Positions 1 to 64,000 of a stretch of 64,000 bases of DNA are shown in pieces (the first letter of the stretch is position 1; each line of letters opens with the position of its first letter). A program made the position numbers and the translations under genes. The stretch is from Prosopocoilus inquinatus (Eukaryota > Arthropoda > Insecta > Coleoptera > Lucanidae), in contig CM069871.1 of NCBI GenBank assembly GCA_036172665.1, positions 57,658,713-57,722,712 of the forward strand, read 5' to 3'. The notes under the pieces were generated by a model. The model was not told the origin of the DNA. It worked only from the letters and a program-made list of their open reading frames with translations, and ran no database searches.

Positions 1-24
1 AAACTTTGATGGTAAAACCGGGCC
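1..24. mobile_element. Right end of a Harbinger-type MITE, cut by the window edge
   Basis: The window opens with AAAACCGGGCC followed by TTA at 25-27. The same terminus ends the complete MITE at 22532-22868. Only one end is present, so the family assignment rests on that terminal motif. Confidence 0.45.
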
Positions 25-219
25 TTAAAATTACAGATAGTTAATCTACGATTAAAGTTTAAACTGGATTGTTCTTGTCAATTTTGATTAATTATAAATA
101 CTATTTAAAGTATTTTGGGCACGAAAAGTAATAGAATGTGTTTCCAAAATTGGAGGATAACAGGATAATTGAGATATTGTATGCTGTACGTTATAATGTG
201 TATCATATTCTAACTCTTA

Positions 220-347
220 TGCCCGATTTCTTCACCTCTTGATAAATTTATCTGCCAGGAAATATCCTGGGAAACTATTATCGATACAATGGTTTCCAAG
301 GATAATACCTAGCAGATAAATTTATCAGGAGGTAAAGAAACCAGGCA
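220..347. mobile_element. PIF/Harbinger-type MITE, 128 bp
   Basis: Terminal inverted repeats of about 36 bp run from 220 and back from 347. They begin TGCCCGATTTCTTCACCTC on the left and TGCCTGGTTTCTTTACCTCC on the right, and both continue into the same 15-base stretch GATAAATTTATCTGC. TTA flanks it on both sides (217-219, 348-350), the target duplication of the PIF/Harbinger group. There is no coding capacity. Confidence 0.8.
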
Positions 348-350
348 TTA

Positions 351-445
351 GGCCCGGTATTTTTTCCTCTTGATAAGCTTGTCTGACAGGTAATATCCTT
401 GGAAACTATTTTATCGATGCAGTGGTCTCGAAGTATAATCGGGCG
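351..445. mobile_element. Short Harbinger-type MITE, 95 bp, abutting the previous one
   Basis: It starts GGCCCGGTATT and ends AATCGGGCG, flanked by TTA at 348-350 and 446-448. The left TTA is shared with the neighbouring MITE. The interior resembles the left half of that MITE (CCTCTTGATAA, then a GGAAACTATT motif), so it is probably a deleted relative. Confidence 0.55.
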
Positions 446-448
446 TTA

Positions 449-3400
449 GTTAAACGAATCGATCCGTTAATCGTTTCTCGAAACTGGGTCTAAATCAAAG
501 AAGTCTGTAGGAAATCTAAAATACAGTGAAACTATCTCTGCCATCCGGCTGCGAGTTGAGAACGAAGAACAAGGAAACATAAGAAAAATGAAAGAAAGAT
601 ACTGAGAGGTATATTTAGTAGAAGAAAGACGAATGACGGAAGGGGATAGGAGAACAAGTGAAGAAATTCAATTTGCTTGAGTTAATGAAATTAATAGAAG
701 AACTGGAAATTTGAATACAAACTCGTTTCCTAAAATGGAGAAAAGGATGGAAAATTATTTTAAATAAAAAAAATTTAACCTGAACTGAATTATGACAAAG
801 TTTATCAGGCTTTTAACAAATATATATATATATATATATATTGGAATCTTCAATACAGGCAACCATATAAACGACTGTGTTTTGCACCAAGTCTTATTGT
901 TATATAAAAAATGTGATTTTGCATTTTTAAACGAACTGGCATTTTATTAAAATTAATTGCGTAATTTTTTAAAAGTAATTAAAAAATTTTCTCCATAATC
1001 GACGTAATTCCCTGATTCTGAAATCAGGAAAAAAATGCTTAAACGTGTAAAAATTAGGATAGTTGCATGATCGTAAAGTAGTGTGAGTTGTAATGAAAGT
1101 TTTTTGATGAAGTGAAAGTAGTGAAAGCTTTTTGTTGAAAAGTCAGAAAAAACCTGGAAATGTCAAGGAATGTGTTAACGAAAATAAAGTGGGGACCCTG
1201 TAAGAATTGGAGGCTGCTGAAAATGGGTAGAAAGAAATGCTCCAGGCAATGGGCCTATTAATAGAGCATCATATCAACGCTTTTACACTCTTCGTTGTAC
1301 TTAAAACTTCTATGATTTTCTTTCCTTTCGATCTATTTTTTTCCCTAATTAATTACTCCTATAAAATTTTGTGTTTACTTTTTTGATATTGCGGTCGGCT
1401 TTCCTCTATTACTGTTTTATAATTCCTCCAGTTTTTTTTTGCATTTGTTTCTCCCTTGGTTCTTTCTTCATTTGATATCTTTTAAGATGTTCCGATTTCA
1501 TGTAAAGCAATTAAAAAATAATGATTTTAAATTTTTATTTTTTAATCACTTTATATGAAATTTACAAACTAGAAATTAAGCAAAAAACTGAACACGTAGT
1601 GAGACACCTGGTATATTTTTAATAAGATTTGATGGACGTTTTTCTTTTCATTTATAAATACAACAGTTGAGTTATCCCAACGACATTCTTCAATCGTCCT
1701 TGTACTTTATTTTCCCGTAATTTTTCTAGGGTTGACAGATGAATTCCTTTACAGTACTTTATGCAAAATTTCAAATATATTTCCGGCTTCTTTTCTGTCT
1801 AATAATGCTTATACTATCTATGGTTTTGCCATCGTTACCAACGTACACGTTACTTCCTAAATAAGAATTCATGCAAATAGTGCAACGTGTATAGAGTTCT
1901 GTTTGTTCTAGATTTTTATAATTTAAAATGTAATAAATCCGATTACTTTATAAGCTTGCAGCATTTGTTTTGCCCTTAGTAATTTATATTATAGATTTTG
2001 CGAAGGTAATTAATTCTATTAAGCGGCGTACAGACTTAAACATGAAAAAACGTTGGCTGAAGCCACAACGGAATGTGTCGTCACATTTTTGTGGAGATAT
2101 TTTTGAAGACGTATAAAGTATCTAGAGTAAGTACGAATTTTGCTTTTTTCGTTTTTAACAGCATTTGAATTGAGTCCACAAAATTTCAGGCATGTTGTCT
2201 CCGTTTACTTTCACCATATCCCCAGTCATAGTCTTGAATAGCTTTGACTTGCGTCATTCGCATTCAAATGCACGTCTATTGGCGATTCAGATTAATTTTT
2301 CCCGCCATCGGCAACCATGCAGACAAGAGTTTTATGACGTAGTAAGTGAGGAAGCAAGTCGTAAACAATGTGAGTTCGTGTCAGTCTGTTCTTATATTTT
2401 TATTCTGTTTTTCCAGGTATGGATTAGTGTTTTCAAAGTCAGTTCAAATACTTTTAAAGATTAGTGTCATGCTCAAAATGTTGTTAATAACGTTATTTGT
2501 AACAGGAAAGGTTCAGTTCTTATTTTGAGAGATTCTGCAATGATTCCGTTAATTTTAATAATTATATTTTTATTATATTCTTAAAAATTAATTGTGGATT
2601 ATTGCGAAAACAAATTACTGAACAAAGACCATGCAATTCATAGCAACATAAGAATTTCTCACTTGCTGCGTCACTATTATGTAATTCAATTATTTCCGCC
2701 AGAGGTAGCTAGATTCGCCAATAGATGAAAGTGGTCTTGTTAACTACCCAATATAAAATATATATTTTTTTATATTTTTAGAAAGTGCACGATCGGGACA
2801 TTTCACAAAATGTATCACAAACAGGCTGTTCCATTAAGAAAAAATATAGCTTTGATCCGCAGTAATTTTACACCCTGTATTATAGCAAAATAATTTTCAA
2901 TTGTGAACATTTACATCAATCGCCACAGATTAATTTTTAGAATCTTCTTATACAACTTTGCCGAACTTTGTAGAATCTATCAAATTTATAAAGCGAAATA
3001 ATGTTTTCGAGATTAAATTGAAGCAAATCCAAAAGGAGAGTGGCATAAATTAATTATTATTCCACAGGCGCCAGGGATTTTTTTGTTTTCGCTGAACACA
3101 TAAATTCTAGACGCATTTCAGGAATTGATAAAGTGGTCTTTTTTGATCTAATATCCTTCAGCGAATCGTTGAAGCTTCGCGAATTGTCAACGCACGGCCC
3201 GGTTTTTATTCAAGGTTTCTCTTCAAGGAATTGTTTTTTTCTCGGTCGAAATGATGAAAAATATCGGCAGCGGATTTCGACGACCAGAGCAGAATTCTGC
3301 TAATTTCTATTTTCGGGAACGGGCTATTTTTAAAACCTTCGAAACATGTATTCATGGCACAGCTGTTTGTTTCAGAAATAGCACACGGGAAGGGAGAAAG

Positions 3401-3891
3401 AAATTCGTGGTCTTTATAAGATGATTTGCCAGTAATTTCCTTTTAGCAAAAAAAAAAGAAAAATTCATTGTTATTTATTAGTGCTTAACGAAACTGGTTG
3501 CATTAATTCTTATCTGCGGTAATACGCCTTTATTTGAGCTAAGAATCTGACAAGAGCGAAATTAATGACCTGCCGAAATGGGCGACCTGAAGCTATAAAA
3601 CAAATTAAGTTAGGAAAAGGCCTCGGCATTGGTCTGCGACACATTTAATGAAATTTGTTTGTTTTCCCTCTGTATTTTGTCAACATTCCAACCCTTTTAA
3701 GTGAACACTTAGCGAAAGGTCGAAAATAAACTCGATTGTTTTAGTGCTTCGCATGTGGAGCGTTAATCCTTGAAACAAACTCAACTTAATTAAAATAATT
3801 TTGTTCAACAGATTTCCATTCTTTGTTGCCTACGGCGTTCTTTATTTATTACTTATTGCCAAGCATTTTATATTATTATAATTCGTGTATA
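449..3891. other. AT-rich stretch with no recognised gene
   Basis: No coding sequence with recognisable domains was found on either strand. The stretch holds a purine-rich tract (about 540-760) and a short (TA)n microsatellite at 821-840. Open frames such as 2192-2464 look accidental: they are short and match no family I know. Confidence 0.5.
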
Positions 3892-3893
3892 TA

Positions 3894-4873
3894 CAAGGTG
3901 ACTACGCGAGGATTCCTACCCCTTTTAACTCTTTTATTTTTGATTACAGAAAAAAATGTTTAATACAAAACTTAAGGGGACTAATTCAAAGTTTCTCTGT
4001 GTGGTCACAGAAAAACAATTGATGGTCGGATAAAAGAGATATAAACTAAAGTTCTTTTTTTTAAATGGAACACTGTATTTTATTACGTTTTTCGATTCGA
4101 AATAAAATTCTAATGGAACTATATGTATAAAAAAAACTAATAATGTAGAAAATGTGTATAAAATAATTTCTACTTAATTTTTTTTACTTTTTATTTTCGA
4201 AAGAAAAAAGGATAAAAAAAATTGTAGAATTTATTTCAGGAGTGCTACAGATACTCACAACAAACAATTGAGCGTCGGATACCCAAAAAAATAAACGAAG
4301 TTTTGGTTTTAAATAAAATAACATTAAATAAAATTTTAGCGTAACATATTAAATCGATTTACATGTTTTCTAAAAATTAACTTTTTAACTAGAAACGAAA
4401 AATATTTCGGAAAAATTGAATTTTAAAAAATGATTAAAAATTTAACGTAAAACATATTCAAAGCATCTTCAATTTTTTTTACGCAAAGTGTAAATCTTTT
4501 AACATGTTTTGATTCACGTCTCTTAGTATAAAAGAATCATTATTCAAGTTTTCTATTTCTAAAATTCAAAAATGAAATAAATTAAATAGGAATTATTTTA
4601 TAGACACCTTCTACATTATTGGTTTTATTATACACGTAGTCTCAGTAGAATTTAATTTAGAATTGAAAAGAAAATCGCAATAATATACAGGGTATTCCAT
4701 TAACAAAAACTTAAGTTTAGTTTATATCTCGTTTATCCCACCATGAATTGTTTTTCTGTGAGCACACGAAGAAACTTTGAATTAGTTCCTATAAGTTTTG
4801 AATTAAACATTTTTTCCTGAAATCAATAATAAAGGAGTTAAAGGGGGGTAGGAATTCTCGCGTAGTCACCCTG
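3894..4873. mobile_element. Foldback DNA element, 980 bp, long inverted repeats
   Basis: The left arm begins CAAGGTGACTACGCGAGG and the right arm ends CTCGCGTAGTCACCCTG. TA flanks both ends (3892-3893, 4874-4875), as expected for the IS630/Tc1/mariner superfamily. Pairing is strong for roughly the outer 190 bp, for example the arms reading through a shared ACAATTGATGG/CCATGAATTGT region. It can be followed patchily towards the centre, where ATTATTGG/CTAATAAT-type matches remain. No transposase is present. A solo terminus of the same type lies near 15900. Confidence 0.7.
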
Positions 4874-4875
4874 TA

Positions 4876-5113
4876 CAGTTGCGGTCCTTGAAAACTAGTA
4901 TACTGAGAATTACATCACTGTCAGAAATTCAGAAATTCGTAATTTTGTAATGTGTAAATCAAACATTCATTTATCATTTTGATGTCATTGTCGAATTTGA
5001 CAAATTCATAGCAAGAGTGACTTGAGTGACGTTTAAAAACTAGATTAGGATCAGTTTACACCACCGAAACATTGTTTCTGTCAAAGTGTACCAGTTTTCA
5101 AAGGCCGCAACTG
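4876..5113. mobile_element. MITE with CAGTTGCGG termini, 238 bp
   Basis: Inverted ends CAGTTGCGGTCCTTGAAAAC and CAGTTGCGGCCTTTGAAAAC face each other, with TA on both sides (4874-4875, 5114-5115). The left TA is also the right TA of the preceding foldback element, so the two sit back to back. A second copy lies in the opposite orientation at 37640-38064. Confidence 0.8.
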
Positions 5114-5115
5114 TA

Positions 5116-6994
5116 CCATCGAGTACGAAGAAAAGTAAACGATTTTTTTCGTTTAATTGCATGTCTAACTTTGATTTGCCAATGCTTCGTAACGGACTAA
5201 TGTCAAAAAATATACCGAAGCTGATTTTACAAATCTAAAATAACGCAAAAATATCCCTAGAAGTCGTTTACTTTTATTTGCACCCGATGGTATATACATA
5301 TATACTATATGTATAACACTTTCTTTGTACTAAACGTAGCTAATCAACTAATTGTAAGTCGTTCTGAAGGATTTACACGATGTGCACGCATAACTGACCA
5401 GCAATAAATAGCATGTTCGAGCTGAGAAGGCAATCACAAGGGTAACCTTAAGGTTTGATCAATAGTGCATGACGCATTTGTGTATAGTCCCATTATAAAC
5501 CGAAGTAAGTAGATCTAATAAAGGAATTTGCATTGTCTATTATGACATTGGAATTTAAAACATTTTTATGCAGCTCGGTTATGGTGAAAGGAGATGGCAA
5601 GTCTATCCGCTCTATTGAATTTGTAATGGGCTTTTATTTTCTGGTTTTATTCTAAGCTTTATAGGGTTGTGCGTCATTAGCAAAAGTCCTATATCATTGC
5701 AGCTTCCTGATCAGAGGCGAATTTCTGGATTATTTAGTGTATAGATTTTGTTACGAAGCAACATTGAGCAAAATAAAAGATTTTTCGTCCCAAAATAAAT
5801 ACATAGGTAAAGTTGAAATGATTGCATCTTGGGATATTACCAGAATGAGGGTCAAAAGTGTCATCTTCATCAAGCGTGATGAATACATAAACAGCAATAA
5901 AGTAGAGGAAAGCAACGTTTTCAATTTAAAGCCAACGTAAAAAAGAGGAGGAAGAAATGAGGAATATGAACAAGAACAAGGGCCAAAACGGGAAGAATTA
6001 AAAGCAAAATATCAAAAGAGAATAGAAGAAATAAGAGGAAGACAAATTGTCACTGCAGAATATTCGAATGTAATCTGGAACAAGGATACATTACTAAAAT
6101 TATAGGGATGAGAAAGTGACTCCGATGACTTCGATGACATTCCTATAAAAAATGTCGGCGCCACGTTATATTTTCAAATTCTTTATCGATGATTTTCTAT
6201 GTGTTGACGAACGAACATGAAAACACGCCGAGGATTACCGTGCGAACGAAACGCGCTGAATCAACAAAAGGAACAAAGAAAATGAAATAAGGGCAGTATG
6301 TTATAGTATAAGAGTTGGCGCGCGGATCGTTAACGTTTTCATTGGCATCTAGAACATTATATTTTGTTTAATAAGTATCTAAAACATTGTTATTTTATTT
6401 ACTGTGTCTTTAAACATTGTATCTTGTTCGTATACGCGTCCAAGACGTTGCACTTTTTATTAGATATGCAACTATGCAGTGGTCGAAACACCCTGAATAC
6501 GCCATTCACTCCGAAAAATATAAAAGAAAATACCAGCGAAGAAGAAGTGAATAAGAAAATGGGGGAAAATATAACAGAAATGTGAAACTCACTTGAAGAA
6601 TTCAAAATAGAATCAGGAAATGAAAGACGACATAATAAAGGTAGGAAGAAAACATACAAAAAGAAACATGAGGAATACCGAAAAGAAAATTAATCAAAAA
6701 ACAATTGAGGATTGCAACAGACACAAAGATTTAAGCAAATAAATTTGGTAAATATGAAAAACAAAGATAAAACCCCCAAATTCATCGTAACGTAGAGTCA
6801 TTAAACGAGCTATTCATCAACATTATTAATAATTTCATCATATTTCATACTAATTTTATTGTTGGTATTAATACATTTCTATATATTTCAATAATTTACC
6901 TATGTCTTATTGAAAAGCTAATAATTATTATGCCAAGTTACAATTTTTTCAATGAATTTTTTTATCTCTGATTCACTTTGATTTTCATACTTTA
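5116..6994. other. Unassigned AT-rich stretch with A-rich open segments
   Basis: Several short plus-strand open segments (5737-5940, about 5945-6105, 6364-6585) encode lysine- and glutamate-rich peptides. They could be debris of a lysine-rich gene or purely a result of A-rich composition. I recognise no domain and no splice structure that joins them. Confidence 0.3.
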
Positions 6995-8013
6995 GAGCAT
7001 GGGATTGCCAACCATTTTATAGCATCAACCCCTTGGAATGAAAGAAAGTTTTTGTTGAACCCCTCCTTCCCCCATTTCAAGCTTAATTATTACTGTAACT
7101 CAAAATAAATTATAGGAATCCAATTAAGACTAGTTTTTTAATTTTCTTCAAACACCCTGTATGCGCAAGTAAAAAAGAAGACTCTTCAATTTAGGCAAAA
7201 GTTATAGGTACTCTCATGGACATTTTGGCGTGCTTTAAAATCTCCCGCTCTTCATTTGTTTTTTAGTGCCTTTCAGAAATGTGAAATTCAATTTTTAATA
7301 AAATATTCAAATTTGGTTTCTCGAAGCAATGATTTTGTTAGATACGACTTGTATGCTTATCAGGGCAGTATTTTCAGATCAATTTGTTTAAAAAATGATC
7401 TGTTTTCCGTAAGCAAGCTCATCTTATTGAACTCTTTGAGGCGCTATCTGTTATTCTTAAGACGAAACTATTTGAATAGAATATCAATAGTACGGTTTCG
7501 TCTTCATATTTTCAATGAAAACATTCCTTTTTTTCTGCGACGATTTTTTCGCCAAAATTTGAAAATGAAATTTCTTTGACTGCATTTTATTTTTATGTGC
7601 AAACCCTCGTCTTCTATCTTTGCAATGATTGGAATTTTAAAATTTCAAATCGAAAATGCAAAACGAACACGTGATGGGATTACGTATTTAGAGCGTTGTC
7701 TTTTCACAAAAAATGAAATTTTTATTTATTTCTAATTTCAAAAAGCAGGATATCTGTTTTTATACCATTAATGATATTTTTATTAAAATTAAATTGAAAA
7801 AAAAAGCGCCATGATATAAATAATTATTCAAATCGCCATCTCAAGGACCAAATAGGAAAACAATTTTAAACGAATTTCCTCGTAAGAGCATGCCATCTTG
7901 CCGCTGAGGTTCTCATCTCCTATCTTCGCAGTCATTTTAATTTCAAAATTAAAATCAAAATGCGAATGGATCGTTTAGAGGGCCCTCTCTTGACTAAAAA
8001 TGAAAGGTACTTA

Positions 8014-8266
8014 GGACCGATTTCATATAGGACTTTAAATTTAAAGTTACTTAACCTAAAAAATACATTTGTTTCATTATTCTTAGAGCCGATTTCATAA
8101 TGGAACTAAAGAAGACTTTAAAATAAAAGTCACAATCTGATGTACAAATAACTATGTTTTCTCATCTTTTTGGACATATAAAGTGTCCTTTAGTTCGATT
8201 ATGAAATCGGGCCTTAAAGTGACTTTAAATTAAAGCTTCCTTAAAGTCTGATTATGAGAACGGCCA
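8014..8266. mobile_element. Harbinger-type MITE interrupted by a second copy
   Basis: The left end GGACCGATTTCATA and right end TATGAGAACGGCC, or close variants, are flanked by TTA at 8011-8013 and 8267-8269. The interior repeats the GACTTTAAATTTAAAG/CTTTAAATTAAAG inverted pair. The continuity of this pair is broken by the related MITE at 8086-8213. Confidence 0.65.
8086..8213. mobile_element. Harbinger-type MITE nested in a relative, 128 bp
   Basis: Ends are GAGCCGATTTCATAATGG and TTCGATTATGAAATCGGGCC, with TTA at 8083-8085 and 8214-8216. The terminal AACTAAAG and CTTTAGTT segments pair. It lies wholly inside the element at 8014-8266, so it inserted later. Confidence 0.75.
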
Positions 8267-8301
8267 TTAGCAGGATATCGTATTTATTTTTATACCATTT
8301 A

Positions 8302-8434
8302 GGACCGGTTTCATAATCGAACTAAAGACGACTTTAAGATTAAAGTCACAGTCAGATGTTAAAACAAATTATGTACACATCGGAAGGTGACTTTTATTTT
8401 AAAGTCGTCTTTAGTTCGATTATGAAACCAGACT
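8302..8434. mobile_element. Harbinger-type MITE, 133 bp
   Basis: Long inverted ends GGACCGGTTTCATAATCG and CGATTATGAAACCAGACT continue into pairing ACTAAAGACGACTTTAA/TTAAAGTCGTCTTTAGT. TTA flanks both sides (8299-8301, 8435-8437). Removing it restores the local repeat unit (ATACCATTTA joined to TGATATTTTT), which matches the unit at about 7760. Confidence 0.85.
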
Positions 8435-9127
8435 TTATGATATTTTTTGTCATAATTAAACGGCAAAGTAACAAGGATTATTAAAAGCGCCATCTCTTAG
8501 AATTTTCTCATGACAGCGTTACGTCTTTCTTAAGAAGTTAAGTTATTTAGAGAGCCATCTCTTGAACAAAATTGAAAGCTATTTTATTCCAATTTCAAAT
8601 CGGATGATACCGTATGCCCATAGTTTTTTTTTTTTTTAATAACAATAGGATCATGATATTTTTACATCAAAATTAAATTGCAAAGTAAACGGAATTATTC
8701 AAAGTGCCATCTGTTGACCAAAACTACTAATCCATTGTATTTCAATATTTCACTGCCGAGGGTCTCGTTAAAAAGTTCGTCTTCTAACTTCGTCTTAAAA
8801 AAACTGAATATGTTTAATAATTGTTTTCAACGGAAATAAAAGGTTTTTTTTAGAGGGAGCGCTGTTTCTTTGTGACATATAAAAATTAAATAGAACAATA
8901 GAAAATAAATTTTATTTAATAGACTCGTAGTTCACCAAAGGACCCCTGGAAATTCTTCGACTTCCAAAGGACCCGTAAAAGCTCTTTGAACTCGACTTCT
9001 GTCCGATGAAAATTGTTTTTAAGCTTCAAATAGTAAAGAATGCTCAGGGTCTCACCATCACGTTATCTTTTCGTTTCTCTTGACAATTTGTTTATTTATT
9101 TTTTTTTAACTCCTGACGACCTGTATA

Positions 9128-10963
9128 CAGGCTGTCCATCGAGTGCCGCGGTCTTCTCTACCGTCTAAAGTATACAAGATAGAAAAGAAATTCAAACGAG
9201 CTGAGGTGTAACGCAGTCAGCTTTATTTTCTAAAATTATTTTTAGCAATACAGGGTGTTCAGTAACTGAGAGCCATACCAAAGTTATATTTTTTTTAATG
9301 GAACACCCAATACATTTTTACATATTTCAAAAGTATGCATAACGAGTAGGTAATAACCAAAAATTTCGGAAGTTCTATTTAAGAGTTTTTAAGATATTAA
9401 TGACTATGTGTAAAAAATTGCTCTACTTTGAGCTCTTATAGTTTCATTATTTATTAACATTTCGTCGCGAATTTTTGTAGATAGTTAATACAGTATCTTA
9501 TCTACAGAAATTTCACAACATATTCAATCTATTAGTTATTATGTGTACAGGGTGTTGAGTTTTGAAAAAATTAATGTTTCTCAAAATTTTCAAATGGAAC
9601 ACTCTGTATGTCTAAACTTTTGTGAAACACTGTTTTAATAAGCTTTCATAAAACGCCAAATGTATTTGTCTAAACTGAAGAAATCGAGAGACAGCAATGA
9701 AATATATATTTTTTTAATATTAACTTTATTTAGCCTTTCCGTCCGGTTTTTCTGTTTCAGTTAGATGATAAATCAATTATTATTATTATTATTTATTTTG
9801 TGTTCAAAGTAAATGAATATGTTCCTATTAAACTAATTCCTATTTTTCTTTACTTTAAAAACATTTAAATAATTTTATTAAAATAAGTTAAAAAAATAAA
9901 ATTTAAAATTATGTTGTCGTCTGCTGGAAAATAGGAAAGCAGTTGCCATGAATTTTTAATTGACAGAACAATTGTTTAGATTAGTGAGACAATACTTTTA
10001 CAAATTTGTACTTCTTTTTGTGTTAACAAAATGGATTTTAATAATGAAAAGTTACCTGACGTGATATACATAATAGGAGAAAACAACCAAAACTGTTTTT
10101 TGGCGTCACGATTACAAGAAGAAGAAGTATTTACAAGAAGCTGAAAAACAATTTGAATATTTAATATAAATTTCCTTGATCCAATGGTGCCTTGTCGTTC
10201 TCTATTTGTTCATTGTTTTTTCTGTTATTTTCTAATTTAATACCTATTATTCTTAATTTGTATATTATTTTGTTATTTTCTCATTTATTAACTAAATTAA
10301 GTAATGTTTGTTAATTTATCAACATAATAAAACAGAAGGATCGGTCGAAAAGGCTAAAAAACGTCAATATTGTAAATAAAAAAATGAGTAATTGCTGTTT
10401 CACGATTTGTTCAGATTGGACAAAAACATTTGGCGTTATATGAAAGCTCTTTAAAGCAGTGTTTGACAAGAGTTTAGATATACTGGGTGTCCCATTTGAA
10501 AATTTTGAGAAAAATTACCTTTTTCAAAACTCAACACCCTGTAGACATAATAAGTAATACATTGAAGCTGTTGTGAAATATCTGTAGATAAGATATTGCA
10601 TTGTCTACCTACAAAAATTCACGATGAAATGTAAATAAATAATCAAACTATAAGAGCTCAAAGTAGAGCAATTTTTTTTATACACAATCATTAATATCTT
10701 AAAAACTCTTGAATAAAACTTCCGACACTTTTGGTTATTACCTACTCGTTATGCGTACTTTCGAAATATGTAAAAATATATTGTGTTTTGCATTTAAAAA
10801 AATATAACTTTGGTGTGGTTCTCAGTTAATGAACACCCTGTGTAGCCAAAAATAATTTTGGAAAATAGAACTGACTGAGTTACACCTCAGCTCGTTTGAA
10901 TTTCTTTTCTATCTTGTATACTTTAGACGGTGGAGAAGATCGTGGTTCTCGGTGGACACCCTG
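9128..10963. mobile_element. Long-TIR transposon derivative, 1836 bp
   Basis: The arms begin CAGGCTGTCC and, on the opposite strand, CAGGGTGTCC, with TA on both sides (9126-9127, 10964-10965). Inverted pairing can be followed for about 640 bp (9128 to about 9765 against 10963 to about 10325), with arm divergence that I judge by eye at 15-25 percent. Each arm itself contains further CAGGGTGTT motifs (9250, 9548), as if built from smaller units. The central spacer holds a transposase fragment at 10031-10144. The TA target and that fragment point to the IS630/Tc1/mariner superfamily. Confidence 0.75.
10031..10144 (+). pseudogene. N-terminal fragment of an insect transposase, 37 codons
   Basis: The reading frame starts MDFNNEKLPDVIYIIGE, continues through NQNCFLASRL and stops at TGA 10142-10144. 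From memory of the family, this layout (a short acidic start, a DxxYxxGE-like stretch, then a conserved A-x-RLY-type segment) matches the helix-turn-helix N-terminus of insect Tc1/mariner-superfamily transposases with a DUF4817-like head. Nothing of the DDE catalytic domain follows, because the right inverted arm begins soon after. It is therefore a remnant of the autonomous parent of the surrounding long-TIR element. The resemblance is by eye and needs a profile search. Confidence 0.45.
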
Positions 10964-10965
10964 TA

Positions 10966-11760
10966 CAGTGAAACGTAGAGCGTTCTTTACAATTTTCAGA
11001 GTGTCCATCTAAAGTTTAAAAACAATTTTCTTAGAAATTTTAACGATTATAATCCATAATCTATAAATGGAAATTTATACTGAAAACTGGATAGGTACTA
11101 TAAAGTAATGGACGTTTTTTAAGGTGAACGTTCTACTGTGAATTATAAAAGTCTAGCAGTTTCGAGCTAAATGTTTCCTTTACTCTTGTAAATGAAGTAA
11201 TTAAGAGCAGTTACAGCAAAAATATGTGACATTTAGAAGCATAAATAAAAAGTGATTATATGAACCGTTTTTAAAACTGAGTCAAAGCGGTTGGAAATAA
11301 TCAAAGAGCCCAAGTACTGACGTGCTTCTAGAGGTAATACGTTTTCACATCAACCGCCATCATCCAGCTAGGCTGTCAGTTAGGCTTCTTAACATCCAAT
11401 ATATTGATCTTATAAGGAATTTTATGCGTTTGCGCTATTAGCTTGCTTGCAATTTACAATCCTTTTGTTTTGTTTATCTCCATACAGGTCTGCCATTCTC
11501 TGTCGCAACACTAAATCAAATTGTAATTTATTGCAATATATGCGGCTTAATGTGCTGCTATAAATACATCGCATTCGGTGCATTCATTTCCTCCGCTGCT
11601 GATCGCTTAATTATGCCAATCATTAAAAAGATCCATTCCCGTCTTATTTGTACTAGGTAATTTTCAGCATTCTGTTCCATCTAATTGGATTTATTGCTCT
11701 GTTGCTGTAACAGCAACTGTTTTACAGTTTTAAATCGGCCACATACGTTCAGATTTCAAA
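10966..11760. other. Unassigned stretch between two elements
   Basis: I see no coding segment with recognisable domains here. The 5' limit of the CR1-group element that follows is not clear, so part of 11650-11760 may belong to it. Confidence 0.4.
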
Positions 11761-12157
11761 GAAAATTATATTATTCTGTTCGTACAAAAATCGAAACCAT
11801 TTCACTATTGAATAAATGTTCAAAACAAGGTAAGGGATTCTCAACAATAGCACGTAAAATATTATTTCTGATTTTTTTTATGAAATCTGCTCAATACAGT
11901 AACATAACGACAGCGAATGTATCAGAACACTAATAATCATTTCGAATATGTGATAAATAGTACAACTCACACCAATACTATCATATCCACTATTCCTTTT
12001 ACATGTTGCGATAAATCGTCAAATAAAATCATCGAACATATAAACTACAAATTGTATAATTTAGCCAACAAATATGACCATGTCAGTATATTCTGTGTAA
12101 ATAACTTTAGAAAAATTTTGTGCAAATCGTTTTTGATTGCAGTGAGAACCTCGAGCA

Positions 12158-12206
12158 GCCTCTGGACAGCTGTTTCAGCCCTGCTTGGGGCTTCTTCAGC
12201 AGAAAC
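12158..12206 (-). ncRNA. Predicted type I hammerhead ribozyme (inverted monomer)
   Basis: Read on the minus strand, this has the same sequence as the ribozyme at 12813-12861: core CTGAAGA, stem II AGCCC/GGGCT, GAAA, a three-base-pair stem III CAG/CTG, then the cleavable GTC. Stem I GTTTCTG/CAGAGGC closes it and extends outward through GAGC/GCTC. All core bases needed by the hammerhead consensus are present. Activity is not shown. Confidence 0.7.
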
Positions 12207-12506
12207 GTAGCTCGACATTCCCACTGCAGACCAAAAACGACTTGCCCAATTTATTCGCAAATGCGATGTAAGAATGATGAACATATAAAACAGCGACATC
12301 TTACGATCGCTTTTTGACCTGACATTGCAACAGGATCGAAAAATTGAAGCGGATTTGCTCCTAATAAGTCCCCCATGCAAGGCGGCCATGCTTGCTGTCA
12401 AAGCATAATGAAAGTTTTTAAAAAAAATTTGTGCAAATCGTTTTTGATTGCAATTGCGAATAAATTGGACAAGTCGTTTTTGTTTGCAGTGGGAATGTCG
12501 AGCTTC

Positions 12507-12554
12507 GTCTCTGCTGACGAAGCCCCAAGCAGGGCTGAAACAGCTTACAGAGGC
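12507..12554 (+). ncRNA. Hammerhead ribozyme relic lacking its cleavage site
   Basis: Core CTGACGA, stem II AGCCC/GGGCT and GAAA are intact, and stem I (GTCTCTG/CAGAGGC) pairs slightly better than in the sister copies. The segment after GAAA reads CAGCTTA instead of CAGCTGTC. The short stem III and the U-H cleavage site are therefore broken, and this copy should not cleave. Confidence 0.6.
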
Positions 12555-12812
12555 TGCTCGAGGTTTTCACTGCAATCAAAAACGATTTGCACAATTTTTT
12601 TTTTTAACTTTCATTATGCTTTGACAGCAAGCATGACCGCCTTGCATGGACTTATTAGGAGCAAATCCGCTTCAATTTGTCTATCCTACTGCAATGTTAG
12701 GTCAAAAAGCGATAGTAAGATGTCGCTATTTTGTATGTTCATCATTCTTACATCGCATTTGCGAATAAATTGGGCAAGTCGTTTTTGGTCTGCAGTGGGA
12801 ATGTCGAGCTAC

Positions 12813-12861
12813 GTTTCTGCTGAAGAAGCCCCAAGCAGGGCTGAAACAGCTGTCCAGAGGC
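12813..12861 (+). ncRNA. Predicted type I hammerhead ribozyme (direct monomer)
   Basis: Stem I 5' strand GTTTCTG is at 12813-12819, core CTGAAGA at 12820-12826, stem II AGCCC/GGGCT at 12827-12831 and 12838-12842 with loop CAAGCA, and GAAA at 12843-12846. Stem III CAG/CTG is at 12847-12852 with no real loop. T12853 and C12854 supply the U16.1-C17 site, so cleavage is predicted after 12854. Stem I closes with CAGAGGC at 12855-12861 (five Watson-Crick and two G-U pairs). A TAC/T internal loop follows, then an outer stem including GAGC/GCTC and GCAGTG/CACTGC, the usual place for loop-loop tertiary contacts. Confidence 0.75.
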
Positions 12862-13292
12862 TGCTCGAGGTTCTCACTGCAATCAAAAACGATTTGCACA
12901 AAATTTTTCTAAAATCTTTCATTATGCTTTGACAGCAAGCATGGCCGCCTTGCATGGGGGACTCATTAGGAGCAAATCCCGCTTCAATTTGTCTATCCTA
13001 CTGCAATGTTAGGTCAAAAAGCGATAGTAAGATGTCGCTATTTTATATGTGTAAATAACTTTATTACAACTAAAGACTACTCACAAGATGGTATCCACTT
13101 GCGAGCACTAGCAAAAAGATATATCAGTGGTCTCATATTCAATTATATGGACAACGTATGCAGTCAAGTTACAGCCCCTTTAGAGGAATCCGTAAAATCA
13201 ACTACAAATGAATACCCAGAATGTACAAATAAAGACAATTTTTTCAACGTGGCGAAGGAAAGAAGGAACTCCACTTAACAAGCATCGTATCT

Positions 13293-13860
13293 GTGATACA
13301 TCAAAACATCCAATGCCTTGGTAAGAAGATCGAAGAATTAGAAGTTTTTTTAAGTGATATAAACTGTGATATCTAGTGTATTAGTGAACATTGGTATACG
13401 AATGACAATATTAGTTCTTTAAGTTTAAATAATTTTTACGTTGCAAATCACTACAGCAGAAAAATACACCTACACGGTGGCGTTGCTATTTTGGCGAAAA
13501 ACCACGTAGAGGGTAATAACATTGATGCTATAAGACATTTATTTACTGAGTTGCATTTTGAATGTGCAGCAACTAAATTTGTTATTGAAAATACTAACTT
13601 GATCGTTCTAGCTGTATATAGAAGTCCAAACGGTAATTTTGATATTTTTTTAAATAAATTGAATCAAGCTTTACAAATTGCAAGCAAATCTGATAATGAC
13701 TATATTATAATGTGCGGTGATTTTAACATAAATATTTTAGAAGCATCCCCCCATTAAACAAATATAAAGATTTGTTACGCTCGTATGACACTCTATGCAC
13801 AATTGGTGATCCTACTAGAGGTAAAAACTGTCTGGACAATATTTGTACTTCATATCCGGT
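13293..13860 (+). pseudogene. ORF2 endonuclease domain of the CR1-group element, copy 1
   Basis: The translated frame begins near HQNIQCLGKKIEELEVFL, with CISEHWY (catalytic Glu block), then LAVYRSPNGN, and IIMCGDFNINIL (the GDFN block) followed by DPTRGKNCLDNI. These are the conserved blocks of APE-type endonucleases of non-LTR elements, which nick target DNA. A TAG stop lies in the CDI-CISEHW segment and a frame change follows the GDFN block. The domain runs directly into RT sequence near 13862 without the usual linker, so about 0.7-0.8 kb has been lost compared with copy 2. Confidence 0.75.
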
Positions 13861-13861
13861 A

Positions 13862-14926
13862 GAATTACCCCTTTGACTGCAATAATAAATAATTCATTTT
13901 CTCAGGGTATTTTTCCAGATAAATTAAAAATGGCAGAAATTAAACCTTTGCATAAAAAAGATTCTAAAGAATTAATCGAAAATTATCGACCCATATCTTT
14001 ATTAAGCTGCTTTTCAAAAATAATAGAGAAAATTGTAAAATTAATGCGCTTCCTGGACAAACATAACTTACTGAATAAAACTCAGTTCGGTTTCCGAAAA
14101 GGTCTCTCCACCACAACGGCTATTTTAAAATTCCTAAATGAATTATATGTCAATTTAGATAAAGGCAACACATGTTTGGGCTTATTTCTAGACCTTAGTA
14201 AGGCTTTTGACATTGTACATCATCAAATATTACTCAATAAACTGTACACATACGGTATAAGAGGTTTAGCATTAGAATGGTTCAGGAGTTATTTAAAGAT
14301 AGGAAACATTATGTTGCATTAAACAGAACTAAATCGAATGTATTAACTATAAATCGAGGTATTCCTCAAGGTTCTGTCCTCGGACCACTTTTGTATATTT
14401 TGTATGTGAATGACTTTCCATTAAGTGACGCCGTGATTTTTGCACAAATAGTATTCAAGCAACAGCAAAAGCAAATTCAAATTTGCTTCTCACTGAAGAC
14501 TATTATTTGGAAAATGAATTAGTCTTAAATACAAAAAAATCGGTTTATATAAATTTCTCTGTATTACGAAACTTAGACCACAGTTTACTGATTCGTTACA
14601 ATAAAAACAGTATAGCGCGAGTTGAGCAGGCTAAATTCCTAGGTATTGTTATTGACACTAAATGTAAATGGTTTCAACACGTTGACATGCTATGCAATAA
14701 ACTAGCGCCATTATGCTATACATTAAAACATCTAAAAAGATCTGTAAATCCGTTTATACTAAGACCATACTACTTTTCTAACTTTCATTCAGTGCTGTCA
14801 TACGGCATTTTAGCTTGGGGTTTAGGAAGGGATGTCGAACGAATTTTTCTCCTGCAAAAACGAGCGTTGCGTTTTATGGAAGGAGTAAACTGTAAAACAC
14901 GCTGTCGTAATTTATTTAGAAAGTAG
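13862..14926 (+). pseudogene. ORF2 reverse transcriptase of the CR1-group element, copy 1
   Basis: Visible RT blocks are IKPLHKKD and NYRPISLLSCFSKIIEKIV, then TQFGFRKGLSTTTAI, LFLDLSKAFDIVHH (first catalytic Asp), GIPQGSVLGPLLYILYVNDF, KFLGIVIDTKCKW, and QKRALRFMEGV near the C-terminus. Reverse transcription of element RNA at the nicked target would be its role. At least two frame changes (about 14310 and 14450-14500) break it. The F/Y-A-D-D catalytic box is absent: VIFA at about 14440 runs straight into sequence that in copy 2 lies after FADDTSLF. A C-terminal remainder continues out of frame to about 15238. Confidence 0.85.
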
Positions 14927-15412
14927 CAGATTATGACAGTGTCAAGTATTTTCATTTTCCAGTTGCTCTTATATGCGAAAAGAAATGCAACTCACTGGTC
15001 TAGGTTGAACTCTCGTCATTGTTAGGACACTCGAAATGAATCTGTATTAGAGATACCAAAACACAATCTATCATTTTTCAAAAAATCGCCGAAGTACCTA
15101 GCCATCACGTCATACAATAAAATTTCAGATCACTATAAGTCTTTAAGTGTCAGTAATTTTAAACAAAATATTGCTCAGTTATTAATTAATAAGTGTTATT
15201 ATTCGTTCGATGAATTTATGCAGGACAACTCGTTTTAAATGAAATTAATTAAATTATTTGTCTGTGATGTACGTATACTTACTTATTTTATATCATTGAT
15301 TTCGATACAATTTTTTTTTTTCTTAAGGCTTTTCTTACATGTATTTATGCTACTGACTAATCCAATACCATGTATCATGGTCTAATGGAAGCAATAAATA
15401 TTATTATTATTA

Positions 15413-17700
15413 TAAACACTTTTAAGGCAGGAGAAGCTTTTGGCTATAGAGTGGTTGCGAATTGTTGTTTGACTGCAACGAACAATTATTTTGGTTGCAA
15501 GAATGGTTTTTACTCTTGGAGGTTTTCCGAAAACTTGGTGCACCCTGTGAACCTTTGAGATGTGGTTCCGCGGTGGTGTACGATCAGCTGGGGGTATGGA
15601 ACACACTGGAACGGCCTTATGGAGTGACTCGGACATTGAATAGTATCACAAATATTTGCAAATTATAATTATATTTGTTGAGTAATACGTATTTAATGAA
15701 TTGTAGTCTCTGCTATAAAAGCATAAGAATACAATTTTTAGAGCAAAAAATATATTTTTTCTTTAAAAATTAAAGATAAGTAACAAGGAGTTTAATATGA
15801 TGCGTGATTGAATCGACATTATCTTTCGATATTTTTAGGGTGAATAGAACATCAAGAAATTACGTAATCTTTGTGCAAAAAATAAATAATGAGGATATAC
15901 AGGGTGAGTTGCGAGAATTTTCACCTCCCTTAACTTTTTTATTTTTGAACTTGGAAATAAAAGTTTTATATCAAATTTATACAGCCCAAATCAAAGATTT
16001 TACAAATGTTAAAACAAAAACATCTCTATTTATTTTAAAGTTAAAATTATACAGTTTTCATGTACTTTGTTTTGACAGTTAATCATAGCAATTATTTAAT
16101 TAGTTTGAACAGGACCTACTAGATTTCACGAAAATAAGTTTTTTATCCGTCTTAAAGCAAATTTTACCCGTTTTGGCTCTAGTTACCCAAATTGAAGTTT
16201 ATTTGGGACTTGATAAGGAAATTTGGCAAACATGTGACTTATTTTGAGATAATTTGAATAATTAAGTTTCTCTTGAGACGGTGTTATTGCTGGCAAACTG
16301 CAAAAGAACACGAAATGTAATATTTCATAAACATTTAATACTTAAAAAAAATTAAACATTAAAAAAATGAAGTGCATGGATTTTATTGTCCGCTGTCCAT
16401 TTATATCATTAAAACAAACTTGTAGCAATTGTTACTTCTTATTATAAGTAGATTTTCTGAGAAACAATAACAAAATGACAATATTAGAACTTCGCGAGCT
16501 GGGTTTAGACTGAAGATTAAGTGAGTATCTTAAGATTTTAATAATTTTTGAAGAATTATATGTGTTATTGAATAATTCCTCTTGGTGGCACTATGAACAA
16601 AGAAGTCTGAAGAAGCAATTGATGAGGAATTAAATACTTTATTTCTTGTTTTTTGTCGATCTAAACGTAAATTAAAATTAAATTATCTTATAGAATCAGT
16701 ACTACCTTATTGCTCATTGTAACACTGCGTTTATATTTATTATTCTTGTTAATAAAAGAAAAATAAATACTAATTCCAAAATTAAATTTAATAAAATTCT
16801 GGTATCACAAACTAAAAAATACAATTTTACTAGCTATGTATGCAAAATAATCAAAAAGTGTACAAAATTGACATAAACTGAGATTGATATTTTAGATACA
16901 CAAGCGCAAATCAAACTCAAAGTTGCAGAAAGTGGCAGCTAATTTATATATCAAATTTATCCTTAGAGAGTGTACTTTTAGAGGATATCATTAGAACAGC
17001 GAGGCTTTTAAGTAATGAAAGACTTTTTAAATAAAAGAACAGACCAAATAAATTAAGTCAATTCAGCACCAGTAAAAACTTAAATTATAGTATTCGAAGT
17101 CAGTTATCGATTTAATTGAATACACAAATATCTAATAAAGAAGATATAACTCAAAAAGTACTCATATTTATATTTAACTTTAATAGAAAATGTCTAAAAC
17201 ATATCCGTCTTAGACAAGTTGATTTGTGGATTAGCCGACATTGATAACTTTGCAAGCGTCTCCTTATTTATATAATCATCTCTTTGCTGTAATATTTATA
17301 CATCACACGTAAAATATATTCAGTAATAAGAATAATGAGTTAATATCTTTAAACTATAATTTTGGATTTTCGTCAAATGTCCGACTTAATACATAGAGTC
17401 GTTCCACTGTGTGGCGCCCTTGAAACCCTGTCTATGTTCATGGAGTTTTAGCTCGTGACAGCTGATCATCTTCTTCAGTGCCAACTTGCAACCGTTTTCG
17501 TAAATTTAACAGGAGATAACGTAACTTCATTCAGGTGGTACGTTTAACGTTTAAGACTGTATTAAGTTGCTATTAGGGCTTGGAATACCGGTGCTTTTCT
17601 AAAAAAATCGGAATTTATTGGATATTTACTGTTATGTACGCGATTTATAAATATACAAAAAGAAAACGTTCTGGCGCGTTACTGAAGTGTTTTCAAATAA
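15413..17700. other. Unassigned AT-rich stretch with one solo transposon end
   Basis: At 15900 a CAGGGTGAGTTGCGAGAATT end preceded by TA (15898-15899) resembles the terminus of the foldback element at 3894-4873. The ACTTTTTTATTTTTG that follows fits that family too, so one arm seems to survive alone. The rest has no recognisable gene. Small open frames at 15370-15668 and 15804-16082 look accidental. Confidence 0.4.
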
Positions 17701-17729
17701 TCATACATGATAAGGTGATAAAAAGTTTT

Positions 17730-17904
17730 GTGAACTGAAAATATTTTTCAATTTTTCCAACACAACGACAACACGCAGGACAAACATGTGTTTGTAAGAA
17801 CAGTTTCCAGTATCCATCTCTTCGATATTACGAGACCCACGGAATGACCTCGTTGGCTGAAGCTTTTGAACTTCAGTTTTACGCCAATGATGATCAAATA
17901 TCAT
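17730..17904 (-). pseudogene. Possible gypsy Gag zinc-knuckle remnant
   Basis: The minus-strand frame reads KTEVQKLQPTRSFRGSRNIE and then TGNCSYKHMF. A shifted frame reads CPACCRCVGKIEKYF. The basic segment followed by clustered Cys/His is what one expects near the C-terminal nucleocapsid part of Ty3/gypsy Gag, but no complete CCHC box survives. It lies on the opposite strand from the neighbouring Gag-like piece, so a rearrangement is needed. Tentative. Confidence 0.25.
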
Positions 17905-17989
17905 TAATTAATTAAGCTAAACTCAAAAGACAAATAAAACACAAAAAAGAATTCATAGAAGCAAATGTACAAAATAAAGAAATAAATAA

Positions 17990-18195
17990 AATCAGCGTTT
18001 TGCATCTGATTACGGTTTTGGAGTAAGTTTAGAAAATACGATCCGCAATTATTTGGTATATGTTATGCGTGATGGAGTCAGTGCAAGACTTCTTCAACGA
18101 CAGAACCTTACATTACAAGAAGCTACAGAAATGCTTCCAGAGCCGAAACGCCCTTTATTGCACGTCCAGGAAGTGTCACCAAATTCCCATTTCTA
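17990..18195 (+). pseudogene. Ty3/gypsy Gag-like fragment
   Basis: The plus-strand frame reads FASDYGFGVSLENTIRNYLV and then MRDGVSARLLQRQNLTLQEA. The pattern DxG..LENTIRD..V.G..D...R..LL....LTL..A is characteristic of the capsid C-terminal region of Ty3/gypsy Gag in insects, which assembles particles. It is short and ends before any zinc knuckle. It points opposite to the pol fragments at 18240-18744 and 20240-20880, so an inversion or two separate insertions must be assumed. Confidence 0.5.
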
Positions 18196-18239
18196 AGAAA
18201 AATTCTTATCGATAGCCTGCACAAGAGCTCAAACAAGAT

Positions 18240-18744
18240 GGTATGATGTTCCAAAAAGCAATCTCAGTAATACATACAAAGTTTAACAAGGCTTGTAGAT
18301 AAGTCTTGCTTTTTGGAGAGGGAGTCTTCCTTACCGCTTCGATCTTCTCCTCAAGCGGTTGAATACCTCTAGAATCCAAACGCAATCCCAGAAATTCAAC
18401 CGATGAAGTACGAAAATTACCTACATTTGCGCTTTTTTAATTTTAGAATTTGTCCAATATTGAAGTTAAAAGGAAGTCATGCTCCTCTATTGTTTTGCCT
18501 GCTGCAACTATAACATCTAGCAGGATGGCGACACCATCAATATTCCTACAGGTTCTTTTTTAGCCTCTGTAGAAAACAAGATCTTTAGTCGTGAGAATGA
18601 TTAACAGTTGTCCATCCTTCACTGAAAACTGGGTAAAAGCTTGATCTCAGTCTAATTGGGAAAATATTGATCCTCCCACCAGAAAGCTTCACGAAATAAT
18701 CATCGAATGTTGGCAACGGATATTTATCAGAATTTAATGCTTTG
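18240..18744 (-). pseudogene. Ty3/gypsy reverse transcriptase fragment, C-terminal part
   Basis: Read on the minus strand from 18744: KALNSDKYPLPTFDDYFVKL followed by SGG, then a segment similar to the v-L-DD-I-V-A box but altered (VAILLDVIVAAGKTIEEHD), and later VEFLGLRLDSRGIQPLEEKI. These are standard gypsy RT blocks. The catalytic YxDD-type box reads LLDVI, so one Asp is lost, and there are several frame changes. The upstream RT part lies at 20240-20880, separated by a CR1-type insertion. This is an old dead copy. Confidence 0.75.
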
Positions 18745-20239
18745 TTCAATAATAATAATAATAATAAATTTATTGAATCACTATTGGTTACATGGAGAAA
18801 ATTATATAAAGAAATGAAAAAAAATATTTAACTTTTAGTGATCCAATGGGATTGGCATCAGTTCACTGCGACAAATACAGCAAGCTGTTCTACCTGCCAA
18901 CCCCAACTATAAACTAACTTATATGCTATGTATATAAATATGAAAATTTTAGAAGAATTATAATAATACATGGCAGACTTACAAAGGGAAAGACAACCTT
19001 AGTGATAATAAAAACAGAAGTTTGAAAAAAAAGAGAAATTATGTAGATGAATGAAAAAGAAAAATAAATTACATAAAGTAAACTACGTTATATATTTTAA
19101 GTTAATACTCGTCTAGTTAATAGGTGCAGCTTCAAGTGTCTCTTGATTTGTTTAGGAGATAACTGTTACAGACCACAATCGAGGATATTCAAGCGATGAG
19201 CGACGTTGTAGTAAGTAAAAGATCTTTTGAACAAACTTGTCTTATGTTTAGGAACATCAATGTCGTCCTTACGTCTTATGCTGATACTCTGTATATCTGT
19301 GCGATGCTTAATTTTCACCAATAGATAAGGAGGGGTTCCATAAATTAAAATCTTGTAAGAAAAACGGGCAAAATGGAGAAAACGCCTGTCCTCCATTTTA
19401 AGCCATTTCGCTTCCAACAATTTGTAAGAGATATGCTGCCGCCTTGGAATGCCATAAATAAATCTTAGACAACTATTTTGCATAATCTGAATACGCTTGA
19501 TATCTCTGTAATCCAAACATGGACCACACACAACGTCACAAAAGTCAAGGTGTGACAATACCATAGATTCACATAATGTGATTTTTGCTGCCGTCGTTAG
19601 AAGATGCCTATTAAGGTACAATATTTTAATATTACAAAAAGCTCTTCTTATGCATGCTGGCACATGCTCTTTAAAGCGTAACTTTACGTCAATTGTCATA
19701 CCCAAATTCTTTATGGAATCACAGTGCTTTAACCTAGAGTTGTTAAGCGTAATTATGATTAGTGGCAAAACAGAACTACGAGAAACTTCTCTTCCAAACA
19801 AAGAAAAATACGATTTATTAGGATTGATTTCCAAACAGTGTTCTGACGAAATTTCTACTAACTTACTCAAGTCAGTATTAATGTCAAGGACAGCTGTATC
19901 AAGAGCAGAAGGACTAGATGACGTATACAATTGTGTATTGTCAGCGTACATGTGGTGATTACATTTAATTTTATCAAACGAGAAAAAATTTGAAGTATAG
20001 ATTGAATAAAGCAAAAGTCCAAGAATAGATCCAGAATGATGAATAAGTCTGAATGATGATTATCAATGACGACTCTTTGTGTTCTTCGATTAAGATAATT
20101 ATAAAATAAAGTAACAGAAGCTGAAGCTGAGTCTAGGCCAATATAATGTAAAATAGCTAATAAGAGTTCATGACTTGTTCTGTCAAAGGCCTTAGAATAA
20201 TCAAGAGTAACCAACAGAGAGAAGTTTATTTTCAACAGT
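18745..20239 (-). mobile_element. CR1-type non-LTR element inserted into the gypsy RT, 5' truncated, 1495 bp
   Basis: The 7-bp direct repeat CAAAGCA (minus strand) flanks it (plus positions 18738-18744 and 20240-20246). The element's 3' end on the minus strand is an (ATT)n run at about 18748-18768. Its coding part starts within the RT palm and runs to the C-terminus, so it is 5' truncated as usual for target-primed reverse transcription. Removing it and one repeat restores the gypsy frame NDIIKALNSDKYPLP. Confidence 0.85.
19166..20235 (-). pseudogene. Reverse transcriptase C-terminal half of the nested CR1-type element
   Basis: The first part reads LLVTLDYSKAFDRTSHELLL (RT block with the first catalytic Asp). 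A damaged region follows, then HMYADNTQLYTSSSPSALDT, where the catalytic YADD has become YADN. After this come CLEINPNKS and NLGMTIDVKLRFKEHV, then MVLSHLDFCDVVCGP and QIMQNSCLRFIYGI, the typical C-terminal region of Jockey-group ORF2. A frame change near 20000 separates the two parts. The D-to-N change plus the frame damage make it inactive. The sequence is a different family from the copies at 11.8 and 46.9 kb. Confidence 0.85.
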
Positions 20240-20880
20240 TGCTTTGATAATATCGTTTAAGGTTGCTTCGTAATCATCTCAAAGTCTTATCTGCCATCCT
20301 ACAACTACAGGTGTTGCCCATCTTGAAAAACGAACTGCTTTCAAAACATTAACGTTTTCTAAGCGTTCCATCTCCTCAATTACACGATCTTGCAAAGCAT
20401 GTGGAATGTTTGTTGTATTTACTCAATATACAATTTTCACTTTGTAATGCTGAATTTTTAAACTTAGCGGAATATTCAAGAGACGCATTCGCCAGCGACT
20501 GAATTCTGTGCAGCCTTTGCACCGAAGTACCTAGTCTTGCAAACCAGTTCCGTCCCAGTAGGTTATGATTCTGACATCATTCTCTCACAATTATAGGTAA
20601 GGTTGCCATTGGGTTTTGATACTTAACTAAAACATTCTTTCTGCTTACAATGTCCAGTTTTTTGTTGTGAATGTTGGCTAAATTCAATCCATTTGTTGGT
20701 ATTAAGTCCAGGAAAATTTAAGGAAGAAGGCCAAAATTCTTTATATGGTTTCTTGTGCATGATAGTAGTGACTGCTGCTCTGGAATCTACCTCCATGGAT
20801 ATCATCTTACTGACAATCATTCCAGAAATTATAATAGGTGGAATTAAATTTACCGATCTTACACTTGTATAAGTATGTAT
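20240..20880 (-). pseudogene. Ty3/gypsy protease and RT N-terminal fragment
   Basis: Minus-strand frames give a retropepsin-like segment MEVDSRAAVTTIMHKKPYKE (active-site DSG reads DSR). Next come VLVKYQNPMATLPIIVRE, NLLGRNWFARLG, and then ALQDRVIEEMERLENVNVLK, RFSRWATPVV and DDYEATLNDIIKA. This order (protease, LLGRNW linker, E-ERL and ATPVV, DY-TLN) is that of Ty3/gypsy Pol. The Cys of the usual C-x-DY block is a TGA stop, and there are several frame changes. The element continues at 18744 after the nested CR1 insertion. Confidence 0.7.
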
Positions 20881-21288
20881 TCACATGCACCAATATTAAA
20901 CAAATTTTGATGATATATGGGAATACTGGTTCCTAGCTAATGATACTCTGATGGTGCTTGTGATGTATTTGAAGTTACTATAGAACTCATGTGATTTCCA
21001 TTCGCGGGTTCCGCTGAATCTTCATTGGCTTCAGAAACTGTCACAATGTCAGTACTTGTTGCTGTGTTTTGACTATTAACTGAATTCGTTTCTGCTCTAA
21101 ATTACAATTCAAATTGAACTTAATAGCGATCAGTGTTCTAATAAATAATGAACAATAAACAGAGCTTTTCCTAGAAAACAAGAAACCAAGGGTTACCTAT
21201 TTATGTAGTGGGAAAGATTTCGATGTTGCTATTAACTGATTTTGAAATTTTTTTTATTTATTGTATTCAGCATCAAAAATTCTGTTAA

Positions 21289-21415
21289 ATAATATATTTT
21301 CACCTCTCATTAACTTTAGTCACTGATTTATTCTCATAGTTACAATTATAGAGGCAATTGTTTCTGTAGGAATTAATCAACGGTTAAAGTTAATCAGAGA
21401 TAAAAACATCGGGCC
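21289..21415. mobile_element. Harbinger-type MITE, left end eroded
   Basis: The right end reads ATCGGGCC followed by TTA (21416-21418). The inverted pair TTTTCACCTCTCATTAACTT and AAGTTAATCAGAGAT, and the central TTATAGAGGCAATTGTTTCT, match the copy at 23083-23210. The outer GGCCCGG of the left end is missing. Confidence 0.6.
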
Positions 21416-21736
21416 TTAAATTTTTAAAGTTGAGGTTGCTATCGCTTAAGGGTTGAGTGGTGGGGGATTCAAAGTTACATATTCAAATGATTATATTTTA
21501 AAATTAAAATCGATGTGTCTGAGCATTTTATTGAAGTTATCCGTTACTTTCGGGAAACACTGTATAAGGACTGAATCGAAAAGTTTTTCAATAACTTTAT
21601 GCCGCCAAGGTAAAAAAAGTGAATCAACTTTAAATAACAATCTGCCTTTATTTAATAATCTTACCCTATAGCAACTTATTAAAAAAAGGATTATACATTC
21701 TTTTAGAGTTTGACGCGAAAATTCTCGTTGTACTTT

Positions 21737-22991
21737 TTACATTTTTTCTTGTTTTTTTTCGGTTTTAGTTGCTGTGGCTTCTTTTATAAGATTTCTTTTT
21801 ACTAAGGCCCAATACTTTTCAATTGGTCGCAGCTCAGGGCAGTTTGGTGGATTATCCGTTTTCGCTGCAAAAGAGATGTCTTCACTTTCAAGGTTTCGAG
21901 TCAACTAATTGTATTCTTTGCATAATGTGCACTTACCAGATCCGGTCAAAAAAGTATTGGAACATAATGATTACGAATCATGGGCAATATATGGTTTCTC
22001 AAACAGTTTTCTAAATAATTGTGCGCGTTAATTGTTCCATTTGTAAAGTACACCCGGCTTCGTTGATCACAGGTACAAATTGCCTGCTAAACTTAACATT
22101 TTTCACAAAACTTTTCGACAGCAATACATTTTTCTTGATCACCAATATCATCCTTATTTTGCACGGTACAGAAACTTTCCCCAGGAGGTATTGAGAAACA
22201 TAAGTTTCCTCGTCCATTAAAACGCATCCATCACCTAGATTACAAAGCAGTTTATAAAGACGTCTTGATCGAGATATGGCAGTGTTAAACTGTTTCTTGG
22301 ATTTTTTTGGTACTTTTTCTTTCTTATACGTATGGAAATCATCTCTTTGTTTTTTTCCTTGTACCATTGAGGCACTGGTATTAAATTTTTTTTGGGCTAC
22401 ATGTCTCTGAGAAATATTTGGTTTCAGTGCATGTACTAACTTTCTTTCTAAATTTTTATCTTTTGGGCCCTGCAGGCCGGCCATTTCTTGGTAATAAATC
22501 ACTTATTCTTTGATTTTCCACAAACTTCTTAGGCCCGGTTTTTCAATAAATTGGTAAAGTGATGGTTACTTACCAGTGGGGTAAATTTAACCTCTTTGGT
22601 AAGGTACTTGTTAAACAAAATCTCCATTTCCAATTATAAATCAAATACCAAAGAAGTAGAGCCGTACACGTACGAGCTCGTACACGTTTATGTATTCCCT
22701 CTACATATTTACCGCTACCAAGCAAATTTACTGACTGTTAGTTTACCTCCTTGTTAAAAGGAATTTATGTCATTGTTAAGACTACCGATACTTTGATAAA
22801 CTCATTTTCTCTACTAACAATCGGATAAAACTAACAGTCACTTTACCAATAGATTGAAAAACCGGGCCTTAACAGTTCTTTCTATAAACCGACTTGTTTT
22901 AACACTTTTTGCAACACAAAACGACTGATTACTATTTAAAACTCCAAATTCGCGAAATTTCCTTTCTCAGATTTTCTCGTTTAGGCGCCAT
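21737..22991 (-). pseudogene. Tc1/mariner-superfamily transposase, broken
   Basis: The start at 22991 reads MAPKRENLRKEISRIW, a common N-terminus in this insect family. After the MITE the frame resumes with segments such as ISQRHVAQKKFNTS and RSRRLYKLLCNLGDGCVLMD followed by EETYV, where LMDEETY carries the first catalytic Asp. The distal part reads DNPPNCPELRPIEKYWALVK and RNLIKEATATKTE, the third acidic block and the usual KYWA-x-K tail. The stretch with the second Asp (normally W-D-L-A-x-C-H) is not intact. The protein would bind the end repeats and cut and paste the element at TA. Confidence 0.8.
22532..22868. mobile_element. Harbinger-type MITE, 337 bp, inside the Tc1-like transposase
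   Basis: Ends GGCCCGGTTTTTCAATAAAT and GGCCCGGTTTTTCAATCTAT (opposite strands) are followed inward by TGGTAAAGTGA on both sides. TTA flanks it (22529-22531, 22869-22871). The centre contains the palindrome TACACGTACGAGCTCGTACA. It splits the N-terminal part of the transposase gene. Confidence 0.9.
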
Positions 22992-23082
22992 TTCTGTATG
23001 ACAGATTTAAATCTTCAAAACAAAGGTTGCACAGAAACCTTATGTCACTAGATAAAATAAAAAGAAACATTTAACTGATTTA

Positions 23083-23210
23083 GGCCCGGCCTTTTCATCT
23101 CTGATTAATTTTAACCGTTGATTAATTCCTCTAGAAACAAATGTCTCTATAATTGTAACTATAGGAATAAATCAACGATTAAAGTTAATGAAAGATGAAA
23201 ATACTGGCCC
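23083..23210. mobile_element. Harbinger-type MITE, 128 bp, inside the Tc1-like element
   Basis: Ends GGCCCGGCCTTTTCATC and GGGCCAGTATTTTCATC (opposite strands) are flanked by TTA at 23080-23082 and 23211-23213. The internal pair TTAATTTTAACCGTTGATT and AATCAACGATTAAAGTTAA is shared with copies at 21289, 38269 and about 57775. Confidence 0.85.
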
Positions 23211-23281
23211 TTATTATAACTTACAACTAGCTGATTTTTTTTAGTTTATGTTTGTTGAAAAACTTTCCGATTCAGTCCTTA

Positions 23282-23940
23282 CTGTTCCTATATTACAATG
23301 ATTCACCGCCAAGAACATAATTTCTATGCCAATTTTTAACACAGAAAAAAACAGTAAGTACTCTGAGAATTAGAATTAGCGTCAGTGTTGAGATTCTAAT
23401 GCCCTATCTTTAAAAAGCAGTTCGATTCCATCATCAAATGTTGAGGATGCAGTCTAAATTGCTTATATACTGCGCAATGAATAGTTTTGTTTTGTTATCT
23501 TATTAACATAACGCTTAATTTAATTTTGTTCTCTATTAAAGAGATGTGTGCTTCCTGACAGATCTATTGACCTTATAACATCATTAAAAAAATACATTTA
23601 TTTTTACCGGGGCGTTTCAATTTTAAATGCGTCGCACTATACAACAGCAATATTTTTGGGATTCCATTTCATTTTAAAGGAAATTTCGTGCACACTCATT
23701 AAGAGTACCTAATTGGTTTAAGAAAAGTGATTCCGAATTTAGACGCTTTTGATTCCCTTTCACATTTGGTAATTTTTTTTCACAAATTCATTTAAGGAGG
23801 AGGCACATTTGAGGGAACCACCTGTACAGGCTAAGCAAGCACCCAGGAAAAATCAGGAAACTTTATGGAACACATTCTGGACTTGTAGTGTTTCCTTCTA
23901 AGTGTGTCTAAAACCAACTGGTGATGGTCCATCTCTCTAA
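23282..23940. other. Unassigned stretch
   Basis: I see no gene and no transposon ends here. The minus-strand open frame at 23831-24055 overlaps the start of the tandem repeat and looks accidental. Confidence 0.35.
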
Positions 23941-23949
23941 ACGCTAAGT

Positions 23950-24830
23950 TTTTTTTAAGTATGCAGCCAAAAGAAGAGAAGCGTTTTGATTGAATCATCA
24001 AGTGGACAGAAAGGCAGCATCTTCTTCTCTCCACTAGATAGTCGAATCTGATCAAGACTTGACTTTTTCGTAGTAAAAGAAATTCTCGATATTGTTAGAG
24101 ATGAACGTGTTTCCAGCGTTGCCCTTAATATGCCACGAATATCTTTTGTAAGAAAGCAGTTAAAAAAGAGAAGGGTTTTGATTCAATCATCAAGTAAATA
24201 GAAAAGCAGCATCCTCTTCTCTCCACTAGATGATCGCAACTGCTCAAGACTTGACTGCTTTGTTGTAAAAGAAATTCTTGATACTGTGTGAGATGAACGT
24301 GTTTACAGCGTTGCCCTCAATATGCCACGAATATCTTTTGTAAGAAAGCAGTTAAAAAAGAGAAGGGTTTTGTTTCAATCATCAAGTAAATAGAAAAGCA
24401 GCATCCTCTTCTTTCCGCTAGATGATCGCAACTGTTCAAGACTTGACTGCTTTGTTGTAAAAGAAATTCTTGATACTGTGAGAGATGAACGTGTTTCCAG
24501 CGTTGCCCTCAATATGTAAAGAATATCTTTTGTAAGAAAGCAGTTAAAAAAGAGAAGGGTTTTGATTCAATCATCAAGTGAATAGAAAAGCAGCATCCTC
24601 TTCTCTCCACTAGATGATTGAATTTGCTCAAGACTTAACTGCTTTGTTATAAAAGAAATTCTTGATATTGTGAGAGATGAACGTGTCTCCAATGATGCCC
24701 TTAAAATGCCAAGGATATCATTTGTAATAAAACAACAAAAGCAGAAAGTTTTGAGTCATCGTATTCAAGTGGAGAGAAAGGATACTTACTGCTGGTCATT
24801 AATCAAAGTATGCGTCAAAATGCGTTTAAA
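23950..24830 (+). repeat. 192-bp tandem repeat, about 4.5 units
   Basis: The anchor AAGACTTGACT (AAGACTTAACT in the last unit) occurs at 24054, 24246, 24438 and 24630, exactly 192 bp apart each time. A more divergent unit precedes the first anchor. The middle units are very similar and the last diverges after about 24690. Every unit except the last retains TTTTGTAAGAAAG, a good splice-donor match. It follows an open segment reading KEILDTVRDERVSSVALNMP or close variants, then RISF. The period is a multiple of three. Whether this is an amplified exon or a non-coding satellite cannot be decided here. Confidence 0.8.
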
Positions 24831-24879
24831 AGAGAAAGATTTGTGGCAAGCGATGTTTATAATGAACGTGAACCCATAG
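24670..24879 (+). other. Open frame at the divergent end of the 192-bp array, unknown
   Basis: A 69-residue frame begins MRDERVSNDALKMPRISFVI and continues lysine-rich to NVNP before a stop. Its first third is the same peptide found in the other repeat units. No family was recognised. It could be the last exon-like unit of an amplified gene fragment, because it differs from the others by reading through where they show GTAAGA (here GTAATAA). Confidence 0.25.
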
Positions 24880-26405
24880 CGTGTGAAATACGATGCATAA
24901 ATTCCTGCGATTTTTCTACAGTGAGATTAAATACGTAACCCAAACCTGAATTAATTCAGTTGGCATTACGCAATAAATTTACTTGCGATTCGCTGTTGTA
25001 AGTAACCAATAGCAGGATTTTTAAAATGTTTTATTAAGCGGTTGAACCATATTCAAAATTTGTCAATAATTTATGCATTTTTCTTCTTTTCTAGTTTAAT
25101 CTGTGTTTAATGCAAATTTTTAAAGTGGACCAGTTCGTTTGTGTGCGTAGATTTAGAAACTGACGAAACTATTTAGCTGCCCGTCTGCGCCTAGCCCGTT
25201 TAGCCCAAGGCGAACACAAATATCGTTACACATGTAAAAAAAAAATGACTGGCGACATTATAAGTCAACGTACTCAAGCGACATATGTAAGTGGGTGTAA
25301 AAAAATGACAGAAACTATCCGTCATCAAGGTGACTATAAATCTGTTCAGAAACGAGTGCACCTGTTCCACAATGTATTGTACTCGTATGTATGTGTAGTA
25401 CATGTTAGCATTTTAGGAATTCTACAATCAACAAAAGGTTATGGGACTCCCAGTAAATTTATGCATCGCATCTGACAAACATTTTGTTGGTATGAAAAAA
25501 AAAAAAAACATTGAAAGAAATGATAGAATCGTCTTCTTCTGTCAAAATACTGGAATAATAGAAATGTAAATAGCTTTTAATTTTTGTAACTTTTGGTTTT
25601 CAGCCATCAAGCTGACGAAAATGTGCTTTTGTTTTCCGCGTGAGTCAAGTAGGCGTTTGCTTCCATGGTGTATAGTATATTCAAGAAAGGTCAAATGCAC
25701 GCAGCAAAACAAGGCAAGGCACGTGTGTCGACCCCTACAAGATAGAAATCTCTCGCCTCTATTACATAGAGCGACCCAACCAACTACGATTCATTAACAT
25801 GTTTCCTGTCTAATGGTTCGCGCCAACGAAAGATATTAATTTGAGACGTACCACGAAAGTAGTCGACACAAATATTTATCATGTTTGTTTGTTCTTAACA
25901 ACTTGTTTGCCTGATCCTAGAGTTTTAGTTACAGCTGGTAATAATCGTCCATTACGAAACGTGTTTAAGGCAATTAGTGAAATAATACGAAACCTTTCGG
26001 CTGAGATATTATGCAGGATTCTCCTTTTAAGTGGCTTTTATGGCAGGGCAATTGCGATTAGTGTAAATACCTACCTACCTACCAGGCGTCCTAACTGGGC
26101 ACCGAAGACCTTGTTATAATCCTTTTATTATCCTCAGTTACCGATTTGGCTTAAGATATTTTAAAAATAGAAATGAATAATAAACTGTTTGGCATTGATA
26201 TAGATTTTAAATGCATGAAACTTATTACGTATACAAGTATAACTTGAAATAATTCTGAGCTGCGGTCTTCCATTCCGCAAGGTCTGGGAAATGTCAATCC
26301 TCAAGTCTCTTAGTTCTAAAAACCAATTTAAAATGGGTATACTATATTTACGTACGGCTATTTTATCGAAAAGTTGCAGTTTGAATTTTTCAAATAAACA
26401 ATCCC
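24880..26405. other. Unassigned stretch
   Basis: No recognisable genes or element ends were found. Frames at 25200-25475 overlap on both strands, and the frame at 25841-26119 has no domain I recognise. Confidence 0.35.
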
Positions 26406-26413
26406 ATGATACA

Positions 26414-28497
26414 TGGGCGTAGCCAAGGTGGGGCAAATGGGGCAGTTACCCATCCTTAGCTCACAAAGCGAGCTACTACAATTCTCTATATGCAAATTCT
26501 GTACCAAATAAAAAAAAGTTGGGTTGTTGACTAGAAGACAAAAGCAAAGCCGAAACAAATGGATACAATCGAAAAAGGATGACAAAAATGAAGCGATTGT
26601 GGAAAAGAGACGGAAAGAAAAGTGCAGAAGATCAAGAAGGTAAAGAAAAGAAAGACGACAAAAGACAAAACAAGATAAAACGAATCTAAAAGAACAAAAA
26701 AAAAAACAAATAGCGAATACATTTTTTCTAAAACGCAGAAGAAGAAATATGGACGAAAGAAAAGATCAAGGAGGGAAAAGACGAGCGAAAAAAAATGTGC
26801 AATCCGAAAGGAAGAGCAATAGAAGAGCTCTTATAATTGTTCTAAAAACATTTCTTAAAGGTGGAAGAGGTTTAAACAAGAAACAGATGATATTACAGTG
26901 GAATCTTGTTCAAGAAACGAAATTCTAGAAAATCTTCGTCTGAATTCAAATCTCTTTTCTGGAGTTAAAGAAGTTATTCGATTAGTTGGGCTTCTTTTTA
27001 TTTAATATTCAACAATTTTGTTTGTTTCAATTTCCTAGCTTCTAAATTTCTTTAAAATTTTGAAGATTTACTTTTTGTTTCGATTTTTAGTAATTTCTAC
27101 ATTTTAATTTCTTTATTAAAATCTTTCCTTTGTCTGGGTTCAATTTAGTTGGGTTGGGTTGACCTCAAAACCTTTTTTTATATTTATTTCTTGAATCTTT
27201 TTTTTATCATTTTTAAGTTTAACGTTTCATGTTTCAGTCTTTTACAGTTTTTTTTCAAATTTACTTAAAATTTTTAATATTTTTTTTTCTTTTGTAAAAC
27301 TTCTTTCTTGAGTTGGATTAATTTAGGTTCAGTTTAGTTGGATCGATTTTACCTTGTAACGTTTTTAATGTTTCACACAAAAGAAGTTGAGGTTCATTTG
27401 GATTTAGTTCAGGGTTGGGTTCGCTTAGCTTCAGTTTAGTTGGGTTGGGTTCGCTTAATTTCGCTTTAGTTGAGTTGACTTTTAAATATATATTTTTAAT
27501 TTTTAATGATATTGCCTATGAATTTAATTTAATTTTTTTGTTAATTTTTAATTTTTTAAATTTCTTGTTTAAATGTACAGTTGAATTGTCGATTTTTGTT
27601 AATTTGTTTCGTTAAGTTGGTTTGGGTTGACCTTGAATTTATTTTTAATTTTAAAATGTATTTCAATTCTTAACGATTTTTATTTTCTTATTAAATTTTT
27701 TAAAATATTAATTTTTAATATTTTTTCTTTCAATCTTCTACAGTGTTTTTTCGAATTTGCTTAAAGTTTAACAGTTCATGTTTCAATATTTTAGTTTTTT
27801 GCGAATTTCCTTAAAATTTTTAATATTTCTGTTTCGATTTTCCATAATTTTTTTCTTTTTTATCGTTTGTAAACCTGCTTTCTTGGATTGGATTCACTTA
27901 GGTTCAGTTTAGTTAGATTGGTTTTACCCTGAAACGTCTTTAATGTTTCACATTTTGTGTTTAAGAGAAGTTGGGGGTTCATTTGGGTTTAGTTCAGGGT
28001 TGGGTTCGCTTAGCTTCGGTTGCCTTGGATTGGGTTCACTTAATTTCGGTTTAGTTGGATTTAGGTGACTTCAAATATTTTCTAAATTTTTAACAACACT
28101 GTGTTTAAATTTTTTATGATTCTATTTTTTTTTAATTTTATGATTTCTTGTTTAAATCTCCTACAGTTAATTTTCGATTTTTGATAATTTCTTACGTTTT
28201 TTTTACTTTCTTCATTTTTATTAATATTTTTCAGATTTCTTGTCTCAGTTTAATTTGCGATTTTTGATAATTTCTCACGTTTGTTATCTATTGTATAATT
28301 CTTTTCCTGGATTGGTTTCACTTAGGTTTACTTCAGTTGGTTCGGGTTGACCTTGATTTTTTTTTTTTTTAATTTTGAAATGTATTTAAATACAAAACAT
28401 TTTTTCTTTAAATCTTTTACGGTTTCTTTTCGAGTTTCCTTAAATTTTTAATTCTTACCATTTTTGCCCTTCCCTAAACAAGACGCTGGCTACGCCC
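26414..28497. mobile_element. hAT-like non-autonomous element with T-rich internal repeats, 2084 bp
   Basis: An exact 8-bp direct repeat ATGATACA (26406-26413 and 28498-28505) flanks inverted ends TGGGCGTAGCCA and TGGCTACGCCC. An 8-bp target duplication and a GGCGTAGCC terminus are typical of hAT elements. There is no transposase. The first part is purine-rich on the plus strand (26520-26830). The rest is T-rich and contains a unit repeated at about 27304 and 27879 (offset 575 bp), built around TCTTGGATTGGATTCACTTA-like and GGGTTGGGTTCGCTTA motifs. Confidence 0.85.
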
Positions 28498-28505
28498 ATG
28501 ATACA

Positions 28506-29738
28506 GTTTACATTATTTCTGAAATAAATACATTTCAAACTATGAAAAGTGGAATGAAGAAAAACCAGTTGAATAGAACAAATGAAACTCCTGCCAAAAT
28601 GTGAGTTTTTATGAACTATTTAACTCTATCAGATGCCAAATGCAAGTATCAAACCGCTTGCATGTCATTCCACTTGATGCATCACTTTTTACACACCCCG
28701 TATATAAATATTTCTTTTTTATTTTAAAATTTTTATTAAATGATTTGATTGACATATTGTAGTACATACATACTCAGTTAAGATTTCAAAGTTGATTTCA
28801 TCTTATATTTATTGTTACTTCAACAACGCATTATAATTATAACGATTTTCCACAAAAATAAAATATAAACTCACATAACCAGAATAAAAGTATGTATCCA
28901 AGGAAGATCTCTGACAATTAAAGTAGTATAATGATTTGATATTTATTGTCGTGTCGTGGAACGTTGAAGACGTTTGAAACATCCTTAACATCTTTTAACA
29001 GTTAGGATCCGGTGAATTTAAAAAGGAAAACAAACAGAATTATCTAATTTTAAGTGCACGTAATTTTATTTTATTTATGTAAGTCACCGTTTAAATTGTA
29101 GTTGGCGTGTAGGAACATCTTCTTGTGTTGATCTAACGTTGCTTATAAACATTTTGTAAGAGGATGTTTACAAAAGACTCTTGATATGAATTATTTATGA
29201 TCGTATGAGCCACTTTTTTTCCTCGGAGATTATAATAATAATATTTATATAATCATTTGTAGATAAATATCTCTGCTGTTGGCATGATTAACAGCTACTA
29301 ATTTTTTAACGCGGTGCACATTTCAAACCCAAACCCAAATCCGAACACGTGTACGTTTTGACTAACCAGTCGATTCAATTATTTAACTGGTGTGTCGTTT
29401 CTTAGAAGTATTAATAAAAAAAATTGTTGTTTTGAAACCGCAATATGACATTGAATGTTTATTCTTCTCATTCTAATTCGTTGTATAGTTCTCCAAGTCT
29501 TATTTCGCTTTTATGACCTTGCAATAGGACTTATTGGTGTCCATGGTGGTCTGCTATAAATTACCTTGTATATTTGTTTTGTTTGTTTTTTGCCCATCAT
29601 CTTATATGGAAGGGGTTATTATTACTTAAGAATCGTTTGCGGTATTTTCTCTTTGTAAACCGAATTTATATTTATACAGTAGGTATACTCCTGCTGTAAA
29701 AATAAAATAGGAATTGGAAAACTATTGTGCAATTTATA
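28506..29738. other. Unassigned AT-rich stretch
   Basis: No gene or repeat was recognised apart from short AT runs. Confidence 0.4.
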
Positions 29739-29832
29739 TAGTCGCGTTCAAGCTAATCGAAACATACTGACCACCAGCCTCAACAAGGGCGCAGTTAGTT
29801 CGCAGCGGTCTCGATTGAGATGATCGCGACTG
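29739..29832. mobile_element. Mini-MITE with AGTCGCG termini, 94 bp
   Basis: Ends TAGTCGCGTTCAAGCTAATC and CAGTCGCGATCATCTCAATC (opposite strands) are flanked by TA (29737-29738, 29833-29834). A relative is at 44964-45075. Confidence 0.7.
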
Positions 29833-30088
29833 TACGTACATCTGAAATCATATTTTAACAAAATATAATATCACGTATTATTATTATTATTCCGTTTATT
29901 AATTGAAAGCTTTTCTGTTTATAATTTTGTTGTGTTGTACACTTAAATTTGCAAATTTGTTTAGTTTTTAGTTTTCTGTATCTCGTAAATTAATTTTTAA
30001 GTCATTCTTGATGAACTTAAGAATATTGTTACGAAGTAGCGCGCAGTTACTTAACGCTTTTCGGTACTCCAGACCACATATCTTACGG

Positions 30089-33000
30089 CAGGGTTTCCCA
30101 AACTTTGTTAAACATCGAACCCTTAGAAAAATAGTAATAATAATAAAAAAATTCCCATCGACCCCCTGTCAGATTAAATTAATATTTTTAGCTGTACCAA
30201 TAATGTTAAATTTAAAACTTTTGTTAAATTGTGACAAGTGACAATCTGTTATTCTTTTTTTATTTTTATTTTTTATAAATTACTCCTATAAATTATAAAT
30301 CGGTCGTCCTTTTCCTTTTCTTGATTCGGTTTGACTTTATTTTAAGTATCAGTATGATTCTCTTTTGTTTAAACTTTCAATTAAAAATTCGTCATTGCTC
30401 CTGATTCGATTTTACTGTATGTCAGTTTTATAGAATTTTTATTTTCTCTTTTTTGTTTTTATTTTTTTGTAAATTATAAATTGATCTTCCTTTTCCTTTC
30501 CTTGATTCGGTTTGACTTTATTTTATATTTGCATTATCAGTTTGATTCTCTTTTGTTCAGACGGTGTCAGTTTTTTAGAATTTTGATTTTGTCTTTTTCT
30601 TGTTCTTATTTTTTTATTATAAATCAATCGTCTTATTTTTTTATTTTATTATTATTATTTATTTAGTCTTTTGTTCAAACTTTCGTTTAAAAGTTTGCCA
30701 TTGCTCTTGACTTGGTTTTACTTTGTGACAGTTTGTATTTCTTTAATTTTTATTTTTTAATTATAGATCTATCCTGTTTTCCTTTTCTTGATTCGATTTT
30801 ACTTTATTTTATATGTGCATCATTAGTTTGATTCTCTCTTGCTGAAACTTTCAATTAAAAATCGCCAATTTTTATTTCAGTCTTATTTTAATCACCGATC
30901 ATCTTTTGTTTTTTTTTTTTCTAAATTTCTTATTCGACTTTATATCATTTAATTTTTCGAGTTTTGTTTATTCTTTTAATGGATTTCATTTGTTTCACGT
31001 TTGTTTCTTAACTATGCGTTTATTACCTTTTGTTTTTGTTTTTCCTTTGTTTTGATTCTATTTGGCTTGGTTCTATTTTTATTATCATAGATCGTCTTTT
31101 GTTTCCCTTTTTTTCCTGTTTACGTTTCACATATTTTATACATTTCAATTCCCTTGGTTGATTGCCGCCATTTTTATTTTGTCTTTCATTCCATTTGGCT
31201 TTATTTTCTCTTTCATTCTCAATCTCAATCTTAATCGATCTATTTGACTCTATTTTGCTTTTGTTTGTTTTTTCGTTTGTTTAATTTTATTTAACTTGGT
31301 TTTATTTGTAATTATCAATTGATTGTCTTTTGTTTCTTTTTTTTTCGTTTACTCAGTCATGTTTTATACATTGTAATCCCGTCGATTAATCGCCACCATT
31401 TTTGTTTTCTCTTTCATTCGATTTGACTTTATTTTGTTTACATTCACTTTGACTTATTTTGTTTTTGTTTTTTTCTTTGTTTGATTTTATTTGACTTGGT
31501 TTTATTTGCAATTTTCAATTGATCGTCTTGTCTTGTTTGAGTTTATTTCATACACTTTACTCCCGTCGATTGATCGCCGCCATTTTTGTTTCTACTTTCA
31601 TTAGATTTGACTTTGTTTTTTAAATTATTTTTCTTTAATACTTAGATATGGATTAATTTTTGGATCGTGACAAAATCGTCAATTTTTATATGAATTTTGA
31701 TTTATAGTTAATTTTATACAATTTTTATTTTGAACTTTGTTTCTTCTTTGAATAAATTTCATTTGTTTTGCTGTTGTCGACTATACGTTTATCATCTTTT
31801 GTTTGATCTTATATGAGTCGGTTTAATTTTTTATTATGAATTTGATCGTCTTTTGTTTCTTTTCTTCCTTTACTCGGTCTTTATTGATTGACCGCCGCCA
31901 TTTTTGTTTTGTGTTTTATTCCATTTGCCATTACAGTGTTTTTTAATTATTAATTGACCGTTCTTTTTCTGTAATAATTAAGATTTATTTTTTGGACATC
32001 ATGACAAAATTCGTCAATTTTTCTATCAATTTTGATTTATAGTTAATTTTATACAATTTTTATTTTGGTCCTAACTTTCTCATCATCCTTTATTTTTTTA
32101 CTCTCCTTTGTCTTTATTTTATTTAATTTTTAATATAATCAATTGATCTGCTTTTGCTTTTACTTTAAATAGATTTCATTTGCTTTTTAACTATACATTT
32201 ATCATCGTTTGCTTTTGTTTTTTCTTTTATTTGATTTTATGTGACTTGGTTTTATTTTTAATTATGAATCGATCATCTTTTGTTTCTTTTTTTCACTCTG
32301 AGTTTATTTTTATACACTTTAATCCCGTTGATTAATCGCCATTTTTGTTTTATCTTTTATGCGATTTGACTTTATTTTGTTTTTCATCATCTTTTTTTAT
32401 TTTTCATTTGATTTTCCTGTATTTAAGTGTTAAGGTAATCAATTGATGGACCTTCGTTTTTATTTTCTTTTAAACGATTTAATTTGTTTTGTTTTTGCTT
32501 TCTTTTAATTAACAACTGATCATTTTATTTTTTGTTCTTTTCTTCGGTTTGATTTTGTTTGACATGATTTTTTCTAATTATAAATTGATCGTCTTTCTTA
32601 TTCGAATTAAGATTATTTTATTTTATATTTTAATTATTTCGACGATTGATTGCTTTTTTGGCATTGTCTTTATATTATTTTTAAATTATTAACTGATTAC
32701 CTTTTTTCTTTAATAATTACAGATTCGTTTTTGGGTCTGACAAAATTCGTCAATTTTTATATCAATTTTGATTTATTATTAGTTTTATACAGTTTTTATT
32801 TTGGTCCTAACTTTTTTATCATTCTTTATTTTTTATTCCCCATTTGACTTTGTTTTATTTCATTTTTAATATAGTCATTGACCGACCTTTGTTTTTTCTT
32901 ATAATCGATTTCATTTCTTTTGTTTTCACTGCTTTTTTTGTAATTATCAACTGTTCGCCGATTTAAGATTATTTTTACCTTTTACTTTCGTCGATTGATC

Positions 33001-33443
33001 GCTATTTTGACTTTATGATTTTATTTTTTTTAGTTTATTTTTACACTTACAGTTTAAATGCTGGTTGTGATGAAATTCAAATTTTGTATCGATTATTCAG
33101 TTTTACTATTTTTATTGTCAACCCGTCTCCATCGATGAATTCGACGATCCTCTTTTGTTTTTGTTTTATTTTGTAGGACTTGACTGCATTTAAGGAGTAT
33201 TTTTATTTTTTTGATAATCAATTGAACGTCTTTTTTTCTTTTATTCGAGCTGATTCAAATTTATAGGTCATCGCTAAAAAAGACTTATTAACACCGATCC
33301 CCTAAGAGACCCTTAAAGGTTCATTGACCCCAAGCCAACCTATGAAGATTCATGGACCCCTTTCAAATCTTTATCGACCCCGTTGGGAGCCTCTACTTGA
33401 CAGCATTAAATCAAAAGCTGTGATAATTTTGTTTGGGAAAATT
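30089..33443. mobile_element. Probable hAT-like non-autonomous element dominated by T-rich degenerate repeats
   Basis: The left edge CAGGGTTTCCCAAACTTTG is a typical hAT-style terminus, followed by CATCGAACCC. The right side has GACCCC-rich sequence (33295-33390) and GTTTGGGAAAAT (33431-33442), which pairs partly with the left end. I found no clean target duplication. Between them lie about 3 kb of plus-strand T-rich sequence. In it, a module like GACTTGGTTTTATTTGTAAT followed by CAATTGATCGTCTTTTGTTT recurs near 31066, 31295, 31493, 31818 and 32243. A second module (CGTCGATTGATCGCCGCCATT) alternates with it. Confidence 0.5.
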
Positions 33444-33551
33444 AATTACTATGAGAAAAAATGTTATACTCTTAACAAATTAGATTTCATCTTCAAAATC
33501 TCTGCTGTTCTGTTTCCTATAATATATTTGATAATCAAGGAGTATTTTTAA

Positions 33552-34100
33552 AGCCCGCAATAGACGATCATAAATTGCATGAAATTTACATGTAATTTAT
33601 GACAAAACCTATTTTTCAACGTGTATAGCGAGCAAAAAGAATTAAATGAATTTATACATGTCAAATTGACAACAAAGAGCAAGTTCTATTTCTCAAGGTT
33701 TTTGACGTGAAATTTTAGTAAATCCTAGTGACTTTGATTGTTGCTGTTGGCTATTGACTCAGATGAACGAGAACGACTTCAGCTAATTTATGTGGGTATA
33801 TGTTTATAAATAATTTTAGCTTCAAGACAGTTTAATCAGTGATGATCATGTGCTCTCCGTTTGGATGATACCCTTGATAACATAATCCAACATTCCCAGC
33901 TATTCAAAGAAAATAACTTGAAGTTAGAAGCATTAATGAGTTACCATTTTCACCAACATTAAAATTCTAAATTACTATTTAGCGGAACATCTTTTTATTA
34001 ATATAATTGAAACGTGTATTGCGAATTACAATTCATGAATTTATGCACGCATGTTTACATGAATTTTTAAGTGAAATTATTGGAACATGTATTGCCGGCT
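33552..34100. mobile_element. Harbinger-like MITE, 549 bp
   Basis: Ends AGCCCGCAATA and AGCCGGCAATA (opposite strands) are flanked by TAA at 33549-33551 and 34101-34103. Inward, ATGAAATTTACATG and CATGTAAACATG-type segments also pair. It is non-coding. Confidence 0.6.
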
Positions 34101-34103
34101 TAA

Positions 34104-36397
34104 GAAAGTGAAATTGACAATTTTTAGAGGTTTAGAGTTTTATGTTCCATTCAAACGATATGATAATATTTACGGTTTATTGTGCGCGTTTTTGTTGGTA
34201 TGTGATGATAAAATTATCTGATGAAATGGCATGCAGTAAAATTTTAGTGTATAAAACTGTTTAATGAGGTTACCTCGATTATTTATGGCTCTGTGGACTT
34301 TATGACTTATATGCCCTAATTGTTTGTAGCCTCCAGCGTCGATGCTAAACGATAAAATTATGACCCCATAAAACGTTCCATACGTAGTACGTTTGCTGCT
34401 GAATTTTAATAGACGGACGCTTTATTAAAAACCGCCATAATGAACTGCTGATGTTTAATCATCGTGTTGAAATCTCGCACAAAAACCTCCTCTCCTTTAA
34501 AAATTTAATTTCCAGGCAATGGCCAAACCACTCGTGGTGTGGGCCATCTGGTGCAATCTCGGGGGGTATGTATTAAATATTACACAACACTGCAGTATAA
34601 ATTATGTGCCGTTGTAAAACCCGCACAGGTAGAAGATCGTCCCTTCTGGTTACTGACTAATGGTCCCAAAATATATCAAATAGGAACCATTTAAATTTCG
34701 TTTGCAATTTTTAATTTCCATCCGTTTATACACTGTGATCAAACAATGATTGAAGTTTCCATCTAAATTATCACTGTTACACTATTTGCAATCCGCTACT
34801 TTCCTTTTTTTTTATACTAACATTTCCTGACGTGAAGAGATCTTATATTTTGTAATCAAACACAATAACGAAAATTTCAAAAGCGAGAGATTAGTTTTTA
34901 ACTTATTGTAGACAAAGAACTAAGGAGCGAAAATCACCAGGGTTCACATCCGCCCCAATTGTCAAGTACTGTTGAATTAACGAGTCAATCATGTCGGGTC
35001 ACATCCGTCTCAATTTTCAAGTGCTGTTGGGTTAGAAATGCAAGCAAGTAAACAGAAAAGTTGATAAGCTAAAACTGACTTTTAAATAATACTCCTAGGA
35101 GATACAGGTGAGCCGTTTCAGGCATTTAGTGGTAATATAAAAAGCATAGCACACTAGAAAAACAGAAAAATGTGATCTTTTCAAATTTGATATACCTATG
35201 TACATTCAAACCACATCTAACGAAAACGATCAGGAGCAGATAGAAAGTATTAACATTTCTTGTGAACAACGCAATTCGGTATCATCCAGCAATTCTGGAC
35301 CCTTTCTTTTTAAAACGGTACCGAGTTTCAGGAAATATTATTAGTTCACTTCGGGGCCGTAGTTAGAGGGGCACGCAGTGGGACTTTAGGAGATAAATCG
35401 TGCCAAAAGTATTTTTCATCAGTTGTATAATTTGTTAACATAACATTTGTAGTCGCATACTTAATATTACAATTTATTTAAAAAAATATAATTTAAGCCA
35501 TAACAAATTTGTTTTCTATGATTTTCAGCCCTTTAAAAACATGTAACATACCATTAACTTTGACAAATTTAATAGTTCTTTTTAAAAATACTTTACTTAT
35601 AGTAGATTATAGGAATGGTAAGTCAAAATTTATTTCAATCTCTTTCTAAGTACGAGCCTTTACATTGAGGGTTCTTTTTTGCATGCAGATCAATAAATAT
35701 GTAGACTTTTGGTTATTATCGGCATTTGCCGGCACCTTAAATTTTATGTTTACATAAGAAATAAATATTTAAAAACTGTTTCTCTTAAAATTTAGCTGCA
35801 CCTTCTTGCAACTTTTCCTGTTATCATGTATTTAAGTTGCTCAACTTTAGGAAATTTTAATTACACTTCAAATTGAGATGGCCTGGCCATGTTGTACAAA
35901 CATTTTTGGCAAATATCAAAAACAGTTTTGCATTTTGTTTAGTACTTGTGAACTATCATTTCATTGGAAAAGTTGTTAAATAATATTAATTAATAACTAT
36001 TATTCTCAAAATACATGAACTAAAAATTAAAAATGGTTTTTAATCTACTGTATTTGCTGAAAGTGGAAAAACAAATTTCCCAGATTTTTGACTTTTCAGT
36101 TAAAACTTATTTAAATAAGTTTGACTAACTTTCTCTTTACCAACGCGCGTAATGATACCATCACCCTTTTTATTGATGTTTTAGTTTCCATTTTTAACAA
36201 ATTCGCAAACAAATAAATTATAGAGGTAATAAATTTACGATTTAATTCATCCTCACATAATACTTCTTAAATCGAATGACGTGTTTTGAAATTTATTTTG
36301 TCTTTTTTTTAAAGAACGTTTTGAACTATACCTCAAACTTCAATAAATTAACGCAAGGAAAAAAGAAAAAGGAAGAATGTTTTTAGAATTTCATATA
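34104..36397. other. Unassigned AT-rich stretch
   Basis: There is no gene signal. At about 35352-35380, GGGGCCGTAGTTAGAGGGGC resembles a hAT-type end like that at 26414, but no partner end was found. Confidence 0.35.
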
Positions 36398-36399
36398 TA

Positions 36400-36854
36400 C
36401 AGGGTGTTAGAAAAAGGCAAATAGTGACGTACCCTAACTTCCCCCCATGAAAAGCAAAAGTTCAGATTAAATTTCCTATATTGTTTTGTTCTAAAAGTAT
36501 AACTAATTTTTATGTATAAAATTGCTAATCTAATGGAATAATAATTCGTATTCAATTAATAGAATCTTTTATTGATAATTTATGAATGATAATGACATTT
36601 CTCCAAAACTAAAACTATGATACAGTTAAAAAATTATTTCAGAGGAAGAAAATCTGATTTATTTTAATTTAATTTAATTAATTATTATCGGTTTTCTTTG
36701 ATCATTATAATTGAAATTATCATAATTATATATCTTTGCTCCTTTTTTGTTTAAATTTTTATTTAAATTACGTAAAAGTAATGTCTAAGAACTTTCATAC
36801 TTGATCTAATCAAATCTAATGAAACGAATACAAAATGATTTTTTCAACGCCCTG
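36400..36854. mobile_element. MITE with CAGGGTGTT termini, 455 bp
   Basis: Ends CAGGGTGTTAGAAAAAGG and CAGGGCGTTGAAAAAATC (opposite strands) are flanked by TA at 36398-36399 and 36855-36856. It belongs to the same broad end-type as 9128-10963. Confidence 0.65.
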
Positions 36855-36856
36855 TA

Positions 36857-37637
36857 CATCAATTTTATAGTATGTTTGCTTCTTAATTCTATTTTTTCGT
36901 ACATCTTTTGCAATTTGTGCCAAATTTCAATTTCATGAAGCAATTTTTTTGAAGTTATATATTTTTGGCTCAAAGAAGTGCGTTTTGCTGCACTGTGGGG
37001 CGCCAAGGGAGGCTGAGTCTCCACTGGAAACTTTTAAGCCTGCCTTACGACGCGACGGTCCAACCTGACATGAAATAATACATACTGTTGCGACTTCGCG
37101 GTTCAGAAATAATACTCGTCAAGTTATTTCAAACTCTTTAATAAAATACAAACGCGCTCTCCCCACTCTCGATTTTTTGGAAGAATCTTAATTTCATTCA
37201 TAAAGCAAATAAATACAACTGTGGCAGTTGGGTGGTGAGAGTACGCTTCGCCGTTAGTGCCCGTCCCTGGTGTAAGCTATGCGTGAGTACTCCCGCCAAC
37301 GCGCCGACGCCTGTTATTTCGGGCTTTGTAGACTGTTGCAAACATGTATTTGACAACCCGGTTGCGGTGTTGTTTTTATATTAAAGAATCTGTGTGTCGA
37401 AGAAAATAAACGTTGTTTTATTATTTTATTTATTTATTTATTATTATGGTGAATGATTAGCATTTTAACGTTTGCTTGAAACTTTTTTTTGTAAAAAAAT
37501 TCATGTTCCTTATTTTCATTCACCCTGTACATTTACTAAAATGTCGGTGTTTTTACAAATGATTTCCATTAGCATTTTATAAAACAATATGCATAAATAC
37601 ACATGTAACAGTAAATAATAAACAACAAATTTTAAGA
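36857..37637. other. Unassigned stretch with a GC-richer core and a solo transposon end
   Basis: The core 37086-37345 starts TGTTGCGAC and ends GTTGCAAACA. It contains a reverse-strand AATAAA-like signal, so a solo LTR was considered, but no target duplication is visible. At 37520-37529, TCACCCTGTA is a lone CAGGGTGA-type end on the minus strand. Confidence 0.3.
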
Positions 37638-37639
37638 TA

Positions 37640-38064
37640 CAGTTGCGACCTTTGAAAACTGGTGCATCTTGACAAATACAATGTTTTGGTGGTGTAAACT
37701 GATCCTAAATCTGAAGTTCCGAAACGTCACTTAAATCAGTCTAAAGCCTGCTATGGATTTGTCAAATTTGAGACTGATATCAAAGTTATATATTAAAGGT
37801 GCTTTCTTTCCTTCAAAGTTTGATTCGTGTTTCGAATAGTTTGGACTGAATTTCAAAACACCTAACTTGAATTTTTGATTGACAGTTCATTTGTAAATAA
37901 CCAAAATTCAATCCAAGCAAGTTTTAAAAATTCAAAGAAAAGAATGTCACGTTTGGATCACGATTTTGTGAGCGAAAGAAAGCATCTTATACATTACAAA
38001 ATTACGAATTTTTGACGTTTATGTCATAATTCTCGGTGTTCCCAGTTTTCAAGGGTCGCAATTG
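37640..38064. mobile_element. MITE with CAGTTGCGA termini carrying a nested MITE
   Basis: Ends CAGTTGCGACCTTTGAAAAC and CAATTGCGACCCTTGAAAAC (opposite strands) are flanked by TA at 37638-37639 and 38065-38066. It is the same family as 4876-5113 but in the reverse orientation. It is longer by the insertion at 37796-37988. Confidence 0.8.
37796..37988. mobile_element. Nested MITE with AAGGTGCTTTCTTTC ends
   Basis: Ends AAGGTGCTTTCTTTC and AAGATGCTTTCTTTC face each other. The segment is absent from the otherwise colinear copy at 4876-5113. The exact duplication (TA or TTA) is ambiguous because the flank is TATATTA/TATA. Confidence 0.65.
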
Positions 38065-38268
38065 TACCTAATTGCTCTTTTACGTTTTTATAAATTATTA
38101 CTGCTCAATATCAAACGAATGTCTTGTTTTTAAACCAGGGGAAGCAATATTTATAGCCCTGTTATACGTATCTAGGTATGCTGGGTTGCATAAAACATTT
38201 AAGTCAGGGTTAATCCCAAGTTAGAATGTGACAGGCGTTATGATGTACAGCTTATTCTGATACATTAA

Positions 38269-38396
38269 GGGCCAGTTTTTCATTTGAGGTTTAACTTTAA
38301 ACTCCGTTTTATTCCTATGGAAACAATTGTCCTTACAATTGTTACTATGGGAATAATGCGGAGCTTAAAGTTAAACTGAGATGGAAAAAGTGGGCC
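38269..38396. mobile_element. Harbinger-type MITE, 128 bp
   Basis: Ends GGGCCAGTTTTTCAT and GGCCCACTTTTTCCAT (opposite strands) are flanked by TAA at 38266-38268 and 38397-38399. The inner TTTAACTTTAAACTCCG and CGGAGCTTAAAGTTAAAC pair. Confidence 0.8.
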
Positions 38397-38399
38397 TAA

Positions 38400-39282
38400 A
38401 TGTCTTAGGCCGAGTTGCTCACTGAATGTTTAAATTACGTTTAACGTTAACTAGAGTCTCATTCTTTTTTTGGTTGTTCAGATAGAAATCAAGATGTAAA
38501 ACGTTGTTTATCTATGAATCATATGTAAAACATGGTTTAACTATGAAAGAAAATTGTGTTTTTTACACTTAATCCGCAGTTAATAAATTGCTGGTTTAAT
38601 CGGATAGAGAATTGTACTTTTCTTTGCTTGATCACAGAGATGAAATAACACTTTTCTGGCAAAAAATAAACAGTATATTTTACGAAGAGTTTAGAGGGGA
38701 TCAACAGGAGTTGTCAGTTTTCAGCTATGAATAAATTTATTTTTTGCTTAATGACTTGTTCTGTTATGTTTTCGGTTATTTGCGTACAAATTGGTTTCTT
38801 GTTAACTACTGACATTATAACTATGCAATTTCTTATTACAAACAGGATGCTTAGCTAGATCTTTCAAAATACTTTCTCAAAATACTATCTGTTTACTAAT
38901 AAGAACTTTTTTAATGCTGGATGAAATGTTTGAAAATCGTTTAATGGGGTGCGGTGATCATTGATCATTATTTGGCCTTCTAGATCATTCGACCTGACAC
39001 CTGCATAAATATCTTGAAAACCGTTAAGGATAGCGATAAAATTGTTTATACAAAATCGAAAGAAATATTTTGCATTTGATGGTAAAGAAAAAAGTCAGTG
39101 ATTGCATTTGAAAAAATCGAGTTATTCATGTTTGAAAACTGTCAACCCCTGTGGATTGATTCCCTGTAAGTTCTGTGTGTAAAGTATACGGTTTAACTTT
39201 TATCAGAAAAGTGCTACTCCATCTTTGTGATCAAACAGAGAATAGTCTAGCATCAAAATATACAATTTAGTCATGACGTATG
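38400..39282. other. Unassigned AT-rich stretch
   Basis: A lone TTAGGCCGAGTTGCTCACTG near 38405 could be the left end of another MITE, but the partner end was not found. No gene was seen. Confidence 0.35.
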
Positions 39283-39284
39283 TA

Positions 39285-40146
39285 CAGTGAAACCTCTCAT
39301 TACGGACACCTCTGGTAAACGGACACCTCTCGTAACCGGACAATTTTATGACGACGGAATTTTTCTATAAATTTTTTTAATAAAATTCTCTCTATTAAGC
39401 GGACACTCTAATAAACGGACACGGACACTGCGTTTTGGCCTCTTTATCAATTAAAATCTCTCTTGAACGGACAGAAGTCGGTAAAATACCAGTTGTGCAT
39501 TAAAAAGGGAATTCCCCTGCTTGATCACTTTGATCATCAGTCTATCAATATCGGTCAAAACGGTCAAAAACAGTTGGCCTTTGAAGTAATGACCGATTTT
39601 AACAACACCATCAACAATTTTGACTTACACATGCTTTTGACGGTCTCGAATTAGTCAAAAACTGTTGTTGAAACGGACCTTTAGTAAAGCTAACTTAATT
39701 TTGTTTAAACTGCCGCTGAAAAAAAAACCTTTTTTAACATTGCAAGAGAAAATAGTTATTACAGTTTATAATAACTAAGTGTGAGGAAATTATACTGTTC
39801 AATATTGAAAAAACATAAATTGAAGCAGTTTTCCTTAAAGAAAAGCGATACCTACAGAATGTTACGAAATATTAAATGTCTTAGAAAAAACGTTACACAA
39901 GCAAAAACACGTCAAACCTTCAAAGAAAAATACTTATCTTAATTTCTTTATCATATTAAACTAACTTATTATTATATAACTTATATAAGTTATATTAGTT
40001 ATTATGGTTGCCTGACTGTTTAAGATTGTTTATACAATGAAAAAACAAACACATTTATTGGTTTCGTATTTCTAATAAGCGGACACCTCTTACAAGCGGA
40101 CAGATAATTGGCGACGGTTGGTGTCCGCTTATCAGAGATTTCACTG
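39285..40146. mobile_element. pogo/Tigger-like element, 862 bp, internally deleted
   Basis: Ends CAGTGAAACCTCTCATTACG and CAGTGAAATCTCTGATAAGC (opposite strands) are flanked by TA (39283-39284, 40147-40148). Subterminal GGACACC repeats occur at both ends. CAGTGAAACCTC termini with TA duplication are typical of the pogo/Tigger group. The interior has only fragments, for example a frame reading LTLQEKIVIT near 39739 that recalls the start of the CENP-B-like helix-turn-helix of these transposases. Confidence 0.75.
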
Positions 40147-41359
40147 TAAATATAAAAGATGTACACTTAGCCAAAAAATTATCGCAACACTTGAAAATTA
40201 AAAAAATATCTCACATTTAACGCGGAAGAAAACTACTCTGACGAAAAATACATCCTCAAAAATTACTTAAATTAATGTCTTACCTGAAAACTACAGAGCG
40301 AAAAAAATTGGGAAAATAATCACTGACTAAAAAAAAAGACAAAACATAAAACTAACACATGTTAATAAACGCGTGTTGCCTCTTTCGGCTGCAATAATAG
40401 CTTGACAACGCCTTGGCATGTTTGAAATTAAATTTCTTTAATAAGGACCATCCAAATGTTCCCACGCTTCTACCAAAACTTCTGATAATTCTCCTAAAGT
40501 CTGAGGAAGCCTTGGCAGTGAGCGAACACGCTGTCCCATACATGTTCAGTGAGATTGCGGTCGGGACTTCTTGCAGGCCAGTTCAAAGTGGCAATATTCA
40601 CTTCATTAAGGTAATTCCTAACCACATTAACTATGTGGGGTTTTGCGTTATCTTACATTAATACAAAATCTTCTCCTGTAAATGGGGCAAGAGGAACAAA
40701 ATAAAGTTCTAAAATGTTTCTTATCTATCTATCCGCATTTACCGCTTTTCTAACCTGTACATGTAGATCTAAGTTTATGCACCCCCATATTATAACCGAG
40801 CCACCTCCAAAATTTACTCTTGGTTGAATGTTACACTGACCATAACGTTGTCCTGGTCTTCTGTATACCTTTACACGATTGTCAGATGAAAATAAACAAA
40901 ACTTCAATTCGTCTGTAAAAAGAACTTTGCCCCATTCATTAACTCCCCAGTTCACATGTTGTTTGGCAAATTCCAAACGTTCTGTACGGTGGTCTCTGGT
41001 AAAGAGATGAGCTTTGGTTGACACTTTTGGCGTCAAATGAACTTCTTTCAACCTACTTCTAGCAGTCTGAACGTGAATGTGTCGGTTATGTACGTTGGCT
41101 AACTCAATTTGGAGTTTACGTGCAGTAACAAACCGCTATCGCAGGGCACACAATCTCAAAAAACTATACTATACTATACTAGGTCTTCCAGGTCTTCTTT
41201 TGTAACTATGCGCTTCATTAAACCTTTGAACACACTTACTGATGGTTATAGGATGAACGTTTAGAGTCCTGGCATAAAAAAAAAACTAAAATAGTAAAGG
41301 AGACTGTGGTTTAAGAGATAATTGAAATTAACCTCCGCCCACAATAAGTTTTATAACCG

Positions 41360-41400
41360 CGTATTTCGACAGCTAAGCTGCCATCTTCAGTACGCTACCA
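41360..41400 (-). ncRNA. Hammerhead relic with deleted cleavage site (left arm)
   Basis: On the minus strand the core CTGAAGA, stem II GGCAGC/GCTGTC and GAAA are kept. GAAATACG runs directly into CGG, missing the six bases TATCTA present in the right arm. That removes half of stem III, the cleavage site and part of stem I. It should be inactive. Confidence 0.6.
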
Positions 41401-41506
41401 ACTTAAAAGCACTAAGAAAGATTTAAAACCACCTAATCATTGATTGATGATTTTATCAGTGTGATTAGGTGGTTTTAAATCTTTCTTAGTGCTTTTAAGT
41501 TGGTAG

Positions 41507-41549
41507 CGTACTGAAGATGGCAGCTTAGCTGCCGAAATACGTATCTACG
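41507..41549 (+). ncRNA. Predicted type I hammerhead ribozyme (right arm)
   Basis: Core CTGAAGA is at 41511-41517, then one extra T, and stem II GGCAGC/GCTGCC is at 41519-41524 and 41528-41533 with loop TTA. GAAA is at 41534-41537, and the self-complementary stem III TAC/GTA at 41538-41543. T41544 and C41545 supply the cleavage site, so cleavage is predicted after 41545. Stem I inner helix is CGTA (41507-41510) with TACG (41546-41549). Beyond an internal loop, TAAGTT and AACTTA form an outer helix. The unpaired T before stem II departs from the consensus. Confidence 0.6.
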
Positions 41550-41944
41550 GATATAGAACTTATTGTGGGCGGAGGTTAATTTCATTTAGTTCTGGCATCA
41601 TTTCTAACAACTTTGCCCCTGTTGATTAAAGAGACTACTTCAGCTGCTTCTTCACTGCTCAAATAATGAGTTTGTCTTTGTTGACGATTCATTTTAACAG
41701 AAAGAAAAAAAGAGAAAGAAAATTTCACAAAATTTTAACAAATTTCACAATCGGCAGTTTTTTTTTTATAAATTGTTCATAATAAAATTGGTAACGTTGT
41801 CATGGTAATACAATGGTGACTGTTTTTTAGTTTAAATGTGTGTAATATCTTATTTATGCAGTTTTTGTCCCAATTTCATGAAGTATTTGAAAGTACAACA
41901 GAAATAAGCGAGTGTTGCGATAATTTTTTGGCTAAGTGCATATA

Positions 41945-43285
41945 CCGTGCCTTCAATTGAATTCCTCATTAAAGTGGGCTATGATTTCACTGTTTTTTTC
42001 TCTTAAGATTTGCAGCACTGATAGCTGTTCAATTATTTAATTAAACAAATGTCAGATTGACACTTTGTATTTTCAATTAATTCAAAATGTTAGAATTACA
42101 GCAGAAAATATTTACTGTTGAAGTTATTTTCAAACCGGTAGAATAGAAAATGGACAGTTAGTTTATTCAATTAATCAGTCTGTACAGAAGTTTCGACAGC
42201 AGTTTCCTAATTTTGCTATTACTTATGAACAGCTAGTTAAACATATCCATGCTTGTGTTCTTAAATTTCGTGAAACAGGATCACTTGGTCGCAAAACAGG
42301 GAGCGGAGCAGCTAAGAAAAGGACTGCAGCCCGCATTGAAGATGTTCGGGATCGAATGGAACACTCTCCCAAGAAATCTATTGCGAAACTTTCACAAGAA
42401 GTTCAGCTATAAGTGGGAACATGTCACACTATTCTTAAAAAAGACTTAAAGCTTTATCCATATAAGATTCAAGCAGTCCACGAACTCAGGCCAGTAGATT
42501 TTCACAGAAGAACAGAATATTGTCAGTGGTTTCTTGACAACTTAAACAACGACGACATTCTTGACAAGTGTTTCTTTTCCGATGAGGCCTGGTTTCATCT
42601 CTCAGGGTATTTAAATGAACAGAATATGAGAATGTGGTCAGCAGAAAATCCCCATGAATTTGTGGAAACTCCATTACATCCATTAAAAATTGGTGTTTGG
42701 CTAGCAGTGTCAAGAAGGCGTATCATCGGACCAATATTTTTTAACGAATCAGTAACTGCTGAAAGATACCGAAATGAGTTCTTAGAACCTTTCATTAATC
42801 AACTACATGATGATGAACTTACAGAAGGTTTTTTTTTCAGCAAGACAATGCTACTGCCCACACAGCTCATCAAACAATGACTTTCCTGCAGCAGTTTTTC
42901 GATAATCGGATTGTGAATTTTCCTGCAAAGTCTCCGGATCTCACAATTATGGATTACTTCATTTATCCTCACATGAAAAACACAGTTTTTAGAACTACGC
43001 GTCACACAATCGAAGAACTTCGTGCAGGCATTACAGATGTGTGTGCTAACATAACCCCCGAACACTTAGCAAACGGGTTTGAAAACATGAAACGCAGAGT
43101 ACGCTTATGTATTCAAGCTGAAGGAGAGCACTTTGAGCGTCTACTTTAAACTTTAATGTTGTGTTTTTATTTGATGTTATGATCAGTACTGACAGTTAAT
43201 GACAACTGTTTTCTCTAAAATTGTGTCGCCAACTTCATAAAACAATCACAGCTTACTTTAATGAGGAATTCAATTGAAGGCACGG
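41945..43285 (+). mobile_element. Tc1/mariner-superfamily transposon, 1341 bp, near intact
   Basis: The inverted repeats are perfect over 31 bp (41945-41975 and 43255-43285, starting CCGTGCCTTCAATTGAATTC). They are flanked by TA at 41943-41944 and 43286-43287. The plus-strand transposase fills the interior. Perfect ends and few coding lesions suggest a more recent insertion than its neighbours. Confidence 0.9.
42087..43149 (+). pseudogene. Transposase of the IS630/Tc1/mariner superfamily, three lesions
   Basis: The start ATG at 42087 reads MLELQQKIFTVEVIF. After a frameshift near 42135 comes GQLVYSINQSVQKFRQQFPN and HACVLKFRETGSLGRKTG, a helix-turn-helix head of the kind found in insect DUF4817-type transposases. 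A TAA at 42411-42413 or next to it interrupts before GTCHTILKKDLKLYPYKIQA. The catalytic region has KCFFSDEAWFHLSG (first Asp), IGVWLAVSRRRIIGPIFF, and, after a frameshift in a run of nine T, QQDNATAHTA (second Asp). KSPDLTIMDYF (third acidic region) and a C-terminus ending HFERLL follow. With these three lesions repaired the layout is otherwise complete. Confidence 0.85.
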
Positions 43286-43287
43286 TA

Positions 43288-44479
43288 GAACTGAAAGGGG
43301 AATTCAAAAATGTAATAATAATATATGGGCTGTTTTGTTTAAAATAGAAAAGTTAGTATCGACTTCCGGTAAAACCGGAAGCACGTCATGAGTAATTTTA
43401 TATTATTTGGACAGATCGTCGTCGATTATTGCTACGTACCGATTTTCAGCGACCTGTAAGGAGTAGTTTCCAATTCTATTCTAATAGGCTACTCACCGTG
43501 AATATCTTTGTACAATCCTACCTTTGATTTCTTGTACTGTTAAGTATTGCCAGGGATCATTTTGGGTGGTACATTTTTTATGTGAGGTAGTTTATATCTT
43601 GACATTCTTTTTTTAGTAAGACTGATTCAGACTTCTGCGAACAAACCAATCTTCTCCATTGACTTTTAAGAAAGCACAAATTGATTTCGGTTCTCAAAAC
43701 CACACGTTATTTATTAACAAAAGCATGAAATTAGCAGAATAAAAACGACCGAGTCAATAATACGACAAAGAGGCTGCATAAATTAGTGAGTGCCTGTTAA
43801 GGCAGCAAAATTCCTCAATTATAATTTATTTTCTTTTTCTTTTTTATTTTTGCATTAAGTATCCACATATTTTGCGGGCAACGATTCAGTCTGACATTTA
43901 AAATGGTTTGTTGCTATATTTATAACTCGAAGGTCAGCCCGCGAACGCTCCGTGAACCAGCGAATAAATTTTTTTCCGGCAAAAAATATCGCGCATAAGT
44001 TCTCTCTATTGCGCAACGAATAGCTGAATCAAATTCGCTAATCACAATAACCTTGAGCTCGTATTTTATTTGAGTTTTATATTCTCGTTCTATTTTGAAT
44101 TAATTTGCGTTTACGATCCATTGTTACGCGAAGGTGAGCTTTGAGGAGACCTGAACGTTAAGTAAATAACTTCGGAATGAAGATGAATTAAGAGAGGCAG
44201 GTGGTAACTGGGATTCTTCTGCTCTTTTAAAATAACTTGATGAAATCTTTTAAAATTTTCTTTGTTTTATTTTTCGTTGTCGGATATCTACTTTTAAATT
44301 TACGTTTCACTGTACTTTTGACAGCTTCTTTTCAAGATAAGGATCAATATTTATAGTGACTGGTTTTTTGAAACGTCTAATCAAATTTTGCGATAACTTT
44401 AAACGGACAAGAAAGGACGTCAGTTATTTTAAATAGCTTGTTTTTAACGAGTAGGTCAGATTACAAACAATGTCATATG
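43288..44479. other. Unassigned stretch
   Basis: No gene or mobile element was recognised. A short self-complementary TTCCGGTAAAACCGGAA lies at about 43363-43380. Confidence 0.35.
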
Positions 44480-44481
44480 TA

Positions 44482-44541
44482 CAGTTGCGCTCTTTTTTAA
44501 TGAGTAGATAATTTCTATGTCATTGGAAAAGAACGCAACTG
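44482..44541. mobile_element. Minimal MITE, 60 bp
   Basis: Ends CAGTTGCGCTCTTTTTTAAT and CAGTTGCGTTCTTTTCCAAT (opposite strands) occupy most of the unit. TA is present on both sides (44480-44481, 44542-44543). Fewer than 20 bp lie between the repeats. Confidence 0.75.
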
Positions 44542-44963
44542 TACATGCCCATGTAATTACTAAGCATAGGATTTGAATAAGTACACGTCATCTTTTCAGT
44601 AGCGCCGTAAAAATGTATCGGAACAGGCACATTGTGTAATGGGACGGTGAAAATAATTTACGGCGTTCTTACTATATGACGCAATGTCGCAATAAAGTCC
44701 GCCGGTCGAGCTACAACTGGTCAACTAATTACTTTGAAAATCTTTACACTTTTAAACAAGAAGAGTTGATTACACAACTGTAATTTTTTATTGCGGCAAT
44801 ATTGCTCTGTTTTTGTACTGAGTAACACCACTGCTGTAACGGCGTTAATTGTCTCCACAGCCCTCGCGTTTGTTTCACACTACGGTCTAATATTTTATAT
44901 TGCCTGCTTCACTAGAATTTGAACCGCGCAAAATATATTTCTCCTATATATAGTAATTACGTA

Positions 44964-45075
44964 TAGTCGCAATCATCCTAATCGAGAATGCTGTAAGCTA
45001 ACTATGCGCTTATTGACGCCGGTAGTTAAGGATTACAGAACTGTCAATCGGTCTCGATTAGCTTGATCGCGACTG
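44964..45075. mobile_element. Mini-MITE with AGTCGC termini, 112 bp
   Basis: Ends TAGTCGCAATCATCCTAATC and CAGTCGCGATCAAGCTAATC (opposite strands) are flanked by TA at 44962-44963 and 45076-45077. It is the same family as 29739-29832. Confidence 0.75.
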
Positions 45076-45077
45076 TA

Positions 45078-46835
45078 CTTACATACATAACGCTATTAGT
45101 ATTAAGTTGATGACTTCTTTTTGTTTTCGTTGAAAGTTTTGGAATTAACATTCAACAATCATATTTTCGTGTTAGTGGCAGGTGTTGGTAACCAAACATT
45201 ATGTAAAATTTTGTAATAAATTATCTAATGCAAAGTACACAATAATTTTCAAGGTTGCTCAGATACGTGTGTCAATATACTGCCTAAATTAAAAACTCAA
45301 GGCCACTGGGACTTTGTGTGTATTCGCAAAACAAATACTAATTATTACCTTTTTTATGTAATTATTAGAGGCAACGTTTTTGCTTCTTTTTTTGGTGTAA
45401 CCAGAATACAATGAAAAATTGCGCGCAGTAGATTGAAAGTTCTGTTTTGTTCTTTTTCTTCTTTTTTTCCTCGTAACCTTGAGCGATAGTACAATGATCT
45501 CTGACGATGTTATCCTCGAACAATCTTAACAAGGATAACTTTTATGAATAATTTTAATATGGTTTCAATTTTTCAAGATTTAGAAAGTCGTTCGTATTCA
45601 GAGTTAATCACTTTATTAAAAACTGAAAGAAAAGAATCAAATAACTGAGATAGGAATTGGAGATTTACGCTGTGAAAGTGCTCCAAGAAGATGTTTTGGA
45701 TTCAATTAAAACCGAGGTTTATCACTTCAGTTATACTAGAAATTGTTAAGTAAAACGCTTTATTTTTGTTTTTAATAACGTACTATTCCATTCACGGAAG
45801 CCTTTTTTTTAATTAATTCATCGGCTGAGAAGTTTCTTTCACATTCTCACTAGAAAATATACACGATACATTCTTGAGGCACGTATAACACGGTGATAAA
45901 TTTTATAAAAAAATTATGATGATGATCCGATGGGAATCAACCAGTTTACGCTCTTTTGTAACTTGGTAACAACGTTAATATCAAATTTGTCAATTATTCG
46001 CTACAAAAATAAAGAAACATACTAATAAAGCAATCAATTACGAAATCATCAAAGCTACTATGTATTATAGGCTAGAATATGTATATTGTCTGAATATCAT
46101 TACACTATCAGAAAAGACATCAACAGAATTCAGCTCATTAAAATTATGTTGCGTGTATTCTACTTGTAGAGGAGAATTCATTGCCTAGTTTGTTTTTTGA
46201 GCGCTTAACGAGAAGAAAGGTCTGTATACAGGCACACAAAATTGTAGGTAATTTGTTTAAAATTGCAGTACCATCTAGACGGTTATTTAAAAGTTTATGT
46301 ATAAATAAAAGTAAATGACGTCCGTGCGCATGAGCTATTTTATTACACGAAATTCCTCAAGTGAAAGGTTTATCATACGGTTTAATTGGTCCGTATTTTT
46401 AACATACAGGAATGGTAAACCTTATTTTCTTCTTTTTTTTAATTTCTTCAATGTCATGTCATTACTACGTGTAGCATAAAGCGGACACCAAATTATAGAG
46501 CTTTTTGCCAAATGACATCTTGTTATACAAATAAATTAAAAAGCCAATGTTTTTATAGAACGAGCATTCCTAATTAGAAATCCTGTCATCTGGGTATATG
46601 TTTGGTAAATATGAGCTTAGAGTTGAACGTGATACTTTCATCTTTAATCACAGCAGTTCTATTTAAAATACTGGGAAAACACTTTTTAAAATACACTTTA
46701 AGGTATTTAAATACGAGATACACATTTTTCTAAATATGTTTGAAGATACTTTTCAAAAAGGTATTCAACATACTAAATATTCTAGTAAACACTTTCCTAA
46801 AAACATGAAAATAACTATCCTACCTTAGTTTATAA
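45078..46835. other. Unassigned AT-rich stretch
   Basis: No recognisable gene or element ends were found. Confidence 0.4.
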
Positions 46836-46849
46836 ATAAATTAATTAAT

Positions 46850-49118
46850 TAATTAACTCCCGGAGTAATAATAATACAGTTAGCAAAAATAATCCATATC
46901 GTAAAATAAAAAATAAATTTAATTTAGAAAAATTTACTAATCTTTTGTCTCAGTCAAATTGGAATGAAGTACTCAACTGTGTATGTGTTAATGCTCAATA
47001 TAATAAATTCATTGAATTTTTTTTGGAAAATTATAACAAGGCATTTCCTTTACAATATACAAACAGCAAAAAATCCACTACACCAAAATGGATAACAACA
47101 GGTATAAAGAAATCATCAAAAACATTAAAAAACCTCTATAAATTACAATTAAATGGCGATGATATGATTAAAGCGTACTATATTAAATATAAAAAAAATT
47201 TATAAAAAAGTTATTAAAACGGCTAAACAACTTTATTGTAATGATCTAATGCTGAAATCCAAAAACAAAACTAAGACAGCGTGGAATATTATCAATTCTT
47301 ATATAAATAAAATTCCTACGAAAGATATATGTCTCAATATAAACAATGAAATAGTAACTGACCCAATTCTTGTATCAAATCACTTTAATTCTTACTTCAA
47401 TAATGTAGCCAAAACATTAACTAACTCCAGCAACTCAAATATCTCCCATTCCAATATTATTGAAAACAACTATACTTTTTTTCTTGGTCCAGTAATAGAA
47501 AGGGACGTTCTAGATGTTGTTACGACTTTTAAAGATAATCTTACTCCGGGTCACGACGGCATTAGCCCATTCTTGTTAAAACGTTGTATTAGAGACATTG
47601 CAACTCCTTTAGTGGCAATAATAAATAATTCCTTCACTCAAGGTAGTTTTCCTGACAAATTAAAAATTACGGAAATAAAACCAGTCTATAAAACATCTTC
47701 CAGACAATTAGTTAATAATTATAGACCTATATCATTATTAAGTTGCTTTTCTAAAATCATCGAAAAAATAGTGAGCCTAAAATTAATGTTTTTCCTCGAG
47801 AAGCACAAATTATTTAATAAATACCAATACCTCCACAACTTCAGCCATTTTAAAATTCCTGGATGATTTGTATGCTAATTCGGACGAAGGTAACATCAGT
47901 GTAGGGATATTTCTTGATTTAAGTAAGGCATTTGACCTAGTAAACCACAAAATATTAATTAACAAGCTATATAAATATGGTATTCGAGGTATTTCATTGC
48001 AATGGTTTAAGAGCTATCTCACAGAAAGATACCATTACGTCACAATTAATGGAACTAAATCTGATTCTCTGGTGGTATCCCTCAAGGCTCTACTCTTGGA
48101 CCTATTTTATATTTACTATATATAAACGATTTCCCCATAACTAACACTGTGATGTTTGCAGATGATACATCGTTATTTATTCAGGCCTCAAACAATCATC
48201 ATGCAGTTATGAATGCAAACTCTGATTTACTCCTTACAAAAAAGTTTTACCTAGAAAATGATTTGGTTCAAAAGTAAAAATAAAATAAAATAAGTCCACA
48301 TTAACTTTAAGGTATCTAATGACGTCGACTATAGTTTATTAATTAGATATCAAAGTCACAGTTTAGCTCAAGTAGATCAAACTAAATTTTTAGGCATTTT
48401 TATTGATAGTAAATGTAAATGGACCAATCATATAGATATGCTGTGTAACAGGTTAGCACCAATTTGTTATTCATTAAATAAAACAGGTCAAACGATTTGT
48501 TAATGACTTTATTTTAAAAACTTATTAATTCTCAAACTTTCATACATTATTATCAAATGGGGTTATAGCGTGGGGCCTAGGTAATGGTATCGAACGGGTA
48601 CTAATACTACAAAAAAGAGCGTTGCGCTTCATGACAGGCGTAAGTTATCAAACTAGCTGTCGAGATCTATTCAGAAATTGGCAAATTTTGACTATAACAG
48701 GTATTTTCATTCTCAATTTACTTTTATATGCTAGAGAAAATGTGTCTAATTGGACTAACCTAAGTTCTTATCATAATTATAATACCAGAAATGGACTTAC
48801 ACTAGAAATCCCTCCTCATAAGATTTCATTTTACAAAAAGTCACCAAGATACTTGGCTGTTATAGCATATAATAAAATTTCAAGTAATTTAAAATCTTTA
48901 AATAAAAAAGAATTTAAACATACCATAAAACAACTACTCATCAATAAATGTTACTACTCATTTGGCGAATTTCTGGACAACCCTATTTGAAGTGTGAGTT
49001 ACTTATAAAAGCCAGATATCATTTGCATATTAATAACCGACTCTAATTATGTAATTGTACATCTAAGTAATGTAATGACATGTCCGATACCATATATTGG
49101 TCTTATGGACCTAAATAA

Positions 49119-49148
<30 letters not shown>
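46850..49148 (+). mobile_element. CR1-group non-LTR retrotransposon, copy 2, 5' truncated
   Basis: It shares peptide blocks and the 3' hairpin/(ATT)n tail (49125-49148) with copy 1 at 11770-15412. The 5' end lies in the endonuclease-RT linker. AAATTAATTAAT occurs just before the element (from 46838) and just after the tail (49149-49160), a likely target duplication, though low in complexity. The copy keeps the linker deleted from copy 1. Confidence 0.85.
46945..48990 (+). pseudogene. ORF2 linker and reverse transcriptase, copy 2
   Basis: The linker begins MSQSNWNEVLNCVCVNAQYN and includes TPKWITTGIKKSSKTLKNLY. RT blocks are DNLTPGHDGISPFLLKRCI, NYRPISLLSCFSKIIEKIV, VGIFLDLSKAFDLVNHKILI, a region with the PQGS block damaged, then NTVMFADDTSLFIQASNNHH, where the catalytic FADD is preserved, and QKRALRFMTGVSYQTSCRDL near the C-terminus. 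The frame breaks at about 47210, 47830-47870, 48090 and 48270-48530 (with deletions) inactivate it. Its C-terminal part to 48990 is a complete open segment ending GEFLDNPI. Confidence 0.88.
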
Positions 49149-49150
<2 letters not shown>

Positions 49151-49450
49151 ATTAATTAATACAAAATTAATCAAAACTAAACAACTCTCGAATTCCATAC
49201 AAATTTATTATAATATTTCAGTTAACTGATTTTCTGATCGTACAAACTATTAATGATAATATTCTCAAAAATAGACAACATGCATACCGTTTGTTTTCTT
49301 AAATGCTTGTAAATATCTGAAAATTTTTAATCGTTTAAAATACTTTATTAAGATATAAGATATAAATACTTTTTGAAACTATTTTTATTTGGAAGATACT
49401 TGTGGTTGTAAATTGTACAAACGCGTTTAAATTCAAGATGCAAGATACTA

Positions 49451-49850
49451 CAGTCAAAGCTCCGTCCACTCGAAGTTCTATAACTAGAATTTTTCTATAA
49501 CTCAATTAATTTCGTCGTATTTTCTTTACATACATATAAATTTCCATCAACTTACGAGTCTTACAGTTCAACTGAAATTAAAAAAGAAGTCGAAAATGTT
49601 GTCGAAAAGAAAAATATTGCTGAGGAATACGAAATACCAGCAACTACATTATCCACGTTTATTATATTAAATTTTAATGTGTGTATACTATTGTTTACAT
49701 GTACTTTTTTACTTCTTAATAAAATATGCAAATTAATACATAATGTGTATGAACATGTATGATATGTACCCATGTCCTTTAACTCGAATATTCTATAACT
49801 CGAATTAAATCTCGGGTCCCTTGGCAGTTCCAGTTATGGAGCTTCGACTG
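49451..49850. mobile_element. pogo-like MITE, 400 bp, with a transposase helix-turn-helix remnant
   Basis: Ends CAGTCAAAGCTCCGTCCACT and CAGTCGAAGCTCCATAACTG (opposite strands) are flanked by TA at 49449-49450 and 49851-49852. Subterminal CTATAACTCGAATT-like motifs occur at both ends. The interior plus-strand frame (about 49570-49665) reads EIKKEVENVVEKKNIAEEYE and then IPATTLSTF, the CENP-B/pogo-type helix-turn-helix pattern (iAeeygIp-sTLst). It is an internal-deletion derivative of a pogo element. Confidence 0.75.
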
Positions 49851-50283
49851 TATCTTGTATCTGAAAAAAGTATCTAAGATTTTTTTTTTCCTTCAAGATA
49901 CTCCCAGCTCTGCTTCACAGTTTATAAGAAAAAGAAGTGACCTTAGTTTTCTTATACAGATGAAACCACTCCAAGCAGGAACAGAAATTAAATCGGCAAA
50001 TGTAATCAAGTGGGGAGATCAGTGTTAACAAAAATAATACTCGTAGTCGAATTGCTTCGAATACTTTTTCTTGGTATTTGGCACCTCTCTGGTGGGATGT
50101 TTCAAACTAAAATCGTAGAGAAGGAAGGAAAAGACTGAAAGATCCGATTAAAGTAAATGTTGCCTAATTTATTTTATAAACTCATTGAACTTACCTGTAC
50201 CTACCAGAAATATTTAGTATTTTGAATTAGTGATCTGATTTCACTAGATTGAGTAACTTATAAATTTTGGAATAAATAAATAT

Positions 50284-50499
50284 TTAATTGGTATATGAAG
50301 TCTCACCTTCCACCGCTAATTCTTCATTCAACATCTGCAATATCCCCAGTCCTTGCGACGACTCTCTTCTTTTAAACCATTTTCGAACACTGTTCCTCTT
50401 TTTTTTACTTTGTCTCTTTTTCAAAACCGTAGCAATTAAAATGATAATAATTACAGCTGCTGCTGCTTGCAGTAAAAGACAAATATTTTTATTATCCAT
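50284..50499 (-). pseudogene. PIF/Harbinger transposase first-exon fragment
   Basis: The 71-residue frame reads MDNKNICLLLQAAAAVIIII, then KKRQSKKKRNSVRKWFKRRE, SSQGLGILQMLNEELAVEG. The (R)xWxxRR...G....L..EL..ED pattern is the N-terminal conserved block of animal Harbinger/HARBI1-like transposases. AAGGTGAGAC at about 50305 (minus strand) is a good splice donor right after EELAVE, so the coding exon may end there. The following exons were not found, so it is probably a fragment. A domesticated gene is possible but unsupported. Confidence 0.5.
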
Positions 50500-50616
50500 C
50501 TATGTTTAAAAGACGTAACCTCAATTTTGCTCAAATCAAACTTAAAATATGTCAAAAACATGGAATTATGCATACAGGTAAAAGTTCTTTCAATTTAGTT
50601 TTATTTCCTCCTATAA

Positions 50617-50904
50617 TATGTACACTCATGGACTTTAAAGACGTCCAGGTCTTTACAACCCCTGTCCACTACTTTACCGGTCGACTATATTAATCCGACC
50701 TACCTAAAATTATTTACGGCGGGTACTCTTGCAGCCTTTCCAATAATTATCTACACGTGTTTGTATGTATTCATGCTTCAATATAATACTGCTTTACACG
50801 CCGTGACCGCAAATCGGGTTTACTATAGGAAAAACGTTTTATTTTTCATTTTTCTGCTTGCCCTAAAACGTAATAAATATTACGAAAATAATAAATTCCC
50901 ATTA
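50617..50904 (+). repeat. Left copy of a 288-bp inverted duplication
   Basis: It is about 95-96 percent identical by eye to the reverse complement of 51876-52163. Both contain a readable stretch ending HAVTANRVYYRKNVLFFIFL/HAVSADRVYYRKNVLFFIFL and then ALKRNKYYENNKFP. No family was recognised for this peptide; it has one hydrophobic segment (FPIIIYTCLYVFML). A weaker partial third copy occurs at about 51498-51560. Confidence 0.75.
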
Positions 50905-51875
50905 ATAACTGAAAAAGTTAGGATATTTATCTTTTTACTCTAACAAAATGTCAATCATGTCAGCTAGGAATTGGCGGTATTATGAATTTGATACCTTACC
51001 ACGTTTTCATTCACAATATCTTTGTTTTATGAAAATGTTTGCAGGTTCTTAAAATTTTAAAATTGAAGTTAAAAAATGAAAACCTGTTTTTCGGAGAGTT
51101 TATTTTAAATTATTTTATTCTACGTAATTATTACCCTTTTTACATTTACAGTAATTGAAGAGTATCTACTAACTGGTCTAAGTGCCAATTTTGTGTTAAA
51201 TTGTTTTTTTTTTTTTTTGTTAAAACTGCTCCAAATTTTGTTTTTAGTTTTTGGAATTGACTCTATTTACACTTACACCATTAAAAAGTTAGGTACACCC
51301 TTTAATTAAATTGATATTACTTTACAGAAACAGTTTACGTGTATTTACTAACGGAATTTTTGAGTATTGCCATATTTTGTGACAGTGTAAATGATTTTAT
51401 TTTATTGTTGTTAATGGAGATTAATATTTTCTATGGCGGTTTTGGAATTTTTAGGACAACCAGTTTTTTTTTTAATAAAGAATGATTTTTTCGAAAAGTG
51501 AAAAATTAAAACGTTTTTCCTATTGTGAATTCGATCCGTGGATATGGTGTATATTGGATTCTACTCAGTGTGGTGATAAAGTAACGTACCAAGCGAAAAA
51601 ACACCCTTAGAGTTGACTTTTTATTTTTGGCCGGTAAAACCGTCGGTTTTTCCCACTGTACGCCGATAGGAGACTGATTACCTGTTCTCTGAACCAGAAT
51701 TGCGAATTGTTACCTGCCAGATGTTTTACAATCCCTATAAAGTATTGGGCATTGTTTAAATTATCCTATATAGTTCTCACTACAACAAAATTAGAAACTT
51801 TTGTGTAAACACTTTCGGAGAAGAATTAAAATCGTAAGGGTGCCTAATACTTTTGGCCCAGGCTGTAATTGTGGG
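50905..51875. other. AT-rich spacer between the inverted copies
   Basis: There is no gene. A short segment at 51498-51560 resembles part of the repeat arms (AACGTTTTTCCTATTGTGAA, then TTCGATCCGTGG). Confidence 0.35.
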
Positions 51876-52163
51876 AATGGGAATTTATTATTTTCGTAAT
51901 ATTTATTACGTTTTAGGGCAAGCAGGAAAATGAAAAATAAAACGTTTTTCCTATAGTAAACCCGATCTGCGGAAACGGCGTGTAAAGCAGTATTATTTTG
52001 AAGCATGAATACATACAAACACGTGTAGATAATTATTGGAAAGGCTGCAAAAGTACCCGTCGTAAATAATTTTAGGTCGGTCGGATTAATATAGTCGACC
52101 GGTAAAGTAGTGGACAGGGGTTGTAAAGATCTGGGCGTCTTTAAAGTCCATGAGTGTACATAA
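51876..52163 (-). repeat. Right copy of the 288-bp inverted duplication
   Basis: This is the reverse complement of 50617-50904. In this copy the minus-strand frame is open throughout and fused to the reverse transcriptase debris upstream (52164-52470). An open frame of 187 residues from 52354 therefore arises, but it looks chimeric. Confidence 0.75.
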
Positions 52164-52640
52164 ATATTTATATTAAACTGTACTAAACTTTGTTGCAATC
52201 TGATACAGTTGGGAGCAGACCCATATATTTTAAAATCGTCAACAAATAACTCAGTTTTACAATCTTTAAGTGTAATAGAGTGGTTGGAACATGAAAAGGA
52301 CCTTTCAAATGGTGTGTGTTGCATAAGCAGTACAAGCAGATAAGCTCCGCCCATAGGTCCTTCTCATATTCCAACTAATCTTGCAAAATCATTTGTCATT
52401 ATTAAAAATAACAAAGGTCCAATATTGGAATCTTGGGGTACAACAGACAATAAGGTAGATGACAGACTATAAAATGCCGTGCAGGATAACAATGATTTTA
52501 GTTTGTTTTTAAATTTGTTCAAAGTGTTGGCTTGTTTTATATCAGAAGGCAATTTATTATACAGTATGTTCCCGGATTGCGTTTACAAGAGAGAAAAAAA
52601 GTTTTAAATTTTACAAGAGGGAACATATCTGCATTTAAAA
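52164..52640 (-). pseudogene. Non-LTR reverse transcriptase fragments
   Basis: On the minus strand, a piece like the C-terminal end of Jockey-group ORF2 (LPSDIKQANTLNKFKNKLKS preceded by PLVKFKTFF) comes first. An RT palm piece follows: VVPQDSNIGPLLFLIMTNDF (normally GVPQGSxLGPLLF) and ELFVDDFKIYGS (the catalytic xxDD box, here VDD). The C-terminal piece lies upstream of the palm piece, so two fragments are joined or rearranged. Confidence 0.6.
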
Positions 52641-53100
52641 TTTCATTCTTAATAGAGGGTGTTCTTGAAGTCGAAAAAACCTAACCAATATTTTTAACTT
52701 TCGGTTAACACACTACATAATACAAGCTTTTGTCAACTTAAATCTTCCCTGTAATTGTTACGGGTTTATTAATTGTTAAATTGATTTTTGAAGGTCAGTT
52801 GTATGCACAAAGGAGGTTTGTACTGACTTTCAACTGAACCAGGTTCACAGCGAATAATACGCATCAAATTTTATTTTTGAATACATTAATTGTCATATGT
52901 CCTTAAGATTCTATATGAATTTGTTTACTTTCAACCTGGTTCAGTTGAATTTGAGTTTAAACCTCCTTTGTACAACTGGCCCTTAATATTTCCACTGTAT
53001 TGGGTAAGTATTCCTTGAAAACAACTTGTTTTAAGCGCCCCCACAAATAACAGTTTGAAATTGTTAGGTCAAAGCCCTAAAACTATATCAGTTTTGTGAA
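52641..53100. other. Unassigned stretch
   Basis: The region contains an imperfect inverted pair (CTTTCAACTGAACCAGGTTC near 52828 and AACCTGGTTCAGTTGAA near 52936). They enclose about 90 bp and could be a decayed MITE. No gene was found. Confidence 0.35.
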
Positions 53101-53104
53101 TAAC

Positions 53105-53378
53105 GCCTGAACGGTCCAGTAGTAAGGAACCGGCCTTGCAATCGTAAGGTCGTGGGTTCGCACCCGCTCGAGATATTTCTCGGGAAGTCGTTACTCACGT
53201 CAGGTACCCTTCAATGTTGGGGAGAAAATTCGATACTGCTTCCCCTTCAACGGCGAGGTTTGGAAGTAACAAAGCCATGGTACACTTTACACACACAAAA
53301 ATATACTCCCGCTCCTGAGGTCCTGACAAGCCTATGACTTAGGACCCCATTGGGCAAACACCGCAGATAAAAAAATAC
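53105..53378 (+). mobile_element. tRNA-derived SINE
   Basis: The head has a polymerase III box A-like GGTCCAGTAGTAAGG (about 53113) and box B GGTTCGCACCC (53155-53165), 40-odd bases apart as in tRNA genes. A non-tRNA body and a short A-rich end (ATAAAAAAATA, about 53366) follow. The tRNA part cannot fold into a standard cloverleaf, so it is a SINE head rather than a tRNA gene. The motif CCCATTGGGCAAA near its 3' end recurs in the SINE at 58968-59165. Confidence 0.75.
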
Positions 53379-53379
53379 G

Positions 53380-54890
53380 GGGACATGAATTGAGTTTACA
53401 GAAGTATAAAAAAGATATTTTGAACTTTTACAAAAAACATGTCGAAGGAAAGAAAATGTACGATTCTTGTATTGAGATTGCAAATTGTGAGATAATTTGA
53501 TTAAATTTCAAATTTGGAGATAATTGTATCGATAAAAATGGTCCAATTTTATGACCATCAAGGACCTCTGACTTAATAATTTGAAATTTATATGAGAGCG
53601 TTTAAAATAAAATGTTTACAAGAAACGTTTACCTAATACTGTGGAAGAGATAACGATAAGAGATACTGCGGTAACTTTAACAATTAAAGAAATCGATCAA
53701 TTGTTAGAACCCGTAAACATTACTTTAGGGGCTTGGGTTAGTCGAATAGTTAAAAATATTGGTTTTTTTTTTTTTCGATTGTAAGAACATCCTGTGCTAA
53801 GACTGAAGTTTTAATTACGTTATGTTCGTCATAAGTCAAGCAAAAAATATTTTTGCTGTGATATTTTTTTTGTAAAATTAAATTTAGGCTTCTCCCTCTT
53901 GCAATCTCAATCCGGGGACATGCTGTATATCGTTAAAACAGTTGCAATACATTCATACGGAAGCCCAAAGTATTTAATTTTATTAACAATAGATACATTT
54001 AAAAATGCTTTAGTAAAATCATTGTATACTACGTGTATTTGTAACGAATCACTAGTCTTTTGGGAGAAATTACAAAAATTGCTGAACGTTTCGAGATGTA
54101 CTGTCGCGAGAAATCAATTTTGGTTATCACTGTCGAACGTCAGCTTCAATTCCGTAAAATAGAAATTTTCATATAAATTTGTTATATTTTGCCAAAAAGA
54201 GGGTCGAAGGTAAATCAAGTATTTAAGATATTATTCCTAAGTATTCAAAATTAAGATATCAGTCTCTTTACTTTTAATCAAACACGAGTCAAGTACAAAT
54301 CTTTGACAATCAGTGGCGACCAAAATTTATTGCTCGCGACTGTACTTTGCAAAATGTATTTTGTAAAGACACAGAACTTTCCAAAGATAATTATCTTTAT
54401 AATTATAATTTTTCACGGTGATGTTTGTTGGGTTGCCTCAAATAGCGTTTCACATCAGCAATAATACTAAAGTCTTTTACTTTTGGTTTTCCGTTTTGTT
54501 AATTATATTTCCCCATTTGTCAAATGACTTTACTATTTGACATACGATTTGACATTTCCAAACTGGAAAATGATTTGACAAATAGGGAAATACAATTGAC
54601 AGGAGGGGGGGATGGAGATCTAAAGGAAATACATTGTAGGAGTATCATTTAAAATCGGAGGTCTTTCAGGTTAATTTACAGGCCTTAAGAATCCATTAAC
54701 CGCATTCAGGTGGTTTAATAAAAAAAAGAAGCTCTTTGAATTTGGGCAACGGAGAAAGCAGATTTTCTATTCAGTCTTGCATGGTGGCAAACGGGCCTTA
54801 AAAAAAAACCTGTTTGTTCAGTTCTAGCATTTTCGATTGAAGTGCTGAATGCGCATTCAGACATTCAATGCACCCGAATCGAAAGCACTT
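53380..54890. other. Unassigned stretch with a solo MITE end
   Basis: At about 54310-54345 a TTATTGCTCGCGACTGTA end resembles AGTCGCG-type MITE termini, but without a partner. No gene was recognised. The open frame at 53899-54162 has no known domain. Confidence 0.35.
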
Positions 54891-54893
54891 CTA

Positions 54894-56168
54894 CGCGGGC
54901 TGCTGGAAAATTTTCTGGAACCTAGTAGGTCTAGAATTGAATATTTGAAAAATTTGACGTTTTTCGCCTATAATTCTATTGACAGTTCCTATCCAAGTGA
55001 ACTAGTTTTGTTAGTACAGCATTTGAGAAAAAGTAATTTTGTGTAAACATGGAAATCTCGCGTGAAAATTTTCGTGCCCTGATTTTTTACGATTGCAAAT
55101 GTGGTCTAACGCCGAAACAATGCCTCGATCGGCTTCATTTGGCTTTTGGAGATGAAGCACCATCAGAGAGCAGTGTTTATAATTGGTTTACCGAATTCCA
55201 GCGTGGACGTATCTCTCTCAGTGACGAATTTCGTGAAGGTCGTCCATCAACATCTGTTGTTGCCACTAATGTAGATGCTGTGCCTGAAATGCTTGAGCGA
55301 GATCGACATGTGACATACCGTGAGATTCAAGCATCTTTGCGCATTGACATGAAAGTAATACACCGGATTTTGCATGATCATTTGAACGTACGAAAGCTTT
55401 GCAGTCATTGGATCCCACATAATTTAACAGAAGCGCAAAAGCAGGGTCCTATCAAATGGTGCGAAGAAATGCTCAAGAAATTCAATGTAGGTCGTTCAAA
55501 TTTAGTTTATAACATCGTTACTGGTGACTAAACGTGGATCTACTCGTACGAGCCAGAAAGTAAACAACAATCTACCGTTTGGGGTATTTGAAAATGAACC
55601 AAAACCAACAAAAGTTGTCCGTTCACGCAGTGCTGCGAAGCAAATGATTGCTTACTTCTTTGGTTTAACTGGACATGTAGTAACCGTGGCTTTAGAGGAT
55701 CGAAACACCGTGAATGCTGATTGGTATACTACAATTTGTTTGCCGGAAGTCATCGATCAAATAAGAAGAAACAATCGAAATCGACGAATTATTCTCCATC
55801 ATGACAACGCCAGCTCGCACTCAGCCCATCAAACAGTTGATTTTTTGTCCAACAAAAATGTTGAATTAATGACTCATTGTCCATATTCACCTGATTTATC
55901 ACCTAATGATTTCTTTTTGTTCCCAAATATCAAAAATAAAATGCGTGGTGAGCGATTTTCGTCGGCTGAAGCAGCGGTTGAAACATTCCGGACACTGGTT
56001 TCTGAGGTACCATCTTTAGAGTGGAAAACGTGCTTTAGAAATTGGTTCGAGCGTATGCAAAAGTGTATTGACGTCAAAGGCAAATATTTCGAAAAACAAT
56101 GATACCGTTTACCAAATTTCATATGCGTTTTTTCATACCGTTTCCAGAAACTTTTCCAGCAGCCCACG
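54894..56168 (+). mobile_element. mariner transposon, full length, 1275 bp
   Basis: Ends CGCGGGCTGCTGGAAAATTT and CGTGGGCTGCTGGAAAAGTT (opposite strands), then TCTGGAA on both, are flanked by TA (54892-54893, 56169-56170 region GTAG). Size and layout match a standard mariner with one intronless transposase gene. Confidence 0.88.
55049..56102 (+). pseudogene. mariner transposase (DD34D), one stop and one frameshift
   Basis: The start ATG at 55049 reads MEISRENFRALIFYDCKCGL, the first helix-turn-helix, then the second with HVTYREIQASLRIDMKVIHR and the WIPHNLTEAQK motif (mariner WVPHEL). NLVYNIVTGD holds the first catalytic Asp and is followed by a TAA at 55529-55531, where mariners have Glu. 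TWIYSYEPESKQQSTVW continues, then a frameshift near 55577. After that come ILHHDNASSHSA (second Asp) and YSPDLSPNDFFLF (third Asp). Thirty-four residues separate the last two Asp, hence DD34D. It ends KYFEKQ. The protein would cut and paste the element at TA. Confidence 0.93.
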
Positions 56169-56170
56169 TA

Positions 56171-58967
56171 GATCGGCGAAAACCAACATTAAAAAGCGCA
56201 AACCAAACCCGTTGGAAACCCGATTCTAGGATAAGCTCGCCTCACTCCGTTTCCTCTCTTAAAATACATGCTATGTTTTTTTTGAAGTGAGATGAGCAGG
56301 AGGAAATTTGCATCCCCCTTACCAATTCCAGTAAGTCATGAGTGCTTACGAGTTTTTTGGAGAGAAACCAATAAATCATCATGCAAAATACTTGCACTGA
56401 AATGTTTCATCGTGGAGCAATCGCTAAAATCTATTATTGTTTACTCGAATAAAATTCATTTCGTCATTACTCAGGTGTGATTTAAGTATACAGATTTTGA
56501 CTTTGAAATGTTTAAGTCGTTCCTTTGAGACAAATCTTCACTTACTTTTCTTATCTAAGGGGAGCTACTAACCTCACTCACATCAGACAATTATTACTCA
56601 ACAAGTGGCAAATATTCATTAAAATTTTTTTTTAGAGGTCAACGAATTTATGAATTAATGAAAGCCCCTGTATAAGACAACACAAAACGTAATCTCATCT
56701 CTGTAACAGTACAAATTTACACGTGTTTTCAAGCTCGCACCACCCCAGTGCACTCGTATAACGCTTACGAACTCTCATTCATGTGCGTATTTGCCAGTTG
56801 GTAAACTGCTCGAGGGTTCGTTTCATCAGACGTGAAGACAACACTGCTTATTGAATATTTATGAGAATAGGTAGCGATTCCCTTCTCAGCCGAACTCTTC
56901 ACATCCCTACGACAAAAGGGGCAACATCCCAGACTGATGCAAACACAACTGTAACAATTCATGGGAATTTAAATGCCCTGCATTATTCAGGTATAAAAGA
57001 GTAGTAGACGATGCTCTTCTCTCTTATTATTGGTTGGACGACTTTTCAAAATTCTTTTCTTGTGTTGTTTAATTGGCCTCAACGTATAAGTTGCTTTAGT
57101 AAATGGGTAGCTAACATGTGTTTAGTGTTCTTATGTGTACGTGCAGATCTTTATTATATAAACAAATTTAATTTTCTTAAGAATAGAAATAAAAAAGTCG
57201 GAAGGCTGCGAATGCCAACCTGAGTCACCCCCAGTATAGACTGGTATGTACTATTAGGCTTGTCGGTTGTATTTCCATATCCTATGTAATAGTGATTAGG
57301 GTTCATAATCAATGAGAAACTCTGAAATAAAATGAATATTCACGAGGTAGACGAGGAGGACCGGTAAGGCAATACACGTGTACGAGGGCCCCAAGACCAG
57401 GCACAGTTAATCTTCGTAAGCTGCGGCCCCCGCCGAGTTGCTAATGAATTAATTTCGTGCGCTGGAAGGAAACAAGACCTAGCTTTGTCATTTCGTTTTA
57501 ATCTGGTTTAATTGTCTTTTAATCTTGCAGCCGCGTAGCACGACAATCCTATTAATGATTTACATTCATTTTCTGTTTGCGGTTCGCTCAATTAAATGAA
57601 TGGATATTAATATCATTAATCTTCTCTGGTTGACGGTGTCGGGCAAAAATTCAGTCCACTTTACTGTACAAACAAATCATCGTTCATTTTCAACCTTGCG
57701 TCGTCGCGTGTATTTCAAACTCATTCCACAATCTGCAATTACAAAATTTTTAATTAAACATTCGGTTTTCCGACATTGTTTAACTTTAATCTTCAGTTTA
57801 TTCTCATAGGGACACGTGGAAATAAATCAAGATTAAAGTTAAACTGTCGTCGCTAACAAATAATTTACTTAGGGATTGTAAAGGGCTATAAAGGAGCGAC
57901 CCCACAACTTACCTTCTGAGTCGATAGTAAAGTGCAGCAGGAAAACTGTTATTTCCGCCAGGTCAATGAAGATGAGGGATGGGTTCCAGATGTTAAATTG
58001 AAGTAGCGCCAGGGTGAATTATTTTAAAACATAGGAGAAGCTCTGGCGAAACAGCCGTTTCCGCACTGCCTTACAAGTCACACATGAATCTTGATTCATC
58101 AAAATTATTATGCAGGTGAATATTGAAATGTAAACACCGGTCGTTCAGTTATTAAATAGGTATAAATACCTATATTAAATAAATTTAAATAATTTCTTTC
58201 AGCCATTAAAGTGCCTACCGGATATATTGCCAACATACCTCACATGGTCTGTATTTTTAATTAATTTTTTTTTTTTAAATAATGTATTGGGAAGGAGAAA
58301 ATTCATCAGGCAACGTCTCTGCAATAGTAGTCTTCAATAAAAAAAACAAATCGTCGGAATTTAAACGCACGCTGCCGCACACATAATTCACTCTACTATG
58401 ACATGTGACAGCAACATGATATTAATTGTTCGAGCCGCCAAATCTCATTCAAACAGCACGCATTATAATTTCCGCGATCATAAATTGCAATCTGCACAAT
58501 AAATTTCGCATCGTGTGTATTAAACTCCGTAATAAATTGAAAGAACCATGCAACGTAGTAACAGTTTGCACGAGAGCATGATGTCTGATTAATGTAATTT
58601 TTACGCAAATCAACTAGCGCAGGGACGATAGAGTCCAAAAGGATTTTTTATTTCGAATTGTCGTAGACACAAATAACACCGTTGCGCGTCTCGAAAAACA
58701 CTGAGATAAAGCCAGCGACTTCGGGTTAACTAAACCAAGAGGGAAAGCGTCTCCACTCACATATCCTTGTCTTTACCATATTTAGTTCAATATAACTCCT
58801 TGCTCGCATGCAAAGTGCTGTGTCACGTATGGCATTAACAATCTCAATAAAAAAAATTAAACGCTTTACATGCTTTACACAATTCAATCTATTTTAAAGG
58901 CGCCCGCTAATGTAATAATGTTATTACGTTCCATAAAGTATCAGAATACGAATACATTTTAACCATT
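56171..58967. other. Unassigned stretch, possibly single-copy
   Basis: No gene with a recognisable domain was found. 57340-57560 is more GC-rich and looks less repetitive than its surroundings. An inverted pair (GTTTAACTTTAATCTT/AAGATTAAAGTTAAAC) at 57778-57843 is a decayed copy of the MITE family at 23083-23210. Confidence 0.35.
57775..57850. mobile_element. Decayed Harbinger-type MITE core
   Basis: The inverted pair GTTTAACTTTAATCTT/AAGATTAAAGTTAAAC and the central TTTATTCTCATAGG match the cores of the copies at 21289, 23083 and 38269. The outer GGCCCGG ends are gone. Confidence 0.55.
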
Positions 58968-59165
58968 TCTTCTTCTTCTTGCTTTGCCCAACAACCCGCA
59001 CATTATTGTCTTATGGTATTATCATGCCTGACAATTTACTTTATTTGATAAGTTGGGTCATACTCCGGACAACCATGACTCTGGAGGAATTCGAACTCAC
59101 GCCGAGAAGTGGCACGACTTCAAGGGCAGCTAGGCTAACCGCTGAGCCACACGCCTGTCCTTCTC
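58968..59165 (-). mobile_element. tRNA-derived SINE, reverse orientation
   Basis: On the minus strand the head carries box A GTGGCTCAGCGGTTAGCC (59133-59150) and box B GAGTTCGAATTCC (59086-59098). A body follows that ends GTTGTTGGGCAAAGCAAG and an (AAG)n tail at about 58968-58983. The tRNA-like part is divergent and continues into unrelated sequence, so it is not a functional tRNA. Confidence 0.8.
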
Positions 59166-59361
59166 ACCAGTTAATTTACTATTATGATGCCCGAGAATTC
59201 TAAGTATTATTGTCACGCTTACCAGGATTGGTCGCCCTAGCGAGCTGCGTTAACAGGGTAGCATCTCCACCACGTCTCGTGAATGGAGGGGTGGTGTAGG
59301 GTCCGCAGAGAATAGAGTTTTAAAACACAATTGTTTAGAAAAAATAATACCTTTTATTTTA

Positions 59362-59658
59362 ATATTCAATTTTAAATAGTTGGTGGTTCTTGTCGTGGTC
59401 CGAAATGGGGTGGTTGTGACCCTGGTCACCCGTGCGGCGGATGCAGATTGGCCTGATTTCTGGATAGCGCTTTCGAGCTACGGTTTGAACTGCGATGGTC
59501 AAAGTCGTACCGCAGGCGTCGCAATGGCGATCGGCGAGGGATGAACTACGGTCGATCCTTTTGGCGTGTTCTTGATGCGGCCAGCAGAGGTATGGTGGTG
59601 GCTTCAGCTTGGCAGGCTGGGTCGGCTCACCGGAGTGTGGTTGACCGGGGTGAAGATG
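59362..59658 (-). other. GC-rich open segment on the minus strand, unknown
   Basis: Ninety-nine codons are open without a start codon, bounded by TGA upstream and TAA at 59359-59361. The peptide is proline- and histidine-rich, with KPPPYLCWPHQEHAKRIDRS, HCDACGTT and GHNHPISDHDKNHQLFKIEY. An AATAAA-type signal follows the stop within about 10 bases. It sits in a GC-rich island (about 59210-59790) unlike its surroundings. It may be the 3' exon of a host gene or part of an LTR element; no family was recognised. Confidence 0.25.
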
Positions 59659-59799
59659 TCAGCTTCTGGCTCGAGTTGACGTGGGGTGGCATGGAGGCAT
59701 TCTCAATCACCCTCAGATGATGGTGATGGCGGGAAAAGCGTCCTCGTTGGCCAGGATGGTTCCGGGTGGCCTCCTTCGTCAAGTTGACACTAGTGCCCA

Positions 59800-61668
59800 C
59801 TGAGTCGATCTTTTATTGTGAAATATGAACCGTGTTATATCGGGTTATCTCACTTATTGTTTTTAAATTTTGACACTGTTGAAATTGACCTTGATTTCAC
59901 AAACCCGTGCTTTAATAATTTTTTATTATTTCTCACGGAAAAATCCCACCGTGATACTATTTTCAATGAATTGAAAATTCGACCAGTAGTTCAATAGTAG
60001 TGTATCTCCCACCTGATTAATGTCAGTCGAAAGTTGGACAATCAAAGCCTTCGGTAAAGCTCTTGTTTTAAACATTCCGATACGAAAAGTGCTTCCTAGA
60101 AACCGGTACGAGAAGTGCCGGTAGGAAAAAAAGGGTCGATACGAAAACGATGATACATAAAGCTGATACTAAAACGGGCAGTAGGAAAAGCTCTATGAGA
60201 AGTTGATGCAAAAAACCTGTACGATAAGAAAACCGCGACAATAATAATTTGGACCAAAGAGTAACAAACGCAGAATATACCTGTGCAAATAAGTACTTCT
60301 TACGATGAATAGGCTGACATAAGCTACGTAAGCTTCTTGTTCACCAAGTTGTCTTGTTCAGCCGTCCTGAGGCATGGAGTTGCAAGGGCTTGTCTGAGTT
60401 GTTTTTTCACAAACGACACGAAAACGTGTCTTGTCCGTTTTGAAAAAAAGGCATCGAATGGGGCCGAGTCCCTATCAAACCTCCAACGTGCCTTGGAGAA
60501 ATCGAAACGACGCGACACTGAGCTGCAATATGCGTTCAAACTAATAAAGCCAACTTGGGTTCGCTCCAAAATCACTAAGGAAGGAGTTCTAGCTGACCTA
60601 AACTGTAACCAATCCTAAGTGATTTGACGTAAAGTTGAGCCAATACCTGCAAAGGTAAGATGTGTATGCATTTATAAGATCGTCGAATAACATTGGTCGG
60701 AAAAAGGAATCAAAGCAAGAAAGACTGATGCAACGCAGAATTTACGGTCCTGTCTCGACTTTTGATAAACGAATTAATTGCTTAATTCGCACGAAATATT
60801 GTGAAATAAAATGCAGTCATTGTAATAAAAGCGAACCAAGCGCAAAGGAAAAACCAAAACGATGATTCCCACAGAGGAGAATTGTGGCAAAAAGAAAACT
60901 ATTTTTAGCTGAAAAACGGGTACGCAAAAAATAGACCGAAACGAGACTGCTGCACGCACTAAGATTTTCATCGTGACCAGAAGCGCCTATTAAACACGAT
61001 GAAATAAAACATAAATATGCCAAGTCTTACACTGCGATGAAACTTGCTATATACAGGGCGACTCTAAACAATGGAATTTTTACCACGTTAAATAGCTACC
61101 TACCTGCTGGATAGGCGGAAGATTGCACCGATTGCGATTGGCTACGGTATCGCCGACTGCTACAGTGGGACGGGTGGGAATTCCAATCAGACCAACACGA
61201 AAAATTAATACAGGGGCACCACTCGATCCTCTAGGGAAACACAGGGAAATTAAGAAAACGTGGCTACGTCCAAGTTCTATCAGGCTTTATTTACACTAGA
61301 ATCATATTCATTTAAAACAACCGCAAAAATTAAAATCAAATAACCGTCAAACAAGCGACTAAACTTGGAGATAAATGCACCAAGGAGGAGACGCAGAAGC
61401 AGAAGGGGCGTAAGAGTAATTATAAAAGTCCAATCTTCTGAAGGGTTGTGCCCATCATTAACGAGAATTTAACAATCCCAAAAGGGTTGTCCTTGGGAAT
61501 AAAAGAAGCCAACAGTAGCAAGAGATAATAAAAGTCCGACCTGTGTGTCTGGCGAGTCTTGTCAGCTGACACCCGCACGGTTCGGTGTTGTAAGGCTCGG
61601 AGCTATATAAGACCTTGAGGAAGGTCGTGAAAAGAACATGATCTGGGAAACGGCTGCAATGGTCTGTG
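59800..61668. other. Unassigned stretch
   Basis: 60060-60240 contains degenerate short repeats of the type GGTACGAGAAGTGCC/GATACGAAAACGATGATAC. 61090-61620 is relatively GC-rich without recognised genes. Overlapping frames on both strands at 60324-60618 show no known domain. Confidence 0.35.
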
Positions 61669-61669
61669 A

Positions 61670-62012
61670 TTGTGTTGGACGATACTTTATTAAGTATCGA
61701 TACTAAGAATCGATACGTATCATTTTTAAATGTATCGATTCATAGTATTGATACTTCATAAAGTATTGATATTCGTAATTTCGAATAAATATCGATGATT
61801 TGGTATTGTGTCTCCATTTGAATAACTATCGCTTAGTTAAATAGTAATTTGTTATTCGATGCAGTATATTCGATACTTCAGTTAACTGGATCGATCCACC
61901 GACATATTGGAAGACAAAGTATCGATTACAAAATATCTGGTGTCGAACCATAAAGTATCTGTACTGGAAAGTATCGGTACTGGAAAGTATCGATACGTAT
62001 CGACCAACACTA
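61670..62012. mobile_element. hAT-like MITE built of GTATCGATAC repeats
   Basis: Ends TGTGTTGGACGATAC and TAGTGTTGGTCGATAC (opposite strands) enclose about 340 bp with many copies of GTATCGATAC and variants in both orientations. Flanks GTCTGTGA and GTCTGCTG could be a decayed 8-bp duplication. TGTTGG-CGATA ends are familiar from hAT elements. Confidence 0.55.
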
Positions 62013-63093
62013 GTCTGCTGCGTAACTAGCCCACAAATAGGTGAGATCGTAAGGGGAGTAACCAACCTGGAAAACGAACCGCATGATATACAATCCGGCG
62101 GTACAGAAACCGTGGGGTAGAGCCTAAAAGGGGAGAACAAAAGAGACATAGAATACAAATCAGATTAGCCGACAACAACAAAGCTCTTACCTGGAGAAAA
62201 TAGCCACCAGGCTGCCCAAAACAGCGTGAAGACGCTGCTTATTATCGGGTGAAACCGTTAAAGCCGACAAGCAGCCGCAGGGTATTATTATTTAGTCCGT
62301 CCCGGGGAAATAATCCAAAACACAACAGCTCACCAAATGGATCACCTGAATTTTCCATTAGGAATGACTCGTTGCTAAACTGATTCAGAGGAGAGGTGAA
62401 AGAGAGAATCAAATGAAGAAAATGACCAGCCAACCAGATGAACATGTGACGTAATAGAAAACAAAAAGATAGGGCAAAGGTTAAGGAAACGTCTGAGGAA
62501 CGAGAGTAAAATCGTAAAAGGATCGTAGAAACAAATTGAAACCAGCGCAAAAAAAAAATGCAGACAGAACGTCGTCACCCGGAGTAAAGTAAAACGCATT
62601 TTAATTTATTTAATACAACGAAAATAAAACGAGCGGATTCCTATAACGAAAGTAAAATTGCAAATTCCATTCAGAAAAACACCTGGTAAAGCGAAAAGTC
62701 CGGGGTAATTAGCAAAAATTAAACTGCCGAGTTCGCCAGTGGGCATAAAAACTGGACGTGGCGGGCGAAAAGGAGGCATACATCAACCCTGCGAAAATTC
62801 GAGGTGAAGAATCTATAAATAGAAATTACTCCGGAATAACTAGCCTATGGGGCGTGCCAAAACAATACGGGAAAAATTAACTGTAACAAAATATCAGTAC
62901 TTAAAATTTGCTTTCTTATTTGACCTACCTGCGAAATCCCAAAAACGTGCCCCGATAGCCCTATATGTTGCTTGCTCGCTGTCGGGGTGTTTTTGAAGTT
63001 AAAACCTACTTGGTGATCATGCGCAGCTCAGGGAGATGGGGCGGGTTAGAATATGTTTGTAGGTAGCAATCGATTAGAGTTATTTAACCCTAC
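62013..63093. other. Unassigned stretch
   Basis: No gene or element was recognised. Minus-strand frames at 62242-62599 overlap each other and look accidental. Confidence 0.35.
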
Positions 63094-63372
63094 ATCTCGG
63101 TTTTTCAGTTCATGGTCACGAAGGCTGCTATACAGGGTGCACCACTCCACACAACCACACACAAAACCCGAAACCACAAATTGAGTTATATAACTCATTT
63201 GTAAAGTGAATTGTGCGTGTTAGATTACAGTATCTGTTCGGCAGACCATCGACCTACGTATTACGCGATTAAATTGTCTGGTGAAGAAAGGTCATGCGTG
63301 CCTATTTGCGGTAGCGCATCCGGTATGTGTTAACCTAAATATCTTGGTAACTCCGAACTGAAAAACCGAGCC
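63094..63372. mobile_element. MITE with CTCGGTTTTTCAGTTC ends, about 278 bp
   Basis: The 16-bp inverted repeat is exact (63096-63111 and 63355-63370). The right end reads CCGAGCC followed by TAA, Harbinger-like. The left outer base context is eroded (TACAT). A CAGGGTGCACC motif lies inside. Confidence 0.65.
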
Positions 63373-63375
63373 TAA

Positions 63376-64000
63376 ATCTTGCTTTGCCCAATAAGATATC
63401 ATACTGTATAAGTTTACAATAAATTATTATCTGAAAAGACCAAAAAGACATCTTCAGGTTCCTACCGTGAAGCCATAAAGTCGTTATAAAATTAAAATGC
63501 GGTTAAATACCTATGGGTAACAAGAGCTAATGCCACCGCATGACATTAAACACAACAATAAAACCACAATTACGCCCCAAGGGAACCATTTAATTTGAAC
63601 AAAGGCTGAATTTGAACTGTAACTGCTCGCACGCACCGAGAGGATTCGCTTTTTTCCTCGCCTCTTTCAGCAGAGAACCATCGCGAACAATTCTATGTAC
63701 TTATACACGTAATGGGACATAACACTCATGGTTAAGTTAAAACTTGTGTCATTATCTTCGCGTGACTCCCAGCTTCGTGAGTCTTTAAAGAACACGTTAT
63801 CCCTCACCTTTTCGAAGCAAGTTAAACTTTAGTTTGTTCATTATGTCAATTACAGCTCCAACAATATTTACATTGAACATGAATTGGTATGTATTTCGAA
63901 CACTTGAAATTCTATTGCATGAAGGAATTGTAGATAACTTGTTATATGTACATACATAGGTTTATCGCCTAACGTCTGTGGATTATAGAACTTTTTTTCA
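63376..64000. other. Unassigned stretch to the window end
   Basis: No gene or element was recognised. Confidence 0.35.

Follow-up and report, generated by a model that had tools for sequence, protein, structure and literature searches.

A 938-bp insert in the genome of the beetle Prosopocoilus inquinatus, located in a 64,000-nucleotide stretch of DNA that we call the window, is best explained as a member of an abundant and recently active family of metazoan non-LTR retrozymes that was copied into a LINE. We have little doubt that the insert is a metazoan retrozyme, and the family to which it belongs is new, with an insertion anatomy that we did not find described for retrozymes. The 938 bp consist of two arms that read outward from an internal inversion, and this inverted arm is the most informative feature of the insertion. 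It probably reflects insertion by the machinery of Penelope-like elements (PLEs), which are present in the same genome.

The insert occupies positions 12110-13047 of the window and, in agreement with an earlier note on this DNA, is bordered by a perfect 16-bp direct repeat, a target-site duplication with copies at 12094-12109 and 13048-13063 (plus strand). The same note described an insert made of monomers of about 306 bp. The monomers are there, with the two direct copies (12447-13050) spaced by 306-312 bp, but the first unit (12106-12452) is inverted, as 12106-12371 pairs with 12648-12913 at 97%, and this had gone unreported. The inverted first unit rules out a plain tandem array. As reference monomer, positions 1-312, we use window 12739-13050, the complete 312-bp outer lap of the right arm (plus strand), whose final three bases coincide with the right target duplication. 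Inward of it lies the right inner lap (12453-12738, plus strand, monomer about 14 to 312), with 92% identity and a BLAST match that begins at 12447. On the minus strand, the left arm comprises an outer lap (12110-12280, monomer about 175 to 1), identical at 175/175 positions to the matching part of 12739-12913 in a BLAST match that starts at 12106, inside the target duplication, and an inner lap (12281-12452, monomer 312 to 140) with about 93% identity to the reference monomer.

Removing the insert and one repeat copy restores a LINE frame of 138 aa across the junction. In this empty-site translation, the 5' part of the interrupted frame, including the left target duplication, is at 11908-12109 and the 3' part at 13064-13275, both on the plus strand and upstream of the LINE reverse transcriptase frame (RVT_1) at 13843-14322. 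The view that a retrozyme was copied into the genome, already put forward in the earlier note, is supported by the target duplications, the restored empty site and the variable inner ends described below. A reverse transcriptase and GIY-YIG frame is absent from the 938 bp; the insert behaves like a PLE insertion but is not itself a PLE. The 185-aa frame at 12375-12932 was rejected as coding, as it is broken by indels between copies. Elsewhere in the window, a 192-bp tandem array of 4.1 copies, negative for the hammerhead descriptor, spans 23951-24731, and two adjoining frames at 55049-56102, a Mos1-type HTH and a DDE_3, make up a mariner-like transposon.

The type I hammerhead is complete in two of the three units of the insert. 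CTGANGA, a 5-bp stem II, GAAA, CAGCTG and, in two copies, GTC with a 7-bp stem I had been claimed from the sequence, and we found these elements at 12820 on the plus strand and at 12199 on the minus strand, with no third place reported by the hammerhead descriptor over the whole window. From stem I to stem I, the intact hammerhead of the right arm extends over 12813-12861 (plus strand, predicted cut after 12854) and that of the left arm over 12158-12206 (minus strand, predicted cut between 12165 and 12164). The middle unit, in the right inner lap, carries a hammerhead that sequence comparison identifies as decayed (12507-12554, plus strand): its CTGACGA is at 12514-12520, one base is missing at stem III and the GTC cleavage triplet, and it has no Rfam hammerhead match. 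With a strict descriptor (stem II of at least 5, stem I of at least 6, stem III segment of at most 8 nt), two places were observed in the whole window on both strands against none in 200 dinucleotide shuffles; with a loose descriptor, the window again gave two, against 20 in 200 shuffles. The two intact motifs exceed chance.

The type I covariance model, with which the earlier note had proposed to check the motif, matches at the predicted place (RF00163, 12814-12860, 23.8 bits and E 3.6e-4 over 91 nt), with CUGANGA, GAAA and GUC in register, although this score is below the gathering score of 34. At the gathering score, Rfam has no match in the window, and the whole-window scan at E<=10 contained no hammerhead. 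When 1.2 kb was scanned, Hammerhead_HH9 was the only hammerhead (14.5 bits, E 3.4, over 12145-12215 in the left arm); the miRNA, sRNA and snoRNA matches of that scan are hairpin matches below gathering. The hammerhead is not the most stable fold: when imposed as a constraint, it reaches -32.0 kcal/mol against -38.0 kcal/mol for the best fold, a difference of 6 kcal/mol, and the best fold pairs part of CUGA with stem III bases. Because CAGCTG is self-complementary, it is possible that the retrozyme acts as a dimeric hammerhead, a form described for newts and axolotl in the available parts of PMC6155905 and PMC7229834. We would expect the RNA to cleave itself at the predicted hammerhead sites.

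Beyond stem I, where the earlier note had an outer helix, pairing extends along a rod-like hairpin (12770-12901, plus strand, by inverted-repeat pairing) with the hammerhead at its tip. Changed pairs were kept in 69 of 125 cells in the rod versus 24 of 92 in the second domain (Fisher p 3e-5, the cells not being independent), and the rod pairs 58-138 and 61-135 have changes on both sides. With those 24 of 92 kept changes, pairing within the second domain (monomer 186-301) is unsupported. The hammerhead core is intact in 111 of the 123 genomic copies that span it. Its variability (2.1%) is no lower than elsewhere in the monomer (2.0% in the rod, 1.4% in the second domain and 2.6% in the linker), and therefore selection on the core is not visible among the sampled copies.

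The monomer has many other copies in the 650-Mb host genome, for which the earlier note had suggested looking; with the covariance match, two of the three results that the note named as refuting did not come about. A search returned at least 55 matches, several with 100% identity along some 300 bp, and a monomer 23-mer with up to two mismatches matched 16,960 times (8406 forward, 8554 reverse), against 0 for the control pattern read backwards. Viral contigs contained no exact match to a 25-mer, and prokaryote contigs contained 10 matches to an 18-mer, near the approximately 7-8 estimated by chance. It could be argued that the insert is ordinary satellite DNA with a hammerhead-like hairpin that arose by chance, as its monomers are in tandem and its Rfam score is weak. 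This is hardly credible, because the dispersed insertions with target duplications and the restored reading frame already contradict it and the strict descriptor never occurred in the 200 shuffles.

The genome also contains more distant relatives. Genome-wide, RF00163 had at least 8 matches among 74 scored of 83,220 candidates, 7 of them over the cut-off and the window copy not among the 8, and it had none in 14 control genomes. We inspected six of the seven over-cut-off relatives (L120-L125); CTGANGA and GAAA are in place in all six and a cleavable NUH triplet in five, the remaining one (L122) having GTG. These hammerhead-bearing sequences match stretches of 40-216 nt of the monomer with 62-86% identity, and L121 differs from the window copy by changes on both sides of two stem II pairs (A-U to G-C and C-G to U-A, read by eye). 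Since such divergent sequences carry hammerheads over the Rfam cut-off, the host holds several retrozyme families. Among the contigs of this assembly, C1, C2 and C3 begin with CCCAA repeats, that is, TTGGG telomeres (L091-L093), which the parts available of PMC8233369 and PMC12564400 report in beetles and a green lacewing and which suggest an insect such as these as host; the far end of C1, the sole other contig end inspected, is not CCCAA/TTGGG.

The anatomy of the insertion recurs across the sampled loci. The sample comprised 26 places from the first search, 22 from the first matches on contig C1 (2 of them empty with the first script) and 20 further regions chosen partly for matches lying in pairs or runs; the first-search sample (L011-L040) is biased toward copies close to that of the window. 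The joint table contains 77 clusters and 184 pieces and corresponds to L011-L090 minus 14 loci and minus L017, which was refetched as L087. The 14 are 4 overlapping loci of the 30 in the first-search set (L034, L035, L038, L039) and 10 of the 50 loci analysed later (L042, L043, L044, L050, L051, L054, L059, L061, L062 and L070), which overlapped or were refetched as L088/L089. Both ends could be scored in 37 clusters; the other 40 of the 77 include cases in which the script divided one insertion (L058, L065, L077, L079, L087), and clusters below 100 bp were dropped, which leaves L067 outside the 37.

In all 38 clusters with both orientations the minus pieces come first, that is, the arms read outward. 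L047 and L076 have an extra minus piece later, which in L076 is an 85% match resembling a hairpin cross-match. Taking the left end of the minus pieces and the right end of the plus pieces, 34 of the 37 scored clusters end near monomer 176 (170-192) on one side and near 312 on the other; the exceptions are L047 (175 and 176), L071 (302 and 312) and L088 (184 and 220). With a cruder script, L066 seemed to have two ends at 312 and no duplication, and L055 and L057 were single plus arms ending at 177. Perfect target duplications of at least 11 bp flank 31 of 34 insertions (range 11-16 bp, 17 of them 12 bp, 83% AT), against 1 in 398 for mispaired flanks. An apparent preference for duplications starting with TG(C) in the first sample was an artefact of query selection and was not seen in the second. 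Both outer ends fall in weakly paired linkers, one on each side of the rod.

The arms reach up to five laps, and their lengths and inner junctions vary. Only 2 of 76 inner ends lie within 3 nt of the hammerhead cut (1.7 expected), so the templates do not look cut at the hammerhead site, and the idea of templates ending there is unsupported. Inner ends are skewed to low monomer positions (KS p 1e-4), a lean that the start at 176 may by itself explain. L016 and L020 share the same 12-bp target duplication and flanks that are 92% alike, with different lap numbers and copies close to the young monomer; they count as one site rather than independent ones, and represent either two independent insertions at one repeat site or a later rearrangement. 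L018 and L019 have flanks more than 99% alike, and L019 lacks the inverted arm of L018, probably through a deletion in the palindrome following a recent duplication.

These observations bear on what kind of element this is. A non-autonomous DNA element, either a MITE or a foldback element in which the hammerhead is incidental, would account for a long hairpin, target duplications and a high copy number. We consider it very improbable, because the outer ends differ in sequence and are not mutual inverted repeats, which already contradicts it, arm lengths and inner junctions vary, and divergent relatives that score over the Rfam cut-off also have the hammerhead core. The LINEs of the host could also have mobilised the retrozyme, and twin priming would then have produced the inversion. 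The insert sits in a LINE, the host has LINE reverse transcriptases, and both target duplications of the order of 11-16 bp and 5' inversion occur in LINEs; as in twin priming, one part of the insert is inverted between target duplications. The 15-bp duplications of Nematostella repeats were likened to those of LINEs by the authors (PMC4918200, in the part available). Mobilisation by LINEs is nevertheless unlikely. Here the inversion is systematic, with two fixed start sites, one of each, in 34 of 37 scored insertions, and the PLEs of the host share exactly these features. A SINE-like element moved by a LINE would have a single 3' end in common with its partner LINE, and the insertions here have two fixed outer ends.

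The host genome is rich in such elements. GIY-YIG (PF01541) had 2232 first-look candidates, and all 150 that were scored are over the cut-off; five of the scored matches sit in open frames of 788 aa. Among the matches listed, neighbours less than 10 kb apart are arranged minus-plus in 47 of 48 cases. One of these elements, L099, is a PLE insertion whose two arms read outward and show no difference along 1847 bp. It has RVT_1 and GIY-YIG in a frame of 788 aa and is flanked by a perfect 12-bp duplication; one of its arms is 41 nt longer than the other, and this excess is the tail. Ten further pairs, the first read of the 47 minus-plus pairs, all have a tail at one end only and perfect 11-15 bp duplications, counted without a mispaired control; their shorter ends lie at 158-164 in eight and at 167-168 in two, on a scale where that of L099 is 159. 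Thus, the outward arms, the longer and shorter end and the duplication length are common to retrozyme and PLE in one genome. The terminal repeat of L099 reads CTGAAGA...GAAA-TACGTA-TT and looks hammerhead-like; as Rfam gave no match on this PLE end, its hammerhead is one read by eye only. Near position 2138 of L097, a hammerhead-like motif lies by another GIY-YIG match, with a sequence unlike the L099 type; this is perhaps a second PLE family.

The signature agrees with what is known of PLEs. The available parts of PMC11167929, PMC3846280 and PMC8969392 describe outward arms or inverted terminal repeats, one longer end, an AT-rich target and a target duplication, the tail being optional in the latter two, and the self-complementary stem III is shared with the hammerhead that we read by eye in the host PLE. 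Unlike PLEs, the insert has no reverse transcriptase or endonuclease frame, and its two start sites are 136 nt apart, versus 41 nt in the host PLE. Moreover, the monomer and the host PLE end do not align significantly (365 of 500 shuffles score as high) and share one 8-mer (as do 74 of 2000 shuffles), so that homology between them is unsupported.

Which template was used can be judged from the divergence between laps, computed without monomer positions 160-186. Pieces differ by 1.44% within an arm (184/12,738) and by 1.30% across arms (153/11,728), against 3.33% between insertions, and in 38 of 47 insertions the pieces are closer to one another than to those of other insertions. L084 has seven pieces, of which six are mutually identical and the innermost differs at 4/104 positions, while the insertion is 5.4% from the others. 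This low divergence within insertions indicates that both arms and all their laps were usually copied from one template sequence, as would be the case for a circle. In the reading that we favour, the RNA of the retrozyme would be circular, for which the homogeneity within insertions is only indirect evidence.

The insertion in the window is an exception and a mosaic, with 5.0% divergence within and 3.9% between, a pattern for which a single circle does not account. Its outer laps agree across the arms (0 differences in 159 positions; 175/175 by BLAST), whereas the remaining pairs differ by 5.4-7.8%, as if, after the first lap, synthesis had moved to other RNA molecules; gene conversion between the arms could also have produced this pattern. 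The halves of its inverted arm differ in divergence (Fisher p 0.015). In both arms, the switch from the identical outer lap to the divergent inner lap is at or near monomer 312/1 (12281 and 12739), which is one of the start sites, and may be a trace of template jumping. Over the insertions compared, the divergence of the outer laps across arms was below that of other pairs in 15, above it in 4 and equal to it in 3, which is not significant (Wilcoxon p 0.17).

It is possible, though we hold it to be the less probable course, that the PLE machinery acted on a linear multimer or on several RNAs joined by template jumps, with the inversion arising by self-priming and no circle involved. The mosaic insertion in the window and the 9 of 47 insertions in which divergence within is not lower than between speak for it. 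Hammerhead cleavage was dispensable for PLE insertion in vitro (PMC11167929, in the part available), and self-priming is the reading offered for PLEs in the available part of PMC3846280. However, most of the insertions examined share one sequence over all laps and both arms, as in the seven pieces of L084, and right arms of one or two laps alone would not have been able to template five-lap arms such as that of L087/L017.

What was observed directly in this genome is how the insertions are built, their target duplications, the number of copies and the presence of PLEs with the same signature. Taken as a whole, we think it likely that a circle made by the hammerheads, a cut made by the PLE and priming on both 3' ends gave rise to the two outward arms. 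A transcript would be cut by the type I hammerheads, and ligation would then close it to a circle of about 312 nt. A Penelope-like protein, with its GIY-YIG endonuclease and reverse transcriptase, would perform the insertion by making cuts about 12 nt apart on the two strands of AT-rich DNA. At each side of the break, the 3' end would serve as primer for reverse transcription within the retrozyme RNA, from near monomer 176 on one side and from near 312 on the other. The two cDNAs would run for part of a lap to several laps, stop variably and be joined, leaving outward arms with two fixed outer ends. According to the available part of PMC11167929, a purified PLE cuts the two DNA strands and extends each of them, prefers AT-rich DNA and begins reverse transcription at two adjacent internal sites of the RNA that correspond to the genomic tail, with no start-site difference between strands in vitro.

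Compared with metazoan non-LTR retrozymes as presented in the available part of PMC7229834, the family shares a type I hammerhead, a monomer within 170-400 nt, short multi-copy arrays, a GC content below 50%, the lack of its own coding frame, target duplications of more than 4 bp and a predicted self-paired RNA. It differs from them in having two arms that read outward and end at two fixed positions; neither 'inverted' nor 'head-to-head' is used in that paper, and we found no description of head-to-head retrozyme arms in the open-licence literature of PubMed Central, although one may exist elsewhere. Similarly, the satellite retrozymes of newt and axolotl (PMC7229834, PMC6155905, in the parts available) have a monomer of about 300 bp, a type I hammerhead and a very short, self-complementary stem III, and differ in sequence and host.

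As to what mobilises animal retrozymes, PLEs were called 'a strong candidate' in 2020 (PMC7229834), retrozymes were said in 2022 to be elements that 'may rely on' PLEs (PMC8969392), and in the available parts of the papers mobilisation by PLEs is proposed rather than demonstrated (PMC7229834, PMC7761336, PMC8969392). Because the insertions described here themselves show the PLE signature, and abundant PLEs with long open frames are found in the same genome, one protein and one RNA would now be enough for a direct test. In addition, the one-of-each rule for the outer ends also constrains the mechanism of PLEs themselves. A stricter reading, which we hold to be slightly less likely than not, is that animal retrozymes parasitise PLEs and that a single PLE complex would cut the two strands about 12 nt from each other and prime from both 3' ends, at two defined sites, on a single RNA circle. 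If this is true, each DNA end would be committed to a different site, and every insertion would be a record of two-ended rolling reverse transcription of a circle made by a ribozyme.
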